Assembly: GCF_003351045.1 (NCBI RefSeq)
Contig: NZ_QQZY01000001.1
Coordinates: 372,001-436,000, forward strand
Direction: 5' to 3'
DNA from: Gaiella occulta
Lineage (GTDB): Bacteria; Actinomycetota; Thermoleophilia; Gaiellales; Gaiellaceae
Length of the DNA stretch: 64,000 nucleotides
Of the stretch, positions 1 to 64,000 are shown piece after piece. The position numbers and the translations under genes are program-made. The notes under the pieces are model-generated. The model was given only the letters and a program-made list of their open reading frames with translations. It was not told the DNA's origin and made no database searches. Position 1 is the stretch's first letter, and the number at the start of each line of letters is the position of its first letter.

Positions 1-796
1 ATGCGGCCCCCGCGATCTGGGCATGACGCTCGATCTCGCGCTCGCTGACGCGCTCGAGCCGCTCGGTCTGCCTGCGCTCGAACTCCACCAGCGTGACCTC
101 CAGCCGAGCCCGCGCATCCGTCTCGGCGCGCTCGATTCCCTCGGCGATCGCGGCCTCCCGCGCCCGCAGGCGCTCGGTTATCTCCTCGATCGCGCGCCGC
201 CGCTCCAGCGTCTGCGCCTCCAGCTCGTCGAGCGCCTCCGTGACGGCGGTGCTCGCGGCGCGCTCGAGCTCCTCGCGCAGCCGCAGCACTGCCTTGCGCT
301 GCTCGTCGGCCGTCGAGCCGAGCTCCGCCGCCTCCGCCTCGATACGAGCCTCGACCTCCGCGATCGCCTGCTGCTGGCGCTGTATCAGGCGGGCGAGCCG
401 CGCCTCGAGATGGCGCCCGGCACGGTCGACATCCTCGACGACGCCTCGCAGACGGTCTTCCAGGCGGCGCTCGACGGCCGACAGCGTCTCGCTCAGCGAC
501 TCGCCCGCCCGCCGCTCGCGCTCGGCTGCGGACGCCCGTCGCTCCTCGGCGATGCGGCGCTCCTCGACCACGAGCTGCGACATCGCGTTGGCGCGCTCGC
601 GGGCCAGCACGTGGCGGATCTCCTCGACGTGGGCCGCGGTCTCCTCCTCGACGGCGGCGCGGAGCTGCGAGCGGGCTGCCGCGATCAGCGCGTCGGCGGC
701 GGCGGCGCGGGCGCGCGCCCGTCGCAGGGCGAGCAGCAGCGCGGCGACCGCGACGAGCGCGGCCACGAGGCCCGCGGTGAATATCCAGACGGCCAC
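1..796 (-). CDS. Membrane-anchored coiled-coil protein (partial, C-terminus off window)
   Basis: This frame is open to the window edge on the minus strand, so only the first 265 residues are seen. The GTG start at 796 follows a GGTGAGG ribosome site. An N-terminal hydrophobic helix (about residues 3-24) is followed by an almost unbroken Glu/Arg/Ala coiled coil rich in heptads, with no globular domain yet visible. This layout (anchor plus long coiled coil) is seen in RmuC-type proteins and in many uncharacterised actinobacterial proteins; without the C-terminus neither can be chosen. It is the last gene of a minus-strand run behind the UbiA-like and UbiE-like genes, 17 nt from its neighbour. 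Confidence 0.75.
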   Translation of the reverse strand, partial: MAVWIFTAGLVAALVAVAALLLALRRARARAAAADALIAAARSQLRAAVEEETAAHVEEIRHVLARERANAMSQLVVEERRIAEERRASAAERERRAGESLSETLSAVERRLEDRLRGVVEDVDRAGRHLEARLARLIQRQQQAIAEVEARIEAEAAELGSTADEQRKAVLRLREELERAASTAVTEALDELEAQTLERRRAIEEITERLRAREAAIAEGIERAETDARARLEVTLVEFERRQTERLERVSEREIERHAQIAGAA

Positions 797-813
797 GACC
801 TCACCCTAATCAT

Positions 814-1530
814 CTACACCCGGAACGCGACGAGCGCGGCGGCGAGCACGACCGCCGAGAGCGCGAGCAGGCGAAGCGCGGCCTCCGGCGCGGCGGCGAG
901 CAGCTCCCGCGTGACGGGCTGCGAGGTGCCGTCCGCGAGCTCGAGCGCGCCCGTGACCGAGGCGACACGGCGCCTGGCGGTACGGGCGGCGGTGGAGAGC
1001 CGGCGCTGCGCGAGCGCGAGCGCCGCCGCCCACGCGGCCGCGAGCACGGCCTCCACGCGGATCGTGCCCGCGCACGCGACGTAGCCGGTGATCACGGGGA
1101 AGGCGCCCCACGCGAGCGCGAACCAGAGGTCGGAGTGGAAGCGGCCGCCGAGGAGCTCGAGGTTGTACGCGGGGACGAGAAAGGCGCCGGCGGCGACGAG
1201 CGGGAGGATCCAGAGGCTGAAGGCGGCGGCCACGGCGATCCCGATCGCGCACGCCGCCGTGATGGAGACGAGCGCGAGCGCGCCGAGCATCCGCCCGGGG
1301 ATGCCGGTGCCGAGCGGGCGGCCGCAGAGCTCGTCGAGCGCATGCGCGCCGATTCCCATCGCGAGGAAGAACGCGAGCAGCGTCAGGCCCAGGCGCGTCC
1401 ACGAGACGGCGGGGGCAAGGGCGCCGCCGACGACGACGTACGACAGGTGCCAGGCGGTGTAGGGCGGGTGCAGGAGCGTCACCCAGTCGCGCCAGCCGCC
1501 CGGCCGCAGTGCGTAGAACGCCGGCCTCAT
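814..1530 (-). CDS. UbiA-like integral membrane protein
   Basis: A 238-residue protein with about six or seven hydrophobic segments. Residues 62-77 hold a polar stretch, AHALDELCGRPLGT, placed like the Asp-rich prenyl-binding loop of UbiA-family prenyltransferases, but the full NDxxDxxxD pattern is not present. It lies 13 nt downstream of a UbiE/MenG-like methyltransferase. A role in quinone or lipid-tail chemistry is therefore plausible but inferred. The C-terminal third is a soluble Arg/Ala-rich stretch followed by one last membrane helix. It could equally be an uncharacterised membrane protein that only resembles UbiA. Confidence 0.6.
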   Translation of the reverse strand: MRPAFYALRPGGWRDWVTLLHPPYTAWHLSYVVVGGALAPAVSWTRLGLTLLAFFLAMGIGAHALDELCGRPLGTGIPGRMLGALALVSITAACAIGIAVAAAFSLWILPLVAAGAFLVPAYNLELLGGRFHSDLWFALAWGAFPVITGYVACAGTIRVEAVLAAAWAAALALAQRRLSTAARTARRRVASVTGALELADGTSQPVTRELLAAAPEAALRLLALSAVVLAAALVAFRV

Positions 1531-1543
1531 CGGCGCCGTGCCG

Positions 1544-2230
1544 TCATCTCTTGACCCCCCATACGACGACGCCGCCGCCGAGGCTCATGCGGCGGGCGCG
1601 CACGTCCCGCACGCCGGCGCGGGCCCACAGCCCGAGCTGCAGCTCCAACGGGAAGCGCTCGTAGAAGTCACGGATCGAGGGGCCGAGGAAGCGGCCGACC
1701 TCGTGCCAGCCCGGTGAGACGAGCCTGCCCGCGGCGGGCAGGCCGACCGCGACGTAGCGATCCCAGAGAGGGCGCCAGATGCCCCGCGGCAGGCAGAACT
1801 CGAGCGAGGCGATGGTCCCTCCCGGCCGCACGACGCGCGCGAGCTCGCGCAGCGTCGCCGCGGGATCGTCGACGTAGCGGAGCAGGTACGTGAAGGTGAG
1901 ATGGTCGAAGGACGCGTCCGGAAACGGGATCTCCGTCGCCGAGGCCTCGACGAGCTCGACGCGGCCGCCGAAGCGCCGGCGCGCCTCGGCCAGCATGGCG
2001 GGGCTCTGGTCGAGCCCGGTGACCCGGAAGCCGCGGCGCACGAGCTGCGCGGCGACGAGGCCCGTGCCGGTGGCGACGTCGAGCACCGTGCCGCCGTCCC
2101 GCGGCAGGCGCGAGACCATGAAGCGCCGCCAGCGCGGGTCCTGGCCGAGCGAGAGGGTCGCCCCGACCCGGTCGTAGCTCGGGCCGAGCGGAGCGAAGAG
2201 CTGCTGCGCATGGCGGCGTCGGTCGGACAT
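1544..2230 (-). CDS. UbiE/MenG-like SAM methyltransferase
   Basis: A 228-residue class I SAM-dependent methyltransferase. The N-terminus (QQLFAPLGPSYDRVGATLSL) resembles the UbiE/MenG entry motif with its F-x4-YD pattern. Motif I is VLDVATGTGLVAAQL at about residues 48-62. A later DxSFD-type acidic loop (FPDASFDHLTFTYLLRYVDD) and the post-motif VRPGG are also present. Enzymes of this group C-methylate demethylmenaquinone. Being first in a run with a UbiA-like gene supports quinone chemistry, but substrate specificity cannot be read from sequence. It is divergent from the next gene by only 19 nt. Confidence 0.75.
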   Translation of the reverse strand: MSDRRRHAQQLFAPLGPSYDRVGATLSLGQDPRWRRFMVSRLPRDGGTVLDVATGTGLVAAQLVRRGFRVTGLDQSPAMLAEARRRFGGRVELVEASATEIPFPDASFDHLTFTYLLRYVDDPAATLRELARVVRPGGTIASLEFCLPRGIWRPLWDRYVAVGLPAAGRLVSPGWHEVGRFLGPSIRDFYERFPLELQLGLWARAGVRDVRARRMSLGGGVVVWGVKR

Positions 2231-2249
2231 CGGTCTCTATCCTGGCACG

Positions 2250-2804
2250 GTGACGCTCCTCGCCGACCTCGAGCGCATCGCGGCGGCCGCGGCGCAGCAC
2301 GCGCCGGAGCAGGCGGCGGTCAGCGCCGTGCTCGCCGCCGAGCCCACGCCCGGCGTGCGCGCCTACCTTTGCGCCTACGAGAGCGAAGGCGGTGAGCGCG
2401 CCTGGCTCGTGCTCGACGACGACGGCGTGCCGGTGACCGCGCGGGGTGAGGTGCGCGACGTCGTCGCGATCGCGGCGCTGTGCGAGATCGCGGCGGAGTC
2501 CGCTGCCGGCGGCGATCTCGACGAGCTGCTCGCGCGGCTCGTGGCGCTGCGGATGAGCGAGGCCCCCGAGGGCATCGCCGAGGCGGAGGACGCGGTGCGC
2601 GCGCTCCAGCGCGTGATCGGCGCGCCGCCGCAGCTCGCCTCGCCCGTGCGCCTGGACGGTATCGGGGCTGCCGCCCGGCGCCTGGAGCTGGCGCTCGACC
2701 CGGCCTGCCCGTCGCCGTTCACCGCCGCGCTCAGGGCCGCACAGGGAGCCGTGGATGCGCTGCTGCGCGAGGTCGAGGACTCCTACCGGGCCCGTCTCGT
2801 CTAA
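2250..2804 (+). CDS. Conserved hypothetical protein, helical
   Basis: A 184-residue acidic, Ala/Leu-rich soluble protein with a GTG start. I do not recognise a family. Residues 35-70 look like two or three beta strands (RAYLCAYES, RAWLVLDDDG), and the rest is predicted helical. It is the first of a plus-strand run (this gene, a 96-residue protein, then proline dehydrogenase) with short gaps. It has no signal peptide or membrane segment. Third-position G/C is strongly coding. Confidence 0.65.
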   Translation: MTLLADLERIAAAAAQHAPEQAAVSAVLAAEPTPGVRAYLCAYESEGGERAWLVLDDDGVPVTARGEVRDVVAIAALCEIAAESAAGGDLDELLARLVALRMSEAPEGIAEAEDAVRALQRVIGAPPQLASPVRLDGIGAAARRLELALDPACPSPFTAALRAAQGAVDALLREVEDSYRARLV

Positions 2805-2813
2805 CCTGCGGCC

Positions 2814-3104
2814 ATGGAAGGCGGCGGCTTCTTCCCGTTCGGCGGCGACCCCGAGGAGATCATGCGGGGACTGCGCGAGTTCGCCGAGCAGCAGAGCGAG
2901 AGCGTCAAGGAGGCGCAGCGCGAGCAGTTCGCGACGCTGACGCTCAACACCGCCGTCGAGCTGACCGCGGCCGCGCTCGGCAAGCTGCAGCCGTCGGGCG
3001 GCATCGACGAGCAGGCGATCGCCCTCCGCGACGCGATGCGGGTGCTCTTCCCGGAGGCCGTCGCCCTGGTCTCGGCGGCCCGCCGGGGCTTCATGCACGA
3101 GTAG
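2814..3104 (+). CDS. Small helical hypothetical protein
   Basis: A 96-residue protein starting at an ATG 9 nt after the previous stop. The N-terminus is Gly/Phe-rich (EGGGFFPFGGDPEEIM). A single amphipathic region follows, rich in Glu and Gln (REFAEQQSESVKEAQREQF), with a helical C-terminus. I do not recognise it. Its place just before proline dehydrogenase may be chance; the spacing (38 nt) allows co-transcription. Confidence 0.6.
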   Translation: MEGGGFFPFGGDPEEIMRGLREFAEQQSESVKEAQREQFATLTLNTAVELTAAALGKLQPSGGIDEQAIALRDAMRVLFPEAVALVSAARRGFMHE

Positions 3105-3142
3105 CCCGGGAGCGCAGACGGGCGACGGTACGATCGGCCGCG

Positions 3143-4051
3143 ATGGGCCTTCTCGACCGCGCTCTCGTCCGTGTCCTGCCGGCCGTGCCACGGTCGGTCG
3201 TGCGTCGCGTCTCCGCTCCGTACATCGCCGGTCCGACGCTCGACGACGCCCGCCGCACGGTCTCCGCGCTCAACGCCGAGGGGAAGCGGGCCACCGTCGA
3301 CGTGCTCGGCGAGGAGATCACCCGGCACGAGGAGGCGCGGGCGATCGCCGACGCCTACCGCGCGGTTCTCGCGGCGATCGAGTCCGACCGGCTCGACGCG
3401 AACGTCTCGGTGAAGCTCACGGGGATCGGGCTCAAGCTCGACCTCGGCCTCTGCCGCGAGCTGCTCGAGTCGCTCGTGCGCGAGGCGCGGGCGCGCGGCA
3501 CGTTCGTGCGCATCGACATGGAGGACGCGACCTGCGTCGACGACACGCTGGCGCTCTACCGCGGGCTGCGCGAAGGCGGGCTCGACAACGTCGGCATCGT
3601 GCTGCAGGCGTACCTGAAGCGGACGCTCGCAGACATCGGCGACCTGCGCGACCTGCGCCCGAGCGTGCGCCTGTGCAAGGGGATCTACGTCGAGCCCGCG
3701 TCGATCGCCTTCCAGGAGGACGACGTCGTGCGCCGCTCCTACCTGGCCTGTCTCGAGGCGCTGCTCGACGCAGGTTGCAGGGTCGCCGTCGCGACCCACG
3801 ACGAGCACCTGATCGGGGAGACGCTCCGGCGTGTCGCCGGGCTCGGGCCGGACGCGTACGAGTTCCAGATGCTGCTCGGCGTGCGCCCCGGCCGCGCGAC
3901 GGAGCTCGTCGCCGGCGGGCACCGGGTACGCGTGTACGTCCCCTTCGGCCGGCGCTGGTACGAGTATTCGCTCCGTCGCCTGCAGGAGAATCCCCGCATG
4001 GCGGGGATGATCGCGAAGGCGACGGTCGGGCGTATCGCCGGGAGGGGCTAG
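3143..4051 (+). CDS. Proline dehydrogenase (monofunctional, actinobacterial type)
   Basis: A 302-residue FAD-dependent proline dehydrogenase, which oxidises proline to pyrroline-5-carboxylate as the first step of proline catabolism. Visible family signatures are NVSVKLTGIGL (about 91-101), RIDMEDATCVDDTL, LQAYLKRT, RLCKGIYVEP, VATHDEHL and EFQMLLGVRP. The final YSLRRLQENP supplies the Arg pair that binds the substrate carboxylate. The length fits the short monofunctional form rather than fused PutA. The ATG at 3143 was chosen because it opens the usual MGLLDRAL N-terminus; further upstream in frame is not PRODH-like. The pyrroline-5-carboxylate dehydrogenase partner is not in the window. Confidence 0.93.
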   Translation: MGLLDRALVRVLPAVPRSVVRRVSAPYIAGPTLDDARRTVSALNAEGKRATVDVLGEEITRHEEARAIADAYRAVLAAIESDRLDANVSVKLTGIGLKLDLGLCRELLESLVREARARGTFVRIDMEDATCVDDTLALYRGLREGGLDNVGIVLQAYLKRTLADIGDLRDLRPSVRLCKGIYVEPASIAFQEDDVVRRSYLACLEALLDAGCRVAVATHDEHLIGETLRRVAGLGPDAYEFQMLLGVRPGRATELVAGGHRVRVYVPFGRRWYEYSLRRLQENPRMAGMIAKATVGRIAGRG

Positions 4052-4054
4052 CCC

Positions 4055-5737
4055 GTGCCCGTGCGGCGGCGTCACGGCGAGCCGCGCCGTCTCGTGCCGG
4101 CGGCGGCCGCGATCGCGGTTGCGGCGGTCGCGGTCGTGAACATCGCCTCGGCGCTCACGCCGAACGCCTCCTGGCGGGGGCGGCTGCTCTTGCAGGTGGA
4201 GCCGATCGGCGCCATGAAGGTCTTCCATGCGCTCGCTCTGCCGGCGGGGACGCTCCTGCTCGTCGCCGCCTTCTATCTCGCCCGCCGCCGCCGCTTCGCC
4301 TGGGCGGCGGCGCTCGCGGCGCTGCTCGCGCTCGGGGTGATCGACCTCGTCAAGGGCCTCGATGTCGAGGAGGCGGCGCTGAGCTTCGCGGGTGCCGCGC
4401 TCCTGTGGTGGGGACGCGACTCGTTCCACGTACGCCACGACCCGGTACGCCTGCGCTCCGCCGCGTGGCGCGTCCCGCTCGTCCTCGCCGGCACGTTCGC
4501 CGTCGCCGCGGTGTTCGTCGCAGCAGCGGCCGAGGGCGGTGGAGGGGTGGTGCGGGAGACGATCTCGCTGCTGCTGTGGCAGCCGGGCAGGCTCTCGTAC
4601 ACGGACGAGCTCGGTTACGTTCCCCTCGCCGTGCACCTGCTCGGCGTCGCGTCGATCGTCGTCTGCATCTGGCTCGTGCTGCGCCCCCTGGCGGCGCCGC
4701 GCAGCCTGCCCGATCCGTCGCTGCGCCGAGCGGCGGCCGAGCTCGTGCGCAGCCACGGCGGCGACACGCTGGCGTTCTTCAAGCTGCGACAGGACATCCA
4801 CTACCTGTTCGACGCCGGGCGCGACGCGTTCGTCGCCTACCGCGTCGAGGGAGGGGTGCTCCTCTGCTCGGGCGACCCCGTCGGCGCTCCCGCATCGATC
4901 CCCGCCCTCGTCCGCGAGGCGGTCGCGTTCGCAAAGGAGCGCGGACTGCGGCTCGGCGCGGTGGGAGTGAGCGAGGAGGTCGCGGCGCTGTTCGAGCAGC
5001 AGGGGCTGCGCCGCTTCTACCTCGGCGACGAAGCCGTCGTCGACACCCGTGCCTTCTCGCTCGAAGGGCGAGCGATCCGCAAAGTGCGCCAGTCGGTGAC
5101 CCGGCTCGAGAAGGCGGGTTTCACCTTCGCGCTCAGCGAGCTCGGGGCGCTGTCGGAGGACGAGCTGTGCCAGCTCGAGTCCGTCACCGACGCCTGGCTG
5201 CAGGGGGCGCACGAGCGCGGGTTCACGATGGCGATGGACGGCCTGCGCGGCGCGCACCAGAGCGAGACGCTCGTCGCCGTCGCGCGCGACGCGGAGCAGC
5301 GGGTGTGCGGGTTCCTCCATTTCGTGCCGTCGTACGGTCGCGCGGCCGTCTCGCTCTCGTTCATGCGGCGCCGTCCCGCGACCCCGAACGGGCTCACGGA
5401 GTTCCTCGTCGCCCGCTCGCTCGAGGCGCTCCGCGACCGCGGCGTCGAGCATGTCTCGCTCAACTTCGCCGCCTTCGCGCGCTTCATCCACGATCCCAGG
5501 AGCCGGGTGGAGCGGCTGCTGGGGCGGATCGTCTCCCTCGGCAACCCGTTCTTCCAGATCGAGAGCCTCTACCGCTTCAACGCGAAGTTCTCGCCTGCCT
5601 GGGTACCGCGCTACCTCGTCTACAGCGGTCTGCTCGGCCTGCCGCGGGCGGGGCTCGCGGCCGCGTGGGCGGAGGGGCAGCTGCCGAAGCCGTTCTCGCG
5701 CGGGCGCGAGACGGCGGGATCCCGTCATGGACGCTGA
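4055..5737 (+). CDS. MprF-type phosphatidylglycerol lysyltransferase-domain membrane protein
   Basis: A 560-residue protein. The N-terminal 210 residues carry about six membrane helices. The C-terminal 340 residues are a DUF2156/MprF synthetase domain with the doubled GNAT-like fold (DAFVAYRVEGGVLLCSGDPVG, SVTRLEKAGFTF, SLSFMRRRP, GLTEFLVARSLE, SLGNPFFQIESLYRFNAKF). Relatives transfer aminoacyl groups from tRNA to phosphatidylglycerol, altering envelope charge. The membrane part is shorter than the 14-helix flippase of full MprF, so the protein may be only a synthase. The GTG start lies 3 nt after the previous stop. The last 11 nt overlap the next gene. Confidence 0.8.
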   Translation: MPVRRRHGEPRRLVPAAAAIAVAAVAVVNIASALTPNASWRGRLLLQVEPIGAMKVFHALALPAGTLLLVAAFYLARRRRFAWAAALAALLALGVIDLVKGLDVEEAALSFAGAALLWWGRDSFHVRHDPVRLRSAAWRVPLVLAGTFAVAAVFVAAAAEGGGGVVRETISLLLWQPGRLSYTDELGYVPLAVHLLGVASIVVCIWLVLRPLAAPRSLPDPSLRRAAAELVRSHGGDTLAFFKLRQDIHYLFDAGRDAFVAYRVEGGVLLCSGDPVGAPASIPALVREAVAFAKERGLRLGAVGVSEEVAALFEQQGLRRFYLGDEAVVDTRAFSLEGRAIRKVRQSVTRLEKAGFTFALSELGALSEDELCQLESVTDAWLQGAHERGFTMAMDGLRGAHQSETLVAVARDAEQRVCGFLHFVPSYGRAAVSLSFMRRRPATPNGLTEFLVARSLEALRDRGVEHVSLNFAAFARFIHDPRSRVERLLGRIVSLGNPFFQIESLYRFNAKFSPAWVPRYLVYSGLLGLPRAGLAAAWAEGQLPKPFSRGRETAGSRHGR

Positions 5738-6167
5738 CGGGCGACGCGACGGCCGGCGTGCCGCGCTCGTCGTGCTCGGGGCGGTGGTCGTCTCGCTCGT
5801 GCCGTGGACCGTCTACCTCTCCCTCGCGCTTCCGGACGAGCACCTCGAGACGAACTGGGCGCTCGTGTGGACGGGGTTCGACAGCGCTCTCGCCGCGCTC
5901 GCGATCGGCACCCTCGCGGCGGTCTGGCGCCGCAGCGACGCGACCGCGCTGCTCGCCACGGCGCTCGCGACCGCACTCGTATGCGACGCCTGGTTCGACG
6001 TCACGACGGCCGCTCCCGGGGACGAGCTGGTCGTCGCGGCGCTGATGGCGGTGCTGGTCGAGCTGCCGGCCGCCGCGTTCTCGCTGCGGGTGGCGCTGCG
6101 CGCCTTCGCCGCTCGCCCGGCCGCTCAGGCCGTGAGCGAGAAGCCGCCGTCGACGACGAGGGTCTGA
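5727..6167 (+). CDS. Small four-helix membrane protein
   Basis: A 146-residue protein with four hydrophobic segments (around residues 13-32, 45-62, 70-85 and 97-120) and a basic tail. The ATG at 5727 overlaps the end of the MprF-like gene, so translation is probably coupled. I do not recognise the family. Its last 43 nt run against the 3' end of the FabL-like gene on the other strand. Confidence 0.65.
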   Translation: MDADGRRDGRRAALVVLGAVVVSLVPWTVYLSLALPDEHLETNWALVWTGFDSALAALAIGTLAAVWRRSDATALLATALATALVCDAWFDVTTAAPGDELVVAALMAVLVELPAAAFSLRVALRAFAARPAAQAVSEKPPSTTRV

Positions 6168-6850
6168 CCCCGCACCATCTCGGCGTCCGGGGAGCACAGG
6201 AACGCGACGGCGCCGGCGATGTCGTCGGGGGCGACGATGCGGCCCGCCGCGTTGCGCGCGCCCATCGCGAGCATCTCGTCCCTGTTGGGGAAGTGCGCGA
6301 GCGCGCCCGTCTCGACCACGCCGCCCGAGACGGCGTTGACGCGGATCCCGCGCGGCCCGAGCTCGACAGCGAGATAGCGGACGAGCGACTCGAGCGCCGC
6401 CTTGGAGGTGCCGACGAGGACGTAGTTCTCGAGCACGCGGATCGAGCCGAGGCTCGAGATGGCCACGATCGACGATCCCGGCGGCATCGACGGCGCCGCG
6501 ACGCGCGTGAGCGCGAGGAACGCGCGCGCGTTCGCGTTCAGCGTCCAGTCCCAGTGCTTGTCCTCGGTCTCGAGGGCGGGGCGGATGACGCCGGTGGCCG
6601 CGTTGTGGACGAGCACGTCGAGCGGCCCGAGCTCCGCGACCTGTTCCAGCACGCGGTCCGAGGTGACGTTTCCGCGCACGAGCACGGGCTCGGCTCCGAG
6701 CGCGCGCAGCTCCCCGGCCGTCTGCTCGGCTGCCGTGTCCGAGCGCATGTAGCCGATCGCCACCCGCGTCGCTCCGTCGCGGGCGAAGCGCAGCGCGATC
6801 GCCTTCCCGATCCCGCGCGAGCCTCCGCTGACGAAGACCGAGCGGCCCAT
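6125..6850 (-). CDS. fabL: Enoyl-ACP reductase III-like SDR (FabL)
   Basis: A 241-residue short-chain dehydrogenase. Residues 6-16 form the NADP loop VSGGSRGIGKA, and NAATGVIRPALE follows strand 4. The active site is ENYVLVGTSKAALESL, that is Tyr-x6-Lys rather than the usual Tyr-x3-Lys. This unusual spacing, with HWDW(T/N), SSLGSIR, NAVSGG, HFPNRDE and GQTLVVDGG, matches Bacillus FabL closely. The reaction expected is NADPH reduction of enoyl-ACP in fatty acid synthesis. The start overlaps the stop of the upstream 93-residue gene by one base, so they form an operon. A related enoyl or ketoacyl reductase remains possible. Confidence 0.85.
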   Translation of the reverse strand: MGRSVFVSGGSRGIGKAIALRFARDGATRVAIGYMRSDTAAEQTAGELRALGAEPVLVRGNVTSDRVLEQVAELGPLDVLVHNAATGVIRPALETEDKHWDWTLNANARAFLALTRVAAPSMPPGSSIVAISSLGSIRVLENYVLVGTSKAALESLVRYLAVELGPRGIRVNAVSGGVVETGALAHFPNRDEMLAMGARNAAGRIVAPDDIAGAVAFLCSPDAEMVRGQTLVVDGGFSLTA

Positions 6851-7131
6851 CAGCCGCCGCGCGGCAGCGGGCGCGAGGCCGGCGCCGACGACGGGATCTC
6901 GTCCCAGCCGATGCGGGCGCGCGGCTCCTCCGGCTCGTCGTCCTCCGCCTTCGACGACGCATAGCCGAGTCTCTCGAGCAGGGCGATCTTCTCCTCGCCG
7001 AACCTCCGCACGGGGTGCGTCTCCGGCAGGTCGGCGATCAGCTCGCGCACGCGCGCCCGGATCTGGAACGCGAAGTGCGGCGTGGCGGGCCCGGCGAGGG
7101 CCTCGATGTCGTCGAAGGTCGGCTCTGTCAT
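6850..7131 (-). CDS. Small acidic hypothetical protein
   Basis: A 93-residue protein. A helical N-terminal half contains RARVRELIADLPETHPVRRF and EKIALLERLGYASS. A low-complexity acidic/Pro tail follows. I do not recognise it. Its stop shares one base with the fabL start, so the two genes are translationally coupled and may be functionally linked. Confidence 0.6.
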   Translation of the reverse strand: MTEPTFDDIEALAGPATPHFAFQIRARVRELIADLPETHPVRRFGEEKIALLERLGYASSKAEDDEPEEPRARIGWDEIPSSAPASRPLPRGG

Positions 7132-7164
7132 CGGAGCCGAAGCCTAACGACTACCGTCCGGGGA

Positions 7165-8052
7165 ATGCGCAGGCCGACGTCCGTCGAGGTGATGCTGCTC
7201 TCGGCGATCGGGCTGTGGGCGCTCAACCTCACGGTGACGCGCTACATCCTCACGCACGGTTTCCGGCCGCTCGCCTACGGCACCGTGCGCTACGCGCTCG
7301 CTGCGGCGGTGTTCGTCGCCATCACACTCGCCGCGGAGCGCTCGCTGCGGATCGTGCGGCGCGACATCGGCATCGTCTTCGCCGCCGCGGCGACCCTGTG
7401 GGTGAACCAGATCGGCTTCGTCTACTCGCTCAAGACGACGTCGGCCTCGGTGATCGCGCTCATCCTCGCCGCGACGCCGATCTTCGCCGCGCTGCTCGGG
7501 CTGTCGCTGCGCACGGAGCGGCTGCCCGGCCGCTTCTGGGTCGGTGCCGCGCTCTCGTTCGCGGGCGTCGGCCTCGTCGCCCTCGGCTCGGGCGGCGAGC
7601 TCCGCGGCGACCTCGGCGGCATCCTGCTCGGAATGCTCACGGCCGCCACCTGGGCCGTCTACTCGATGCTGATCGCACCGCTCATGCGCCGTTACTCGCC
7701 CTCGCGCATCAGCGCCGTCGTGCTCTCCCTCTCCGTGCTGCCGATCGCGCTGTCCGGGCTCTCGCAGACGACCGCGCAGGACTGGGGGCTCGGGTGGAAG
7801 GTGTGGGTGCTGCTCGTGTTCGCGACGCTCGGGCCGCTCGTCGTCACGAACGTGCTCTGGTTCCGCTCGCTCGACCGCATCGGCCCGTCGCGGGCGACGC
7901 TGGCCACGAACCTGCAGCCGTTCGTCGCGGCGCTGGTCGCGGTCGTGCTGCTCGGCGAGAGCATCGGCGCCGTGCAGGTCGCGGGCGGACTCCTGATCGG
8001 GCTCGGCATCCTCGCCGCGCGCCGTCGCCAGGTCAGTCCTCCGCTGGACTAG
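7165..8052 (+). CDS. EamA/DMT family transporter
   Basis: A 295-residue protein with ten hydrophobic segments arranged as two EamA repeats (residues 10-140 and 150-285). Typical family features are the N-terminal WALNLTVTRYIL, the end of repeat one KTTSASVIALILAATPIFAALLG and the end of repeat two PSRATLATNLQPFVAALVAVVLLGE. Members export or import small metabolites; the substrate is unknown. The ATG at 7165 is chosen because the upstream in-frame extension lacks membrane character. Confidence 0.88.
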   Translation: MRRPTSVEVMLLSAIGLWALNLTVTRYILTHGFRPLAYGTVRYALAAAVFVAITLAAERSLRIVRRDIGIVFAAAATLWVNQIGFVYSLKTTSASVIALILAATPIFAALLGLSLRTERLPGRFWVGAALSFAGVGLVALGSGGELRGDLGGILLGMLTAATWAVYSMLIAPLMRRYSPSRISAVVLSLSVLPIALSGLSQTTAQDWGLGWKVWVLLVFATLGPLVVTNVLWFRSLDRIGPSRATLATNLQPFVAALVAVVLLGESIGAVQVAGGLLIGLGILAARRRQVSPPLD

Positions 8053-8076
8053 ACCTGCGCCGAATACGCTGCGCGC

Positions 8077-9420
8077 ATGAGCCCGCCGCGGCGTACCGCG
8101 CTCGTCTCCGTCGCAGCAGCCCTCGCGCTGGTGGGGATCAAGCTCGGCACCGGCCTTGCGAGCGGCAGCCTCGGGCTCGTGTCCGAGGCGCTGCACTCCG
8201 GCACCGATCTCGTCGCCGCCCTGCTCACGTTCTTCGCGATCGGCGTCGCGGGCAGGCCCGCCGACCCGTCACACCCGTACGGCCACGGCAAGGCCGAGCA
8301 CCTGGCGGCGCTCGCCGAGGCGGCGGTGCTCCTGCTCGTGAGCGTGCTCGTCGGCGTCCTCGCCGTCGCGCGGCTCGGCGGCTGGGTGGAGATCGAGACG
8401 ACTGCGGCCTGGTGGGTGTTCGCCGCCGTCGGCGTCGTGATCGCGATCGACGTCTCCCGCACCGTCGTGTCGCTGCGCGCGGCGCGCCGCTACGAGAGCC
8501 CGGCGCTGCTCTCGAACGCGCTGCACTTCGGCAGCGACCTCGCGGGCACGCTCGCCGTGCTCGGCGGGCTCGTCGCCGTGCGCGCAGGCTGGGCGGAGGG
8601 CGACTCGCTCGCGGCGCTGTTCGTCGCCCTCCTCGTCGTCACCGCCGCCGCGCGCCTGATCGGCCGCAACGTCGACGTGCTCATGGACCGGGCGCCGGCG
8701 GCGGCCGTGCTCGCCGCCCGCGCCGCGATCGCCACGCTCGAGCCGCCCGTCGACGTTCGGCGCCTGCGCCTGCGCGAGGCGGCAGGACGAACCTTCACGG
8801 ACGTCGTCATCGGCGTGCCGCCCGGAGACGCCGTGGGGCAGGGGCACGCGCTGGCCGACCGCGTCGAGGCCGCAGTGCAGGGGGTGCTGCCCGGCAGCGA
8901 CGTGGTCGTGCACGTCGAGCCTGCCGGCGCGGAGGAGGTGCTGCGGGAGCGCGTGCGCGAGGCTGCGATGGGCGTGCCGCGCGTGCGCGAGATCCACGAC
9001 CTCTCCGTGATCGAGCTTCCGGACGGGATTCACGTGTCGCTGCACCTGAAGCTCCCGGGCGAGCTGCCGCTCGACGAGGCGCACGGACTCGCCGAGCAGG
9101 TCGAGCGCGCGATCGTGGACGGGATACCCGAGGTCGTCGACGTGCAGACCCATCTCGAGCCTCTCGCCGAGCTCGCCGCCGGGAGCGAGGCCGACGACGA
9201 CCCCGCGGAGATCGACAGGATCGTGCGCGAGACCGTCGGCGGCCCGCCGCGCTCGATCCGGTTCCTGCACACCGACGAGGGGCTCGTCGTGTTCCTCACG
9301 CTCGCCCTCGACCCCTCCGAGAGCCTCGCCGCCGCCCACGCGACCGCGTCGGGCGTCGAGCGGCGCATCCGCGCCGCCGTGCCGGGCGTGGCCGGGGTGA
9401 TCGTGCACACGGAGCCCTGA
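8077..9420 (+). CDS. Cation diffusion facilitator with three tandem C-terminal domains
   Basis: A 447-residue CDF-family metal/proton antiporter. The membrane part (residues 1-205) has six helices with the metal-site pair HSGTDL (helix 2) and HFGSDL (helix 5), and the loop DPSHPYGHGKAEHLAAL. The cytosolic part is about three times the usual size. A ferredoxin-like dimerisation module of about 80 residues seems repeated, each copy ending in His-x-Glu-Pro (HVEP 279-282, HLEP 359-362, HTEP 444-447). Metal specificity is not obvious; Asp/His sites suit Zn, Fe or Mn. It stands alone between EamA and the FAH-like gene. Confidence 0.9.
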   Translation: MSPPRRTALVSVAAALALVGIKLGTGLASGSLGLVSEALHSGTDLVAALLTFFAIGVAGRPADPSHPYGHGKAEHLAALAEAAVLLLVSVLVGVLAVARLGGWVEIETTAAWWVFAAVGVVIAIDVSRTVVSLRAARRYESPALLSNALHFGSDLAGTLAVLGGLVAVRAGWAEGDSLAALFVALLVVTAAARLIGRNVDVLMDRAPAAAVLAARAAIATLEPPVDVRRLRLREAAGRTFTDVVIGVPPGDAVGQGHALADRVEAAVQGVLPGSDVVVHVEPAGAEEVLRERVREAAMGVPRVREIHDLSVIELPDGIHVSLHLKLPGELPLDEAHGLAEQVERAIVDGIPEVVDVQTHLEPLAELAAGSEADDDPAEIDRIVRETVGGPPRSIRFLHTDEGLVVFLTLALDPSESLAAAHATASGVERRIRAAVPGVAGVIVHTEP

Positions 9421-9461
9421 CCGACCGCGCGCAGCGGCGGCTGCAGGTTGAATAGAGCGCT

Positions 9462-10139
9462 GTGCGCCTCTGCATGTTCCACCCGAACGGGCGTCCGCTG
9501 GAGCGGGGCTGGGTCGGCCGCGTCGACGGCGACCGCGTGGTCCACCTCGCCGCCCAGACGCTGCAGTCGTTCTTCCTCGGCGGCGGCGGCGCGCGCGAGC
9601 ACGCCGAGTACGCGCTCGGCGCGGTGACGTTCGTCGTTCCCGTGCTGCATCCGCCCACCGTGCGCCTGTTCGACGGCCAGGAGACGTTCGCGTTCGCCAA
9701 CGCCGCCGCCGTCACCGGCCCCGGTGCGACGATCGCGGGCCCGGCGCGCACGCTCGACCTGCTTCCGCGCGTGGCGGCGGTGATCGGCGCCGACGAGCAG
9801 ATCGGCGGCTTCGCCGCCCTCGCCGAGTGGCGCGCCGCCGGGGTTCCGGCGCCGAAGGACAGGGACTTCGCGCTCGTGCTCGGCCCCTTCGTCGTCACGC
9901 CCGACGAGCTGCCGGGCGCGGACGTCGAGCTCTCCGTCCGCGCCGGCGGCGGCGAGCGCCTCCGCACCGTCAGCGCCGGCTTCGACTGGGAGGCCGCGCG
10001 CGTGCTCGCCCGCGCCGGCACGACGCTGCGCCCCGGGGACATCCTCGCCGGCCCGGCGGCCGGACGGGTGGAGGGGCTCTCCGGCCCGGTCGAGCTCGAG
10101 GCAGCCGGCATCGGCGTGCTGCGCCAGACCGTCGCGTGA
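9462..10139 (+). CDS. Fumarylacetoacetate hydrolase-like protein
   Basis: A 225-residue protein with FAH-fold sequence. The N-terminal R-x-CMFHPNGRP and GRVDGDRVVHL match the small N-terminal domain of bacterial FAH proteins. The GADEQIGGFAALAEW and DFALVLGPFVVTPDEL segments sit where the core motifs (ANDVSARD, GPWLVTADE) usually occur. The metal-binding E-x-E and the GKN(Y/F) segment are not seen, so it may not be a working hydrolase. GTG start. Its stop overlaps the start of the HAD gene as GTGA. Confidence 0.65.
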   Translation: MRLCMFHPNGRPLERGWVGRVDGDRVVHLAAQTLQSFFLGGGGAREHAEYALGAVTFVVPVLHPPTVRLFDGQETFAFANAAAVTGPGATIAGPARTLDLLPRVAAVIGADEQIGGFAALAEWRAAGVPAPKDRDFALVLGPFVVTPDELPGADVELSVRAGGGERLRTVSAGFDWEAARVLARAGTTLRPGDILAGPAAGRVEGLSGPVELEAAGIGVLRQTVA

Positions 10140-10777
10140 GGCGCGCGGGCGTCCTGCCGCTCGTCCTCGACTGGGACGGAACGGTGACCGAGACGGACAC
10201 GCTCCACCTCGTCATCGCGGAGTTCGGCGACCTCGCCGTGTTCCGCGCGCTCGAGGCCGAGATCGGCCGCCGCATGACCCTGCGCGAGGTGATCGCCTGC
10301 GAGATGGAGACGGTGAAGGCGGGGCGCGACGAGGTCGTGGCATGGCTCCTGGAGACCGTGCGCGTCCGCCCGGGCTTTGCCGAGCTCGTTGCCGCACACG
10401 ACCCGCTGATCGTCTCGGCCGGCTTCCACGAGCTCATCGAGCCGGTGCTCGAGCGCGAGGGGGTGCGCGCGCGCGTCGTCGCCAACCGCGTCGTGCCCGA
10501 CCCCGCAGGCTGGCGCGCCGTCTTCCCGGAGGCCGCCTCCTGCCCGATCTGCGGCGAAGCCTGCAAGCGCCGCTCCGTCGAAGGGCTCGGGCCGTTCGCC
10601 TTCGTCGGCGACGGCGTCTCCGACCGCTGCGTCTCGCTCGCGGCGGAGGTCGTGTTCGCGCGGGACGGCCTCGCGCGCCACCTCAGCGGGCTCGGCGTCG
10701 ACTACAGGCCGTTCCGGGACTTCGACGACGTGCGCATGAAGCTGGCCCGGTCTGCCGCTGGACGGTTGCCACGGTGA
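10136..10777 (+). CDS. HAD-IB family phosphatase (MtnX/SerB-like)
   Basis: A 213-residue HAD phosphatase. Motif I is DWDGT at residues 12-16. Motif II (IVSAGF) is near residue 95 and motif IV (FVGDGVSDRC) is near 160. A cysteine cluster, CPICGEACKRR, before motif IV resembles the C-x-x-C..CK region of MtnX-type phosphatases in the methionine salvage pathway, but no other salvage gene is nearby. The GTG start overlaps the previous stop, and the stop in turn overlaps the GTG of the GH15 gene, so the three genes form one coupled operon. Confidence 0.8.
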   Translation: MRRAGVLPLVLDWDGTVTETDTLHLVIAEFGDLAVFRALEAEIGRRMTLREVIACEMETVKAGRDEVVAWLLETVRVRPGFAELVAAHDPLIVSAGFHELIEPVLEREGVRARVVANRVVPDPAGWRAVFPEAASCPICGEACKRRSVEGLGPFAFVGDGVSDRCVSLAAEVVFARDGLARHLSGLGVDYRPFRDFDDVRMKLARSAAGRLPR

Positions 10778-12762
10778 GAATGGAAGGGGAGCTCGGCCCA
10801 GCCGGCGCCTTCGACGCGACCGGGCGCCGCGTCGCGTTCATGCCTGCCGCCGTGCTCGGCAACGGCTCGCTGCTCGTGACGCTGTCCGCGCGCGGGGAGG
10901 TCGAGCGGCTCTTCTGGCCGCACGTCGACGGCCCGCAGCACCTCGGCGAGCTGCGCCTCGGCCTCTGCCCGAACGGGCGCACCCACTGGCTCGACGAGGA
11001 GCCCTTCAGCTGGGAGCAGCGCTACGACGAGGACGCGTCGATCCTCCGCACGGTGGCCCGAGACGGCGAGCACACCGTCGAGATCGTCGACGCCGTGCAT
11101 CCCCACGACCCGGTGCTCGTGCGGCGTATCCACAGCGACGGCGAGGGCAGGCGCATCGTCGCGCTCTGCTGCCCGATGCTCGAGGAGGCGCACTTCTACG
11201 GGGCCGCGTACGTCGACCCCGGCACCGGCGCGCTCGTCTTCTACCGCCGGCACGTCGCCGTCGCGATCGCGCTCAGCTGCGCCGACGAGCGCGCGGTCGG
11301 GCGAACGCGGCGCGGTCACCACTACTCCGTCCTCGACGATGCCTGCGACGGTCGCCTCGACGGCGACGCCGTCGCTCACCGCCAGCCGCTCGAGGGGGCG
11401 CTCGCCGGCGACCTCCGCGGCGACGCCACACTGCTCGTCGCCTTCGCCGCCGACGCCGCCGCGGCGCTCGCGCTGGTGCGGGAGCACGGCCGCGCCGCGC
11501 CCGGCGCGGCCGAGACGGCTCGCCGCCGCCACGACGCGGGGCGGCTCGCCGCGGCACGGCCCGCTTCCCCGGGCCCCGAGGGGCTCGACGCGCTCTACCG
11601 GCGCTCGCTGCTCGTGCTCGAGGATCTCACCGACCGCGCGACCGGCGCCACGGTCGCCGCTCCCGAGATGGACCCGCGATTCCTCCGCTCGGGCGGCTAC
11701 GGCTTCGTGTGGCCGCGCGACCTCGCGTACATCTCGCTCGCGCTGCTCGCCGCCGGCAAGGCCGACCTGGTCGCCCCGTCGCTGCGCTGGCTTTCCCGCC
11801 ACCAGGCGCCCGAGGGGCTGTGGCTGCAGCGGCACTGGACGGACGGAGCGCTCGCGCCGGCCTGGAGCATGCACCAGCTCGACGAGACCGGCGCCGCGCT
11901 GTTCGCCTACGAGGCGGCGTGGCGCGAGCTCGAGGACGAGTCGCTGGACGCGGAGCTGTGGCCCTCGATGCGCCGGGGAGCCGACTTCCTCACGCGCTTC
12001 GTCGACGGCGAGACCGGCCTGCCGCTCGCGAGCGTCGACCTGTGGGAGCAGCACGACGGCCAGCACACCTACACGGCGGCCGCGACCGTCGCAGGGCTGC
12101 GCGCCGGCGCCGCGATGGCCGCTCGACACGAGCCGGCCCTGCGGCGGCGATACGCAGCGGCGGCCGCGTCGATCGCGTGCGCGCTGGACGCCCATCTCTG
12201 GAGCGAGGAGCACGGCCGCTTCCTGCGCTCGCGCAACGTCGGCCGGTCGGACGCCGCAGGCCTGCCTCCCGGGTGCGCGTTCGCGCGCAACCTCCCGTAC
12301 CCGAACCGCACCATCCGCTCCGTCGATCCCCGCGACACACGGCTCGACAGCTCGCTGCTCGGCCTCGCCTGGCCGTTCGTGTCGCTCGACCTCTCCTCGC
12401 AGCGGCTGCGTGCGACGGTGGACGCCGTCGCGTCGGGGCTGGCGGCGCCGTGCGGGGGCACCTACCGCCACGAGGACGACACGTATGCCGGCGGCAATCC
12501 CTGGCTCATCTCCACGCTGTGGCTCGGCCTCGCCCGTCGACTGCTCGGTGACGAGGTCGGGCATCGGGGCGCGCTCGAATACGTGCTCTCCCGCCGCACC
12601 GGGCTCGACCTGCTGCCCGAGCAGGTGCTCCCCGACGGCCGGCCCGCGTGGGTGCTGCCGCTCGCCTGGAGCCATGCGATGCTGCTCCTCGCCGCCCGCC
12701 CCGAGCTGACGATCGTGCGCGACCTGGCCGACGCGACGGCGGCGGCGCGGTCGAGCGCGTAG
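10774..12762 (+). CDS. Glycoside hydrolase family 15 (glucoamylase-like)
   Basis: A 662-residue enzyme. An N-terminal beta-sandwich (about 10-260) holds GNGSLLVTLSARGEVERLFWPHVDG. An (alpha/alpha)6 barrel (about 280-640) follows, with GYGFVWPRDLAYISLALL, LWLQRHW, the first catalytic Glu in DLWEQHDGQHTYT and the second in LLPEQ before LPLAWSHA. GH15 enzymes release glucose from alpha-glucans, trehalose or dextran; the exact substrate is unknown. No signal peptide is seen, so it is probably cytoplasmic. The GTG at 10774 gives the GTGA coupling seen at neighbouring junctions; the ATG at 10780 is an alternative. Confidence 0.85.
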   Translation: MRMEGELGPAGAFDATGRRVAFMPAAVLGNGSLLVTLSARGEVERLFWPHVDGPQHLGELRLGLCPNGRTHWLDEEPFSWEQRYDEDASILRTVARDGEHTVEIVDAVHPHDPVLVRRIHSDGEGRRIVALCCPMLEEAHFYGAAYVDPGTGALVFYRRHVAVAIALSCADERAVGRTRRGHHYSVLDDACDGRLDGDAVAHRQPLEGALAGDLRGDATLLVAFAADAAAALALVREHGRAAPGAAETARRRHDAGRLAAARPASPGPEGLDALYRRSLLVLEDLTDRATGATVAAPEMDPRFLRSGGYGFVWPRDLAYISLALLAAGKADLVAPSLRWLSRHQAPEGLWLQRHWTDGALAPAWSMHQLDETGAALFAYEAAWRELEDESLDAELWPSMRRGADFLTRFVDGETGLPLASVDLWEQHDGQHTYTAAATVAGLRAGAAMAARHEPALRRRYAAAAASIACALDAHLWSEEHGRFLRSRNVGRSDAAGLPPGCAFARNLPYPNRTIRSVDPRDTRLDSSLLGLAWPFVSLDLSSQRLRATVDAVASGLAAPCGGTYRHEDDTYAGGNPWLISTLWLGLARRLLGDEVGHRGALEYVLSRRTGLDLLPEQVLPDGRPAWVLPLAWSHAMLLLAARPELTIVRDLADATAAARSSA

Positions 12763-12841
12763 CGCCGACGGCCTCGAGTCGCTCCTGCGCGCGGACGGCG
12801 CGCCCGAGGCGCCGAGGCACGCGTACGATCGCCGCATCGCG

Positions 12842-13663
12842 CTGCTCGCCGTCCCACAGCCGTACGACTTCCTCGCCTCCACGGAGCGGTTCCGCTCCTA
12901 CGGCGCCGACCGCGCCAACCTGTGGCGCGAGGGCGGCCTGCACCGCGTCGTCCGCGGCCGCGAGGTGCGGATCGAGGCGGCGCCGGGCGGGGTGCGGGTC
13001 GAGCCGTGCGACGAGGAGATCGCGGCCGAGGCGGCGTGGCTGCTCGGCGTGCCGCTCGACCTCGACGGCTTCTGGGCGTGGGCGCGGGGCGAGCCCGTGC
13101 TTGCCGCGCTCGCGGAGCCGCTGCGCGGATACCGTCCGCCGCTCGTCCCCGACCGCTGGGAGATGCTCGTCACGCTGATCACGGCGCAGCAGGTGTCGCT
13201 GCGCTCCGCGTTCGCGGTGCGCTCGCGGCTGATCGAGCGCTTCGGCACCCGTCACGGCGCCGCCTGGGCGTTCCCGTCGCGCGCGCGCATCGCGGCGGCC
13301 GCGGAGGGGGAGATCCGCGCTGCCGGCCTCTCGCGGCGCAAGGCCGAGTACGTGACCGGCCTCGCGCGAGGCGATCTCGATCTGCACGCACTCGCGGCGC
13401 TTGCGGACGCCGAGGTGGTCGCCGCGATCACGGCGCAGCGCGGGCTCGGCCGCTGGACGGCCGACTGGTTCCTCGCGCGTGCGCTCGCCCGGCCGCACGC
13501 GTGGCCGGCGGGCGACCTGGGCGTGCGCAAGGCGGTCTCGTTCTTCTACGGTTGCGGCAGGGAACTCGACGAGACGGAGGTGCGCGCGATGGGAGAGAGG
13601 TTCGGTCCCTGGCGGAACGTCGCATGTCACATGCTGCTCGCGGGCGCGAGGTTGCACGGATGA
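12842..13663 (+). CDS. AlkA-like DNA-3-methyladenine glycosylase (start unusual)
   Basis: An HhH-GPD DNA glycosylase that would remove alkylated bases. The core has ITAQQVSLRSAFAVRSRLIE, the HhH hairpin GLGRWTADWFLARAL and the catalytic Asp region PAGDLGVRKAVSFFYG. The first ATG/GTG/TTG in frame is the GTG at 12965, yet the reading frame upstream keeps coding composition and AlkA-like sequence (VPQPYDFLASTERF) back to about 12842. The start may therefore be the CTG at 12842, an unusual codon, or the sequence may hold an error. From 12965 the protein is 232 residues. The stop overlaps the next ATG as ATGA. Confidence 0.8.
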   Translation: MLAVPQPYDFLASTERFRSYGADRANLWREGGLHRVVRGREVRIEAAPGGVRVEPCDEEIAAEAAWLLGVPLDLDGFWAWARGEPVLAALAEPLRGYRPPLVPDRWEMLVTLITAQQVSLRSAFAVRSRLIERFGTRHGAAWAFPSRARIAAAAEGEIRAAGLSRRKAEYVTGLARGDLDLHALAALADAEVVAAITAQRGLGRWTADWFLARALARPHAWPAGDLGVRKAVSFFYGCGRELDETEVRAMGERFGPWRNVACHMLLAGARLHG

Positions 13664-14673
13664 CCGTGCGCCGCGCGACGGCCGCGGACCTGCCCGAGCT
13701 CGAGGGGCTGTGGCGGGCGTTCCTGGCGGAGGCGCCGCCGCCGCGCGAGGAGGCCTGCCCCGCGCGCGAGGTCGGGGAGATGCGCGAGATCGTCGCCTCC
13801 GGACTCGGCTGGGTCGCCGAGCGCGACGGCGCCGCCGTCGGGATGGCGCTCGCACGCAGGCGCGGCGTGCGCGCGGCGCGGATCAGCGACCTGTACGTGC
13901 GGCCGGAGGTGCGGCGCGAGGGCGTTGCCGGGGCGCTCATGCGCGCCGTCCTCGCGCACCTCGCCGACGACGGGGTCGAGACGGTCGATCTGGAGGTGGC
14001 GGCGTCGAACGCCGCGGCGCGTGCGGTGGTCGCGCGCTGGGGCTTCCGGGAGGAGGCGCTCCTTCTCGCCGCCCCGCTCGCCGGGGTCGCGGAGCGGCTC
14101 GGCAAGGCCGTCCAGGCACCGTCGTTCGGCTCGATCCACGCGCAGACCGACGACGTCGACGCCATCGTGAAGGCGGTCGAGACGATGGTGCCGCGGCTGC
14201 CGGGCCGCTCGCGCGGCTCGATCGTGACGCAGCCGCGCGGGGGTTACGTCACCGTCTACGACGACGTCTGCGACCGCGACCCCGCGATGCTGCGCCGGCT
14301 CGCGAGGGAGATCTCGACGCGTACCGGCCTCGTCGTCATCGTCCTCGGCGTCGAGCAGGAGACGGTGGTGCGGATGATCCTGTTCGACCGCGGCGGCATC
14401 GTCGACGAGTACGCGTCCTTGCCGGAGTTCCACCGCCCGCTGCCGCCGGGCGAGGTGGTGGCGCTGCAGGCGAACCCGGTCGTCATCGAGCGCTACACGG
14501 GGGCCTCGCAGGCGTCGGTGCGTGCCGCGGCTCCGGTCGCCGGGACGCCGTCCGACCTGCCGCCGGCCCGCGATCTGCTCGCGGGCCTCGCCGCGACCCT
14601 CGGTCTCACGGGCGCCGAGCACGGCTGGTCGGACGCGCCGGCCCTCGACGGCGCGATCCGCGTCGAGCGCTAG
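13660..14673 (+). CDS. GNAT acetyltransferase fused to an unknown C-terminal domain
   Basis: A 337-residue protein. Residues 1-140 are a GNAT N-acetyltransferase with DLYVRPEVRREGVAGALM as the acetyl-CoA loop and a typical VEVAASNAAARAVVARWGF-like strand. Residues 150-337 form a second alpha/beta domain that I do not recognise (GSIVTQPRGGYVTVYDD, GLVVIVLGVEQETVVRMILFD). Its Val/Ile-rich strands look like a small sensor or ligand fold. The ATG overlaps the stop of the AlkA-like gene, so repair and acetylation genes are co-translated. Substrate unknown. Confidence 0.8.
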   Translation: MTVRRATAADLPELEGLWRAFLAEAPPPREEACPAREVGEMREIVASGLGWVAERDGAAVGMALARRRGVRAARISDLYVRPEVRREGVAGALMRAVLAHLADDGVETVDLEVAASNAAARAVVARWGFREEALLLAAPLAGVAERLGKAVQAPSFGSIHAQTDDVDAIVKAVETMVPRLPGRSRGSIVTQPRGGYVTVYDDVCDRDPAMLRRLAREISTRTGLVVIVLGVEQETVVRMILFDRGGIVDEYASLPEFHRPLPPGEVVALQANPVVIERYTGASQASVRAAAPVAGTPSDLPPARDLLAGLAATLGLTGAEHGWSDAPALDGAIRVER

Positions 14674-14727
14674 CGCGGCCCGTGGTAACGGCCCGCCGGC
14701 CGCGGGCTCGCCAGCTACGTTTTCGGG

Positions 14728-15306
14728 GTGCTGACCCTCTACGACGCTCCCCGCTGTCCGTACTGCGCCCGCGTGCGCATCGTGCTCGACGAGAAGGGCG
14801 TGCCGTTCGAGACGGCCGTGATCGACCTCGACGACCGGCCCGCGTGGCTCTACGACAAGAACTCGACCGGCCGCGTGCCGGTGCTCGAGGAGGACGGCTG
14901 GTGCCTGCCCGAGTCGGCGCTGATCGGCGAGTACCTCGACGAGCGCTACCCCGACCCGCCGCTGCTCCCTTCCGACCCCGCGGCGCGGGCGTCGGCCCGC
15001 CTGCTCGTCTTCCGCCACGACGACCTCGCACGGCCGTATTACGCGCTGCGCCGTCACGAGGACGGCGCCGGCGCGCAGCTCGCCGGCGCGCTCGCCGGGC
15101 TCGACGCGCTGCTCGCCGCGCAGCCCTACCTGACGGGGGCGTCCTTCGGGCTCGCCGACGTCGCCTACGTCCCCTGGATCCTGCGTGCGCGCGGGCTGAT
15201 GGGCGTGGCGCTCGATCCGTACCCGGATCTCGCAGCCTGGCTCGAGCGGCTGCTCGAGCGCCCGTCGGTCGCCGCGGAGCTCGACGTCGTGGCGGCGCTC
15301 ACGTGA
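14728..15306 (+). CDS. Glutathione S-transferase-fold protein
   Basis: A 192-residue protein with an N-terminal thioredoxin-fold half carrying CPYC at residues 10-13 and the cis-Pro strand TGRVPVLEED, then WCLPESALIGEYLDERYPDP. The C-terminal helical half has GASFGLADVAYVPWILRA, the GST N-capping box region. With a CPYC motif it may act as a glutaredoxin-like reductase. Actinobacteria usually use mycothiol, so the thiol partner is uncertain. GTG start at 14728, coupled (GTGA) to the rhodanese gene. Confidence 0.85.
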   Translation: MLTLYDAPRCPYCARVRIVLDEKGVPFETAVIDLDDRPAWLYDKNSTGRVPVLEEDGWCLPESALIGEYLDERYPDPPLLPSDPAARASARLLVFRHDDLARPYYALRRHEDGAGAQLAGALAGLDALLAAQPYLTGASFGLADVAYVPWILRARGLMGVALDPYPDLAAWLERLLERPSVAAELDVVAALT

Positions 15307-15683
15307 GCGTCGTCACCTGCGAGGAGCTTGCCCGCCGGCTCGGAGAGGAAGGCCTCGTGCTCCTCGACGTGCGCACGGCGGCCGAGTTCGCGGGCGCCGC
15401 CGGCTACCCGTGCGACGAGCGCCGGGGGCACGTGCCCGGAGCGCGGAACGTCGACGTGCAGGAGCTGCTCGGGCTCGACGCGGACGGGATCCGCGAGCGC
15501 ATCGGCGCCCCCGCCGGAGCAGAGGTGATCGCCTACTGCCACTCGGGCGGCCGCTCCGCGACGGCCGTCGAGCTCCTGCGCGCCGCCGGCTACGACGCGC
15601 GCAACTTCGCCGGCTCCTGGCATGAATGGTCCGCCGACCCGGCGCTCCCGCTCGAGGCCGGTCAGGCCGACGCGGCGGCGTAG
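15303..15683 (+). CDS. Rhodanese-like sulfurtransferase
   Basis: A 126-residue single rhodanese domain. The strand LVLLDVRTAAEF is followed by GHVPGARNVDV, and the active loop YCHSGGRSA carries the catalytic Cys79. The ending FAGSWHEWS is typical of thiosulfate sulfurtransferases. The GTG start overlaps the GST-like gene's stop. The last 22 nt run against the end of the amidotransferase gene on the other strand. Confidence 0.88.
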   Translation: MSVVTCEELARRLGEEGLVLLDVRTAAEFAGAAGYPCDERRGHVPGARNVDVQELLGLDADGIRERIGAPAGAEVIAYCHSGGRSATAVELLRAAGYDARNFAGSWHEWSADPALPLEAGQADAAA

Positions 15684-16363
15684 TCGAGGAACGCGCCGCA
15701 CAGGCGCCGCCCGTGCTCGTTCCACGTGCCGAGGAGCGCGTCGGTCTCGCGGCGGACCTCGTCGGCCGGCTTCGGCAGCTCGGCGGCGCCGTCGACGAAC
15801 CAGGAGTCGAGCATGCGGCGCGTCACCTCGGCGTGGAACTGGATTCCCCACGTGCGCTCGCCGAGCCGGTACGCCTGGCGCGCCGCCCGGCTCCGCGCCA
15901 GGAGCGTCGCCCCCGGCGGCAGCTCGAAGGTGTAGTAGTGCCACTGGAACGCGTCCAGGCGCCGCGGCAGCACCCCCACGACCGGGTCGCCGACGCCGGC
16001 GTCGTTCAGCTCGACCTCGTGCCAGCCGACCTCGGCGACCTCGGCCGGCCCGACGCGGGCGCCCGCCGCGCGCGCGATCAGCTGGGAGCCGAGGCAGACA
16101 CCGAACAGCGGCACCTCGCGCTCGAGCGCCTCGCGCAGGAACGACGCCTCGTCGGCGAGCCACGGATGCTCGGCGTCCTGGTCGGGATGCATGGCGCCGC
16201 CGAAGACCATGATCGCGTCGTAGCGCGTGGGCGCGTCGGGCCCCGTGCCGTCTGCCACGGTGACCCAGCGCTCGAGCCGGTCGCCGCGCTGCTCGACGAG
16301 ATCCTCGAACAGCCCGCCTCCGCCCGTGGAGGAGCCGTCGTGGACGATGGAGAGCACGCGCAT
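15662..16363 (-). CDS. Class I glutamine amidotransferase (GATase1) protein
   Basis: A 233-residue GMP synthase-like amidotransferase. The nucleophile elbow is FGVCLGSQ with Cys90, and the catalytic His/Glu pair is in WGIQFHAEV (His177, Glu179). VFGGAMHPDQD and HPWLADE match the stand-alone GATase family annotated as glutamine amidotransferase. It hydrolyses Gln or gamma-glutamyl compounds; the acceptor is unknown. Convergent with the rhodanese gene. Confidence 0.85.
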   Translation of the reverse strand: MRVLSIVHDGSSTGGGGLFEDLVEQRGDRLERWVTVADGTGPDAPTRYDAIMVFGGAMHPDQDAEHPWLADEASFLREALEREVPLFGVCLGSQLIARAAGARVGPAEVAEVGWHEVELNDAGVGDPVVGVLPRRLDAFQWHYYTFELPPGATLLARSRAARQAYRLGERTWGIQFHAEVTRRMLDSWFVDGAAELPKPADEVRRETDALLGTWNEHGRRLCGAFLDYAAASA

Positions 16364-16593
16364 GACGCGAATCTAGCGAGCGCGGCGGCGGCGCTTCGGA
16401 ACAACGTCATCTCCGCGACCGCGACTCGCCGCTCCCGTCTCGCGGATCGCCGCTCTATCCACGTCGCCGACTGCGTCGTACGCGAGAACTCGACGCCGGC
16501 GAGGCGCCCGCCGGGCCGCCCGTGCGACGTCAGCGAGATTCTCGGCCGGCTCCTCCGAGACCGATCCTCTAGGCTTACGGCGGAGGGACGACG

Positions 16594-16974
16594 ATGAGCG
16601 AGGGGAGACAGCGAGGACGCGCGACGCGGGAGACGAACCGCGTCCTCGACGCGTGGCTGCGCAGCCGCAAAGGACCCGCCGCCGACGCGTTCGCGCTCCG
16701 CGCGGGCGAACGCCTCCACGAGGCCCGCGTCTACCGGGGCACGATCGAGGGCTACCGGCTGGAGGTTCTCAGCAAGCGCGCTGCGCGCGGGATAGAGCTC
16801 GTGGCGACGCTGCGGCGGCCGGACGCCACGGTCAGCTTCCAGCGGGGCTGGGACGCGCTCGACGAGCCGGGCTACGCGGCGGCCGTCGAGGAGGTCGAGC
16901 GCGAGGTGGCGCGGCTGGGACTGTGCGACCCCGAGCGCGTCCAGGTCTTCGCTCCGGGCGGCAAGCGGCCCTAA
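16594..16974 (+). CDS. Hypothetical protein preceding the flagellar island
   Basis: A 126-residue basic protein with an ATG preceded by a good GGAGGG site. A helical N-terminus (TRETNRVLDAWLRSRKG) is followed by several beta strands (ARVYRGTIEGYRLEVLSKR, IELVATLRRPD) and a C-terminal amphipathic helix (AAVEEVEREVARLG). I do not recognise it. Its TAA stop supplies the first three bases of the -35 element of the flgB sigma-28 promoter. Confidence 0.65.
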   Translation: MSEGRQRGRATRETNRVLDAWLRSRKGPAADAFALRAGERLHEARVYRGTIEGYRLEVLSKRAARGIELVATLRRPDATVSFQRGWDALDEPGYAAAVEEVEREVARLGLCDPERVQVFAPGGKRP

Positions 16975-16998
16975 AGGCGGGTCACGACCGACCGATAC
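16972..16998 (+). promoter_or_regulatory. Sigma-28 promoter P1 (flgB operon)
   Basis: CCC-TAAA at 16972-16975, 15 nt spacer, then ACCGATAC at 16991-16998. The consensus at the other sites is GCCGA(C/T)A, so the first -10 base is off. It stands about 105 nt before flgB, leaving a structured leader. The TAAA includes the TAA stop of the upstream gene. Confidence 0.75.
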
Positions 16999-17003
16999 AC
17001 CGC

Positions 17004-17026
17004 CCGGCTCCACGGATCGGAGCCGG
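17004..17026 (+). promoter_or_regulatory. Leader hairpin with ACGGA loop (possible CsrA site)
   Basis: An 8-bp perfect stem (CCGGCTCC / GGAGCCGG) closes a 7-nt loop that contains ACGGA (17012-17016), the A-N-GGA core that CsrA binds in hairpin loops. It starts a few bases after the predicted transcription start of the flgB operon. csrA is encoded in the same island. Binding is inferred. Confidence 0.5.
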
Positions 17027-17039
17027 TGCAGGTCTAGGG

Positions 17040-17081
17040 AAGGACAGCGTTCGCGCCGCTCCGGCGGCCCGGCCTGTCCTT
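17040..17081 (+). promoter_or_regulatory. Second leader stem-loop before flgB
   Basis: AAGGACAG (17040-17047) pairs perfectly with CTGTCCTT (17074-17081) around a GC-rich interior that can fold further. It ends about 10 nt before the AGGAGG ribosome site of flgB, so it could tune translation or mRNA stability. Function inferred from position only. Confidence 0.4.
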
Positions 17082-17102
17082 CTGTCGTCTCAGGAGGCTT
17101 AC

Positions 17103-17468
17103 GTGGAGATCTTCGGCGTCACCGACATACTCCTCGGCCGGGCGCTCGGCGGCGCCGAGCTGCGGCAGCGCGTCATCGCCGGCAACATCGCCAACGTCAA
17201 CACGCCGGGCTTCCGGCGCAGCGACGTGCCCTTCCAACAATCGCTCCGCGACGCGCTCGCCAGCGGGGATCCCGCGCGTGTCGGTGCCGCGCGCCCCCAG
17301 GTCGTGCAGGACGCGACGACCGCGCTCCGCGCGGACGGCAACAACGTCGACGTCGACGCCGAGATGGCGCGGCTCGCGGAGACCCAGCTCCTCCACGGCG
17401 CGGTCGCCGGCCTCCTGCGCGACCGGATCGCGATGCTCCGCTACGTGATCAACGAGGGGAGGCGGTAG
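17103..17468 (+). CDS. flgB: Flagellar basal-body rod protein FlgB
   Basis: A 121-residue proximal rod subunit. The N-terminal rod signature is RQRVIAGNIANVNTPGFRRSDVPF (the conserved N-x-ANxxTPGF core near residues 30-40), and the C-terminal helix is MLRYVINEGRR. GTG start after AGGAGG. First gene of the large P1 operon that builds the rod, MS ring, switch, export ATPase, hook cap and hook. Length is typical for short Gram-positive-type FlgB. Confidence 0.95.
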   Translation: MEIFGVTDILLGRALGGAELRQRVIAGNIANVNTPGFRRSDVPFQQSLRDALASGDPARVGAARPQVVQDATTALRADGNNVDVDAEMARLAETQLLHGAVAGLLRDRIAMLRYVINEGRR

Positions 17469-17471
17469 GCG

Positions 17472-17879
17472 GTGGGCCTCTTCGACGCGCTGCGCGTGAG
17501 CGCGAGCGGCCTCGCCGCCGAGCGCCTTCGCCTCGACGTGATCGCGGGCAACCTCGCGAACGCGAACTCGACCTCCGGCCCAGACGGCCAGCCCTTCCGC
17601 AAGCGCATGGTCGTCCTCCAGGAGGCGCCTGCCGAGAGCGGCGCCGTCTCGGGTGGCGTGCGCGTCGCGGCGATCGCGGACGACCCGTCGCCGCCGCGCC
17701 GCGTCTACGACCCCTCCCACCCGGACGCCGACGAGCAGGGGTACGTCACGCTGCCGAACGTCAACCCCGTCGGCGAGATGGTGGACATGATCGGCGCCAG
17801 CAGGGCCTACGAGGCCAACGTCACTGCCATGAAGGCCGCCAAGGACATGGCGCTCAGGACACTCGACCTCCTCCGCTGA
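17472..17879 (+). CDS. flgC: Flagellar basal-body rod protein FlgC
   Basis: A 135-residue rod subunit. The N-terminus (SASGLAAERLRLDVIAGNLA) and ANSTSGPDGQPF..KRMVV are the FlgC form of the rod signature. HPDADEQGYVTLPNVNPVGEMVDMI and the C-terminal RAYEANVTAMKAAKDM...TLDLLR are diagnostic. GTG start 3 nt after flgB. It exports through the type III apparatus and polymerises on FlgB. Confidence 0.96.
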   Translation: MGLFDALRVSASGLAAERLRLDVIAGNLANANSTSGPDGQPFRKRMVVLQEAPAESGAVSGGVRVAAIADDPSPPRRVYDPSHPDADEQGYVTLPNVNPVGEMVDMIGASRAYEANVTAMKAAKDMALRTLDLLR

Positions 17880-17880
17880 G

Positions 17881-18192
17881 ATGCCCGCGATCCCGCCCGT
17901 CCAGAGCGTTCCCAGCCTGCCGGGCATCGGCGGGCTCGAGGCGCCGGGAGCCGGCGCTCCCGCATCCGGCCCCTCCGGCTTCGCCGACGTCGTCGCCGAC
18001 AAGATCGAGCGCGTGCAGGAGCTCGAGCGCGAGGCGTCCGCGCAGTCGCGCGCCGTCGCGACCGGCATGAGCGACGATCTCGCGGGGGCGCTGCTCGGCG
18101 TCCAGCAGGCCGACCTCGCGCTCCAGTTCGCGACGCAGGTGCGGAACAAGGCTGTCGAGGCTTACCAGGAAGTCATGCGGATGCAGGTCTGA
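17881..18192 (+). CDS. fliE: Hook-basal body junction protein FliE
   Basis: A 103-residue protein linking MS ring and rod. A Pro/Gly-rich N-terminus is followed by FADVVADKIERVQELE and the conserved C-terminal LQFATQVRNKAVEAYQEVMRMQV. The ATG lies 1 nt after the flgC stop. Confidence 0.94.
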   Translation: MPAIPPVQSVPSLPGIGGLEAPGAGAPASGPSGFADVVADKIERVQELEREASAQSRAVATGMSDDLAGALLGVQQADLALQFATQVRNKAVEAYQEVMRMQV

Positions 18193-18219
18193 CCGGCCCG
18201 CCGAGATCGAAGGAGGTAC

Positions 18220-19749
18220 GTGCCCACCCTGCTGGACAATCTCTCGCTGCGCGGCAAGCTCGCGCTCGCCGCGGCCGGCGTCCTCGCCGTCGTCCTCGTC
18301 TTCGGCATCGTCAGCCTGTCGAAGCGGACGAGCTACGGCTTGCTCGCGACGGATCTCGCCGCCACCGAGTCGGCCGACCTCACGACGAGCCTGGAGAAGA
18401 AGGGCATCCCGTTCCGTACCGGCGACAACGGGCGGACAGTGCTCGTCGCGAGCGACCGCGTCGACGAGGCGCGCGCGCTGCTCGTCCAGGAGAACCTGCT
18501 CGGCGGCGGCCGCGTCGGCTGGGAGGTCTTCGACAAGACCAAGCTCGGCGCCACCGACTTCCAACAGCGCGTCAACTACCAGCGCGCCCTCCAGGGCGAG
18601 ATCGCGCGCGCGATCGAGCAGATCGACGGCGTCCGGGCGGCGACCGTGAATCTCGCCCTGCCCGACCGGAAGCTCTTCGCCCGCGAGGAAAAGCCGCCGA
18701 CCGCGAGCGTCCTGCTGACGCTCGAGAACGGCTATGCGCTCGAGGCGGCCCGCGTCCGAGGCATCTCCCGGCTCGTCTCGAGCGCGGTCGAGGGCCTCGA
18801 CGCCCAGAACGTCGTCATCACCGACAACGAGGGCACGCTGCTCTCGGGCGGCTCGCCCGCCGACCAGGCCGACGGGGGCGACGGCGGCAAGCTGGCCGCG
18901 CAGGAGGCGTACGAGCGCCGCGCAGAGGCGGACCTGAACGCGATGCTCGCGCGGGTCGTCGGCGACGGGAAGGCGACCGCCGCGGTGAGCGCGGAGCTCA
19001 ACTGGGACCGCGCGCACGTGGAGTCCGAGACGTGGGGGCGCAAGCCACTCGCGCTCTCGAAGAGCACCGAGAAGGAGAAGTACGAGGGCGCCGGCGGGGC
19101 CGCGGGCGGAGCGGCCGGGGTCGTCGGCGACGTGCCCTCGTACGCCGCCGCAGCCGGCGGGAAGACGTCGGGCAAGTACGACCGCGAGCAGACGCAGACC
19201 CAGTTCGCGATCGACAAGACCATCACGAAGCGCGACCTCGCGCAGGGCGCGCTCGAGCGCCAGAGCGTTGCCGTCCTCGTCGACGAGAGCGTGCCCGCGG
19301 GGCGGCTCGAGGCGATCCGCAGCACGGTCGAGGCCGCGATGGGCTACGACGGGAAGCGCGGCGACCGGGTCTCCGTCGAGCGGGTCCCCTTCGCGGGGCC
19401 GGCGGAGGCGCCCGCCGCCGGCAAGAAGAAGGGTCTGAGCCCGCTCATCCTCCAGGCCGTCGCCGCCGTGGCCGCGCTCGCCTTCCTCGCCGCCGCCGCG
19501 CTCGGCCTGCGGCGCAGGCAGCGGACAGTGCTCTCCTGGCCGGTCGAGGCCGAGGCGCTGCCCGCCGGTCTCACGCTGTCGGGGCTCGCGGCGGCTCCGT
19601 CCTTCGACGATCTCGCCGAGCGCGCCAGGCAGGACGCGCTCGCCCGTGAGGCCGCGTCGCGCCGCCAGATCGAGGAGCGCGCCGCCGAGACGGCGAGGCT
19701 CAAGACCGAAGAGTCGGCGCAGCTCGTCCGGACATGGCTGAACGAATGA
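18220..19749 (+). CDS. fliF: Flagellar MS-ring protein FliF
   Basis: A 509-residue MS-ring protein. A membrane helix near residues 14-30 is followed by the YscJ/FliF ring-building domains (YGLLATDLAATESADLTTSLEKKGIPF, FDKTKLGATDFQQRVNYQRALQGEIARAI, INxVxxArVNLALP-type VRAATVNLALPDRKLF). A Gly/Ala-rich variable loop follows, then a second membrane helix (about 408-428) and a charged C-tail that binds FliG. The GTG start has AAGGAGGT upstream. The stop overlaps the fliG start. Confidence 0.96.
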   Translation: MPTLLDNLSLRGKLALAAAGVLAVVLVFGIVSLSKRTSYGLLATDLAATESADLTTSLEKKGIPFRTGDNGRTVLVASDRVDEARALLVQENLLGGGRVGWEVFDKTKLGATDFQQRVNYQRALQGEIARAIEQIDGVRAATVNLALPDRKLFAREEKPPTASVLLTLENGYALEAARVRGISRLVSSAVEGLDAQNVVITDNEGTLLSGGSPADQADGGDGGKLAAQEAYERRAEADLNAMLARVVGDGKATAAVSAELNWDRAHVESETWGRKPLALSKSTEKEKYEGAGGAAGGAAGVVGDVPSYAAAAGGKTSGKYDREQTQTQFAIDKTITKRDLAQGALERQSVAVLVDESVPAGRLEAIRSTVEAAMGYDGKRGDRVSVERVPFAGPAEAPAAGKKKGLSPLILQAVAAVAALAFLAAAALGLRRRQRTVLSWPVEAEALPAGLTLSGLAAAPSFDDLAERARQDALAREAASRRQIEERAAETARLKTEESAQLVRTWLNE

Positions 19750-20855
19750 GCGCCGAGCTGCAGGAGACCCACGTCATCCCCGATCTCGCCCTGACCGAGC
19801 CGGCCGGCTTCCCTCCGGCGGAGATCGAGCCGTCCGACGCACGGCCGGCACCGCGGCTCGCGATCTCCGGGCCGCGGAAGGCGGCGATCCTCTGCGTCGC
19901 GCTCGGTCCTGTGATCTCGTCCGAGCTGCTGAAGAAGCTGAAGCCGCGCGAGATCGACGAGCTGACGCTCGAGATCACGACGCTCGGGCCGGTCTCGCCC
20001 GAGGAGCGAGAGGCGGTGCTGCGCGAGTTCGACCACATGCACCTCGCGCACGGCTACGCGGTCGAAGGCGGCCTCGCCTACGCGCGGAACCTGCTCGAGC
20101 GCGCGCTCGGCGTCGACCAGGCGCTGAAGATCATCAGCCGTCTCTCCTCCTTCGTGCAGATCGCCCCCTTCGAGTTCCTGCGCCGCACGGACCCGGCGCA
20201 GATCACGAACTTCATCCAGCACGAGCACCCGCAGACGATCGCGCTCGTGCTCGCCTACCTGCCGCACGAGGTGGCCGCGACCGTGCTCGCCGGCCTGCCC
20301 GCCGGGCTCCAGAGCGCCGTCTCGCACCGCATCGCGACGATGGAGTCCACCGCTCCGGAGGTGGTGAAGGAGGTCGAGCAGGTGATGGAGCGCAAGCTGG
20401 CCGCGGTCATCAACCAGCAGCTCTCCCGGGCCGGCGGGGTCGAGAGCCTCGTCGAGATCATCAACAACGCCGACCGCTCGACCGAGCGGCACATCCTCGA
20501 GAGCCTCGAGCAGCGCGACCCGGCGCTGGCGGACGAGGTGCGCAAGCGCATGTTCGTCTTCGAGGACGTCGTCACGCTCGAGGATCGCTACCTCCAGCTC
20601 GTCCTCCGCGAGGTCGAGATGAAGGACCTCGCCTACGCGCTCAAGGGAACGTCGGCGGAGGTCAAGGAGAAGATCGTCGCCAACCTCAGCACGCGCGCGG
20701 GCGAGATGCTCGAGGAGGAGATGGGCTACCTCGGCCCGGTCCCGCGCCACGAGGTCGAGGAGGCGCAGACGAAGGTGGTCGAGATCATCCGGCACCTCGA
20801 GGGCGAGGGCCGCATCACCATCGGGCGCGGACCCGACGAGGAGCTGATCGACTGA
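19746..20855 (+). CDS. fliG: Flagellar motor switch protein FliG
   Basis: A 369-residue switch protein, about 35 residues longer than usual through an acidic/Pro-rich N-terminus. Core features are GPRKAAILCVALGPVISSELLKKL (FliG-N), the EHPQTIALVLAYLPHEVAATVLAGL middle domain with its EHPQ motif, and the C-terminal charged torque helix (VEMKDLAYALKGTS). ATG at 19746 overlaps the fliF stop (ATGA); an in-frame ATG at 19734 is possible. Confidence 0.96.
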   Translation: MSAELQETHVIPDLALTEPAGFPPAEIEPSDARPAPRLAISGPRKAAILCVALGPVISSELLKKLKPREIDELTLEITTLGPVSPEEREAVLREFDHMHLAHGYAVEGGLAYARNLLERALGVDQALKIISRLSSFVQIAPFEFLRRTDPAQITNFIQHEHPQTIALVLAYLPHEVAATVLAGLPAGLQSAVSHRIATMESTAPEVVKEVEQVMERKLAAVINQQLSRAGGVESLVEIINNADRSTERHILESLEQRDPALADEVRKRMFVFEDVVTLEDRYLQLVLREVEMKDLAYALKGTSAEVKEKIVANLSTRAGEMLEEEMGYLGPVPRHEVEEAQTKVVEIIRHLEGEGRITIGRGPDEELID

Positions 20856-20856
20856 G

Positions 20857-21444
20857 ATGGCCGCCTCGCCGTACCTCTTCGCCGAGATCGAGCGGCCGCA
20901 GGATCCGGCCGACACCGCCGAGCTGCTGCTCGAGCAAGCCCGCGTCGACGCGGAGCGCATCCGCACGGAGGCGCGGGCCGAGACGATCGCGGCCGTGCGC
21001 GCGGAGATCCGTCCCGAGCTCGAGGCGCAGCTCGCTCTCGCCGCCGCCGCGGCCGCCGCGGCCCAGCGCTGGCAGGAGCAGGTGGAGAGCCGGTTCGCCG
21101 CCGAGGCGTGCGAGCTCGCGCTCGCCGTCGCCGAGAAGATCGTCGCCGCGAAGATCGAGATCGACGCGTCCGTGCTCGAGTCCGTCCTCTGCGACGCGCT
21201 GCGGCGCGCGCGCGACCGCCGCAACCTCACCCTGACCGTGAACCCCGCCGACCTCGACGCGGCGCGGGAGCTGCTGCCCTCCCTGCGCGCCGCCTTCGGC
21301 GCCGACGAGCTCACGCTCGTCGACGATCGGCGGATCGCGCGCGGCGGCTGCCTGCTCGACACTCCCGCCGGCGAGATCGACGCGACCGTCGCCTCGAAGT
21401 TCGAGCGCATTCGCGAGGCGATCCGGAAGGCAGAGACGCGGTGA
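20857..21444 (+). CDS. fliH: Flagellar export ATPase regulator FliH
   Basis: A 195-residue protein with a long Ala/Glu-rich coiled N-terminal half and a C-terminal V/F-ATPase E-subunit-like domain (ALAVAEKIVAAKIEIDASVLESVL, LTLTVNPADLD, LVDDRRIARGGCLLDT). FliH holds FliI at the export gate. ATG 1 nt after fliG; GTGA overlap with fliI. Confidence 0.9.
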   Translation: MAASPYLFAEIERPQDPADTAELLLEQARVDAERIRTEARAETIAAVRAEIRPELEAQLALAAAAAAAAQRWQEQVESRFAAEACELALAVAEKIVAAKIEIDASVLESVLCDALRRARDRRNLTLTVNPADLDAARELLPSLRAAFGADELTLVDDRRIARGGCLLDTPAGEIDATVASKFERIREAIRKAETR

Positions 21445-22754
21445 GTGCGCTGACCGCATATGCGGAGGCGGTGCGCCGTGCCGACCCGTACCGGGTGAAC
21501 GGCCGGGTCGAGGAGGCGATCGGGCTCGTCCTCGCCGGCCGCGGCCCGGAGGCCGAGGTGGGCGAGCTCTGCGGGATCGAGGTCCGGCGGGACCGCTCGC
21601 TGCGCGCAGAGGTGGTCGGCTTCAAGGAAGGTCGCACGCTGCTGATGCCGCTGGGCGAGCTCGAGGGCGCCCGGCCCGGCTGCCGCGTCGTCCCGACGGG
21701 TGAGCCGCTCCTCGCTCCGTGCGGCGACGCGCTGCTCGGGCGCGTCCTCGACGGGCTCGGCCGGCCGCTCGACGAGGAGCCGCTCCCTGCGGCCGTCGCC
21801 TGGCGCTCCGTCGTGAGCGCGCCGCCGCAGCCGCTGCGGCGGCGGCGGATCACGGAGCAGCTCGCGCTCGGCGTGCGGGTGCTCGACATGCTCGTGCCCT
21901 GCGGGCGCGGGCAGCGCCTGGGGCTGTTCGCCGGCTCCGGCGTCGGCAAGTCGAGCCTGCTCGGGATGATCGCCCGCTCCACCGAGGCCGACGTCAACGT
22001 CATCGCGCTCGTCGGCGAGCGGGGGCGCGAGGTGCGCGACTTCATCGAGCGCGACCTCGGGCCCGATGGCCTCGCCCGGAGCGTCGTCGTCGTCGCCACG
22101 AGCGACGAGCCCGCGCTCGTGCGGATCAAGGCGGCGCTCCTCGCGACGACCGTCGCGGAGCACTTCCGCGAGCAGGGCCGCGACGTCCTGCTCCTGATGG
22201 ACTCGCTCACGCGCGTGGCGACGGCGCAGCGCGAGGTCGGGCTCACGGTCGGTGAGCCGCCCTCGACGCGCGGGTACACCCCGAGCGTCTTCGCGCTCCT
22301 GCCGCGCCTGCTCGAGCGCGCTGGGACGGACGAGAGCGGCTCGATCACCGGCCTCTACACCGTCCTCGTCGAGGGCGACGACATGAACGAGCCCGTCGCG
22401 GACGCGTCCCGCGCCATCCTCGACGGCCACGTGGCGCTCAGCCGCTCGCTCGCGCACCGCGGCCACTATCCCGCCGTCGACGTGCTCGCCAGCGTCAGCA
22501 GGCTCGAGACCGAGCTCCAGGAGCCCGACGTGCGCGCGGCGGCGCGCGGCTTCCGCGAGGTGCTCGCCGCCTACCGCGACAAGGAGGACTTCATCTCGAT
22601 CGGGGCCTACGAGCCTGGATCGGACCCCGTCACCGACAGGGCGATCGCGCTCAAGCCCGCGCTCGACGCGTTCGCGCGCCAGGAGCTGGACGAGCCGGCG
22701 CCGCTTGCCGAGTCGCGCGCGAGCCTGCTCGAGCTCCTCGGAGAGCGGCCGTGA
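21441..22754 (+). CDS. fliI: Flagellum-specific ATP synthase FliI
   Basis: A 437-residue export ATPase related to F1-beta. Walker A is AGSGVGKSSLLGMIAR (about 165-180) and Walker B is VLLLMDSLTRVATAQRE, followed by VGEPPSTRGYTPSVFALLPRLLERAG and TGLYTVLVEGDDMNEPVADASRAILDGH. These are the diagnostic FliI/type III ATPase segments. GTG start overlaps fliH. Confidence 0.97.
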   Translation: MSALTAYAEAVRRADPYRVNGRVEEAIGLVLAGRGPEAEVGELCGIEVRRDRSLRAEVVGFKEGRTLLMPLGELEGARPGCRVVPTGEPLLAPCGDALLGRVLDGLGRPLDEEPLPAAVAWRSVVSAPPQPLRRRRITEQLALGVRVLDMLVPCGRGQRLGLFAGSGVGKSSLLGMIARSTEADVNVIALVGERGREVRDFIERDLGPDGLARSVVVVATSDEPALVRIKAALLATTVAEHFREQGRDVLLLMDSLTRVATAQREVGLTVGEPPSTRGYTPSVFALLPRLLERAGTDESGSITGLYTVLVEGDDMNEPVADASRAILDGHVALSRSLAHRGHYPAVDVLASVSRLETELQEPDVRAAARGFREVLAAYRDKEDFISIGAYEPGSDPVTDRAIALKPALDAFARQELDEPAPLAESRASLLELLGERP

Positions 22755-23182
22755 AGGGCTTCAGGTTCCGGCTCGCCCCCGTTCAGCGGCTCCGCCGCCA
22801 GGAGGAGGAGGCGCGCCAGCTCGCGCTCGCGCAGGAGCTGTCGGCGCTCGAGCGGCTCCGCGGCGCGGAGGCCGAGCAGGCATCGTTCCTCGCCGGGCTC
22901 GAGCGGCAGGGCTCGGGCACGGCGCTCGTCACGATCGAGCAGCTCGCGCTCGAGCGCGCCTCCTACGAGGCGGGCTCGCGCAGGCTCCGCGGTCTCCGCT
23001 CCTCGCGCGAGGAGCAGGAGGGCGCCGTCGGCGAGGCCCGCCGCGCGCTCGAGCGCGTCAGCGTCGCCCGCGAGGCGATCGACCGGCTCGGTGAGGCGGC
23101 GCGCGCCCGCCACGAGCGGGCGCGCGCCGCGGCCGAGCTCGCCGAGCTCGACGAGATCTCCGTGCAGAGGCACCGCCCGTGA
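22751..23182 (+). CDS. fliJ: Flagellar export chaperone FliJ
   Basis: A 143-residue coiled-coil protein starting [21 protein letters not shown], the usual FliJ entry (F-x-F-x-LxxVLxLR), with charged heptads throughout. It is called largely from this signature and from its place after fliI. GTG start overlaps the fliI stop; its own stop overlaps the next GTG. Confidence 0.85.
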
Positions 23183-24117
23183 GCGTTGCCACGGTCCAGC
23201 AGCGCATCGCCGAGCTCGAGGCGCTGCTCGCGCCGCCGCCGATCCGGCAGCCCATCGCGGCCGCGGCGCCCGCGCGGTCGTTCGCGTCCGCGCTCGAGCG
23301 CGCCGACACGCGCGCTCCGGCCGCGCTGGGAGGCAGCTACCGCGCGGAGATCGAGTCGGCGAGCCGCGAGACAGGCGTCGACCCGGCGCTCATCCTCGCC
23401 GTGATCCGCGCCGAGAGCGGCGGCGATCCGGATGCGGTCTCGCCCGCGGGCGCGATCGGGCTCATGCAGCTCATGCCGCAGACCGCCGCCGGGCTCGCCG
23501 TCGATCCGCGCGACCCCGCACAGAACATCCTCGGCGGCGCCCGGTACCTCCGCAGCATGCTCGACCGCTTCGGCGGCGACGAGCGCCTCGCGCTCGCCGC
23601 GTACAACGCCGGCCCGGGCGCCGTCTCGAGGTACGGCGGCGTGCCGCCCTACCCGGAGACGCAACGCTACGTCGACCGCGTGGTCGGGTACGCGACCGAA
23701 CTGCGCGCGAGCTCGGCCGCGGCGCCGCCGGCCGCCGCCCCCTCGCTCGAGGGCGAGCCGATCGTGCGCACGGCGATGCAGTTCCTCGGCACGCCGTACT
23801 CGTGGGGCGGCGAGTCGCCGTCGACCGGCTTCGACTGCTCCGGCCTCGTGCAGTACGTGATGGCCCAGCACGGCAAGCAGGTCCCGCGCGTCGCCGCGGA
23901 CCAGGCGGAGACCGGGCAGCTCGTCTCGCGCGACGAGCTCCAGCCCGGCGACGCGGTCTTCTTCCGCTACGACGACGGCTCGATCGGCCACAACGGCATC
24001 TACATCGGCGGCGACCGCTTCATCCACGCGCCGAAGCGCGGCGACGTCGTGAAGATCTCCTCCCTCTCCGGCCCCTGGTACTCCGAGCGCTTCTCGCACG
24101 GGCGCCGCTACTCCTGA
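23179..24117 (+). CDS. Lytic transglycosylase-NlpC/P60 fusion peptidoglycan hydrolase
   Basis: A 312-residue two-domain wall hydrolase inside the flagellar operon. Residues 50-170 are an SLT lysozyme-fold domain with catalytic Glu79 in RAESGG, then [13 protein letters not shown] and [10 protein letters not shown]. Residues 195-312 are NlpC/P60 with Cys220 in FDCSGLV and His271 in IGHNGIY. One domain cuts glycan strands and the other stem peptides. It has no classical signal peptide, so export through the flagellar apparatus is likely. It probably opens the wall for the rod, a role done elsewhere by the muramidase half of FlgJ; the FlgJ here lacks that half. Confidence 0.92.
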
Positions 24118-24139
24118 CGACTCTCCCCGAAAGGACGCG

Positions 24140-25249
24140 ATGACAGCCACCTCACTTGACCCGGTTGCCGGCGGCGGCGTGCCCGCCGCGGTCGCGGACG
24201 CGGCCGCGCCGGCCGAGCCGAGCGACCTCTTCGCGGCGTTGCTCACCCTGATGGCGGCTCTGCCGCCTGCTCCGGCCGCCGACCCCGTCCCGGCTGCGCA
24301 GCGCTCCGGCTCCGGGCCGGCGACCGCTGCGACGCCCGTGGCAATGCCGCCCAGCGACGGCAATGCGACCGCCGCGACGCCCGTCGCAGCGCCGTCCAGC
24401 GACGGCACGACGTCGGCGGAACCCGCGACGGCCTCCGCCGCCGCGGTTGCGGTTGCACCGGCCGCGCCCGCGCTCCGGGCCGATGCTCCGGCGGTGCCGG
24501 TCGCCGCGCCGACACTCCCCGAGCTCGTCCTCGCGCACGTTCCCGCGGCGACGGACGGCCTCGCGACTCGGCTCCAGGGCGAACCGCCCCGCGCGCCCGA
24601 CGCGCCGGCGCCCGGAGACGCCGCGACCGCCGCCGAGGCGCCCGCCGAGCCGCTCGGACGCGTGCGGGCCGCGGACGTCGGTCCGGAGCGCGGGACGGAC
24701 GCGCCGCACGACGCCGCCGAGGCCCGCGCGGCCGAGGCGGGCGCGCTGCCGTCCGCGCCCGCCGCGCCCCGCGCCCCGGAGGCCGCCCCGGTCGCGCCTG
24801 TCCGCCCGGCTCCGCCGGTCCCGCTTGCACGGGTAGCCGGGGAGCTCGCGGCGCGGATGCAGGTCGCCTCGGCCGCGGGCGGGGGCGAGGTACGGCTCGA
24901 GCTCTACCCGCGCTCGCTCGGCGCCGTGCACGTCCATGTGACGGTCGCCGACGGCGTCGTCCGCGGCGTGCTGGCGGCCGAGAGCCGCGAGGCGGCGGAG
25001 ACGCTCGCCCAGGCCTTGCCGGATCTCCGCCGGGCGCTCGAGACGGGCGGGCTGACCGTGGAGACCCTCGAGCTGACGTCCGACTGGCAGCAGCCGGGCG
25101 GCGATCGCCGCGGAGGCGAGTGGGCGCGCGAGCGGCGGCCCTCGATTGGCGGTGCCGGCGTGGGCGCCGCCCCGGGGGACGACCGGCCGGCGGGCACGGC
25201 CCCGCGACCGAGGCGGAGCGGCAGCAGTGCCGTCGACGTCCTCGCCTGA
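24140..25249 (+). CDS. fliK: Flagellar hook-length control protein FliK
   Basis: A 369-residue protein. The first 225 residues are a low-complexity Ala/Pro/Asp ruler region. Residues about 228-315 form the FliK C-terminal (Flg_hook) domain with GGGEVRLELYPRSLGAVHVHV and LRRALETGGLTVETLELTSD. It measures the hook and switches export specificity. ATG after AAAGGACG. A disordered tail with Gly/Arg closes the protein. Confidence 0.9.
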   Translation: MTATSLDPVAGGGVPAAVADAAAPAEPSDLFAALLTLMAALPPAPAADPVPAAQRSGSGPATAATPVAMPPSDGNATAATPVAAPSSDGTTSAEPATASAAAVAVAPAAPALRADAPAVPVAAPTLPELVLAHVPAATDGLATRLQGEPPRAPDAPAPGDAATAAEAPAEPLGRVRAADVGPERGTDAPHDAAEARAAEAGALPSAPAAPRAPEAAPVAPVRPAPPVPLARVAGELAARMQVASAAGGGEVRLELYPRSLGAVHVHVTVADGVVRGVLAAESREAAETLAQALPDLRRALETGGLTVETLELTSDWQQPGGDRRGGEWARERRPSIGGAGVGAAPGDDRPAGTAPRPRRSGSSAVDVLA

Positions 25250-25264
25250 CGAAAGGAGACACAC

Positions 25265-25666
25265 ATGATCAACGCAACGACCAGGACCACGGGAACGACC
25301 ACGGACTCGACGGCGACGAGCGGGAGGACGGCTCTCGGGAAGGATGAGTTCCTCGCTCTGCTCGTCACCCAGCTGCGCTACCAGAATCCGCTCTCGCCGA
25401 TGGACAGCGCCCAGTTCATCGAGCAGATGACGGGCTTCTCGACGCTCGAGCAGCTCACGAACCTCCGCCAGGTCGCCGACCGCATGGCCTTCGCCCAGAG
25501 CCTGGGGCAGGGGACGTCCCTCATCGGGCGCACCGTGGCCTACGCGAGCGGCGACACGACCGCGACGGGCGTCGTCGAGCGCGTCCGGACGGACGGCGGC
25601 TCGGTGACCCTCCAGCTCGCCGACGGGACAGCCGTCGACCTGGCGGCGATTCGGGAGGTGAGCTGA
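25265..25666 (+). CDS. flgD: Hook cap/assembly protein FlgD
   Basis: A 133-residue hook scaffold. A Thr/Ser-rich N-terminus is followed by KDEFLALLVTQLRYQNPLSPMDSAQFIEQMTGFSTLEQL, the FlgD core, and a short beta region. The C-terminal Ig-like/Tudor domains of long proteobacterial FlgD are missing, as in Bacillus-type FlgD. ATG preceded by AAAGGAG. Confidence 0.95.
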   Translation: MINATTRTTGTTTDSTATSGRTALGKDEFLALLVTQLRYQNPLSPMDSAQFIEQMTGFSTLEQLTNLRQVADRMAFAQSLGQGTSLIGRTVAYASGDTTATGVVERVRTDGGSVTLQLADGTAVDLAAIREVS

Positions 25667-25685
25667 GCCCGCGAGACGAGTTCAC

Positions 25686-25709
25686 GGAGCGGCCACGGAC
25701 GGCCGCTCC
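25686..25709 (+). promoter_or_regulatory. Perfect 9-bp hairpin between flgD and flgE
   Basis: GGAGCGGCC (25686-25694) and GGCCGCTCC (25701-25709) flank a 6-nt loop. No T-run follows, so it is not a classical terminator. It may be an RNA processing or stability element separating the hook gene from the upstream operon. Confidence 0.45.
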
Positions 25710-25772
25710 CACCGGGCCACGGAGGGCATCGCCCAGCCGCGCACGCGGCGCACCCAAGGAGAGAACGACGAC

Positions 25773-26618
25773 ATGCTTCGCTCGATGTACTCGGCCATCA
25801 GCGGCCTCAAGAACCACCAGACGATGCTCGACGTCGTCGGTGCCAACATCGCCAACGTCAACACGGTCGGCTACAAGGCCGAGCGCACCTCGTTCAAGGA
25901 GCTGATCAGCCAGACGGTGCGCGGCGCCAGCGGCGCCACCGCCGCCCGCGGCGGTACGAACCCGCTCCAGGTCGGTCTCGGCGCGGGCATCGCCTCGATC
26001 GACCAGCTCGTGACGCAGGGCAACCTCCAGACGACGAGCGTCGTCACCGACGTCGCCATCCAGGGCGACGGCTTCTTCCAGGTCCAGGACCAGGCGGGGA
26101 CGGAGATCTACTTCACCCGCGCCGGCAACTTCAGCCTCGACGAGCAGGCCGGGACGAGCTACCTCGTCACCGCGGACGGCTACTACGTCTGGGGCCGCAC
26201 CGACGGCGGGAACGGGATCGTCGAGCCGGCCGACCCGCTGGGCCGGATCGGCATCCCCACGACCGCGAAGAGCGTCGCGATCGACCAGACCGGCCTCGTC
26301 TCGTACATCGACGGGACGAGCGGCGCCGTCGTCCAGGCGGGCCGGATCCAGGTGGCGAAGTTCGGCAACCCGGCCGGCCTCGAGCGGGCCGGCAACAGCC
26401 TGCTGCGCGCCTCGAACAACTCCGGCGCGGCGGTTCTCGGCGACCCGACCACGGGCGGCCGCGGCCAGCTCGTGTCCGGCGCGCTCGAGATGTCGAACGT
26501 CGACCTGGCCCAGGAGTTCACGAACATGATCTCGGCGCAGCGCGGCTTCCAGGCCAACTCGCGGATCATCTCGGCGAGCGACGAGCTGCTCCAGGACCTC
26601 GTCAACCTCAAGCGGTAG
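25773..26618 (+). CDS. flgE: Flagellar hook protein FlgE
   Basis: A 281-residue hook subunit. N-terminus MYSAISGLKNHQTMLDVVGANIANVNTVGYK and C-terminal LAQEFTNMISAQRGFQANSRIISASDELLQDLVNLKR are diagnostic of the FlgE/FlgG family; the short central domain suits a Gram-positive-length hook. DGFFQVQD and YFTRAGNFSLDE are the conserved inner segments. Order after flgD supports hook rather than distal rod. ATG with AAGGAGAG upstream. Flanked on both sides by strong hairpins. Confidence 0.92.
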   Translation: MLRSMYSAISGLKNHQTMLDVVGANIANVNTVGYKAERTSFKELISQTVRGASGATAARGGTNPLQVGLGAGIASIDQLVTQGNLQTTSVVTDVAIQGDGFFQVQDQAGTEIYFTRAGNFSLDEQAGTSYLVTADGYYVWGRTDGGNGIVEPADPLGRIGIPTTAKSVAIDQTGLVSYIDGTSGAVVQAGRIQVAKFGNPAGLERAGNSLLRASNNSGAAVLGDPTTGGRGQLVSGALEMSNVDLAQEFTNMISAQRGFQANSRIISASDELLQDLVNLKR

Positions 26619-26629
26619 CACCGGCCAAC

Positions 26630-26658
26630 GAGGAGGGCGGGCTCGGCCCGCCCTCCTC
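26630..26658 (+). terminator. 13-bp perfect hairpin after flgE
   Basis: GAGGAGGGCGGGC (26630-26642), loop TCG, then the perfect reverse complement (26646-26658). Very stable; no T-run follows, so it may be an attenuator or a 3' RNA stabiliser that sets FlgE above FlbD rather than a complete stop. Confidence 0.6.
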
Positions 26659-26676
26659 CTTCGGAGGGAGGGACCC

Positions 26677-26871
26677 ATGATCTTCCTGCACCATCCCGAC
26701 GGCACGCGCTTCGCGCTCAACCCGGACCTGATCGAAACCGTCGAGGAGACGCCCGACACGGTCGTGCGTCTCACGAGCGCGCGGCGTCTGCTCGTTTCCG
26801 AGTCCGCCGACGAGATCGCGGACCTCGTGCGCGACTGGCGCCTCGCCTGCACGGCCGGCGCCCCCGCCTAG
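26677..26871 (+). CDS. FlbD-family flagellar protein
   Basis: A 64-residue protein, IFLHHPDGTRFALNPDLIETVEETPDTVV with a short helical end. This small FlbD family (distinct from the Caulobacter regulator FlbD) regularly follows flgE in Firmicutes, Thermotoga and actinobacteria; its role in assembly or regulation is not settled. ATG after GGAGGGAGGG. Confidence 0.88.
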   Translation: MIFLHHPDGTRFALNPDLIETVEETPDTVVRLTSARRLLVSESADEIADLVRDWRLACTAGAPA

Positions 26872-26925
26872 CGAGGCCCTTGATCCGGCGAGGTAGAGCC
26901 AGGACGACGACATGTCGTGCAGCCC

Positions 26926-26952
26926 TCAACTCGCGGTCGCCGCTGCCGACTG
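26926..26952 (+). promoter_or_regulatory. Sigma-28 promoter P2 (motA operon)
   Basis: CCC-TCAA at 26926-26929, 15 nt, GCCGACTG at 26945-26952. It predicts a transcription start near 26959. This disfavours the in-frame GTG at 26969, which would be almost leaderless, and favours the ATG at 26993 for motA. Confidence 0.85.
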
Positions 26953-26992
26953 ATCGTCAGGCGGCGCCGTGACGGCGCGCGCGACGACCGCA

Positions 26993-27808
26993 ATGGATCC
27001 AGCCACCCTCATCGGCATCCTGCTCGCCCTGATCGGGCTGCTCGTCGCCGTCATCCTCGAGGGCGGGAACCCGCTCGCGTTCCTCAACCTGCCGTCGTTC
27101 TTCATCGTCTTCGTCGGCACCGCCGGGGTGACGATGGCGAGCGTCCGGCTCAAGGGCTTCGCGAGCGTCCCGCGGCTGATCGTCAAGGGCCTCAAGTCCG
27201 CGCGCGGCATGGACGGCTCGGAGGTCGTCGGCACTCTCGTCCGGCTCGCCGAGCGTGCCCGGCGCGAGGGCCTGCTCGCGATCGAGGAGGACCTCGCGGA
27301 GGTGCCGGACCCGTTCCTGCGCAAGGGCCTCCAGATGGTCGTGGACGGCACCGACCCGGAGGTGGTGCGCGACGTCCTCCGCGCCGACATCGACGGCATG
27401 GCCGAGCGGCACCGGCGCGGCTACACGATGTTCTTGACCGCCGGCGGCTTCTCGCCGACGCTCGGGATCATCGGCACGGTGATGGGCCTCGTGCACGTGC
27501 TCGAGCAGCTCGCCGACCCGAACGAGCTCGGCCCGTCGATCGCCGTGGCCTTCATCGCCACCCTCTACGGCGTGGCCGCGGCGAACGTCTTCTACCTGCC
27601 GATGGCGAACAAGCTCAAGGCGCTCTCCGAGGAGGAGCTCGAGCTGCGCGAGCTCGCCGTCGACGGCATCCTCGCCATCCAGGCGGGCGAGAACCCGCGC
27701 ATCATCGGCGAGAAGCTCGCCAGCTACCTGCCGCCCGCGAAGCCGAAGCCGGAGCGGCAGGCCTCCGCGGATTCGGCGGCGGCGGTCGCCGCCGAGGAGC
27801 CGGCATGA
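26993..27808 (+). CDS. motA: Flagellar motor stator protein MotA
   Basis: A 271-residue stator subunit starting MDPATLIGILLALIGL. It has four membrane helices, GGFSPTLGIIGTVMGLVHVLEQL (third helix) and GPSIAVAFIATLYGVAAANVFYLP (fourth helix), with the charged cytoplasmic loop between helices 2 and 3 (VVDGTDPEVVRDVLRADI). It conducts protons or Na+ with MotB. The stop overlaps motB. Confidence 0.96.
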   Translation: MDPATLIGILLALIGLLVAVILEGGNPLAFLNLPSFFIVFVGTAGVTMASVRLKGFASVPRLIVKGLKSARGMDGSEVVGTLVRLAERARREGLLAIEEDLAEVPDPFLRKGLQMVVDGTDPEVVRDVLRADIDGMAERHRRGYTMFLTAGGFSPTLGIIGTVMGLVHVLEQLADPNELGPSIAVAFIATLYGVAAANVFYLPMANKLKALSEEELELRELAVDGILAIQAGENPRIIGEKLASYLPPAKPKPERQASADSAAAVAAEEPA

Positions 27809-28611
27809 GTCGGCGCCGGCGCGGGGGCGGAGAGGAGCACGGGGGCGGGGGCATGGAGCGCTGGCTCCTGACCTACGCCGACATGATCACGCTGCTCCTG
27901 GCGCTCTTCATCGTTCTCTACGCGATGAGCTCCGTCAGCGAGCAGAAGCTCGCCGCTCTGCGCGCCTCCCTCTCCGGGGCGTTCAGCGGCAAGGTTCCCG
28001 ACGGCGGGCAGTCGATTCTCGACTCCGGCGCCTCGCCCTCGAGCATCGAGCTCGACACGACCGCCGACCGCAGCATCGACCCGACCGAGCCGGTCCAGGC
28101 GGCCGGCGCCCGTGAGGCCGCCGATCTCGCGCGGCTCGCCGCCGCGAACCGGCAGCTCCGCGAGCTCGAGTCGGACATCGCTCGGGCCGCTTCGAGTCGC
28201 GGCCTGAGCGACTCCGTCGAGACGACCATCGACGAGCGTGGGCTCGTCGTGCGCATCCTCTCCGACCGGATCCTGTTCGACGTGGGGAGCGCCGACCTCC
28301 GGCCGGGCGCCGGCGCGCTGCTCGCCCCGATCGCGCGGATCCTGCGCGCGCAGCCGAACCCGATCCGCGTCGAGGGGCACACGGACAGCGTGCCGATCCA
28401 CACGGCGCGCTACCGGAGCAACTGGGAGCTCTCCACCGCGCGGAGCACCACAGTCGTCCACTACCTGCTCCGGCACGGGATCGCCTCCCTGCGGCTCAGC
28501 GCGGCCGGCTACGCCGCGGAGCGTCCGGTGGCGACCAACGCCAGCGCCGCCGGCCGGGCCCGCAACCGGCGCATCGAGATCGTCCTCCTGCGGCCCGAGG
28601 GCCGCTCGTAG
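27805..28611 (+). CDS. motB: Flagellar motor stator protein MotB
   Basis: A 268-residue stator subunit. The single membrane helix after RWLLTYADMITLLLALFIVLYAM has the ion-binding Asp in YADM. The C-terminal OmpA-like peptidoglycan domain has VEGHTDSVPI and the ending NRRIEIVLL. A basic, Gly-rich N-terminus precedes the helix. ATG overlaps motA (ATGA). Confidence 0.96.
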   Translation: MSRRRRGGGEEHGGGGMERWLLTYADMITLLLALFIVLYAMSSVSEQKLAALRASLSGAFSGKVPDGGQSILDSGASPSSIELDTTADRSIDPTEPVQAAGAREAADLARLAAANRQLRELESDIARAASSRGLSDSVETTIDERGLVVRILSDRILFDVGSADLRPGAGALLAPIARILRAQPNPIRVEGHTDSVPIHTARYRSNWELSTARSTTVVHYLLRHGIASLRLSAAGYAAERPVATNASAAGRARNRRIEIVLLRPEGRS

Positions 28612-28626
28612 GGGAAGAGGAAGAAC

Positions 28627-29076
28627 GTGAAGAGTCTGTTTCGCGGCAAGAAGCTGATCGCGGTCGCCGCCGTGCTGCTGCTCGCGGCCGGAGGCGTCGC
28701 GTTCGTCGCGCTCGGGCCCGCCGGCGCCGAGGGCAAGACCGTCGCGCCGCCCGTCGAGGTCGGCCTGGGCGAGCCGTTCGTGGTCAACCTGCGCGACGCC
28801 GGCAGCTTCGCCAAGGTCGAGATCGTGCTGAAGGTGGACGCGCGCGCGGAGCTCGCCGCGGCGGAGGCCGGCAAGGGCGGCGGCGGGCAGGCGGCGCTCG
28901 GCGAGCAGGCCGCCGCGCGTGACGCCGTCATCGCGACGATCGGCCGCTACTCGCTCGACCAGCTCCTCTCGCCGGACGGCCGCGAGCGGCTCCGCTCCGA
29001 GCTGCGCAAGGCGGTCGGCAGAGCCGCGCACGTCAAGGTCGCCGAGGTCCTCTTCGTCAACTTCGCCGTTCAGTGA
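28627..29076 (+). CDS. fliL: Flagellar basal body-associated protein FliL
   Basis: A 149-residue protein. A basic N-terminus and one membrane helix (about 10-30) are followed by the FliL domain (VGLGEPFVVNLRDAGSFAKVEIVLKVD, SPDGRERLRSELRKAV, VAEVLFVNFAVQ). It stabilises the stator around the rod. GTG start; stop overlaps fliM. Confidence 0.93.
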   Translation: MKSLFRGKKLIAVAAVLLLAAGGVAFVALGPAGAEGKTVAPPVEVGLGEPFVVNLRDAGSFAKVEIVLKVDARAELAAAEAGKGGGGQAALGEQAAARDAVIATIGRYSLDQLLSPDGRERLRSELRKAVGRAAHVKVAEVLFVNFAVQ

Positions 29077-30068
29077 GCGCCTCCCGCCACCGCCACCCCC
29101 GCGAGCTCGGCCCGTCCGAGATCGCCGGCATCCTTGCCAGCGAGGACACGGAGGGCGACGCGCGCGTGCGCAAGTTCGACTTCTATCGCCCGAACAAGTT
29201 CTCGAAGGAGCAGCTCCGCACGATCGAGCTGTTGCACGAGACCTTCGGCAGGCTGGCGTCGATCCCGCTCTCGGCCGCGCTCCGCGCCGGCGTCGAGTTC
29301 CGCGTGCTCGCGGCCGAGGAGTGCACGAACGGCGAGTTCCACGAGACGCTCGGGCCCGACGCGCTCGTCGCCGTCGTGCAGTCGCCGCCGCTGCCCGGGA
29401 ACTCGGTGCTCGGGCTCCGCTCCGGCTTCGCGCTCACGCTCGTCGACCGCCTGCTGGGCGGCTCCGGCGATCCCGGTGCCGGCGAGGACGCGGACGGCGC
29501 GCCGCGGGAGTCGACGGACATCGAGATCGCACTCCTGAACAGGACCGTCGAACGGATGCTCGGCAGCCTCTCCGAGGCGTGGCAGGCGATCGCGCCGCTC
29601 GCGTTCAAGCTCACGGGCATCGAGCCGAGCGCCCAGTTCGCGCAGGCCGTGGCCGGGGCGGAGATGGGCATGATGCTGCGGCTGGAGATGACCGTCGGCG
29701 AGCACTCGGGCGAGATCTTCCTGCTCATGCCGTACCTGACGCTCGAGCCGGTCCTCCAGAAGCTGAGCGTGCAGGAGTACTTCAGCCGCCGCCACCAGGA
29801 CGCGCGGCAGGAGCGCCAGGACATGCACGAGGAGCTGCCGCGCGTGCCGATCACGCTTCGCGCCGAGCTCGGCCGCGTGCGTCTCACCTACGGCGCCGTC
29901 CGCGCGCTCCGGCCCGGCGCGGTGCTCCGCCTCGGCGTCGAGTCGGAGGCGGAGATCGGCATCTGGACGGGCTCGGAGCAGGTCTTCCGCGCGCGACCCG
30001 GCCGCAGCGGGCGGCGCTCGATCGTCCAGATCACGAGACCTGCCGGCGGAGAGTCGCCGCGATCGTGA
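29073..30068 (+). CDS. fliM: Flagellar motor switch protein FliM
   Basis: A 331-residue switch subunit. The N-terminal LGPSEIAGILAS is the CheY-P binding region, weakly conserved. The core has YRPNKFSKEQLRTIELLHETFGRLAS, LVDRLLGG and a C-terminal SpoA domain (VPITLRAELGRVRLTYGAVRALRPGAVL). GTG overlaps fliL; the stop overlaps the next GTG. Confidence 0.96.
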   Translation: MSASRHRHPRELGPSEIAGILASEDTEGDARVRKFDFYRPNKFSKEQLRTIELLHETFGRLASIPLSAALRAGVEFRVLAAEECTNGEFHETLGPDALVAVVQSPPLPGNSVLGLRSGFALTLVDRLLGGSGDPGAGEDADGAPRESTDIEIALLNRTVERMLGSLSEAWQAIAPLAFKLTGIEPSAQFAQAVAGAEMGMMLRLEMTVGEHSGEIFLLMPYLTLEPVLQKLSVQEYFSRRHQDARQERQDMHEELPRVPITLRAELGRVRLTYGAVRALRPGAVLRLGVESEAEIGIWTGSEQVFRARPGRSGRRSIVQITRPAGGESPRS

Positions 30069-30496
30069 CGTCGGCGCAGTTCCTCGCCGCGGCCGCCGGG
30101 CTCTCCCAGGACGAGCTCCGGGCACTCGTCCGCACCCTGAGCGTCGAGGAGCGCGCGGTCTCGGACCGGCGCCTTGCGCTGCACGCGCTCATCGACCGCG
30201 TACGGACGGAGCTGATCGCCCTGTCGCACGAGAGCGCCGCCGGCCGGACACCCCGCCGTGCGCGGGCGGCCTCGGAGGCCGAGCTTCGCGCCTGGGCGGA
30301 GCGGGCGGTTCTCGCCCGGGAGCCGGGCTCCGGCCTCGACCGGTTCTCCGCCGCCGACGTCGCCCGGCTGCTCCGGCTGCTGCGCGAAGCAGAGATCGAG
30401 ATCTCGGAGCGTCGCCGGGAGCTGCACGACCGGATCGACGCGCTGCACGAGGAGCTGCTCGGGCGGCTCCAGCGCCGCGTCGAGCGCGAGGTGTAG
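30065..30496 (+). CDS. RsiG-like c-di-GMP-binding anti-sigma-28 (candidate)
   Basis: A 143-residue all-helical protein coupled to fliM by a GTGA overlap. It contains two copies of E-x3-S-x2-R-x3-H-x3-D: Glu29, Ser33, Arg36, His40, Asp44 (ERAVSDRRLALHALID) and Glu110, Ser114, Arg117, His121, Asp125 (EIEISERRRELHDRID). Each lies in a predicted long helix, with a basic linker between. RsiG, the anti-sigma of Streptomyces WhiG, binds a c-di-GMP dimer through E-x3-S-x2-R-x3-Q-x3-D on both helices of a coiled coil; here His replaces Gln in both. WhiG and FliA are the same sigma family, and fliA is in this island. I infer a c-di-GMP-armed anti-FliA factor. FliJ-like or other coiled-coil proteins are the alternative, but would not explain the doubled motif. 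Confidence 0.8.
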   Translation: MTSAQFLAAAAGLSQDELRALVRTLSVEERAVSDRRLALHALIDRVRTELIALSHESAAGRTPRRARAASEAELRAWAERAVLAREPGSGLDRFSAADVARLLRLLREAEIEISERRRELHDRIDALHEELLGRLQRRVEREV

Positions 30497-30569
30497 CTCG
30501 TACCTCCTGCGCCGCGCACGCGCGGCTGCCGGCGCAGGCGCTCGCACGGTCGCACCGGGCACTCGAGCC

Positions 30570-30596
30570 TAAAGCGCGGCGGCGGCCTGCCGACAC
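30570..30596 (+). promoter_or_regulatory. Sigma-28 promoter P3 (fliNOPQR)
   Basis: GCC-TAAA at 30570-30573, 15 nt, GCCGACAC at 30589-30596. It lies in the 109-nt gap after the RsiG-like gene. The ATG at 30606 is only 9 nt from the -10; the ATG at 30636 has a ribosome site. Confidence 0.85.
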
Positions 30597-30635
30597 AGCC
30601 TCGCGATGAGCGCCGCCGGCAGGGGAGAAGACGCG

Positions 30636-31055
30636 ATGACCGAGCGGGGAAGCCCGATCGAGGAGACGGAGGTCGCGGCCGCGCCGGCGACGCCGGAGCC
30701 GGCGAACGCCCACGCGGCCCCCGAGCTCGTCGGGCCCGCGGACGGGGCGGCCGTGACGGCGCCGCTCTCTCGCGGATCCGGCGACAGCCTCGCGGACGTC
30801 GGCGCCCTGCTGGACGTGCCGCTCGATGTCACGGTCGAGCTCGGCCGCGCCCAGCTCAGCATCCGCGACTTCGCGGCGCTCGCCCCCGGCAGCGTCGTCG
30901 GCCTCGACAAGCTCGCCGGCGAGGCGCTCGACATCCTCGTCAACGGCAAGCTCCTCGCCCGCGGCGAGGTCGTCGTCATCGACGACGAGTTCGGCGTCCG
31001 GATCACCGAGATCGTGACCGCCCAGGATCGCCATGGCGATCCGGCGGTGCTCTGA
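30636..31055 (+). CDS. fliN: Flagellar motor switch protein FliN
   Basis: A 139-residue switch protein. The first 60 residues are Ala/Pro-rich and disordered. The last 75 are the SpoA fold, [39 protein letters not shown], then [28 protein letters not shown]. The ATG at 30636 follows AGGGGAG; an upstream ATG at 30606 would add ten residues and be nearly leaderless from P3. It completes the C ring with FliG and FliM. Confidence 0.94.
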
Positions 31056-31065
31056 GAGCCGCCGC

Positions 31066-31623
31066 ATGTACGTCCTGCGCGCGCTCGTCGCCTGCCTCGC
31101 AGCGGCGGCGGCCGGAGCCCCTGCCGCCCTCGCCGCCGGCGAGCAGACGCCCTTGAACCTGCCGGAGCCGGAGGGCTCCGCCGGCGCGGGCGCCGCCTCG
31201 TCCGCCGGTGCGGGCCTGATGCGCCTCTTCGTCGGCATGCTCGTCATCGTCGGGCTCGTCCTCGCGGTGCGCTGGGTGCTGAAGACCTACGCGCGCGGGA
31301 AGTTCCCCGGCCTGGCGGCCGCCGCCGACGCGATCGAGGTGCTCGCGAGCAAGCCGCTCGCCCCCAACCGCACGCTCTACGTCGTTCGCCTCGGCGGCGA
31401 GACACTCCTGATCGGCTCGACCGACCAGGCGATCACGCGCCTGCGCACGATCCCGCCGGAGGACGCGCTCCGGCTCTTCCCGCCCGCCCGGGACGGGTTC
31501 GGCGGCAGCCTCGACGCCGCGCTCGCTGCGCCGCAGTCCTCGCCCGCGAGGCCCCGCACGCAGTGGGGCGGCTTCGACCGGCTGCTCGCGCACCTGCGCG
31601 CCCTTACCGTCCGCCGTGGCTAG
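31066..31623 (+). CDS. fliO: Flagellar export protein FliO
   Basis: A 185-residue protein with a signal-like N-terminus (YVLRALVACLAAAAAGAPAA), one membrane helix (about 55-77, LMRLFVGMLVIVGLVLAVRWVLK) and a cytoplasmic FliO domain (IEVLASKPLAPNRTLYVVRLGGETLLIGSTDQAI). It helps assemble FliP. The ATG at 31066 gives the signal peptide directly; an earlier ATG at 31033 would overlap fliN. Confidence 0.88.
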   Translation: MYVLRALVACLAAAAAGAPAALAAGEQTPLNLPEPEGSAGAGAASSAGAGLMRLFVGMLVIVGLVLAVRWVLKTYARGKFPGLAAAADAIEVLASKPLAPNRTLYVVRLGGETLLIGSTDQAITRLRTIPPEDALRLFPPARDGFGGSLDAALAAPQSSPARPRTQWGGFDRLLAHLRALTVRRG

Positions 31624-32362
31624 GCGGCTCGCACTCGCGCTCGTCCTTGCCGCCGGCGCGGCCGGCGCGCTCGCGCCTGCTGCGCTCTCGGCGCCGGGTG
31701 ACCTCCAGGTGAGCGTCGGCGGACAGGGCGGGATCGAGCCTTCGACGACGATCCAGATCCTCGTCCTGCTGACCGTCTTCACGCTGCTGCCGAGCATCCT
31801 GATCATGACGACCGGCTTCGCGCGGATCCTGATCGTGCTCGGCTTCCTTCGCAGCGCGCTCGGCACGCCGCAGATGCCGCCGAATCAGATCCTCGTCGGG
31901 CTCGCGCTGTTCCTGACCTTGTTCGTGATGTCGCCGACGCTGGAGGCCGTGAACGAGACGGCCGTGCAGCCGTACGTGAAGAAGCAGATCTCGCAGTCGG
32001 AGGCGCTCGACCGCGCACAGGGCCCGGTCCGGGAGTTCATGTTCGCGCAGACGAGCGAGAAGGACATCGCGCTCTTCGTCGACCTCGCCGACATGAAGCG
32101 TCCGCAGACCCGTGCCGACGTCCCCATGCAGGTGCTGATGCCGGCGTTCCTGATCAGCGAGCTCAAGACGGCGTTCGAGATCGGCTTCCTGATCTACATC
32201 CCCTTCCTGATCATCGACATGGTCGTCGCCTCGGTGCTGATGGGGATGGGGATGGTGATGCTGCCGCCGGTGATGATCAGCCTGCCGCTGAAGATCCTCC
32301 TCTTCGTCCTCGTGGACGGCTGGCACCTGCTCACCCGCTCGCTCGTGGAGAGCTTCCGCTGA
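31616..32362 (+). CDS. fliP: Flagellar export gate protein FliP
   Basis: A 248-residue gate protein with a signal peptide and four membrane helices. Diagnostic segments are TIQILVLLTVFTLLPSILIMTT, FARILIVLGFLRSALGTPQMPPNQILVGLALFLT, MPAFLISELKTAFEIGFLIYIPFLIIDMVVAS and MGMGMVMLPPVMISLPLKILLFVLVDGW. GTG start inside the end of fliO; the stop shares one base with the fliQ ATG. Confidence 0.97.
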   Translation: MARRLALALVLAAGAAGALAPAALSAPGDLQVSVGGQGGIEPSTTIQILVLLTVFTLLPSILIMTTGFARILIVLGFLRSALGTPQMPPNQILVGLALFLTLFVMSPTLEAVNETAVQPYVKKQISQSEALDRAQGPVREFMFAQTSEKDIALFVDLADMKRPQTRADVPMQVLMPAFLISELKTAFEIGFLIYIPFLIIDMVVASVLMGMGMVMLPPVMISLPLKILLFVLVDGWHLLTRSLVESFR

Positions 32363-32634
32363 TGGACCAGGCGTATGCCGTCGACCTCGCCACCCGCGCG
32401 ATCGCGATCGCGCTCGAGCTCAGCCTGCCGCTGCTCGTCGCCGGGCTGGCGGTCGGGCTGCTCGTCAGCATCTTCCAGGCCCTGACGCAGATCCAGGAGA
32501 TGACGCTCTCGTTCATCCCCAAGATCATCGTGACGATCGGCGTGCTCGCGCTGGCAGGCCCGTGGATGCTCTCGCGCCTGCTCGGTTTCACGACGGAGCT
32601 GTTCCAGAGCATCCCGGCCGTGGTCGGGAAATGA
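32362..32634 (+). CDS. fliQ: Flagellar export gate protein FliQ
   Basis: A 90-residue protein of two membrane helices, with LLVAGLAVGLLVSIFQALTQIQEMTLSFIPKI, the FliQ signature, in the centre. It forms the export pore with FliP and FliR. ATG overlaps fliP by one base. Confidence 0.97.
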   Translation: MDQAYAVDLATRAIAIALELSLPLLVAGLAVGLLVSIFQALTQIQEMTLSFIPKIIVTIGVLALAGPWMLSRLLGFTTELFQSIPAVVGK

Positions 32635-33410
32635 CCTTCCCGGCGCTCGATCCCGGCTACGCGGTCGCGTTCGCGCTCGTGCTCGCCCGCTTCAGCGGGC
32701 TCTTCCTGTTCGCGCCGATCTTCTCGAGCCGCTCGCTGCCGGTGCGGGTGAAGATCATGATCCTCGCCGTCCTCAGCCTCGCCACCGTGCCGAGCGCCGT
32801 GCGCGCCGACCTGCCGCTCGACGGCGTCGCGCTGGCGCTCCTCGCCGGCAAGGAGCTGCTCGTCGGCTTCGCGCTCGCGCTGGCCGTGGGGGCGCTGCTC
32901 ACGGCCGTCCAGGTGGCCGGCGCTCTCATCGACACGTCCGTCGGCTTCAGCCTCGCCACCCTGCTCGACCCGCTCTCGAACATCCAGACGACCGTGCTGG
33001 GCCAGCTCTACGTCATCCTCGGCAGCCTCGTGTTCCTCCTCCTCGACGGACACCACCTGCTGCTCGCGGGCCTGGCCTCGACGTTCGAGCTCTTCCCGCT
33101 GACGGCGTACCCCGACCCTTCCACGCTCGCCGAGAACGCGGTCGACGCCGTCGCCGGGCTCTTCTCCGCGGCCGTCCAGATCGCGGCGCCCGTGCTCGTG
33201 AGCCTCTTCGTCACCGACCTCGCCGTCGGCCTCGTCTCGCGCGCGGTGCCCCAGGCCAACCTGTTCGCCGTCGGCTTCCCGGTCAAGGCGATCGTCGGCC
33301 TCGCCGCGGTCGGTGCGACCCTGCCGCTGTTCGTCACCTCCCTCGGCGACCAACTCGCGCTGGCGCTCGACGGCATGAGCGACCTCGCGGTCAACCTGCT
33401 CCCGCGCTAA
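32631..33410 (+). CDS. fliR: Flagellar export gate protein FliR
   Basis: A 259-residue protein with about six membrane helices. RFSGLFLFAPIFSSRSLPVRVKIM, GELLVGFALALA-like KELLVGFALALAVG and the C-terminal PQANLFAVGFPVKAIVGL are FliR features. ATG overlaps fliQ (ATGA). Its TAA stop forms part of the -35 of the flhB promoter. Confidence 0.96.
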   Translation: MTFPALDPGYAVAFALVLARFSGLFLFAPIFSSRSLPVRVKIMILAVLSLATVPSAVRADLPLDGVALALLAGKELLVGFALALAVGALLTAVQVAGALIDTSVGFSLATLLDPLSNIQTTVLGQLYVILGSLVFLLLDGHHLLLAGLASTFELFPLTAYPDPSTLAENAVDAVAGLFSAAVQIAAPVLVSLFVTDLAVGLVSRAVPQANLFAVGFPVKAIVGLAAVGATLPLFVTSLGDQLALALDGMSDLAVNLLPR

Positions 33411-33434
33411 AGCGGCGACGCCGGCCGCCGATAG
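33408..33434 (+). promoter_or_regulatory. Sigma-28 promoter P4 (flhBAF)
   Basis: CGC-TAAA at 33408-33411, 15 nt, GCCGATAG at 33427-33434: one of the closest matches to the textbook TAAA-N15-GCCGATAA. The TAA is the fliR stop. The flhB GTG is 15 nt beyond the -10, giving a leader of at most about ten bases. Confidence 0.9.
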
Positions 33435-33449
33435 ACCGCCCAGCGACCC

Positions 33450-34514
33450 GTGCCTGCACAGGAGAGAACCGAACAGCCGACCCCCAAGCGCCGCGCGGAC
33501 GCCCGCACGCGCGGCCAGGTCGCGCGCTCGGCCGACGTCGGCGCCGCGATCGCCCTGCTGGGCGGGTTCGTGGTGCTGGCGGCCACCGCGCCGTGGGTAT
33601 TCGGGCGGCTCCGCGAGACGCTCGCGAGCGGGCTGACGCTCGGCGGCGCCCCGGAGCTCAGCGCCTCCTCCGTGGCCGCGATCGCGCGCGACGCCCTCGT
33701 CGCGATCGGACTCGCCTCGGCGCCGGTGCTCGGCGCCGCCGCGCTGCTCGGCATCGCCGGCAACGTCGCGCAGGTGGGCCTGCGCCTGACGCCCCAGGGT
33801 CTCAAGCCGTCGTTCAGCCGGGTCAGCCCCGTGGCCGGCGCCAAGCGCCTGCTCGGCCCCAGGGCCGTGGCCGAGTTCGCGAAGAACCTGGCAAAGCTGG
33901 GGGCGATCGGCGTGATCGCCTTCCTCGCCGTCCGCGCCGAGTGGGACGCGATCCTGTCCCTCTCCTGGGGGGAGCCCGGCGTGCTGCTCGCCTTCACGGC
34001 GGCGCTCGCCGCCGGCGTGGGACTCAAGATCGGCGCGGCGCTCGGGCTGATCGCGCTCGCCGACTACGGTTGGCAGCGCCGCCGGCACCGCAAGGAGCTG
34101 ATGATGACGCGGCAGGAGGTCAAGGAGGAGTCGAAGCAGACGGACATGAACCCGCTGCTGCGCGGCCGGTTGAAGCAGGCCCAGCGCGCGGCGGCGCGCG
34201 GCCGGATGCTCCTCGACGTTCCCGGCGCCGACGTCGTCGTCACGAACCCGACCCACTTCGCGGTCGCGCTGCGGTACGTCGAGAGCGAAGGCACGCCCAA
34301 GGTCGTCGCGAAGGGGCGGGACCTCGTCGCGGCGAAGATCCGGGAGATCGCCCATGCGAGCCGCGTGCCGCGCGTCGAGAACCCGCCGCTGGCGCGCGCG
34401 CTCTACCGCAGCGTCGAGGTCGGCGCCGAGATCCCCGAGGATCTCTTCGCCGCCGTGGCCGAGGTGCTCGCGTTCGTCTACCGGCTCGAGAACCGCCGGC
34501 CGAGGGTCGCATGA
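33450..34514 (+). CDS. flhB: Flagellar export switch protein FlhB
   Basis: A 354-residue protein starting PAQERTEQPTPKRRADARTRGQV, the usual FlhB entry. Four membrane helices are followed by a cytoplasmic domain with the self-cleaving NPTH at residues 266-269 (VVVTNPTHFAVALRY). Cleavage switches export from hook to filament substrates. GTG start with almost no leader and no ribosome site in front; a purine-rich AGGAGAG lies just after the start. Confidence 0.97.
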   Translation: MPAQERTEQPTPKRRADARTRGQVARSADVGAAIALLGGFVVLAATAPWVFGRLRETLASGLTLGGAPELSASSVAAIARDALVAIGLASAPVLGAAALLGIAGNVAQVGLRLTPQGLKPSFSRVSPVAGAKRLLGPRAVAEFAKNLAKLGAIGVIAFLAVRAEWDAILSLSWGEPGVLLAFTAALAAGVGLKIGAALGLIALADYGWQRRRHRKELMMTRQEVKEESKQTDMNPLLRGRLKQAQRAAARGRMLLDVPGADVVVTNPTHFAVALRYVESEGTPKVVAKGRDLVAAKIREIAHASRVPRVENPPLARALYRSVEVGAEIPEDLFAAVAEVLAFVYRLENRRPRVA

Positions 34515-36553
34515 CCGCCGTCGCCCGCCTGACGCGCCACACCGACCTGGCGGCCGCCGCGGCGATCGTGCTCGTCGTGGTGATGCTCGTCATCCCGCTG
34601 CCGGCCGCGCTGCTCGACGTGCTGATCGCGCTCAACATCGCCGCGGGGCTCGTGATCCTGCTCACCGCGATCTACGTGCTCGAGCCGCTCGAGATCAGCG
34701 CCTTCCCGAGCCTGCTGCTCGTCACGACGCTCTTCCGCCTGGCGATCAACGTCAGCGTCACGCGCCTCGTGCTGCTCCACGGCGACGCCGGGAGCGTCAT
34801 CTCGGCCTTCGGCGGCTTCGTCGTCGGCGGCAACCTCGTCGTCGGGCTCGTCGTCTTCCTCATCCTCGTCGTGATCCAGTTCGTGGTCATCACGGCCGGC
34901 GCGACGCGGGTGGCGGAGGTCGCGGCCCGCTTCACCCTCGACGCCATCCCGGGCAAGCAGATGGCGATCGACGTCGACCTCAACTCGGGCCAGATCACGG
35001 AGGAGGACGCGCGCCGCCGCCGCACCAACCTCGAGCGCGAGGCCGACTTCTACGGCGCGATGGACGGCGCGAGCAAGTTCGTCAAGGGCGACGCCATCGC
35101 CGCGGTCGTCATCGTGGCGATCAACCTGCTCGGAGGGATCACGATCGGCGTGCTCCAGAACGGGCTCTCGATCGGCGAGGCGGTGCACGTGTATTCCATC
35201 CTCACGATCGGCGACGGCCTCGCCGCGCAGGTGCCGGCCCTGCTCGTCTCGACCGCGACCGGCATCATCGTCACCCGCGCAGCGAGCAATGTCCCGCTCG
35301 CACGGGAGCTCACCTCCCAGCTCGGTGCGCAGGCGCAGCCGCTTCTCGTCGCGGGGGCCGCGCTGCTCGGGCTCGCGCTCGTGCCCGGCCTGCCCAAGCT
35401 GCCTTTCTTCGCGCTCGCCGCCGTGCTCGTCGGCGCCGGGCTCGTCGTCCGCAGGCGGACACAGGCCACGGCCGCCGTTCCGGCCGAGGAGATCGCCGAT
35501 CCCGATTCGTCGCCGGCGGGCGTGCGCGGGCTCCTCGGCGTCGACCTCCTCGAGCTCGCCGTCGGCTACGGGCTCGTCCCGCTCGTCGACGAGTCGGCGG
35601 ACGGCGAGCTGCTCGGGCGCGTCGGGCTCATCCGCCGGAACGTCGCCGGCGAGCTCGGCATCGTGCTGCCGCCCGTCCGCGTGCGGGACAACATCGAGCT
35701 CGACGCCACCGAGTACGCGATCAAGATCAAGGGCGAGACCGTGGCCGCCGGCGAGCTGCGCCCGGGCTACCTGCTGGCGCTCGACCCGTCCGGGGAGGCC
35801 CCGGAGCTGCCGGGCACGCCCACCGTCGAGCCGGCCTTCGGCCTGCCGGCGACCTGGATCGCGGAGCAGCACCGCGAGCAGGCGCTCGCGCTCGGCTACA
35901 CGGTGGTCGACCCCGCCGCGCAGGCGGCGACCCACCTCAGCCAGGTGATCAAGGAGCACGCGGACGAGCTGCTGACGCGAGACGCGGTCAAGGAGCTCCT
36001 CGACGACCTCAAGGAGACGCAGCCGGCGGCCGTCGGCGAGCTCGTCCCGGACATGCTCTCGACGGGCGAGGTACAGCGCGTCCTGCAGCTCCTGCTGCGC
36101 GAGGGCGTGCCGATCCGCGATCTGGGCACGATCTGCGAGACGATCGCCGACGCCGCCCGCCACACCAAGGACACCGCGCTGCTCGCCGACGCCGCCCGCG
36201 TCGCCCTCGGACGCACGATCGCGAAGCCCCACCTGGGCCGGGACCGCACGCTCGCCGCGCTCGTGCTCTCGCCGTCACTCGAGCAGGAGCTCGCAGACAG
36301 CGTCTCGCACACCTCCCAGGGCCAGGTCTTCGCGCTGCCCCCGCAGCGCGCGCACGCGGTGCTCCAGGCTGCGCGCGACGCGCTCGAGGAAGCGCAGGCC
36401 ACCGACGCGAACGCGGTCGTCATCTGCTCGGGCACGATCCGCCGGCACGTCCACGCACTGCTGCGCCAGGTGGCGCCGCGTCTCGCCGTGCTGGCCTACC
36501 AGGAGGTGCCGCCGGCCGCCAACGTCCAGACCGTGGGGGTCATCAGCGCATGA
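34511..36553 (+). CDS. flhA: Flagellar export gate protein FlhA
   Basis: A 680-residue protein. Seven to eight membrane helices fill residues 1-330, including the FHIPEP signature region (RLAINVSVTRLVLL, GGFVVGGNLVVGLVVFLILVVIQFVVIT, RFTLDAIPGKQMAIDVDLNSG). The cytoplasmic ring domain (about 355-680) binds export chaperones. ATG overlaps flhB (ATGA) and the stop overlaps flhF. Confidence 0.97.
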   Translation: MTAVARLTRHTDLAAAAAIVLVVVMLVIPLPAALLDVLIALNIAAGLVILLTAIYVLEPLEISAFPSLLLVTTLFRLAINVSVTRLVLLHGDAGSVISAFGGFVVGGNLVVGLVVFLILVVIQFVVITAGATRVAEVAARFTLDAIPGKQMAIDVDLNSGQITEEDARRRRTNLEREADFYGAMDGASKFVKGDAIAAVVIVAINLLGGITIGVLQNGLSIGEAVHVYSILTIGDGLAAQVPALLVSTATGIIVTRAASNVPLARELTSQLGAQAQPLLVAGAALLGLALVPGLPKLPFFALAAVLVGAGLVVRRRTQATAAVPAEEIADPDSSPAGVRGLLGVDLLELAVGYGLVPLVDESADGELLGRVGLIRRNVAGELGIVLPPVRVRDNIELDATEYAIKIKGETVAAGELRPGYLLALDPSGEAPELPGTPTVEPAFGLPATWIAEQHREQALALGYTVVDPAAQAATHLSQVIKEHADELLTRDAVKELLDDLKETQPAAVGELVPDMLSTGEVQRVLQLLLREGVPIRDLGTICETIADAARHTKDTALLADAARVALGRTIAKPHLGRDRTLAALVLSPSLEQELADSVSHTSQGQVFALPPQRAHAVLQAARDALEEAQATDANAVVICSGTIRRHVHALLRQVAPRLAVLAYQEVPPAANVQTVGVISA

Positions 36554-37812
36554 GCTACACCGTCCGGGCCTTCAGCGGCCCCTCGCTGGAGCGGGTCGAG
36601 GCGCAGGCCCGCGCCGAGCTCGGCGAGGACGTTCGCATCGTCGACCGCCGCGTCCGCCTCGAGGGCGGGATCGGCGGCTTCTTCCAGCGCCAGGTGGCCG
36701 AGATCCTCGCCGTCGCCGGCCTCGAGGAGGCCGTTGAGCGGCCCGCACCGCCGCCGCGGCGCGTCGCGGCGGCGGCCGTCTCGGCCTACGGCTCCGCCGG
36801 AGCCGCGGCCGCGCCCGACCTGATCGGGGATCTGGCGCCCGCGCGCGCGCGGGTCGCGGCGCGCGCGCGGGAGGCCGCTCCGGGCGAGCCCGCTCACGCG
36901 CGCGGCGACGAGTTCGACTTCGAGCGTGCCCTCACCGACCTCGTGCCCGAGCCCGAGGCGCCGGTGGCGCCCGAGGACACAGGGCTCGCGACCCTCGAGC
37001 GCCGGGGCGGCCGCGCGGCGGTGCGGCTCCTCTCCGACGAGCTGCGCCGCCGCGGCGCCGCGGCGGACCTCGCGCTCGAGCTTCTCCAGGCCGGTGTCGG
37101 CGCCGATCTCGCCGCAGACCTCCTCGAGGAGGTCGAGCGGCACGGCCACGTCTTCGGTTCCGCCGGCGAGAGCCGGGAGCTCGTGAGGGCGGCCCTCGCC
37201 CGGCGCGTACGTACTGCACCGCTCGGCCGCCTCCTCGGCCGCGGCGCGCTCGTCGTCGCGGGACCGCCCGGCTCGGGCAAGAGCGCGCTCGCGGCGAAGC
37301 TCGTCAGGGCGTACGCCGCGGCGGGCCATCGTGTCGCGGCGATCGCGGTGGGCCCGCAGGGAGAAGCGGGTGTCGAGTCCCTGCGCGAGACGGCCCGCTC
37401 CTGCGGCGCCGGCTTCGAGCGGATCGGCCGGCTCGGCCGCCCGCTCTCCGAGAGCGTCCGCGACGGCGACCCGTTCGTCGTCGCCGACGCGCCCGCGCTC
37501 GATCCGGCAGGCGAGAGCACCCTTGCCGGCCTGAACGCCCTCAAGGCGGCGCTCGGCGGCGCGCGCACCCTCGTCGCCCTCGCGGGCGACGCGGAGACCT
37601 CCTCCTCGCTCGCCGAGGCCCGCGCCTGGCGGCGCCTGGCGGACGCGCTCGCGGTCACGCGACTCGACCTGGCGGCCGGCGCCGGCGTGCTCGCCAACCT
37701 CGGCGTCTCGCAGGCGAAGCCGCTGGCCTTCGCGTCGGGCTGCGGCGACATCCCACCCGCCGGGCTCGTCGCCCTCGACCCGCAGACGCTGGCGCGGCTG
37801 GTCCTCCCGTAG
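36550..37812 (+). CDS. flhF: FlhF-type SRP-like protein with degenerate GTPase motifs
   Basis: A 420-residue protein. The N-terminal B domain starts SYTVRAFSGPSLERVEAQARAELGEDVRIVDRR and is followed by an Ala/Pro-rich linker, an N domain (about 155-225) and an NG-type P-loop domain with GPPGSGKS at 238-245. The later G elements are altered. DTAGR is replaced by ADAPALDP, and the DTYR region by VGPQGEAGVESLRET; TRLD keeps the base-binding position. FlhF normally marks the site of flagellar assembly. GTP turnover here is doubtful, and its usual regulator FlhG is not found beside it. Confidence 0.85.
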   Translation: MSYTVRAFSGPSLERVEAQARAELGEDVRIVDRRVRLEGGIGGFFQRQVAEILAVAGLEEAVERPAPPPRRVAAAAVSAYGSAGAAAAPDLIGDLAPARARVAARAREAAPGEPAHARGDEFDFERALTDLVPEPEAPVAPEDTGLATLERRGGRAAVRLLSDELRRRGAAADLALELLQAGVGADLAADLLEEVERHGHVFGSAGESRELVRAALARRVRTAPLGRLLGRGALVVAGPPGSGKSALAAKLVRAYAAAGHRVAAIAVGPQGEAGVESLRETARSCGAGFERIGRLGRPLSESVRDGDPFVVADAPALDPAGESTLAGLNALKAALGGARTLVALAGDAETSSSLAEARAWRRLADALAVTRLDLAAGAGVLANLGVSQAKPLAFASGCGDIPPAGLVALDPQTLARLVLP

Positions 37813-37821
37813 AGGCCGCCC

Positions 37822-37848
37822 TCAAGTGGCGCTCCAGCCCGCCGACAA
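37822..37848 (+). promoter_or_regulatory. Sigma-28 promoter P5 (four-gene unknown operon)
   Basis: CCC-TCAA at 37822-37825, 15 nt, GCCGACAA at 37841-37848. It starts 9 nt after the flhF stop and leads, through a leader with GGAGGGAG, to the ATG at 37881. Confidence 0.85.
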
Positions 37849-37880
37849 GCGTACGACCCGAAGAGCGCGGAGGGAGAGCG

Positions 37881-38219
37881 ATGAACGACCACGACGGAGC
37901 CGGCACCCGCACCGCCCCCCGAGCTGCTCCGTCCGGCCTCCCGCGGCGCTGGCCGGACCCGGAAGCGGTCGCGCTCCTGGTCCGCCGCGCCCGCTCGGCG
38001 GGCGCGCTCGCCGCCTTCTTCGTCGCGTCCTACGGCTCCCTCCGCCTCGGCTACGGACTTCCGGAGGCCGTCCTCCGCGGCCTCGCCGCGGGCGCGGCGA
38101 GCGCGCTCGCCGTCTGGGCCGTGGCCCTCGGCTTCGCCGCCTGGCTGCGTTCCGAGCTGCTGCGCTCGCTGCAGCGCGGCGAGTTGACGCGCGCGAGCGC
38201 CAGAGACGGTGAAATGTGA
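37881..38219 (+). CDS. Unknown membrane protein, first gene of sigma-28 operon
   Basis: A 112-residue protein with a Pro/Arg-rich cytoplasmic start, then two hydrophobic helices (about 43-62 and 70-92), and a basic end. I do not recognise a family. It is the leading gene after promoter P5, so it should be made with the flagellum. GTGA overlap with the next gene. Confidence 0.7.
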   Translation: MNDHDGAGTRTAPRAAPSGLPRRWPDPEAVALLVRRARSAGALAAFFVASYGSLRLGYGLPEAVLRGLAAGAASALAVWAVALGFAAWLRSELLRSLQRGELTRASARDGEM

Positions 38220-38518
38220 GCGGCGTGCAGCCGATCAGCCTCCAGCAGGTCGCGGCCGGCAGCGACCAGGCGCAGCGGGTCAAGCAGATCCAGAGCCAGC
38301 AGGCCCAGCAGGAGGCCGCGCAGCAGCTCGCCGGGATCGCCCAGCGGGAGGCGGCGGCAAAGGCCGAGCGGGTCGCCGGGACGGAGAAGACCTTCCACGC
38401 GGGCGACCGCGTCCGCGAGCAGGGGCGCGAGGAGTCGTCCCGACGGCGCCGCCGCCGCCCCGCGTCGCGGCGCGGCAGCGATCCCGGCGCCGGCTCGAGC
38501 CTCGACGTCACCGCCTGA
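38216..38518 (+). CDS. Unknown Gln-rich coiled protein with polybasic tail
   Basis: A 100-residue protein. Residues 10-50 form a Gln/Ala-rich helix (QIQSQQAQQEAAQQLAGIAQ), and residues 75-88 hold a run of arginines. It has no recognised domain. The amphipathic helix with a basic end could bind RNA, membrane or another flagellar protein. GTG start coupled to the gene before it; the next ATG is 1 nt after its stop. Confidence 0.6.
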   Translation: MSGVQPISLQQVAAGSDQAQRVKQIQSQQAQQEAAQQLAGIAQREAAAKAERVAGTEKTFHAGDRVREQGREESSRRRRRRPASRRGSDPGAGSSLDVTA

Positions 38519-38519
38519 G

Positions 38520-39047
38520 ATGGCGCTTCAGCCCACGCACTACGGCTTCCTCGCCGTCGGCGGCGGCGGCCGCACGCACCTCGCCGGCCTGCTCGTGACC
38601 GACGCGCTCGGCCTGCCGATCGAGTTCGTCCACACGGAGCCGTTCGCGCCGACGAGACTCCAGCGCGCCCTCATCGGCGACTCGCTCAAGCGCTACCTGA
38701 AGCAGGAGCGCGTGATCACGAGCCTGCTCCGGCTCGCGGAGAAGCAGCCCGCGCTCGTCGCCGTCGACGACGAGGAGCTGCTGCCGATGGTGCCGAAGCG
38801 GATCCCCGGCGTCCTCGTTTCGGCCGGTACCGCGACGGGGGTGCGGGCAGGCGGCGAGCTCGCGCGGACGACCGACGGCGACCTGGTGGCGCGCGCCCCC
38901 GGCGGTCGCGTCCTCCGGCTGCGGCTCGCCGGGGAGTCGAGCGAGGCACTGCTCGCCGGTGCCGTCCGGCAGCTCGACCTGCTCGAGCCGCTGGCTCGCG
39001 TCCGCGCGGCGCTCACGGTCGTGGCGAGCGACCACAAGGCCGCCTGA
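38520..39047 (+). CDS. Unknown alpha/beta protein, sigma-28 operon
   Basis: A 175-residue protein beginning with strands and a glycine loop (YGFLAVGGGGRTHLAGLLVTDALGLPIEF), then a helical segment, then a beta-rich domain. No catalytic motif is recognised. Its stop shares one base with the next start, and the pair recurs as a coupled unit. The Gly-rich loop might suggest nucleotide binding, but it lacks a P-loop Lys. Confidence 0.65.
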   Translation: MALQPTHYGFLAVGGGGRTHLAGLLVTDALGLPIEFVHTEPFAPTRLQRALIGDSLKRYLKQERVITSLLRLAEKQPALVAVDDEELLPMVPKRIPGVLVSAGTATGVRAGGELARTTDGDLVARAPGGRVLRLRLAGESSEALLAGAVRQLDLLEPLARVRAALTVVASDHKAA

Positions 39048-39616
39048 TGCGCGGCCGCACCGCGCCGGCGCGGCGCGTGCCGCTCCCGCTCCCCGTCGTC
39101 GGGCACACGATCTTCGCGCCGCCACCGGTCCGCCGCACCGAGCTTCCTTTCCCGGTAACGCTGGTCCGCGCCGAGCCCGGACCGAGCCGGCCCGACGTCC
39201 GCCACCTGACGCTCGCGCTCGAGCAGCCGCGCGCCGTCGCCGTGCGCCTGCCGGCGTCCACGATCGTGCCCAAGGCGCGGCGCGGGCCCTTCCCGCCCCT
39301 GCGCGCGCGCCTGCTTCGCGAGAGCCTGCCGCTCGGCGACGTGCCCCGCCAGCGGCTCGCCTGGCTCGTGCGGGCGCTGCTCGCCGCCAATCCCGGCCTC
39401 GCGGTCGAGCGGCTGACGCTGGTCGGGATCTACGAGCGCGCCCCGGTCACGCACCTCGTCTCCCTCACCCAGCGCGACGGGGCGATCGAGTTCACGGTGC
39501 TGCCCGACCGGAGGCCGGTGCGGCTGGGGACGCTCGTCGTCGGGCGCGACGAGCGCAGCGGCAGGCTCGCCACCGCCGTCGTCGCCGCGGACGATCAGGC
39601 GCGCCGGTCGAGGTAG
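39047..39616 (+). CDS. Unknown protein, last gene of sigma-28 operon
   Basis: A 189-residue protein, Arg/Pro-rich, with a short repeat of beta strands (ELPFPVTLVRAEPG, VRHLTLALEQPRAVAVRLPAS) and a helical centre (RQRLAWLVRALLAANPGL). No family recognised. Its last 22 nt run against the 3' end of the FliT-like gene. Last of the P5 operon, which sits where flhG usually follows flhF. Confidence 0.65.
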   Translation: MRGRTAPARRVPLPLPVVGHTIFAPPPVRRTELPFPVTLVRAEPGPSRPDVRHLTLALEQPRAVAVRLPASTIVPKARRGPFPPLRARLLRESLPLGDVPRQRLAWLVRALLAANPGLAVERLTLVGIYERAPVTHLVSLTQRDGAIEFTVLPDRRPVRLGTLVVGRDERSGRLATAVVAADDQARRSR

Positions 39617-39915
39617 GCGGCGGCCGCGGGCCGCGCCCGCAGCTCCTCGCGGTACCGGGCGAGCCCGCCGAGCGCCTCGACCGCCTCGCGGCGCAGCGCC
39701 TCGGCGGCCACCAGGCACCCCTCGAGCTCGGCCGCGAGCGCCCGCCGCACGCCCTCGGGCGCGGAGGCGTCCGCGAGGGAGCGCTCCGCGTCCGCGCGCC
39801 GCTCGGCAAGCGGCAGCGCCTCCTCCCAGCGCCCCTCCTCGAGCAGCTCGCGCTCGCGGCGCAGTCCCACGAGGACCGCCTGCCAGTCGGGGCTAGCCGC
39901 GCGAGCGGAGGGCAT
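39595..39915 (-). CDS. fliT: FliT-like flagellar chaperone
   Basis: A 106-residue all-helical protein (LVGLRRERELLEEGRWEEALPL and following charged helices). Sequence signal for FliT is weak; the call rests on size, helicity and its place directly after fliS, with which it overlaps by 23 nt. FliT family members chaperone the filament cap FliD. Confidence 0.65.
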   Translation of the reverse strand: MPSARAASPDWQAVLVGLRRERELLEEGRWEEALPLAERRADAERSLADASAPEGVRRALAAELEGCLVAAEALRREAVEALGGLARYREELRARPAAAAYLDRRA

Positions 39916-40279
39916 GCTCGTAGCCGTCGCGCAGCTCGCGCAGGAGCCCTGCGGCCTCGCCGACCTTGCGGGCGTCGCGCGCCACCAGCGCCGAGGCGAG
40001 GTGCCCGTTGACGAAGACGTAGATGTCGCGGAGGTTGCGCGCGATCTCGCCCCCCTGCTCGAGGTCGAGCGAGACGTTGAGCTCGTCGACGACCGCCTGG
40101 GCGCGGGCGATCTGGTGCCCGAACGCCTCGGCGCTCCCCTGCGCGGCCAGCGCCTGGGCGCGGCCGAGGAACCGCAGCGCGCCGTCGAACAGGAGGAGCG
40201 GCAGCTCTTCGCGACGGGCGCTCTTGACGGTTTCGGCGAGGTAGGCGTCCGTTGCTAGCTGGGCGGCGTGGGCGCTCAT
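39893..40279 (-). CDS. fliS: Flagellin export chaperone FliS
   Basis: A 128-residue four-helix protein. YLAETVKSARREELPLLLFDGALRFLGRA and LNVSLDLEQGGEIARNLRDIYVFVNGHL are FliS signatures. It binds the C-terminus of flagellin before export. The ATG is 9 nt after the -10 of promoter P6 with no ribosome site, so the mRNA is probably leaderless. Confidence 0.95.
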   Translation of the reverse strand: MSAHAAQLATDAYLAETVKSARREELPLLLFDGALRFLGRAQALAAQGSAEAFGHQIARAQAVVDELNVSLDLEQGGEIARNLRDIYVFVNGHLASALVARDARKVGEAAGLLRELRDGYEHALRSRG

Positions 40280-40288
40280 GCAAGACGG

Positions 40289-40315
40289 GTGTCGGCTGCC
40301 GGGCGGAGGGTTTGA
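40289..40315 (-). promoter_or_regulatory. Sigma-28 promoter P6 (fliS-fliT)
   Basis: Read on the minus strand: GCC-TCAA (40315-40312), 15 nt, GCCGACAC (40296-40289). The fliS ATG begins 9 nt further. It faces away from P7, with the two -35 elements 25 nt apart. Confidence 0.88.
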
Positions 40316-40340
40316 GGCCGAGTTCGGCGGCGAGCCACCC

Positions 40341-40367
40341 TCAAGCCCGGCCCGCCGCAGCCGACAC
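40341..40367 (+). promoter_or_regulatory. Sigma-28 promoter P7 (glycosyltransferase)
   Basis: CCC-TCAA at 40341-40344, 15 nt, GCCGACAC at 40360-40367. The gene's GTG at 40375 follows after 7 nt, so it is expected to be leaderless. Confidence 0.88.
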
Positions 40368-40374
40368 AGCGCGC

Positions 40375-42675
40375 GTGTCCGCGCGCCCGCGCATCATGCT
40401 GGTGACGAGCGGCTTCGGCTGGCCGCACGCGCCCCTCGAGGAGGCGGTCGGCCGCGCGCTCGCGCAGCGGCGAGCTGCCGCCGGGCTGCTCGAGCTCGAG
40501 CGCTGCCTGGACGCCGCGGCGGCGCGGAAGCTTCGGGAGGGAAGCCTCTCCTCCACCGATTCGGCCGCCGCGCGGTTCCTCGCATTCGTCGACGAGGCCG
40601 TCGCCGCGCACGCGCCGGATGTCGCGCTCGTCTTCCACGGCCGCCTCTTCCCCTCGTTCGCCGTCCAGCGCCTACGCGCCTGCGGCGTGTTCCCCGTCCT
40701 CTGGACGTGCGAGGATCCCTACGAGCTCGACTGGAGCCTCGAGGTGTCCGCATCGTACGGCGCGGTGGCGACGATCGAGCGCTCGTGCGCGCCGGTGTAC
40801 GAGGCGGGGGGGACGCCGTGCCTCTACCTGCCACTCGGGTACGACCCCTACGTCTTCCGGCCGCGCGCCGACGTGCCGCCGGAGTACCGCAGCGACGTGT
40901 GCGTGCTCGGATCCGCTTTCCCTCGCCGCCTCGAGGTGCTCGCCGGTCTCGCTCCGGCGCTCGCCGGGCTCGACGTGCGCATCGTGGGCCGTTGGTGGGA
41001 GCGGCTGCCGCGCGAGCTGCACCGCTTCGTCGACGACCGCATCGTCGGCCCGGAGGAGGCGGCGCTCTTCTACGCGGGCGCGGCGCTCAACCTCAACGTG
41101 CACCGCGACTCGGTCGAGGCGTCCTTCTCGAACCGCACGGGCGTCGTCGGACGCTCGCTCAACAACCGCACCTTCGAGATCGCGGGCGCCGGCGGCTTTC
41201 AGGTGGTCGATCCCGAGCGCGACGAGCGCGGCTCCTTCTTCTCGGAGCGGTCGGTCGGCGTGCTCGGCGACCGGATGCTCGAGTTGCTCGACGACCGCGA
41301 GGCGCTGCGCGAGCGCGGCCGCGCCGCCGCCGCCGAGGCGGCCGGGCGGCACACGTACGCGCACCGCATGGACATGCTGCTGCAGGCGCTCGCCGGCTGG
41401 GACGTGCGGCGGCGCGCGAGCGGCGTCCACGTGCCCGCCGCGCTCCCGGCCGCCGCGCCCGGGCTCACGAGCATCGTCATCCTCACGCGCAACCAGCTCC
41501 GCTACACGCGCGAGTGCGTGGAGAGCATCGAGCGCCACACCCCGGAGCCGCACGATCTCGTCTTCGTCGACAACGGCTCCAGCGACGGGACGCTCGAGTA
41601 CCTGCGCGGGCTCTCCGGCGCCACGGTGATCGAGAACGGCGCGAACCTCGGCTTCGCGATCGGCTGCAACCAGGGCGCGCTGCGGGCGCGCGGCGACGTG
41701 GTCGTCTTCCTCAACAACGACACGGTCGTCACGCCCGGCTGGATCGGCCGCACGCGCGCGCTGCTCGCCGCCGATCCGAGGCGCGGCGCCGTCGGCCCGC
41801 GCTCGAACTCGGTCGGGGGCGAGCAGATCCTGCTCCCCGTCCCGTACACGCCGGACCTCGACGGGCTGGACGCGTTCGCCGCCGGGCGCGCGGAGGCGCT
41901 CGCAGGCGTCGGCCGCGAGACGGACCGGCTCGTCGGCTTCTGCCTCGCCGTCACGCGCGAGGCGCTCGAGCGGGTTGGGGGCTTCGACCCGCGCTTCGGC
42001 AGCGGCAACTTCGAGGACGACGACCTCTGCCTGCGGCTCCGCCTCGCCGGCTACGTGCTCTGGCTCGCCGACGACGTCTTCGTGCACCACTACGGCTCGC
42101 GCACCTTCGCCGGCGAGGGCGTCGACTACGCCCGCAGCCTGGACGAGAACTGGCGCATCTTCGCCGACAAGTGGGGGATCGCGGCGGACGAGTGGGCCGC
42201 GGGCGGCTACGACCCGGCCTCGATCATGGCCCGGGCGGGAGCGTTCGACCCCGCGCGGCACGCGGTGCGTCTCACGGCCGGCTGGCTGCCCGAGCTCGAG
42301 ATCGAGGGCGCCGGGCGGCGGAATCTCCTCCTGGCCTTCGATCCCGACGGCGAGGGCTGGCAGGACGCCCTGCTCGCGTTCGCCGGGTCGTTCTCGGCCG
42401 GCGACGGCGTCTCGCTCCTCGCATACGCACCGGGAGCGGACGCGTCCGCGGCCGCCGAGCGGCTGCTCGCAGTGCTCGGAGACGCGAAAGGGGGGACGGC
42501 GGAGATCGTCCTCGTCGACGGGCCCGTCGACCCGTCGGCGCTCGTCTGGCATGCGGACGCCTGGCTTGCCGCGCCTGCCGCTCCCCCGGACGTGGCTGCC
42601 GCTGCGCGCAGGACGGGTCTGCGCACGATCGACGATCCGACGTCGGCTGCGCTACCGGCCATTCTGGCGAGCTGA
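40375..42675 (+). CDS. Two-domain glycosyltransferase (CgeB-like plus GT2)
   Basis: A 766-residue protein. Residues 1-350 resemble the CgeB/spore-maturation glycosyltransferase group (VLWTCEDPYELDW, LYLPLGYDPYVFRP, NRTFEIAGAGGFQVVD). Residues about 360-610 are a GT2 fold (LTSIVILTRNQLRYTRECVESI, LVFVDNGSSDGTLEYL, NLGFAIGCNQG, VVFLNNDTVVTPGW with the metal-binding DxD replaced by NND). The C-terminal 150 residues are unassigned. The sigma-28 promoter and the neighbours fliS, fliD and fliC suggest flagellin glycosylation. The GTG is chosen because of the 7-nt promoter spacing; the ATG at 40396 is the alternative. Confidence 0.85.
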   Translation: MSARPRIMLVTSGFGWPHAPLEEAVGRALAQRRAAAGLLELERCLDAAAARKLREGSLSSTDSAAARFLAFVDEAVAAHAPDVALVFHGRLFPSFAVQRLRACGVFPVLWTCEDPYELDWSLEVSASYGAVATIERSCAPVYEAGGTPCLYLPLGYDPYVFRPRADVPPEYRSDVCVLGSAFPRRLEVLAGLAPALAGLDVRIVGRWWERLPRELHRFVDDRIVGPEEAALFYAGAALNLNVHRDSVEASFSNRTGVVGRSLNNRTFEIAGAGGFQVVDPERDERGSFFSERSVGVLGDRMLELLDDREALRERGRAAAAEAAGRHTYAHRMDMLLQALAGWDVRRRASGVHVPAALPAAAPGLTSIVILTRNQLRYTRECVESIERHTPEPHDLVFVDNGSSDGTLEYLRGLSGATVIENGANLGFAIGCNQGALRARGDVVVFLNNDTVVTPGWIGRTRALLAADPRRGAVGPRSNSVGGEQILLPVPYTPDLDGLDAFAAGRAEALAGVGRETDRLVGFCLAVTREALERVGGFDPRFGSGNFEDDDLCLRLRLAGYVLWLADDVFVHHYGSRTFAGEGVDYARSLDENWRIFADKWGIAADEWAAGGYDPASIMARAGAFDPARHAVRLTAGWLPELEIEGAGRRNLLLAFDPDGEGWQDALLAFAGSFSAGDGVSLLAYAPGADASAAAERLLAVLGDAKGGTAEIVLVDGPVDPSALVWHADAWLAAPAAPPDVAAAARRTGLRTIDDPTSAALPAILAS

Positions 42676-42703
42676 CGGAGCGGCGACCGGCCCCGCCCGG
42701 CGT

Positions 42704-43426
42704 CTACGGTGAGCCGGTGCGGTGGGCGCGGAGGATGTACTGGTAGGCGAGCAGCTGCCGGCGCATTCGATCGGGCCGCGCCCCGAGCGCTGCCGCGCAC
42801 GCGACCAGCGGCTCGACGGCCGGCGAGTCGCCGACCTGGGTCGCCTCGAGCGTGTCGAGCTCGAAGCCGGTCGACTCGAGCATCTCGATGATCTCGGCGA
42901 GGGTGAAGAAGGTGACGTGCGTCCGGTCGAGCAACCCGCGCTCCTCGTATTGCCAGCGTCCGTGTCCCAGGAGCATGGTCAGAACCGACCAGTGCCCGAC
43001 GTTCGGGATCGAGCAGATCAGGGTGCCGTCGTCGGCGAGGTAGCGGCTCAGCATCCCGAGTGCGCGGGTCGGGTCGTGGAGGTGCTCCAGGACGTCGCCG
43101 AAGAGCATGCAGTCGAAGTACCCGTCGGGGAACGGCAGCTCCGTCAGGTGGTCGAGGTCGCCCTCCACCACCGAGTCGAGCCGTGCACGGGCCTCCGCCG
43201 CGGCGTCGGGATAGAGCTCGAGACCGTGGGCCTCGATGCCCGCTTCCTCCCTGAGAGCCGCGCCCAGGTTGCCGATCCCACAGCCGACGTCGAGCGCGCG
43301 CCGCGCCCCTGAGGGGACGAGACGGCGCAGCTCGGGCCGGGAGGCCAGGTAGTAGCGGTCGTTCGTGTCCGCGATGTGGCCGCCCCTTCGGGGGTCGGAG
43401 ACGGGAGTCGTCCCTCGATCGGTCAT
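42704..43426 (-). CDS. SAM-dependent methyltransferase (flagellar-linked)
   Basis: A 240-residue class I methyltransferase. Motif I is ALDVGCGIGNLGAALRE, the acidic post-motif is GLELYP, and VLEHLHDPTRAL follows. It is similar to the methyltransferases found with glycosyltransferases in surface-glycan clusters. Under promoter P8 it should be made with the filament; a role in methylating flagellin or its glycan is inferred. The ATG is 7 nt from the -10, probably leaderless. Convergent with the glycosyltransferase gene. Confidence 0.85.
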   Translation of the reverse strand: MTDRGTTPVSDPRRGGHIADTNDRYYLASRPELRRLVPSGARRALDVGCGIGNLGAALREEAGIEAHGLELYPDAAAEARARLDSVVEGDLDHLTELPFPDGYFDCMLFGDVLEHLHDPTRALGMLSRYLADDGTLICSIPNVGHWSVLTMLLGHGRWQYEERGLLDRTHVTFFTLAEIIEMLESTGFELDTLEATQVGDSPAVEPLVACAAALGARPDRMRRQLLAYQYILRAHRTGSP

Positions 43427-43433
43427 GGCCTAC

Positions 43434-43460
43434 TCATCGGCGGCGGCGACGTGCGGTTGA
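43434..43460 (-). promoter_or_regulatory. Sigma-28 promoter P8 (methyltransferase)
   Basis: Read on the minus strand: CCC-TCAA (43460-43457), 15 nt, GCCGATGA (43441-43434), then 7 nt to the ATG at 43426. It lies in the 53-nt gap after fliD. Confidence 0.82.
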
Positions 43461-43479
43461 GGGCGCACGCGTGCGGCGC

Positions 43480-44838
43480 TTAGCCGAAGAGCGAGCTGCT
43501 CTTCTGGTAGCCGCCGATCAGCCGCTCCATCGCCGAGAACTGCGCGCGCCACCTCTTCTCGCGCAGCAGCACCTGCCGCTCGAGGTCGGCGAGGCGCGAG
43601 TCGAGGCGCGTCGCGTCGGCCACGTAGCCGTCGATCCGCGCCGCGAGCACGCCGCCGGCCTGGGTAAGCGGGTCGATGATGTCGGTCAGGCGGCGGACGA
43701 GGCCGTGCTCCGCGGAGCTCGCGCCGACGCGCTGGAAGAGATCCTGCACCGCCTGCGGGTTGTCCTTGAGCGCCTGCTCGAGCTTCGTCGTGTCGAGCAC
43801 GAGCGTGCCGCTGTTCGCGCTCGCCGTGAGCACGCCGGTCGACTTCCCGGTGCTGATCCCGATCTCGGCGAACTCGTCGGTCGCGGCGGCGAGGCCGCTG
43901 ACGGCGCCGGCGAGCGCCTGCCGGAGGTCGCGCAGGATCCAGCCCAGGCCCATGTCGCTGCGCAGCGCTCCCTTGAGCTGGTCGGCCGTCGTCTTGGCGG
44001 GGACGACCTTCGCCTCGTTCACCTTGTCGCGGACGAAGGAGAACGTCGAGTTGTACTGGTCGACGAAGGCCTGCACCTTCTCCTTCACCTTCGCCGAGTC
44101 GACCGCCGGCTGGCTCACGGTCAGGGTCGCGGAGGCGAGCTTGAGGAGCGTGAAGCTGACGCCGGGCACGACGTCCGCGATCGTGTTCGTCGGGCGCGTG
44201 TACGACGTCCCGTTCACGGTGAAGCTCGAATCGAGGTGCGTCTGCGTGGTCGTGAAGCCGAGGTCGGCGGCGAGGTCGTACCCGTTCGTCGTGTTGCCGT
44301 CGGAGACGGCGATCGTCGCGGCCGCGTCGATCCGCAGCTTCCCGTCGACGACCGCGGCGTTGACGCCGATCGCCGCCTTGTTGATCTTGTCGGCGATCGT
44401 GGCCAGGGAATCCGCAGCCGCGATCGCAACCGTCTTCGCGGGCCCTCCGTCGAGCGAGAAGGAGAGCGTGTCCGCGCTCGCGGCCTGCGTGATCGCGCTG
44501 CCCTGCGTCTTGATCTCGTTGCGCGCGAGCTGGGTCGCCGTCACGGCGTACGCGCCCGCGACCGGCGTCCCCGCGGCGCTCGCGGACACGGTGGTGGCGT
44601 CGGAGGAGGTGACGGTCGCGACCTTGGCGAAGAGGGACGCTTCCCCGAGCGCCTTCGCGGCCGTCTTCAGGTTGAGCAGGCGCGTGTTGACGTCGCGGAT
44701 CGCGGCCTCGCGCGTCTTCGCGAGCTCCTGGCGCTGCTTGACCAGAGCCTGGGGCTGGCGCTCGATCACGAGCAGCTGCTGGATGATCGAGTTCGTGTCG
44801 ATCCCGCTGAAGAGCCCACCGAAGTTGACGATCGACAC
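43480..44838 (-). CDS. fliD: Flagellar filament cap protein FliD
   Basis: A 452-residue cap protein. N-terminal FSGIDTNSIIQQLLVIERQPQ and C-terminal LDSRLADLERQVLLREKRWRAQFSAMERLIG are FliD signatures, with hypervariable Thr/Ala-rich central domains between. GTG start; follows flaG by 10 nt in the same operon. Confidence 0.95.
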   Translation of the reverse strand: MSIVNFGGLFSGIDTNSIIQQLLVIERQPQALVKQRQELAKTREAAIRDVNTRLLNLKTAAKALGEASLFAKVATVTSSDATTVSASAAGTPVAGAYAVTATQLARNEIKTQGSAITQAASADTLSFSLDGGPAKTVAIAAADSLATIADKINKAAIGVNAAVVDGKLRIDAAATIAVSDGNTTNGYDLAADLGFTTTQTHLDSSFTVNGTSYTRPTNTIADVVPGVSFTLLKLASATLTVSQPAVDSAKVKEKVQAFVDQYNSTFSFVRDKVNEAKVVPAKTTADQLKGALRSDMGLGWILRDLRQALAGAVSGLAAATDEFAEIGISTGKSTGVLTASANSGTLVLDTTKLEQALKDNPQAVQDLFQRVGASSAEHGLVRRLTDIIDPLTQAGGVLAARIDGYVADATRLDSRLADLERQVLLREKRWRAQFSAMERLIGGYQKSSSLFG

Positions 44839-44848
44839 GGCTTCCTCC

Positions 44849-45205
44849 CTAGACGGCTTGACGGTCGACGACGAGCCCCGCGAGATCTTCCATGCCGGAG
44901 GCGATGGTCACCAGCGTCTGCGGGGGGATTCGCCTGACGACGCCGCCGCTGCTCTCGTCGACGAGCTCGATCACGATCCGGTCGGGGCCGGCCGCATCCT
45001 CCTCGACGCTGAAGCGCAGGTGCAGGTCGCGTGAGGCGAGGATGCGCTCGATCGTGCGCGACGCCTCGCGCATCACCGCTGCGTCAGGCTCGGGGCGGGG
45101 CGGCTGGGGCGGGGCGGCCGACCCGGTCGCCCTCCGTGCGGCGGCATCCGCGGGCGGCGGCGAGCCGTCGCGACCTGAAACGGTGTCGAAGCCTGAGATG
45201 TTCAT
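44849..45205 (-). CDS. flaG: FlaG-family flagellar protein
   Basis: A 118-residue protein. The variable N-terminal 50 residues are Pro/Ala-rich. The C-terminal FlaG domain is LHLRFSVEEDAAGPDRIVIELVDESSGGVVRRIPPQTLVTI. FlaG commonly precedes fliD and affects filament length. ATG with AAGGA upstream in the P9 leader. Confidence 0.9.
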   Translation of the reverse strand: MNISGFDTVSGRDGSPPPADAAARRATGSAAPPQPPRPEPDAAVMREASRTIERILASRDLHLRFSVEEDAAGPDRIVIELVDESSGGVVRRIPPQTLVTIASGMEDLAGLVVDRQAV

Positions 45206-45251
45206 TCGCGTCCTTGCGAAAATGGGTTTCGAGCGCCTCCGTGCAGGACGG

Positions 45252-45278
45252 TTATCGGCCGCGCGCGGCGCTGCTTGA
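45252..45278 (-). promoter_or_regulatory. Sigma-28 promoter P9 (flaG-fliD)
   Basis: Read on the minus strand: CCC-TCAA (45278-45275), 15 nt, GCCGATAA (45259-45252), a perfect sigma-28 -10. The leader to flaG is about 40 nt and carries AAGGA. Confidence 0.92.
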
Positions 45279-45290
45279 GGGCGACTTCCG

Positions 45291-47786
45291 CTAGGCGGCG
45301 CGCTGCGCGACGAGGGCGAGCAGCTCGCGTGCCTGCACGTGGCCGGCGTCGAGCTCGACCGCTCCTTCCAGCAGCTCGGCGGCGTGGCTCCAGAGCTCCT
45401 GGCGCGTCGCCGCGCGCCCGAGACCGTACAGGACCTCGGCGTCGGGGCCGAAGCGTTCGAGCACGGCGTGCCACTCCTCGAGCGCGAGCGCGTCGAAGTC
45501 GTGCCGCTCGTAGAGACGCGCGAGCGCGACACGGCGCGCCCGCTCGTCCGGCACCGCAGCCTCGAAGGCGGGCAGCAGCCGCTCGAAGCGTTCGAACTCC
45601 TCGATGCGCACGAGCGCCTCCAGGTTCGTCAAGCAGAGGACGGCCGCCGCCGCCGGGACGTCCGGCCGGGCCGCCGCGTCGCGCTCGAGCGCGACCCAGG
45701 CGCGGTAGAGCAAGGCCTCGTCGGGCGCGCTGCCGGCAAGCGCGTTCGCGTGCTTCTCCGCGGCGCTCAGGTTGCCCGCGCACACGGCGGCGAAGGAGCG
45801 CCCGCGCAGGGCGGCGGGCGCGAGCGGATGTCCGTCAGGGACGCGTGCGAGCACCTCCTCCGCATCGTCCCAGCGGCGGAGCGAGAGGTGGGTCTCACCC
45901 AGCCCGACGAGCGACGGGGCGTGCCCGGGTGCACGTTCGAGGGCTCGGCGGAACCACGACTCGGCCTGCTCCAGGCGGCGGCGCTCGTAGAAGGCGGTGG
46001 CGACGAACAGGCAGGCGGCGCTCGTCCACTCGACGCCGAGCGCGAGCAGGCGCTCCTCGACCCGGTCGGGATCGTGCTCGAGCAGGAGGTTGACGAGATC
46101 GAGCAGCGCCGGGCTGTACTCGGGCCATTCGCGGACGCATCGCTCGAAGCTCCCGGCTGCCTCGTCGGGCTCGCCCCGGCGGCGTTGCACGTGACCGAGG
46201 CCGCAGAGAGCGAGGAAGGTTCCCGGGCCCGTCACCGGGCTGAGGCGCAGCTCGGCGTCGCCGAGCTCGAGCGCGCGCCGGAACGCCTGCTCCGCGTCGT
46301 CGAGCCGGCCCGCGTCGAGCTCGAGAACGCCGCGCTCGAACACGAGCTCCGTGTGATCCGGATACCAGCCGAGCGCCTCCTCGATGTACGATCGCGCCGC
46401 GTCGGGCTCGGTGGCGCGAAGCGCCTCCGCCAGCCGCACGACGAGCATCGGCGCGAACTGCGAGTTGCGCCAGCCGGGATCGCGCTGGAGCGCGGCGAGG
46501 CCGCGCTCGTAGTGGCGCCGGGCGGTCGCGTAGTCGCCGAGCCACGAGTACTCGGAGCCGAGGTTGAAGTCGTTGAAGGGGGAGGGATGCTCGCGCGCCT
46601 CCCGCTCGAGCAGCTCGCGGTTGCGCCGCGACTTGCCGCGGTCGATCATCCGCTGCTTCAGGTAGCCGTAGTGGTTGATGCGGACGTCGCACACGGCGAA
46701 CCGCTCGGGCAGGTGCAGCGGGAACAGGTGGATCTTCTGCTCGTGGACGATGCCCTCGAAGCGGTAGCGACGACGGTTCCGGAAGAGACGGAAGGCGAGG
46801 TGGCTCGTGGACGAGCCCAGCTCCTCGCTGCCGGTGAAGTTCCGCTCGTTCAGGTAGAAGCCCTCCCGCCACGTCTGCCCGGCGAGCGCGCGCAGCCTCG
46901 CGCCGTCGTCGCCGACGAGCTGCTCGTCGGCGTCGAGATAGAGGATCCAGTCGCCGGTCGCGTGCTCGAGCGAGACGTTGCGGGCATCCGAGAAAGAGCC
47001 GGTCCAGGCGAAGTCGATCACGGTCGCGCCGCGCTCGCTCGCGATCTCGCGGGTGCGGTCGGTCGAGCCCGTATCGACCACGATCAGCTCGTCGACGTGC
47101 TCCCTGACGGAGTCGAGGCACGCGGGCAGCAGCTCCTCCTCGTCCTTGACGATCATGCAGAGCGAGATTCGCGCCGTCTCCGCCGGCCTCGCCATGGAGA
47201 CGATCCGCTCCGCGCGCTGCCGGAGCGGACGGATGCGCGCGTTGACACCGGGAGCGAAGCGCGCCTCCAGCGGGTGACGCAGCCGCCGCTCGGCCTCCGC
47301 GAGGTTCCCCTCGGCGTCGGGCGTGTCGGGCGCGAGCGCGAGCGCGCGCCGGAAGAGCCTCCGCGCCGCGGCGGGCTCGTTCAGCTCGTGCAGGCAGACG
47401 CCGAGGAAGTTGACCAGCAGCGGCTCCGCCGGCCGCTCCTCGAGATAGACGCAGAGCAGCTCGCCCGCGGCCGCGAACACGGCCGGCCAGCTCCGGTCGT
47501 CGCTCGCCGCAGCGAGCTCCAGCAGGCGCAGGGCGCATCCCCGCACGGCGGTGTAGCCCGCCTGGTCGTCCTCGCACGCGAGCGCGGCGCCTGCGAAGGC
47601 GGCGGCGTGCGCGAGCCCGCCGGGGGTCGCGACCACGGCTGCGACGGCGTCCGCCTCGCGGGCGAAGTCCGGCGAGGACGCCAGCGCGCGGAGGGCGGCG
47701 ACCGCCGCACCGGCACCCTCGCGCTTCGCGACGACCGCCGGCGCGACCGCGCCGGACGTCTTGACCTGTGAGATCCGGATGGCCAT
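45291..47786 (-). CDS. GT2 glycosyltransferase with TPR repeats
   Basis: An 831-residue protein. Residues about 1-195 are helical repeats. Residues 203-400 form a GT2 domain (ISLCMIVKDEEELLPACLDSV, DELIVVDTGSTDRTREIA, WILYLDADEQL with the metal DAD). Residues 430-831 are TPR-like helix pairs (ELGDAELRLSPVTG, AESWFRRALERAPGHAPSLVGLGETHL). This GT2-TPR layout occurs in protein O-glycosylation systems, where the TPR part can bind the acceptor. It is promoter P10-driven and sits beside fliC, so flagellin is the likely acceptor. The ATG lies 7 nt from the -10. Confidence 0.88.
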   Translation of the reverse strand: MAIRISQVKTSGAVAPAVVAKREGAGAAVAALRALASSPDFAREADAVAAVVATPGGLAHAAAFAGAALACEDDQAGYTAVRGCALRLLELAAASDDRSWPAVFAAAGELLCVYLEERPAEPLLVNFLGVCLHELNEPAAARRLFRRALALAPDTPDAEGNLAEAERRLRHPLEARFAPGVNARIRPLRQRAERIVSMARPAETARISLCMIVKDEEELLPACLDSVREHVDELIVVDTGSTDRTREIASERGATVIDFAWTGSFSDARNVSLEHATGDWILYLDADEQLVGDDGARLRALAGQTWREGFYLNERNFTGSEELGSSTSHLAFRLFRNRRRYRFEGIVHEQKIHLFPLHLPERFAVCDVRINHYGYLKQRMIDRGKSRRNRELLEREAREHPSPFNDFNLGSEYSWLGDYATARRHYERGLAALQRDPGWRNSQFAPMLVVRLAEALRATEPDAARSYIEEALGWYPDHTELVFERGVLELDAGRLDDAEQAFRRALELGDAELRLSPVTGPGTFLALCGLGHVQRRRGEPDEAAGSFERCVREWPEYSPALLDLVNLLLEHDPDRVEERLLALGVEWTSAACLFVATAFYERRRLEQAESWFRRALERAPGHAPSLVGLGETHLSLRRWDDAEEVLARVPDGHPLAPAALRGRSFAAVCAGNLSAAEKHANALAGSAPDEALLYRAWVALERDAAARPDVPAAAAVLCLTNLEALVRIEEFERFERLLPAFEAAVPDERARRVALARLYERHDFDALALEEWHAVLERFGPDAEVLYGLGRAATRQELWSHAAELLEGAVELDAGHVQARELLALVAQRAA

Positions 47787-47793
47787 GGAGGCT

Positions 47794-47820
47794 CAGTCGG
47801 CCGGGAGGGGTGCTATTTGA
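47794..47820 (-). promoter_or_regulatory. Sigma-28 promoter P10 (TPR-glycosyltransferase)
   Basis: Read on the minus strand: CCC-TCAA (47820-47817), 15 nt, GCCGACTG (47801-47794), then 7 nt to the ATG at 47786. Confidence 0.85.
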
Positions 47821-47844
47821 GGGCGAGCGTCTCGGTAGGCGGAT

Positions 47845-47874
47845 AGGGCGGCGGGGGTCGTGCCCCGCCGCCCT
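47845..47874 (-). terminator. Hairpin downstream of fliC
   Basis: A 12-bp perfect stem with a 6-nt loop, 32 nt past the fliC stop and just ahead of P10. It has no T-run. Likely the flagellin terminator or a 3' stabiliser. Confidence 0.6.
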
Positions 47875-47906
47875 CGAGAGCGTGCCGTTCCCTGCCGTGC
47901 CCGCGG

Positions 47907-48722
47907 TTAGCGCAGGAGGCTCAACACCGCCTGCGGCGAGGTGTTCGCCTGGGCGAGCATCGACATACCGGCCTGCTGCATGATCTGGAGCTTGGTGAAG
48001 TTCACCATCTCCGAGGCGACGTCCAGGTCGCGGATCCGCGACTCGGAGGCCGCCAGGTTCTCCCGGTACACGGCCAGGTTCTGGATCGCGTACTCGAGCC
48101 GGTTCTGCGTCGCACCGAACGACGCCCGCAGGTCGGCCACGTTCGCGATCGCCGTGTCGATCGACGCGAGCGTCGCGGTCGCCGCGAACGTGAAGATCCC
48201 CGAATCGACCTTGAAGGTCGAGTCGCCGCCGTAGAGCTTGCCGGCGGTGACGGAGATCGCCTCGCCGTCGTTGGCGCCGACCTGGAAGGTCACCGTCGCG
48301 CTGCCCGTGAGCAGGGCGATGCCGTTGAACTTCGTCTGGTCGCCCATGCGGGAGATCTCGTCGCCGAGCGCCTTGACCTCGGCCGTGATGTTCGCCTTGT
48401 CGGCGGCCGAGAGCGTGTTGTTGTTGTACTGGACGGCCAGCTCGCGGACGCGGTTGAGCATCTCGTGCACGGTGGCCAGCGCGCCTTCCGCAGTCTGGAC
48501 GAGCGAGACGCCGTCCTGGGCGTTCCGGCTGGCCTGCTCGAGGCCCTTGATCTGCGCGCGCATCTTCTGCGAGATGCCGAGCCCGGCGGCGTCGTCGGCC
48601 GCTCGGTTGATCCGGTAGCCGGAGCTGAGCTTCTCCGACGACTTGGCGAGCAGGTCGCCGGTCTTCACCAGCCAGCGGTGGGCGGTGTACGCCTCGACGT
48701 TGTTGTTGATGCGAAGTGCCAT
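47907..48722 (-). CDS. fliC: Flagellin FliC
   Basis: A 271-residue short flagellin. The D0/D1 N-terminus is ALRINNNVEAYTAHRWL with LSSGYRINRAADDAAGLGISQKMRAQIKGL. The central domain is small. The C-terminal coil contains RASFGATQNRLEYAIQNLAVYRENLAASESRIRDLDVASEMV and ends QAVLSLLR. It is the only flagellin in the window. The ATG has an AAGGAGGATG ribosome site. Ser/Thr in the central part would be sites for the neighbouring glycosyltransferases. Confidence 0.98.
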   Translation of the reverse strand: MALRINNNVEAYTAHRWLVKTGDLLAKSSEKLSSGYRINRAADDAAGLGISQKMRAQIKGLEQASRNAQDGVSLVQTAEGALATVHEMLNRVRELAVQYNNNTLSAADKANITAEVKALGDEISRMGDQTKFNGIALLTGSATVTFQVGANDGEAISVTAGKLYGGDSTFKVDSGIFTFAATATLASIDTAIANVADLRASFGATQNRLEYAIQNLAVYRENLAASESRIRDLDVASEMVNFTKLQIMQQAGMSMLAQANTSPQAVLSLLR

Positions 48723-48730
48723 GACGTTCC

Positions 48731-48767
48731 ATCCTCCTTGATGGATTGTGGGACGACGTCCGTGTCG
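48731..48767 (-). promoter_or_regulatory. fliC leader with two candidate CsrA sites
   Basis: The Shine-Dalgarno AAGGAGGAT (48739-48731) is itself a GGA site. Upstream, CGAC-ACGGAC-GTCG (48767-48754) forms a 4-bp stem whose loop contains ACGGA. This repeats the Bacillus hag arrangement, where CsrA binds an upstream hairpin and the ribosome site. csrA and fliW are encoded directly upstream. Confidence 0.6.
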
Positions 48768-48791
48768 ACCCGATTGGCGGCGTGTCTGGCC

Positions 48792-48818
48792 TTGTCGGCC
48801 GTGCGCCGGCCGGTTTTA
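48792..48818 (-). promoter_or_regulatory. Sigma-28 promoter P11 (fliC)
   Basis: Read on the minus strand: CCC-TAAA (48818-48815), 15 nt, GCCGACAA (48799-48792). The TAAA includes the TAA stop of csrA. Leader to fliC about 62 nt. Confidence 0.92.
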
Positions 48819-49067
48819 GGGTTGCTTTCGCCGGCGGTCCTCGACGAGGCTGGCCGCCGCGGCGAGAGCGTCGGGGGAGACCGCCGAGCCGCGCTCGTTC
48901 TCCACCTGGATCGCGCGGTAGACCTCCTCGCGGAAGACCGGCGTCGAGCGCGGCGCGCTGATCCCGATCCGGACCTGGCGCCCGCCTCCGACGACGTCGA
49001 CGACCTCGATCCGGATGTCGTCCCCGATCATGATCGCCTCGTTCTTCGCGCGCGTGAGCACGAGCAT
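48816..49067 (-). CDS. csrA: Carbon storage regulator CsrA
   Basis: An 83-residue RNA-binding translational repressor. MLVLTRAKNEAIMIGDDIRIEVVDV and VRIGISAPRSTPVFREEVYRAI are the CsrA core, including the RNA-contacting Arg after TPVF. The longer basic C-terminal tail may be the extension that FliW contacts. Coupled in the P12 operon with fliW; fliC follows directly. Confidence 0.96.
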   Translation of the reverse strand: MLVLTRAKNEAIMIGDDIRIEVVDVVGGGRQVRIGISAPRSTPVFREEVYRAIQVENERGSAVSPDALAAAASLVEDRRRKQP

Positions 49068-49141
49068 CGTGCGCCCTCCCTGGCAGCCGTGGTCGCGCGA
49101 GTCTACACGCCAAAAGATGGGGCGCTTGCGCCGCCTGAGCG

Positions 49142-49624
49142 TCAGGCGCCGGGCAGGAGCGTGATCGCTCCCGCCTTCGCGGGCGACCTGGGCTCGTCCA
49201 CCTCGCCCGCGAAGAGCGGCGCGCTCGGCGAGGCCTCGACCTTGTTCAGCACCTGGGCGCCGAGCCGGCGCTCCAGGTTGACGACCACCGGCGCGAGCAG
49301 GTTGATCGTCGACGCCGCCGGGTCGGGCGCGATCACGACGACCGCGAAGAACCCGAGCTCCGCCGGGTCGGACGTCTCGAGCAGCGCGAGGTCGTCGTCG
49401 CCGATCTCGAGCTGGTACTTCGGGTGGAACGCCCAGGGATCCGTCACCGGGAAGGCGACGCCGGGCTCGTCGGCCGAGTGCAGCCAGTAGAAGGGGTCCT
49501 CGGGCGAGCGCGCGAGGAGCGCGTACCGCGCCGAACCGGGGAAGCCTGCCAGGCCGCGCGGGAAGCGGAGGAGCGCGTCGTCCGCGACGTCGAAGGCGCC
49601 GAAGCGCGTGCTCTCGATGCGCAT
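49142..49624 (-). CDS. fliW: Flagellar assembly factor FliW
   Basis: A 160-residue CsrA antagonist. FPRGLAGFPGSARYALLARSPEDPFYWLHSADEPGVAFPV and STINLLAPVVVNLERRLGAQV are FliW signatures. FliW binds either flagellin or CsrA, so flagellin build-up frees FliW to be sequestered and lets CsrA block fliC translation. Ends with an acidic tail. Confidence 0.95.
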   Translation of the reverse strand: MRIESTRFGAFDVADDALLRFPRGLAGFPGSARYALLARSPEDPFYWLHSADEPGVAFPVTDPWAFHPKYQLEIGDDDLALLETSDPAELGFFAVVVIAPDPAASTINLLAPVVVNLERRLGAQVLNKVEASPSAPLFAGEVDEPRSPAKAGAITLLPGA

Positions 49625-49627
49625 GTC

Positions 49628-50518
49628 TTAGTCGAGGAAGTCCATCAGGGTCGGCTGGATCATCTTCGCCCCGGCCTGGAGGGCCGCCTGCAGCGCGGAG
49701 GAGCGCATACTGTAGCCCATCGCCAGCGCCGCGAGGTCCGCGTCCGCGGTCTCGGACTGGAGCTTCTTCAGCGAGAGCTCGAGCTCATCGACCCGGCTCG
49801 CCGCCAGATCGACCCGGTTCGTCCTGGCGCCCACGAGCGCCCGCTGCCCGATCAGGGTGTCGAGGTGACCGGAGATCGCCGCCAGGTCGGCGCCGCCGAC
49901 CGCGCCGACGTCGCCGGCGCGGAGGTCGGACGCGAGCTTCCGCAGCGCGGCCAGCAGGCCTCCCGGGCCCGACCCGACGGCATCCGTCCCGGTGACGTTC
50001 AGCCGCACGGAGACGCCGGCGGAGACCTCGCGGTCGATCGTGCCGGCATCGCCGTAGTAGGCGTCGTCCGTGCCGCCGAGGAGGTAGGGCGGCTGGTCGG
50101 TCTTCGTGCCGCCGAACAGGTAGCGCCCGGCGTAGCTCGCGTTCCCCTCCGCCTTGACGGCGTCGACGAGCTGGTCGACCTCGAGCGCGATGCTCTCGCG
50201 CTCGACCTGGCCGAAGGTGCTGTTGGCGCCGCGGAGCGCGAGCTCGCGCGCGCGTTGGGTGAGGTCGGTCATCTGCCCGAGCGCGGTGTCGGTCGCGTCG
50301 AGCCACGTGCGGGCGTCGCCGGCGTTGCGCCGGTGCTGGCCTGTCCGCGCGAGCATCTCCTCGAGCTCGAGCACGCGGCCGGTGCCGAGCGGGTCGTCGG
50401 AGGCACGCTGGATCCGGCGCCCCGATGCCATCTGCTCCGAGATCGACGCCAGGTCCTGCCGCGTCCGGTCGACGTCGGCGAGTAGCAACCGGCTCAGCAT
50501 CCCGTTCGTGATCCGCAC
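49628..50518 (-). CDS. flgL: Hook-filament junction protein FlgL
   Basis: A 296-residue junction protein with flagellin-like coils. MLSRLLLADVDRTRQDLASISEQMASGRRIQRASDDPLG at the start and a C-terminal coil ALAMGYSMRSSALQAALQAGAKM are diagnostic. GTG start, 4 nt after flgK; 3 nt ahead of fliW. Confidence 0.93.
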   Translation of the reverse strand: MRITNGMLSRLLLADVDRTRQDLASISEQMASGRRIQRASDDPLGTGRVLELEEMLARTGQHRRNAGDARTWLDATDTALGQMTDLTQRARELALRGANSTFGQVERESIALEVDQLVDAVKAEGNASYAGRYLFGGTKTDQPPYLLGGTDDAYYGDAGTIDREVSAGVSVRLNVTGTDAVGSGPGGLLAALRKLASDLRAGDVGAVGGADLAAISGHLDTLIGQRALVGARTNRVDLAASRVDELELSLKKLQSETADADLAALAMGYSMRSSALQAALQAGAKMIQPTLMDFLD

Positions 50519-50522
50519 GGCG

Positions 50523-51869
50523 CTAGCGCCCCATCCGGTTGATCAGGTCGTCGAGCATCTGATCCATCGTCGAGAGCAGGCGCCCGGCTGCCGCGTAGGC
50601 CTGCTGGAACCGCACCATGTTCGCCATCTCCTCGTCGAGGGAGACGCCGCTCACCGACTCGCGCCGGTTGCGCAGCGCGTCGGCGAGCGCCGTGGCGTTC
50701 GCCCCCGCCTGCCGCGCGTCGCGCGCGGCGACACCGATGTCGGCGACGAGCGCGCGGTAGTAGTCGCCCGGCCGCGCGCCCGCGACGACCGCCTGGTCCT
50801 GGATGCGGGCGACCGCCAGCGCGTTCGAGCCGTCGCCGGGCGCACCGGACGAGCTGGCGGCGACGAGCCGCGGGTCGCTCACGGCGACGGCGAGCGTCGC
50901 CGCGGTGGAGCCGCTGAAGAACGCGCCGCCGGCGGCGCCGTTCTGGTCGACGCCGGCGGCGTGCTGCGCGTTCACGGCGTTCGCGATGCCGGACGCGAGC
51001 GTGTCGAGCCGGCCGCGGTAGCCCGGCAGGACGTCGTTGCGCAGGTCGTACAGCGCGCGGAGCTTCCCGCTCGAGGGAGCCGTGCCCGTGACGTCGGCGG
51101 CGACGAGCGCGTTGGTGCCGCCGGCCGCGGAGGGGTCGACGACCGCCTTTCCCGCGAGCATGACGGTGACGCGGCCGGAGGAGTCGGTCGCCACGGTGAC
51201 GTCGCCCAGCGCGGCCAGCTCGTCGAGCAGCCGGTCGCGCTCGTCCATGAGGTCGTTCGAGGTCAGGTCGGCGACCGCGTTGTCGCCGATCGCCACGTTG
51301 AGCTTCGCGATCCTGCCGGCCAGGGAGTTCGCCTCGCCGACCGCGAGCGTGAGCTGCGTGTCGGTCTGCGTCTCGAGGTCGGCGAGCATGCGGTCGGTCT
51401 CGTTGAGCGCGGTGGCGAGCGAAGAGGCGTTCTGGAGCAGCGACTGGCGGCCCGCGTAGCTTTCCGGGTTGACGGCCACCTCCTGCCACGAGCCCCAGAA
51501 GCGGTTGAGCACCGCATGGAGGCCGGTGTCCTGCGGCTCGTTGAGCACGAGCTCGACCTGCTCGAGCGTGTTGCTCCGTGCCTGCTGGCCGGCCTGGCGG
51601 GCGAGCTGCGCCCGCACCTGGGAGTCGAGGAACGTGTCGCGCAGGCGCCGGAACTCCGTCACGCTCACCCCGGTCCCGTACTGGCCGGGCGCGACGGGGC
51701 GGTTCAGCGCCGCGTCGCTGTGCGGGAGCGTCGTCTGGAGCACCGCCACCTGTCGCGTGTAGCCCGAGGTGTTCGCGTTGGCGACGTTGTGCGCCGTCGT
51801 CTCGAGCGCCTGCTGCTGCGCGAGCAGCGCGCGCAGGGACATCTCGAGGCCGAAGAACGTCGAGCGCAT
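50523..51869 (-). CDS. flgK: Hook-filament junction protein FlgK
   Basis: A 448-residue junction protein. FFGLEMSLRALLAQQQALETTAHNVANANTSGYTRQ at the start and VSGVSLDEEMANMVRFQQAYAAAGRLLSTMDQMLDDLINRMG at the end are diagnostic. The ATG overlaps the flgN stop by one base. Confidence 0.96.
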   Translation of the reverse strand: MRSTFFGLEMSLRALLAQQQALETTAHNVANANTSGYTRQVAVLQTTLPHSDAALNRPVAPGQYGTGVSVTEFRRLRDTFLDSQVRAQLARQAGQQARSNTLEQVELVLNEPQDTGLHAVLNRFWGSWQEVAVNPESYAGRQSLLQNASSLATALNETDRMLADLETQTDTQLTLAVGEANSLAGRIAKLNVAIGDNAVADLTSNDLMDERDRLLDELAALGDVTVATDSSGRVTVMLAGKAVVDPSAAGGTNALVAADVTGTAPSSGKLRALYDLRNDVLPGYRGRLDTLASGIANAVNAQHAAGVDQNGAAGGAFFSGSTAATLAVAVSDPRLVAASSSGAPGDGSNALAVARIQDQAVVAGARPGDYYRALVADIGVAARDARQAGANATALADALRNRRESVSGVSLDEEMANMVRFQQAYAAAGRLLSTMDQMLDDLINRMGR

Positions 51870-52348
51870 CAGGCCTCCCTGTCCACGAGCCGCGGCGGGG
51901 CCGGCGGCAGCGCGCGCGCGTCGTCGGTGCGCGAGGCCTGGCCGAGGATCACGCCGCGCACGAGGTGGTCGATCGTGCCGAGCTCCTGCTCGATCAGCGA
52001 CCGGTTGCGCCGGTTCAGGTCGAGCAGCTCCGCGACGAGTGCGCGCAACTCCGCCGCCGCCTGCTCGAGCCCGTCGCCCTCGTCGCCCGGCAGCGCGGCG
52101 GCGAGCTCGGCGGCGCTCGCGTCGGGCCCGAGCCCGAGCTGCTCGCAGAGCCGGAGCGCCTCGTCCGCGCGGGCGCGCTCGAGGCGGGCGCCGTCGAGGA
52201 CGGCCCCCTCCTGCTCGGCGGTGATCGTGCGAAGCGCGCGCAGGTCGCCGCGGCGGAGCGCTTCCTCCTCGGCGTGTGCGAGCGAGAGCAGCTTGCGCTG
52301 CAGCTCCACCTGGCTCGCGAGGTGGCCCGCGAGGGCGGCGGCGCTCAC
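51869..52348 (-). CDS. flgN: FlgN-like export chaperone
   Basis: A 159-residue helical protein (ELQRKLLSLAHAEEEALRRGDLRAL, a FlgN-type entry; LVAELLDLNRRNRSLIEQEL). It would chaperone FlgK and FlgL, which it precedes. GTG start overlapping the end of the YvyF-like gene. Confidence 0.85.
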   Translation of the reverse strand: MSAAALAGHLASQVELQRKLLSLAHAEEEALRRGDLRALRTITAEQEGAVLDGARLERARADEALRLCEQLGLGPDASAAELAAALPGDEGDGLEQAAAELRALVAELLDLNRRNRSLIEQELGTIDHLVRGVILGQASRTDDARALPPAPPRLVDREA

Positions 52349-52713
52349 GTCTTGCCCCACCGCTCGAACTCCTCCCGCACGTCCGCGGGCAGGCGGGCGA
52401 TCCGCCGCGCGAGCCGGTTGTGACAGTCCGGGCAGCGCCCGTCGAGCGAGTCGAGCCCCGGCTGGCCGCAGTGGCAGGCCGGCTGCGGGACGCCGCGGCC
52501 GTGACCGGTGAGCCGGCCTTCGTTGAGGAGCGCGAAGACATCGCCCTCGCTCACGCCGGTGGCGCGCGCGATCTCGTCGACGGTCGCGCGCGCGTTCTCG
52601 TAGAGGTAGGTGCGCACGGACCTGAAGCTGGCCTCGCGGCGCTCGGCGCAGGGCAGGCATGTCCCGCTCGCGTCGGCCGCGCGGCCGCTGCCGCAGACGA
52701 CGCAGAGGTTCAC
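52345..52713 (-). CDS. YvyF-like zinc-ribbon/helix-turn-helix flagellar operon protein
   Basis: A 122-residue protein. An N-terminal zinc knuckle (CVVCGSG..CLPC) is followed by a winged-helix-like segment (ATVDEIARATGVSEGDVFALLNEGRL), a second knuckle (CHCGQPG..CPDC) and a helical tail. This matches the YvyF/TIGR03826 flagellar operon proteins of Firmicutes, which sit before flgM-flgN-flgK; flgM is absent here. GTG start overlaps flgJ. Confidence 0.8.
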   Translation of the reverse strand: MNLCVVCGSGRAADASGTCLPCAERREASFRSVRTYLYENARATVDEIARATGVSEGDVFALLNEGRLTGHGRGVPQPACHCGQPGLDSLDGRCPDCHNRLARRIARLPADVREEFERWGKT

Positions 52714-53000
52714 GACGCCTCCCCGCGCCCGGCGAGCTGGCCGTAGACCGCGCCGGCGATGCCGACGCCGCCGCCGGCGGCGATCGCGCCGGCGAGCTGC
52801 TCGGCGAGGAGCTGCCCGTAGATGCCGCCGGCGTCGGCCGCCTCGCCGGCGAGCGGGGCAGAGGCGGTCAGCTCCCGCGTGAGGAACGAGAGCAGGAGCG
52901 ACTCGAACTCGAGCGTCTGCCCGAGCAGGCGGCGCTGCTCCGGCGTGGCCGGCGGGAGGACGCCGGGGGGAAGGGCGACACCGTCGACCGGTCCGGGCAT
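52710..53000 (-). CDS. flgJ: Rod-binding protein FlgJ (N-terminal domain only)
   Basis: A 96-residue protein with the rod-binding domain (LGQTLEFESLLLSFLTRELTAS and GGIYGQLLAEQLAGAIAAGGGVGIA). The muramidase half of proteobacterial FlgJ is missing; wall cutting may be done by the SLT-NlpC fusion at 23179. ATG overlaps the flgG stop. Confidence 0.85.
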   Translation of the reverse strand: MPGPVDGVALPPGVLPPATPEQRRLLGQTLEFESLLLSFLTRELTASAPLAGEAADAGGIYGQLLAEQLAGAIAAGGGVGIAGAVYGQLAGRGEAS

Positions 53001-53758
53001 CAGCGCTTGAGGCCGTTGGCGATGCCGTACATCTCGTCGGAGGCCGAGACGACCTTGCTCAGCATCCCGAAGGCGCGCTGCGCCTCGATCAGGGAGGTCA
53101 TCTCGGTCATCAGGGAGACGTTCGAGGACTCGAGCCGGCCCTGGAGGACGGCGTTGCCCCGGCCGGGCTCCAGCGCCCGCGCCGGGCCGGACGCGTCCGT
53201 CGCCGTGAAGAGGCCGTCGCCGCTGGGGGCAAGGCCGGCCGGGTTCGCGAAGGTGGCGAGGGTGATCCGGCCGAGCTCGACCCTGCGACCGTCGGCGCCC
53301 GTGGCGCCGACCCGGCCGTCCGTGCCGACGGTGAGGCCGGATGCGCCCGCGGGCAGCGCGACCGGCGGATCGAGCAGATCGCCGCCCGGCGTCACGAGAC
53401 GGCCGTTCGCGTCGAGCTGGAAGTTCCCCGCGCGCGTGTAGGACACGCTTCCGTCGGCGCCGCGCACCCGGAAGAAACCGCGGCCCTCGATCGCGAGATC
53501 GGTCGGACGTCCCGTCTCTTGCAGCACGCCCGTCGCGTCGTCGCGGTCGACGGAGACGGCGGCGGCGCCGCTGCCGACGCGGACGCCGGCCGCCGTACTG
53601 CTGCCGGTGGAGGCGTCGCGGTAGAGGAGGTCGCCGAAGCTCGCGCGGCTCGCCTTGAAGCCCGGCGTGTTCGCGTTCGAGAGATTGTTGGCGATCGTGT
53701 CGATCCGAAGCTGCTGGGCCGCCATGCCGCTGGCTGCGGCCCTAAGGGCGTCGCTCAT
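53000..53758 (-). CDS. flgG: Flagellar rod protein FlgG
   Basis: A 252-residue FlgF/FlgG/FlgE family rod protein: RAAASGMAAQQLRIDTIANNLSNANTPGFKASR at the start, GFFRVRGADGSVSYTRAGNFQLDANG in the centre and SSNVSLMTEMTSLIEAQRAFGMLSKVVSASDEM at the end. FlgG is preferred over FlgF by length and by the distal position. AGGAGG ribosome site. First gene of the P12 operon. Confidence 0.85.
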   Translation of the reverse strand: MSDALRAAASGMAAQQLRIDTIANNLSNANTPGFKASRASFGDLLYRDASTGSSTAAGVRVGSGAAAVSVDRDDATGVLQETGRPTDLAIEGRGFFRVRGADGSVSYTRAGNFQLDANGRLVTPGGDLLDPPVALPAGASGLTVGTDGRVGATGADGRRVELGRITLATFANPAGLAPSGDGLFTATDASGPARALEPGRGNAVLQGRLESSNVSLMTEMTSLIEAQRAFGMLSKVVSASDEMYGIANGLKR

Positions 53759-53791
53759 GTGTCCTCCTGCCTGGGTCGGGCTCGACGCGAG

Positions 53792-53818
53792 GTGTCGGCG
53801 CCGTCCGCCGGGGCTTTA
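53792..53818 (-). promoter_or_regulatory. Sigma-28 promoter P12 (flgG to csrA operon)
   Basis: Read on the minus strand: CCC-TAAA (53818-53815), 15 nt, GCCGACAC (53799-53792). The leader to flgG is about 30 nt and contains AGGAGG. It drives flgG, flgJ, yvyF-like, flgN, flgK, flgL, fliW and csrA. Confidence 0.9.
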
Positions 53819-53827
53819 GGGCGGAAG

Positions 53828-54547
53828 TCAGCCGGTGCGGCCGACCTCGTTGACGGCCTTCTGGAGCGTCTCGTCGATCGCCTGGACCGCCTTCTGGCCG
53901 CTCTCGAAGCTGCGCATTATCTCGATCATCGCGACCATCTGCGTCACGGCGTCGACGTTCGCGGCCTCGAGGTAGCCCTGCTGGACGGAGGCGCCCGTGG
54001 CGGCGCGGGGCTCGCCGGCGAGTAGCCCGCCGCCCTCCTTGCGCGCGCCCTCGAGCGCCGCCAGGCGCAGGCGGCCGGCCTCGGCGCCGCCGACGGAGAT
54101 CGTCCCGTCCGCGCCCACCGTCACCTTGCCTTCCGCGAGCCGGAGCGGTCCCGACTCGCCGAGCACGCGGCGGCCGGCGGCGGTGACGAGGTAGCCGTCG
54201 GCGTCGCGCCGGAACGAGCCGTCGCGGGTGTAGCGCACGCCGTCCGGGGTCTCCACGGCGAAGAAGGCGTTGCCGGAGATCGCGAGGTCGAGCTCGCGCT
54301 CCGTCACGCGGAGCGCGCCCTGGTCGAAGGACGTCTCGACGCCGTTGGTCTGCGCGCCGAGGCTGAGCGGGCCGACCGGGGCGCCGTCCTCGAGGTTCTG
54401 GAGCAGCATGTCCCCGAAGCTACGCGACGCCGTGCGGTCGCCCTTGTAGCCGGCCGTGCCCGCGTTGGCGAGGTTGTTCGCGACCACGTCGAGCCTGAGC
54501 TGGTTGACCAGCATCCCGCTGGCTGCGATGTAGAGGCCGCGCTCCAT
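53828..54547 (-). CDS. flgF: Flagellar rod protein FlgF
   Basis: A 239-residue rod protein: RGLYIAASGMLVNQLRLDVVANNLANAGTAGYKGD at the start, AISGNAFFAVETPDGVRYTRDGSF in the centre and AANVDAVTQMVAMIEIMRSFESGQKAVQAIDETLQKAVNEVG at the end. FlgF or a second FlgG; the order before flgG suggests FlgF. ATG with AAGGAGAC upstream. Confidence 0.85.
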   Translation of the reverse strand: MERGLYIAASGMLVNQLRLDVVANNLANAGTAGYKGDRTASRSFGDMLLQNLEDGAPVGPLSLGAQTNGVETSFDQGALRVTERELDLAISGNAFFAVETPDGVRYTRDGSFRRDADGYLVTAAGRRVLGESGPLRLAEGKVTVGADGTISVGGAEAGRLRLAALEGARKEGGGLLAGEPRAATGASVQQGYLEAANVDAVTQMVAMIEIMRSFESGQKAVQAIDETLQKAVNEVGRTG

Positions 54548-54577
54548 CCGAGTGTCTCCTTCGGTTCGGTTGCGGGT

Positions 54578-54604
54578 CTGTCGGCAGCGCCCGGCCGGAT
54601 CTGA
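54578..54604 (-). promoter_or_regulatory. Sigma-28 promoter P13 (flgF)
   Basis: Read on the minus strand: CTC-TCAG (54604-54601), 15 nt, GCCGACAG (54585-54578). The -35 is the weakest of the set (TCAG). It shares the 216-nt divergent region with fliA. Confidence 0.75.
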
Positions 54605-54763
54605 GAGCGATGTCGCAGCGATCGTCGACCGCCGCCAACGGTCTGCTCGCTCAAAACCGGCGACGACGGACGAGACGCCGAATAGGGGATGCGACGAATC
54701 CGAGCTCATACCGATGGGAGGGATGAAAGTCGACCGTCCGACTCCAGGAGTGACAGCGAAAGC

Positions 54764-55612
54764 ATGAGCACCGCGCCCACCACGCTTCCCGATCCGACAC
54801 GTGTCAACAAGGAGCTCGAGGAGTTGTGGAGAAGCTTCACGCGCACCCGCTGCCCACGCACCCGCGACCGCCTGATCCTCACCTACGCGCCGCTTGTGAA
54901 GTACGTCGCCGGCCGCGTCGGCTCGACGCTGCCCGACCACGTAGAGAGGTCCGATCTGATCAGCGACGGCCTCATCGGCCTGATCGAGGCCGTCGACCGC
55001 TTCCGCCCCTCCGAGGGCGTCAAGTTCGAGAGCTTCGCGCTGACGCGGATCAGGGGCGCCATGCTCGACCGCATGCGCTCGCTCGACTGGGCGCCGCGCT
55101 CGCTGCGGACGAGCCAGCGCCGGATCGAGCAGACCCTGCGGAAGCTCGAGCAGCGGACAGGGGGGTCCCCATCCTGGGACGAGGTCGCGGACGAGCTCGG
55201 CGTCTCGCGCGAGGAGCTCGACGACGCGCTCGTCGAGATCGGTCGCAGCTCGCTCGTCGCGCTCGACCGCACCCTGTCGGGCGCCGGCGAGGCGGACGAC
55301 GGCCTCGACCTCTACAGCCGCATCGCAGACGCCAACGCCGACGAGCCGGTTAGCGAGCTCGAGCTCGAGGAGCAGCGGGAGCTGCTCGTCAAGGCGATCG
55401 ACGCTCTGCCGGAGCGGGAGCGGCTCGTGCTCGTGCTCTTCTACTACGAGGAGCTGCCGCTGCGCGCGATCTCGTCGATGCTCGGCGTGACCGACTCGCG
55501 GGTCTCCCAGCTCCAGGCACAGGCGCTCGTCCGCCTCCGCGCCCGCCTCCGGCACCTCTGGCCGGAGTCTCAGGAATCCGAGGCCGAGCAGGCCGCCGTC
55601 GCGGCGGCGTGA
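54764..55612 (+). CDS. fliA: RNA polymerase sigma factor FliA/WhiG type
   Basis: A 282-residue sigma-28. Region 2: ILTYAPLVKYVAGRVGSTLPDHVERSDLISDGLIGLIEAVDRF and KFESFALTRIRGAMLDRMRSLDWAPRSLR. Region 3: the EVADELGVSREELDDAL helix. Region 4: LPERERLVLVLFYYEELPLRAISSMLGVTDSRVSQLQAQAL. This is the FliA/SigD/WhiG family. It should read the P1-P13 sites. The ATG at 54764 follows CAGGAG; no sigma-28 site is seen ahead of it, so its own transcription probably uses the housekeeping sigma. Confidence 0.97.
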   Translation: MSTAPTTLPDPTRVNKELEELWRSFTRTRCPRTRDRLILTYAPLVKYVAGRVGSTLPDHVERSDLISDGLIGLIEAVDRFRPSEGVKFESFALTRIRGAMLDRMRSLDWAPRSLRTSQRRIEQTLRKLEQRTGGSPSWDEVADELGVSREELDDALVEIGRSSLVALDRTLSGAGEADDGLDLYSRIADANADEPVSELELEEQRELLVKAIDALPERERLVLVLFYYEELPLRAISSMLGVTDSRVSQLQAQALVRLRARLRHLWPESQESEAEQAAVAAA

Positions 55613-55946
55613 GATGCATCCCGTGGCCGACACGGCTCAGATGCTCGAGAGCCAGGGCGGCGACCCCGTTCTCCTCCGGCTGCTCGACGGGCTCGCCCGC
55701 GCCTGCGGCGACCGCGACGCCGGCTCCTCTTGCCGTCGGCGACGTCGGGACGGGCGGCGAGCCAGGTGAACGCGGATGCCGTGTCCGCGACCTCCTTCGC
55801 CCCGTCGACCGCGAGCAGCCCGCCGCGGCGGCCGTGGTCGCGCGCGCCGGAGGCAAGCGCCGCGTGCCGCGGCGGAAGAGTGGCCGCACCGGGGCGGAGC
55901 GGGCTCCGTCGGCCGGCCGTGCGGCGCTGCTTCTACACTGCCCGCC
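55613..55946 (+). other. 334-nt gap between fliA and murI
   Basis: It holds no clear gene. A 51-codon frame runs from ATG 55614 to TGA 55769 ([20 protein letters not shown] then an Arg-rich end); its first part has coding-like third-position G/C but the second half does not. It may be a short flagellar gene, a decayed gene or chance. The murI promoter should lie near its end, but no clear -35/-10 pair is seen. Confidence 0.4.
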
Positions 55947-56768
55947 ATGGATGCCCGCCCGATCGGCGTGTTCGACTCCGGCGCGGGCGGTCTCACCGTC
56001 CTCCACGAGTGCCTGGTGACGCTTCCGCACGAGGACTTCACGTACCTCGGCGACGGCGCGCGGCTGCCGTACGGCCCGCGCCCGCTGGCGGAGATCCGGC
56101 GCTTCGCGCTCGAGATCGCGGGCTACCTCGAGCGCCAGGGCGTCAAGCTCGTCGTGGCAGCGTGCAACTCGGCCACCGCCGCCGCGCTGCCCGACCTGCA
56201 GCGCACGCTCTCCGTGCCCGTGCTCGGCGTGATCCAGCCGGAGGCGCGCGCGGCGGCGCGGGCGACGCGCAACCGCCGTGTCGGCCTGATGGCGACGGAG
56301 GCCACCGTCGCGAGCGGCCGCTACGAGGCGATGATCGGCGCCGCGGACGCGGGCGTCGAGGTGGTTCCCGTCGCCTGCCCCGGGCTCGTGCCGCTGATCG
56401 AGGGCGACGACCCGTTCGGCGAGGCCACCGTCGCGGCCGTCCGCGAGGTGGCTGCGCCGCTGAAGGCGGCGGGGGTCGACACGGTCGTCCTCGGCTGCAC
56501 CCACTACCCCCTGATCCGCCCGATCCTGCAACGGGTGTTCGGGCGCGACGTCACGCTCGTGTTCTCGGCCGACGAGACGGCGCGCGAGGTGGCCGAGACG
56601 CTCGCGCGCAAGGGGATCGAGAACGATCCGGGGCGCGAGGGCTCGTACCGCTTCCTCACGACCGGCGACCCCGACGCGTTCCGCTCGATGGGGAGCCGCT
56701 TCCTGCAGCTGCCGATCGGCACCGTGGAGCAGGTCGCGGTCGCCGACCTCGAGCGCGCGGCCGCATGA
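55947..56768 (+). CDS. murI: Glutamate racemase MurI
   Basis: A 273-residue enzyme making D-glutamate for peptidoglycan. [12 protein letters not shown] at the start and the two catalytic cysteines, Cys73 in [12 protein letters not shown] and Cys184 in LGCTHYPLI, are in place. The stop overlaps an ATG at 56765 in the rph frame. First of the murI-rph-rdgB run. Confidence 0.97.
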
Positions 56769-56800
56769 CCGCGACCCCGACCCCGACCGGAGGAGAGCCA

Positions 56801-57514
56801 GTGGCCCGACACGACGGACGCCGAGCGGACGAGCTGCGAGCCCTCGACGTGCTGCCCGACTTCCTCGAGCAGCCGCACGGGTGCGTGCTCTGGTCGCAGG
56901 GCAAGACGCGCGTGCTCTGCACCGCGACGGTCGAGCAGGACATCCCGCGCTGGCTGCGCGGCAAGGGGCGCGGGTGGATGACGGCCGAGTACTCGCTGCT
57001 GCCCGCCTCGACCGGCGAGCGCACGCAGCGCGGCGTCTCGCGCGGCCGCCCCGACGGGCGCACGGTCGAGATCCAGCGGCTGATCGGTCGCGCGCTGCGA
57101 GCGGTCTGCGACTTCGAGGCGCTCGGCGAGCGCACGCTGTGGCTGGATTGCGACGTGCTGCAGGCGGACGGCGGCACGCGCTGCGCCGCGATCACGGGCG
57201 CCTACGTGGCCGCCTACCGCGCGCTCGACCGCTTCGGCCTCTCGAAGGCGCTGCCCGGCTCGGTCGCGGCGGTCTCGGTCGGCATCGTCGGCGGCGAGGC
57301 GCTGCTCGATCTCGACTACGTCGAGGACTCGCAGGCCGACACCGACATGAACGTCGTGATGACCGCCGACGGCAGGCTCGTCGAGGTGCAGGCGACCGCC
57401 GAACGCGACCCGTTCTCGCGCGACGAGCTCGACGCGCTGCTCGACCTCGCGGCCGCCGGTGTCGGCGAGCTCGCCGACGCCCAGCGCGCCGCGTGCGCCC
57501 TGCCGCTCCCGTGA
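56801..57514 (+). CDS. rph: Ribonuclease PH
   Basis: A 237-residue phosphorolytic 3' exoribonuclease trimming tRNA ends. [12 protein letters not shown] at the start, [45 protein letters not shown] and [17 protein letters not shown] are family motifs. The GTG at 56801 follows a strong GGAGGAGAG site and gives the normal N-terminus; the ATG at 56765 would add 12 low-complexity residues. Confidence 0.96.
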
Positions 57515-58062
57515 AGGTGCGGCTCGCCTCCGGCAACGCTCACAAGCTCGTCGAGCTGCGCCGCGCGCTGCCCGGCTGGCGGATCGAGCTGCTCGAGGCG
57601 GGCGACGTCCCCCCCGAGACCGGGGCGACGTACGTCGAGAACGCGCGCGCCAAGGCGCTCTTCGCTCGCGCGCACGCGGCCCCCGACGAGTGGGTGATCG
57701 GGGAGGACTCCGGCATCGAGGCGGCCGCGCTCGGAGGCATGCCCGGGATCACGTCCGCCCGCTGGGCAGACGACGGCGTCTCGCGCCTGCTGGCCGAGCT
57801 CGAGGGCGTCGCGGACCGTCGCGCGCGTTACGTGTGCACGATCGTGGCGCTCGCGCCCGACGGCGCCGAGACGGTCGTAACCGGGACGCTCGAGGGAGAG
57901 ATCTCCGGGCCTCCCCGCGGCGACGGCGGCTTCGGCTACGACCCGATCTTCGTCCCGGCGGGACACACCCGCACCGTCGCCGAGCTCGGCGACGAGTGGA
58001 AGGCGGCCAACTCCCACCGGGCGCGGGCCGCCACGGCCCTCGCCGCCGCGACGGGCCGCTAG
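57511..58062 (+). CDS. rdgB: dITP/XTP pyrophosphatase (RdgB/HAM1)
   Basis: A 183-residue nucleotide house-cleaning enzyme. [13 protein letters not shown] at the start, [27 protein letters not shown] and the [13 protein letters not shown] signature are all present. It hydrolyses deaminated purine triphosphates. GTG start overlaps rph (GTGA). Confidence 0.96.
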
Positions 58063-58144
58063 CCCTGCCGCCTCGCCGGCCCGCGGCACGGCGTCGAGGC
58101 CGCGGCCGCGAGCGAGAACGGCGGTCTGCTAGCTTCGGCCCGGG

Positions 58145-58519
58145 ATGGAGCCGAACGAGGCACTCGCGGAGCTGGCCGAGCTCTCCTCGCAGATCGAGGA
58201 GGCGGCGATCCTCGGCGGCACCGGCTTCGTGCTCGCGAGCACGGGCACGCCCGAGCGTGGAGAGGAGCTCGCGCGGCTGGCCGCCGAGCTGCTGGCCGCC
58301 GCGGAGGACGTGCGCGCCGGCGGCCCCGAGGTGACACGGGTCGAGGTCGCGCTCGCGCAGGGAAGCGTGTTCGTCGTCCGCGAGGGCGGCCGCAGCGCCG
58401 TTGCCACGACGGTCGCCGAGCCGACCGCGGGACTGGCGCTCTACGACCTGCGAACGGCGCTGCGGCGGCTCGACGAGGGTGCGTCGCCCCCGCCCGGATC
58501 GGATGCGGCCGGTGCGTAG
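58145..58519 (+). CDS. Roadblock/LC7-domain protein
   Basis: A 124-residue protein with the roadblock fold pattern: AAILGGTGFVLASTGTPE, a helix (EELARLAAELLAAAEDV), VALAQGSVFVVREGGRSAVATTV and GLALYDLRTALRRL. Bacterial members often partner with small GTPases or act in motility and polarity; no GTPase lies beside it. The next gene starts within its end. Confidence 0.75.
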   Translation: MEPNEALAELAELSSQIEEAAILGGTGFVLASTGTPERGEELARLAAELLAAAEDVRAGGPEVTRVEVALAQGSVFVVREGGRSAVATTVAEPTAGLALYDLRTALRRLDEGASPPPGSDAAGA

Positions 58520-58697
58520 GCTCCTCGGCCTCGCTGCGATCGCCGCCGGCGCATGGTGGCTCTTCGGCCGCCGCGGGCGCGGCGGCGGCGAGCGCGTCGC
58601 CGTCGGCTACGCCGACGGCTCGGCCGTCACGCTCGAGGAGGGCGCGCCGCAGCGGGAGCGGATGCTCGAGATCGCCCGCGCGGCGCTCGCCCGGTGA
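58503..58697 (+). CDS. Small single-helix membrane protein
   Basis: A 64-residue protein: basic start, one membrane helix (about 6-22, LLGLAAIAAGAWWLFG), an Arg/Gly loop and a soluble end. I do not recognise it. It overlaps the roadblock gene by 17 nt and the pyrE GTG by 4 nt, so all three are co-translated. Confidence 0.65.
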   Translation: MRPVRRLLGLAAIAAGAWWLFGRRGRGGGERVAVGYADGSAVTLEEGAPQRERMLEIARAALAR

Positions 58698-59251
58698 CGG
58701 TCGACGCGCTCGGCGGGCTCCTCGTCGAGCACGCGCTCCTCGAGGGCGACTTCGTGCTCCGCTCGGGCAGGCGCTCGAGCTGGTACCTCGACAAGTACCG
58801 CTTCGAGACGTCACCCGACCTGCTGCGGCAGCTCGGCGACCGTCTCGCGGAGGCTGCGCGCGAGGTCGAGCCCGGTGCCGTCCGGCTCGCCGGGCCGGCG
58901 CTCGGCGCGGTTGCGCTGGCCGCTTCGGCATCCATGGCGTCCGGCCTGCCCTTCATCATCGTGCGCGGTGAGACCAAGGAATACGGCACGGCGAACCGGA
59001 TCGAGGGCCCGTTCGAGCGGGGCGACCTCGTGTGCCTCGTGGAGGACGTCGTCACGTCCGGTGGCGCACTCGCCGCGTCGGTGTCGGCCCTACGCGATGC
59101 CGGTCTCATCGTCCGCAACGCGCTGTGCGTCGTGGACCGCGAAGAGGGCGGGAGCGACGCCCTCGCGCGGCTCGGCGTGCGGCTGCGGGCCCTCTACCGT
59201 GCGAGCGATCTCCTCGCCGCACGTAAAGGTGCCGCAAAACCGCATGGTTGA
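58694..59251 (+). CDS. pyrE: Orotate phosphoribosyltransferase
   Basis: A 185-residue enzyme joining orotate and PRPP to OMP in pyrimidine synthesis. FVLRSGRRSSWYLDKYRFE at the start, GPALGAVALA, IIVRGETKEYGT and the PRPP loop LVEDVVTSGGALAASV are diagnostic. GTG start. pyrF lies 2 kb downstream. Confidence 0.95.
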   Translation: MTVDALGGLLVEHALLEGDFVLRSGRRSSWYLDKYRFETSPDLLRQLGDRLAEAAREVEPGAVRLAGPALGAVALAASASMASGLPFIIVRGETKEYGTANRIEGPFERGDLVCLVEDVVTSGGALAASVSALRDAGLIVRNALCVVDREEGGSDALARLGVRLRALYRASDLLAARKGAAKPHG

Positions 59252-59276
59252 GCCGAATCCGCCGGAGTGTTAGTGT
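59248..59276 (+). promoter_or_regulatory. Likely HU promoter
   Basis: TTGAGC at 59248-59253, 17 nt, TAGTGT at 59271-59276, overlapping the pyrE stop. The HU start codon is 45 nt further with an AGGAGGAGAG site. Confidence 0.55.
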
Positions 59277-59320
59277 CCCCGGCGGTCCCGACAACGACCG
59301 TCTACGCAGGAGGAGAGGCA

Positions 59321-59596
59321 GTGACCAAGCAGGAGTTCGTGGATGCAGTCGCCCATAAGACCGGCATGACGAAGCGCGATGCCGGCACGGCCGTGGACGC
59401 ATTCCTCGACGTCGTCGAGGGCGCGCTCAAGGCCGGCGAAACGGTGACCTTCACCGGGTTCGGCAAGTTCCACACCACCCGCCGCAAGGAGCGCGAGGGC
59501 GTCAACCCCCGCAACCCGAGCCAGAAGGTGCATATCCCGGCCGCCAACGTGCCGAAGTTCTCGGCCGGCAGCCAGCTCAAGAAGGCCGTCAACTAG
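59321..59596 (+). CDS. hup: HU-family DNA-binding protein
   Basis: A 91-residue histone-like protein: TKQEFVDAVAHKTGMTKRDAGTAVDAFLDVVEGALKAGETV, GFGKFHTTRRKEREGVNPRNPSQKVHIPA (the DNA-arm with the RNP segment) and FSAGSQLKKAV. It has no lysine-rich actinobacterial tail. GTG chosen for the AGGAGGAGAG site and normal N-terminus. Confidence 0.96.
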   Translation: MTKQEFVDAVAHKTGMTKRDAGTAVDAFLDVVEGALKAGETVTFTGFGKFHTTRRKEREGVNPRNPSQKVHIPAANVPKFSAGSQLKKAVN

Positions 59597-59622
59597 GGCC
59601 GCCGCACCTCCTCCGAGGAATT

Positions 59623-59646
59623 GAAAGGGCCCGCGAGGGCCCTTTC
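59623..59646 (+). terminator. Intrinsic terminator after HU
   Basis: A 10-bp perfect stem (GAAAGGGCCC with its complement) and a GCGA tetraloop, followed by CTTCGCTCGTT, only weakly T-rich. The position, 27 nt after the stop, fits HU termination. Confidence 0.75.
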
Positions 59647-59655
59647 CTTCGCTCG

Positions 59656-59683
59656 TTGACACGAACGGACGTTCGCGTAGGAT
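59656..59683 (+). promoter_or_regulatory. SOS promoter with LexA box
   Basis: TTGACA (59656-59661), 16 nt, TAGGAT (59678-59683). The spacer holds CGAACGGACGTTCG (59662-59675), a perfect CGAAC-N4-GTTCG palindrome, the LexA box of actinobacteria and Gram-positives. LexA here would block the polymerase site of the downstream repair gene. Confidence 0.88.
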
Positions 59684-59689
59684 CGGGCG

Positions 59690-61351
59690 ATGCAGCTCCG
59701 CTTCGACGCCGCCGACACGCTCGTCGACCTGATCGCGGCGCGGGGCGGCCCGGTTCCCGCTGTCGAGGCGGCGCGCGCGCTGTTCGCGCTCGCGTCGGCG
59801 CCGGCGGCGATCGCCCGCTCGCTGCTGGACGAGATCGTCGTCGGAGACGCGCGCCTCGCCTGGCACGGGGCGGCCGTCGGCGCAGCGCTGCCGGCGAGCT
59901 CCGATGTCCCGCTCGAGCGGGCGTCGTTCGTCGTCTTCGACCTCGAGACGACGGGGCTGTCGGCGGCCACGTGCCGCATCGTCGAGATCGGCGCCCAGCG
60001 CGTCGTCGCCCTCGAGGCGGGCGCCACGTTCGAGACGCTCGTCGACCCGGGCGCGTCGCTGCCGCCCGCGATCAGCGCGCTCACGGGGATCGGGGCGGCC
60101 GAGCTTCGCGGCGCGCCGGGCCCCGACCTCGCGCTGCGCCGCTTCCTCGCGTTCGCCGGCGACGCGGTGCTCGTCGCGCACAACGCGCGCTTCGACATGG
60201 CCTTCCTCGACCGCGCCGTGGAGCGCCTGACCGGCCGCCGCGTCGCCGCCCCCGTCGTCGACACCGTCTGGCTCGCGCGACGCCTGCTCGGCGCGCGCAC
60301 GCGGCGGTTCGGCCTCGGCGCGCTCGCCCGCTTCTTCGGGACGAGCGTCGAGCCGTGTCACCGGGCGCTCGCCGACGCCTGCGCGACCGCCGAGATCCTG
60401 CTCGCGCTCGTCGGGCTCGCGCAGGAGCGCGGCGCCCGCACCGTCGCCGACCTCGTCGAGCTGTCCGCGCCTCGCGCCCGGCGCCTGCACTCCAGGCGGG
60501 CGCTCGTCGCGGCGGCGCCGACCACCCCCGGTGTGTACGTGTTTCGCGACAAGCACGGCCAGGCGCTGTACGTCGGGCGCGCACGGAACCTGCGGGCGCG
60601 CCTGCGCTCGTACTTCTCGGGCGACCGGCAGCGCCCGGCCGTGGAAGCCGCCCTCGGCGCGGTCGAGCGCATCGACTGGCACGAGCACGGCAGCGAGCTC
60701 GAGGCGGCGCTGGAGGAGCTGCGGCTCCTGCGCGCGCTGCGCCCGCCGGCGAACGCGCGCAGCACGCGTCCCGACCGGCACGTGTACCTGCGCCGGCGCG
60801 GCGGCGGCTGGGTCTGCGGCGGCGAGCGGACGGCGTACGGGCCGATCGCGAGCCGGAGCCTCGCGCGGCGCGCGGCGCGGGCGCTCGCGGGCTTCGCGGG
60901 CGACGACCTCGGCGCCGCCCTGCCGCCGCTGCGGGCCCGCCTTCTCCGCCTCGCACGGGAGCAGCGCTACGAGGACGCCGCCCGCCTGCGCGATCGCATC
61001 GATGCGCTCGAGCAGGTCGCTTGCGCGGTCGCGGAGCTCGAGCGGCTGCGCGGGCTGCGCATCTGCATCCTCGCGCCCGCGCGCGAGCCGGGCCTCGTGC
61101 GCGCGTTCTTCGTCGCGGCCGGCCGTGTCGTCGACAGCCGGGCGCTGCCGCCGGGCGGGGGCGCCGCGCTCGAGATCGCCGCCGGCCTGGCCGCGGCGGA
61201 CGCGGCCGTCCCGTCGCTCGCGCCGGAGGACGCCGACGAGCTCCTCCTCGTCGCTGCGACGCTGCGCAGGCGGCCGCCGGAGCTGCGTGTGGTGCCCCTC
61301 GACGCGGCGTCGATACGGTCGGCCGTGCAGGGGGTAGCCTTCGCTGCGTGA
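59690..61351 (+). CDS. DEDDh exonuclease-UvrC-like (GIY-YIG) fusion protein
   Basis: A 553-residue repair protein. The DEDDh exonuclease (about 78-245) has FDLETTGL with Asp84 and Glu86, VLVAHNARFDMAFLD and HRALADA. The GIY-YIG endonuclease domain (about 280-360) has PGVYVFRDKHGQALYVGRARNLRAR. A UVR-type helix is YEDAARLRDRIDALEQV (about 424-440). The C-terminal nuclease and HhH parts of full UvrC are missing. Actinobacteria carry this as a stand-alone repair factor. The LexA box in its promoter supports damage induction. The GTG of pyrF overlaps its stop. Confidence 0.93.
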   Translation: MQLRFDAADTLVDLIAARGGPVPAVEAARALFALASAPAAIARSLLDEIVVGDARLAWHGAAVGAALPASSDVPLERASFVVFDLETTGLSAATCRIVEIGAQRVVALEAGATFETLVDPGASLPPAISALTGIGAAELRGAPGPDLALRRFLAFAGDAVLVAHNARFDMAFLDRAVERLTGRRVAAPVVDTVWLARRLLGARTRRFGLGALARFFGTSVEPCHRALADACATAEILLALVGLAQERGARTVADLVELSAPRARRLHSRRALVAAAPTTPGVYVFRDKHGQALYVGRARNLRARLRSYFSGDRQRPAVEAALGAVERIDWHEHGSELEAALEELRLLRALRPPANARSTRPDRHVYLRRRGGGWVCGGERTAYGPIASRSLARRAARALAGFAGDDLGAALPPLRARLLRLAREQRYEDAARLRDRIDALEQVACAVAELERLRGLRICILAPAREPGLVRAFFVAAGRVVDSRALPPGGGAALEIAAGLAAADAAVPSLAPEDADELLLVAATLRRRPPELRVVPLDAASIRSAVQGVAFAA

Positions 61352-62274
61352 CCGTCCCCCCCGACGATGCGGCCGCCCCCGTCGTCGCGTTCTCCGATCG
61401 CGTCGCCGACGCCGTCGAGCGCAAGCGCACGCAGCTCGTGGTCGGCCTCGACCCGCGCATCGATCTGCTGCCGATGGAGCTGCGCGGAGAGGCGGTGCTG
61501 GGCCGGCCGTCGGCCGCGGCTGCGCTGGAGCGGTTCTGCAAGGGCATCGTCGACGCGGTCGCCCCGTACGCGGTCGCCGTGAAGCCGCAGGCGGCGTTCT
61601 TCGAGGCGCTCGGCGCGGACGGATGGGCGGCGCTCGAGGCGGTGTGCGCCTACGCCTCGGGAGCGGGCCTGCTCGTCATCGCCGACGGCAAGCGCGGCGA
61701 CATCGGGTCGACGGCGCGCGCCTACGCGGCGGCGTTCCTCGAGCCGCGCGGCAGCGAGCCGCGGCTCGCCGACGCCCTCACCGTCAATCCGTATCTCGGC
61801 AGCGACTCGATGGACCCGTTTCTCGCCGCCTGCCGCCGCCACGGCGCCGGCGTGTTCGTGCTCGTGCGCACGTCGAACAGGGGCGGGCGCGACATCCAGG
61901 ACGCGATCCTCTCCGACGGCACGCCGGTGTGGCGCCACGTCGCAGGGCTCGTGCGCGAGTGGGGAGAGGACATGCTCGGCGAGCGGGGCATGTCGAGCGT
62001 CGGCGCGGTCGTCGGTGCGACGGTGCCCCGGGCGATCGGCGAGGCGCGCCGCGCGATGCCGCAGGCGATCATCCTGCTTCCCGGCGTCGGGGCGCAGGGG
62101 GCGACGCCGGCCGACGTCGCCCGCGCCTTCACGAGCGGCCCGGCGAGCGCCCTCGTGAATGCGTCGCGCTCGGTCATCTACGCCTACCGCGAGAGCGACG
62201 ACGACTGGCGCGCCGCCGCCGGGGCCGAGGCGGCCCGCCTCGCCGCCGAGATCTGGGCGGCGGCGGGCTGGTAG
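61348..62274 (+). CDS. pyrF: Orotidine 5'-phosphate decarboxylase (type 2)
   Basis: A 308-residue UMP synthase. VVGLDPRIDLLP at the start, AVKPQAAFFEALG, the catalytic IADGKRGDIGSTARAYA and ILLPGVGAQGATPADV are all typical of the long class (type 2) found in actinobacteria. GTG start coupled to the repair gene, an odd partnership that puts pyrF partly under SOS read-through. Confidence 0.95.
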   Translation: MTVPPDDAAAPVVAFSDRVADAVERKRTQLVVGLDPRIDLLPMELRGEAVLGRPSAAAALERFCKGIVDAVAPYAVAVKPQAAFFEALGADGWAALEAVCAYASGAGLLVIADGKRGDIGSTARAYAAAFLEPRGSEPRLADALTVNPYLGSDSMDPFLAACRRHGAGVFVLVRTSNRGGRDIQDAILSDGTPVWRHVAGLVREWGEDMLGERGMSSVGAVVGATVPRAIGEARRAMPQAIILLPGVGAQGATPADVARAFTSGPASALVNASRSVIYAYRESDDDWRAAAGAEAARLAAEIWAAAGW

Positions 62275-62276
62275 CC

Positions 62277-62567
62277 GTGACGAGCCGGGCGACGGTGGCA
62301 CGGGTGGCGGCGCCGGCGGCCTTCCTGCTCGCCGTCACGGTGGCGGTCCTGCTCGTGCGCTCCGGGCTGCGGGCCGGCGAGCGGCCGGCCGGATCGAGCG
62401 GCGCCGTCGTCGCGCCCGCGGGCGGGCAGACCGTGAGCGTGCGCGCCGGTGACACGCTCGAGCGGATCGCGGCGCGCCACGGCACCTCCGTGGCCGAGCT
62501 GCTGCGCCTCAACCCCGGCATCGACCCGATCGGCCTGCGGGCCGGCCGGCGGATCCGGGTCAAGTAG
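62277..62567 (+). CDS. Membrane-anchored LysM protein
   Basis: A 96-residue protein: one N-terminal membrane helix (about 9-28), a Gly/Ser linker and one LysM domain (TVSVRAGDTLERIAARHGTSVAELLRLNPGIDP). It would bind peptidoglycan outside the membrane. GTG start 2 nt after pyrF. Confidence 0.85.
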   Translation: MTSRATVARVAAPAAFLLAVTVAVLLVRSGLRAGERPAGSSGAVVAPAGGQTVSVRAGDTLERIAARHGTSVAELLRLNPGIDPIGLRAGRRIRVK

Positions 62568-62580
62568 ATTGCCGGACGCA

Positions 62581-63696
62581 ATGCGCAGGGCATTCCTCGT
62601 CGCCCTCGTCGCCGCGGCCGCGCTCGGCGCGCCCGCCGCCGCCGCGCCCCCCGCGGTGCAGGCGCAGGCGTACTTCGTCCGCGGCAGCGACGGAGCCACG
62701 CTGGCCGCGCGCGCTCCCGACGCGCGCCGTCCGCTCGCGAGCATCACGAAGCTGATGACGGTGCTCGTGGCGCTCGAGCGCGTGCGGCTCGACGAGGTCG
62801 TGACCGTCTCCCCGCGGGCGGCGCGCATCGGCGAGTCGACGATCTCCCTGCGCCCGGGCGAGCGCATCAGCGTCCGCGACCTCGCCATCGCCGCGCTCGT
62901 GCCGAGTGCCAACGACGCCGCCACCGCGCTCGCCGCCTATGCCGGCGGCGGCTCGATCCCGCGTTTCGTGATGTTGATGAACCGGAAGGCACGGCAGCTC
63001 GGGCTGCGCAACACGCACTTCGCCAACCCGCACGGTCTCGACCAGAAGGGTCACTACTCGAGCGCCCGCGACACGGTGGCGCTGCTCGACGCCGCGCTGC
63101 GCAACCCGTTCATCCGCACATGGTCGACGCGGACGCGGGCCACCATCGCCGGCGGACGCACCGTCGAGTCGACCGACGGCCTGCTCGGGCGGCTCCCGCT
63201 CGTCGCTGCGAAGACCGGCCACACGAGCGGCGCCGGCTGGTCTCAGGTGGCGGCGGTGCAGCAGGGCGACGTGCGCATCACCGCGGCCGTGCTCGGGTCG
63301 CCCGGCGAGGACGAGCGCGACGCCGACCTCGAGGCGCTGCTGCGCTGGGGGCTCGCGCAGTACAGGGGCGTGCGCGCGGTCGACCGCGCGCGCACCTACG
63401 CGCTCGCGGCGACCGGCTACGGCCTGCCGCCGGTGCGCGTCGTCGCCGCGCGTACGATCGTGCGCACCATCCGCGTCGGACAGCCGCTCGTCGAGCGCGT
63501 CGTCGCGCCGACCGCGCTCGCGCTCCCCGTCGCCGCCGGCGCTCCCGTCGGCGAGGTGCGGGTGTACGACGGGCGTCGCCTCGTCGCCCGTGCGCCCCTC
63601 GTCGCGGAGCGCGCCGCCGCGGCACCCACCCTTTCGGGCAAGGTTCGCTGGTATGCCCGACGCACCGTCCACCATCTCCTCAGGCTCGTCTCGTAG
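62581..63696 (+). CDS. D-alanyl-D-alanine carboxypeptidase (S11, DacA type)
   Basis: A 371-residue penicillin-binding protein. A signal peptide (about 1-22) is followed by the S11 domain with SITK (Ser54-Lys57), SAN (109-111) and KTG (211-213), then a C-terminal beta domain. It trims the last D-Ala of stem peptides. ATG 13 nt after the LysM gene; the two likely act together at the wall. Confidence 0.94.
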   Translation: MRRAFLVALVAAAALGAPAAAAPPAVQAQAYFVRGSDGATLAARAPDARRPLASITKLMTVLVALERVRLDEVVTVSPRAARIGESTISLRPGERISVRDLAIAALVPSANDAATALAAYAGGGSIPRFVMLMNRKARQLGLRNTHFANPHGLDQKGHYSSARDTVALLDAALRNPFIRTWSTRTRATIAGGRTVESTDGLLGRLPLVAAKTGHTSGAGWSQVAAVQQGDVRITAAVLGSPGEDERDADLEALLRWGLAQYRGVRAVDRARTYALAATGYGLPPVRVVAARTIVRTIRVGQPLVERVVAPTALALPVAAGAPVGEVRVYDGRRLVARAPLVAERAAAAPTLSGKVRWYARRTVHHLLRLVS

Positions 63697-63711
63697 GGAA
63701 GGGGTCGTTCC

Positions 63712-64000
63712 GTGATCGTCACCGTCACTCTCAACGCCGCGCTCGACCGCTCGCTCACCGTTCCGATCTTCAAGCTCGGGCACCGGCACCGGGCGAGCTC
63801 CGTGCTCGTCCTGGCCGGCGGCAAGGGCATCAACGTGGCGCGCGCGTTGAAGCGGCTCGACGTTCCCGTCGTCGCCACGGGGCTCGCCGGCGGCCGCAAC
63901 GGCACGCGCATCGTCGAGGAGTTGACCGCGGAGGCGATCCTCAACGACTTCGTCCGCATCCGCGAGGAGTCGCGCACGTCGACGGCCGTCGTCGACCCGA
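63712..64000 (+). CDS. PfkB-family 1-phosphofructokinase-like kinase (partial)
   Basis: The first 96 residues only: MIVTVTLNAALDRSLTVP, then GGKGINVARALKRLDVPVVATGLAGG, the LacC/FruK/PfkB-type entry with its N-terminal GGKGxNxA motif. GTG start. The product would phosphorylate fructose-1-phosphate or tagatose-6-phosphate. Runs off the window end. Confidence 0.85.
   Translation, partial: MIVTVTLNAALDRSLTVPIFKLGHRHRASSVLVLAGGKGINVARALKRLDVPVVATGLAGGRNGTRIVEELTAEAILNDFVRIREESRTSTAVVDP

Follow-up and report, generated by a model that had tools for sequence, protein, structure and literature searches.

The window, a stretch of 64,000 nt of DNA of Gaiella occulta, an actinobacterium of the class Thermoleophilia, carries a single flagellar island (genes 17103-55612) in which fliA is the last gene (Table 1). 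The island opens with flgB, flgC, fliE-J, fliK, flgD, flgE, flbD, motA, motB, fliL, and fliM, followed by the gene that we call rsiG-fla. After it come fliN, fliO-R, flhB, flhA, and an FlhF-like gene, and further on lie fliS, fliD, flaG, flagellin, csrA, fliW, flgL, flgK, and flgF/G, and then fliA. Selected gene names were checked with Pfam, and the others were assigned by order and similarity. The motor-switch genes fliM and fliN thus flank rsiG-fla. Its ORF of 143 codons begins with GTG, overlaps the stop codon of fliM by 4 bp (GTGA), and is scored as coding by codon use. An earlier note on this DNA had described an RsiG-like gene directly after fliM, with a product of 143 residues that carries a c-di-GMP-type motif at residues 29-44 and 110-125, and had placed fliA in the same island; all of this is borne out, the motif positions exactly as claimed.

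Table 1. Coordinates of rsiG-fla, its flagellar surroundings, and the FliA/WhiG-type promoter candidates in the window
Feature	Position	Strand	Basis or remark
Promoter candidate 105 bp upstream of flgB, which heads the run ending in fliM-rsiG-fla	16972-16998	+	2 mismatches
Rest of the flagellar island (flgB...fliN...flhA, fliS, flagellin, csrA, fliW, flgL, flgK, flgF/G)	17103-54547		Gene calls, selected Pfam checks
fliM	29073-30068	+	PF02154 (E 5.6e-43) and PF01052
rsiG-fla (RsiG-family gene, 143 aa, twin motif)	30065-30496	+	PF22802, AlphaFold, Foldseek
c-di-GMP-type motif 1, aa 29-44, ERAVSDRRLALHALID	30149-30196	+	Sequence
c-di-GMP-type motif 2, aa 110-125, EIEISERRRELHDRID	30392-30439	+	Sequence
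Promoter candidate between rsiG-fla and fliN, TAAA-N15-GCCGACAC	30570-30596	+	2 mismatches
fliN	30636-31055	+	PF01052 (E 1.6e-25)
Promoter candidate before flhB	33408-33434	+	1 mismatch
Promoter candidate before gene 37881	37822-37848	+	2 mismatches
Promoter candidate before methyltransferase gene 42704-43426	43434-43460	-	2 mismatches; gene by Pfam
Promoter candidate before flaG/fliD	45252-45278	-	1 mismatch
Promoter candidate before flagellin gene 47907-48722	48792-48818	-	1 mismatch
Promoter candidate before FlgF/G-type gene 53000-53758	53792-53818	-	2 mismatches; gene by Pfam
fliA, proposed partner sigma, 282 aa	54764-55612	+	TIGR02479, 243.3 bits (cut-off 189.6)
FliA K46, G50, R51 (equivalents of WhiG K57, G61, R62)	54899-54916	+	Alignment

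The G+C content of the island (0.733) is near that of its flanks (0.745 and 0.755). In genus-mates, these flanks are kept (murI in all four examined, gene 15662 nearby in two of the four) with no flagellar genes between them, and FliM was found in none of six genus-mates. The N-terminus of the G. occulta FliM (window 29073-29150) deviates from the LSQxEIDALL consensus of related FliMs, the CheY-binding region. No chemotaxis genes were noticed among the gene calls of the window. Two large glycosyltransferases (40375-42675, 766 aa, and 45291-47786, 831 aa with TPRs) adjoin the flagellin genes, suggesting flagellin glycosylation.

Identity and predicted fold of RsiG-fla

The motif E-x3-S-x2-R-x3-H-x3-D occurs twice in RsiG-fla, with all ten motif positions intact. 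Such a twin motif is far from expected by chance: when the protein was shuffled 200,000 times, two motifs never occurred in the same shuffled sequence, and at least one occurred in 0.06%. Only three ORFs with two motifs are found in the genome DNA (363,329 six-frame residues), and all three match the Pfam RsiG profile. RsiG (PF22802, RsiG-like) is the sole Pfam family matched by the protein (E 2e-10, 40.6 bits against a cut-off of 27, in two stretches), and the same profile gave zero matches above cut-off in 14 control genomes. A profile built from RsiG-fla and seven twin-motif relatives retrieved the Streptomyces venezuelae RsiG (6pfj) over its full length (E 6e-13) and the Rubrobacter RsiG (E 3e-10); such a profile search was needed because a single-sequence phmmer search against the RsiGs in the PDB was not significant (E 0.15). 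The protein is divergent, with 28-35% identity to canonical twin RsiGs, and its length and linker are similar to those of stand-alone twin RsiGs. The stacking position is Gln in the S. venezuelae RsiG and His in RsiG-fla, and known RsiGs often have His in place of Gln, in motif 1 at least (PMC8325347). These sequence matches place the product of rsiG-fla in the RsiG family.

The AlphaFold2 model of RsiG-fla, made with an alignment of the seven twin-motif relatives, has a mean pLDDT of 91.4 and predicts an antiparallel two-helix coiled coil, with helices at residues 15-58 and 96-142 and a linker that includes a short helix. The motif arginines R36 and R117 are symmetric around the linker centre, residue 77, so that an antiparallel hairpin would set the two motifs face to face, as in known RsiG. 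The best Foldseek match in the PDB was the S. venezuelae RsiG (6pfv_T, probability 1.00), with an E value of 0.06 because simple hairpins are common. With VIA-align, RsiG ranked 18 at a Z of 9.4; since many unrelated coiled coils score at similar Z, fold similarity alone was not taken as proof, and the sequence profile is the stronger evidence for the identity of RsiG-fla. The earlier note had called the gene RsiG-like, proposing a profile search, and had expected a two-helix hairpin. The former claim is upheld by the PF22802 match above its cut-off, and the latter agrees with the predicted model.

Sigma factors, promoter candidates, and the canonical RsiG/WhiG pair

The genome of G. occulta encodes two FliA/WhiG sigma factors, the island FliA (243 bits) and a second WhiG-type sigma (C2:422227-423009, 291 bits), which are 53% identical. 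The island FliA matches the S. venezuelae WhiG (6pfv) with a phmmer E of 6e-69. WhiG contacts c-di-GMP through K57, G61, and R62 on helix alpha2 of sigma2 in S. venezuelae and through K53, G57, and R58 in Rubrobacter (PMC8325347). All three K/G/R contacts are kept in both sigmas of G. occulta and in 36 of the 37 WhiG-type sigmas with coverage; in the separate flagellar FliA clade of the class, none of 17 keeps them, and the Gly is changed in every one. The island FliA retains 74 of 98 WhiG-invariant columns (76%), which gives a chance of about 0.4 that K/G/R would be retained without special constraint, so the retention is weak evidence if taken alone. In both sigma trees the island FliA falls on the WhiG side (support 92/74 and 82), with a grouping with other flagellar FliAs not rejected (p-AU 0.14). 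In the class sample, the WhiG-type sigma is near-universal, in flagellated genomes or not, and a second, lower-scoring FliA is nearly confined to flagellated genomes, where it often shares a contig with fliM. One relative (G055; L239, L260, and L264) has three WhiG/FliA sigmas, all keeping K/G/R. FlgM (PF04316) had no match in the whole genome of G. occulta (98% complete), in agreement with the earlier note, which had stated that flgM is missing; the genome encodes eight GGDEF domains.

Promoters were sought with the consensus TAAA-N14-16-GCCGATAA, allowing up to two mismatches, and the expectation was taken from order-1 Markov sequences. The 13 matches (0.3 expected), which are consensus matches known from sequence alone, merge into 10 sites when overlaps are joined. 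Nine of these are within the island or at its start and precede flgB, fliN, flhB, 37881, 38520, flagellin, flaG, methyltransferase, and FlgF/G-type genes. With one candidate before flgB and another just after rsiG-fla, in its 139-bp gap to fliN, rsiG-fla appears to close a run headed by a FliA-type promoter, with a new run following. No FliA/WhiG-type site was found upstream of fliA in the same consensus scan. WhiG and the flagellar sigma share a promoter consensus (PMC8325347). A WhiG/FliA-type candidate site (TCAA-N15-GCCGATAG) also lies upstream of a GAF-EAL gene of c-di-GMP phosphodiesterase type (C2:245219-246544; L017:16058-17545), about 6 kb from the canonical rsiG, which is reminiscent of Rubrobacter, where DGC and PDE genes are among the likely sigma targets (PMC8325347).

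This canonical RsiG of G. occulta (C2:238706-239167; L017:9707-10168) also has the twin motif and is 34% identical to RsiG-fla over 124 aligned positions. Across the class, its locus consists of pgsA or manC, rsiG, zinc-ribbon/FHA, MerR, and apt. Because the genome holds, outside the window, both this RsiG and the second WhiG, rsiG-fla and the island FliA are a flagellar paralogue pair beside canonical RsiG/WhiG. The genus-mates have one WhiG-type sigma and the canonical RsiG, without flagella, rsiG-fla, or the island fliA.

Beyond canonical and other RsiGs, no orthologue of rsiG-fla was found in 396 genomes of the phylum (E 1e-6), in 103 genomes of the family (E 1e-5), or in plasmids and viral contigs. 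The order fliM-rsiG-fliN occurs in only one of 30 FliM loci sampled from the class, that of G. occulta itself, and none of 80 FliM loci of GTDB genomes has an RsiG gene, the nearest FliMs being only about 40% identical. In a tree of helix halves, those of RsiG-fla are on long branches (1.1-1.5 changes per site), and the halves are too short for the tree to trace RsiG-fla to the canonical copy. The earlier note had proposed an ancestral motility role for the switch. This is not supported by rsiG-fla, because the gene has no orthologue found in these searches and is an extra copy beside the canonical pair, a lineage-restricted paralogue whose island is missing from genus-mates.

The RsiG of two genomes (G009 and G179), located 17-18 kb from fliM, was considered as the same arrangement and rejected, as it belongs to the canonical locus, with the first flagellar gene about 5 kb away. 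In two genomes of family f2 (L113:8574-9074, 13932 on; L115:9470-9970, 15014 on), some 5 kb separate the canonical rsiG locus from the flagellar cluster downstream of it on the same strand, which may be chance or linkage. Canonical RsiGs with the twin motif were seen in this genus and in family f2 (L017:9707-10168, L122:8633-9094, L113:8574-9074, and L115:9470-9970), and most of the class has a single-motif RsiG; published work lists Thermoleophilia RsiGs as single-motif only. The twin-motif halves of the genus and of f2 cluster apart with weak support, hinting at independent internal duplications.

RsiG-type hairpins also occur in other proteins. An acetoacetate-CoA ligase-like enzyme (749 aa, AMP-binding; G000:C7:54553-56802; L018:9554-11803, minus strand) ends in a compact twin RsiG-type hairpin with motifs at 684 and 722 (Pfam RsiG E 2.7e-8), and in a genus-mate (L081) a similar motif spacing is found at the edge of a contig; c-di-GMP control of this metabolic enzyme is possible. 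In family f5, RsbW/SpoIIAB-type HATPase proteins (HATPase_c_2; L118:8409-9131, minus; L119:2955-3581, minus; L120:8252-8866, plus) have a single C-terminal RsiG region, two of the three RsiG matches being just under the cut-off. RsiG hairpins thus look like a movable module.

Proposed role of RsiG-fla and control of flagella in Thermoleophilia

We consider it fairly likely that RsiG-fla is a flagellum-dedicated, c-di-GMP-dependent anti-sigma factor that stands in the place of FlgM, and its likely target is FliA. The two long helices would form an antiparallel hairpin with one motif on each helix. At high c-di-GMP the hairpin would bind a c-di-GMP dimer, and the dimer and the linker would hold the sigma2 and sigma4 domains of the island FliA; RNA polymerase would then be unable to use FliA-type promoters, and the flagellar genes would be silent. 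At low c-di-GMP, FliA would be freed and would drive the island. Because rsiG-fla ends a run that starts with a FliA-type promoter candidate, FliA may also raise its own inhibitor. c-di-GMP would thus probably switch off flagellum building directly. The earlier note had likewise inferred that the c-di-GMP-loaded protein sequesters FliA, and its interpretation as a whole is partly supported by our analysis. The simplest reading, a c-di-GMP-dependent anti-FliA with negative feedback, is based on the RsiG profile, the predicted hairpin, the K/G/R residues and the FliA/WhiG tree position of FliA, and the promoter enrichment, and also on the lack of a FlgM match, the eight GGDEF domains, and the fact that the island, fliA, and rsiG-fla are all missing in genus-mates. 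Against it stand the divergence of RsiG-fla, the lack of an orthologue in our searches, the chance of about 0.4 for K/G/R retention, and the p-AU of 0.14. We infer c-di-GMP binding by RsiG-fla, its choice of FliA over the second WhiG, and its effect on motility.

The second WhiG, which probably favours the same promoters as FliA, could be an alternative target. RsiG-fla might be the c-di-GMP-dependent anti-sigma of this WhiG, or of both sigmas, which would place the flagellar genes and other WhiG genes under common control. Both sigmas, 53% identical, keep K/G/R, and the WhiG promoter consensus equals the flagellar one (PMC8325347). However, the second WhiG is already paired with a canonical twin-motif RsiG, whose locus is conserved in the class, the genus-mates retain that pair without rsiG-fla, and rsiG-fla shares the flagellar island with fliA, and we regard this possibility as unlikely.

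A target outside transcription has also to be considered. RsiG-fla could keep its hairpin and c-di-GMP binding and act on the flagellar machine (FliM/FliN or export) as a YcgR-type brake with no sigma target, a proposal suggested by the flanking motor-switch genes and by the fact that RsiG-type hairpins are add-on modules on proteins that do not bind sigma, such as the tail of the acetoacetate-CoA ligase-like enzyme and the HATPase fusions in relatives. We find it quite improbable, considering that to our knowledge no RsiG acts on the motor, that the length and linker of RsiG-fla are like those of stand-alone twin RsiGs, and that the genome has no FlgM match yet has a WhiG-side FliA. The long branches of its halves and the lack of orthologues in our searches would also fit a decayed or redeployed RsiG copy that has lost c-di-GMP binding or is constitutive; this is highly improbable, as all ten motif residues are intact, codon use marks the frame as coding, and the 4-bp overlap with fliM is expected of a maintained operon gene.

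FlgM is the usual brake on FliA; it reads the assembly of the hook-basal body and is released by export through it. A c-di-GMP-dependent anti-FliA would resemble FlgM in keeping FliA off flagellar promoters, but the two are unrelated in sequence and differ in their control, which is export for FlgM and c-di-GMP for RsiG. c-di-GMP also lowers flagellar output via controls of the FleQ and YcgR types, FleQ being an enhancer-binding regulator and YcgR a PilZ motor brake. The proposed effect of RsiG-fla is in the same direction, although neither FleQ nor YcgR is an anti-sigma factor. The RsiG-WhiG of S. venezuelae (6pfj, 6pfv), to which RsiG-fla has a full-length profile match, likewise has two motifs in one chain, an antiparallel hairpin (predicted for RsiG-fla), and a FliA/WhiG-type partner with K/G/R (a candidate partner in the case of RsiG-fla), but its role is the control of sporulation, in an organism that is not motile, and it is encoded outside a flagellar operon. 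The RsiG of Rubrobacter radiotolerans (7lq2-7lq4; PMC8325347), also from a unicellular actinobacterium, shares the c-di-GMP motif and the WhiG-family partner; unlike RsiG-fla, it is a single-motif homodimer that likely controls type IV pili. In R. radiotolerans, sigma4 also touches c-di-GMP, and by our reading of the alignment most such residues are changed in the island FliA. The canonical RsiG of G. occulta is of the same family and has the twin motif, but differs from RsiG-fla in its conserved pgsA/manC-rsiG-FHA-MerR-apt locus and its presence in flagella-less genus-mates.

The wider idea of a motility role is supported elsewhere in the class, indirectly, by gene content and promoter candidates. 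Nine flagellated genomes of families f2 and f5 (G007, G031, G043, G073, G109, G113, G122, G009, and G179) have one WhiG-type sigma and the canonical RsiG, with no match to FlgM, a short protein that a search can overlook. In f2, flagellin, rod, and cheW genes have WhiG-type promoter candidates ahead of them, and such candidates also stand before cheY-like genes in FliM neighbourhoods of Thermoleophilia resembling f5. Judging from gene content, these families would have a single recognised flagellar sigma, with the canonical RsiG as its sole recognised anti-sigma. Flagellar control by RsiG-WhiG in f2 and f5 is reported neither in a survey of flagella in the phylum (PMC10746217) nor in the paper on RsiG evolution (PMC8325347). 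We tentatively propose, with rather less than even confidence, that in Thermoleophilia c-di-GMP acts via RsiG at the level of the sigma factor to control flagellum synthesis, through canonical RsiG-WhiG in flagellated families with a single WhiG and no FlgM, and through a separate RsiG-FliA in G. occulta. If this is true, flagellar control would be an old role, or a repeated one, of the switch otherwise known for sporulation and pili.

The family, fold, and ligand mode of RsiG are already known; we found no description in the literature of an RsiG in a flagellar operon, of an RsiG as a flagellar anti-sigma replacing FlgM, or of two RsiG/sigma pairs in one cell. An RsiG in the place of FlgM would read a second messenger instead of the assembly of the hook-basal body, and would link c-di-GMP to flagellar transcription in one step, without an activator, riboswitch, or PilZ protein. 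It would also bear on the original target of the RsiG-WhiG switch, which the 2021 work left open, with pili as the target in Rubrobacter and spores in Streptomyces. A cell with two sigma/anti-sigma pairs of one type would, in addition, lend itself to the study of how such switches are kept insulated from each other.
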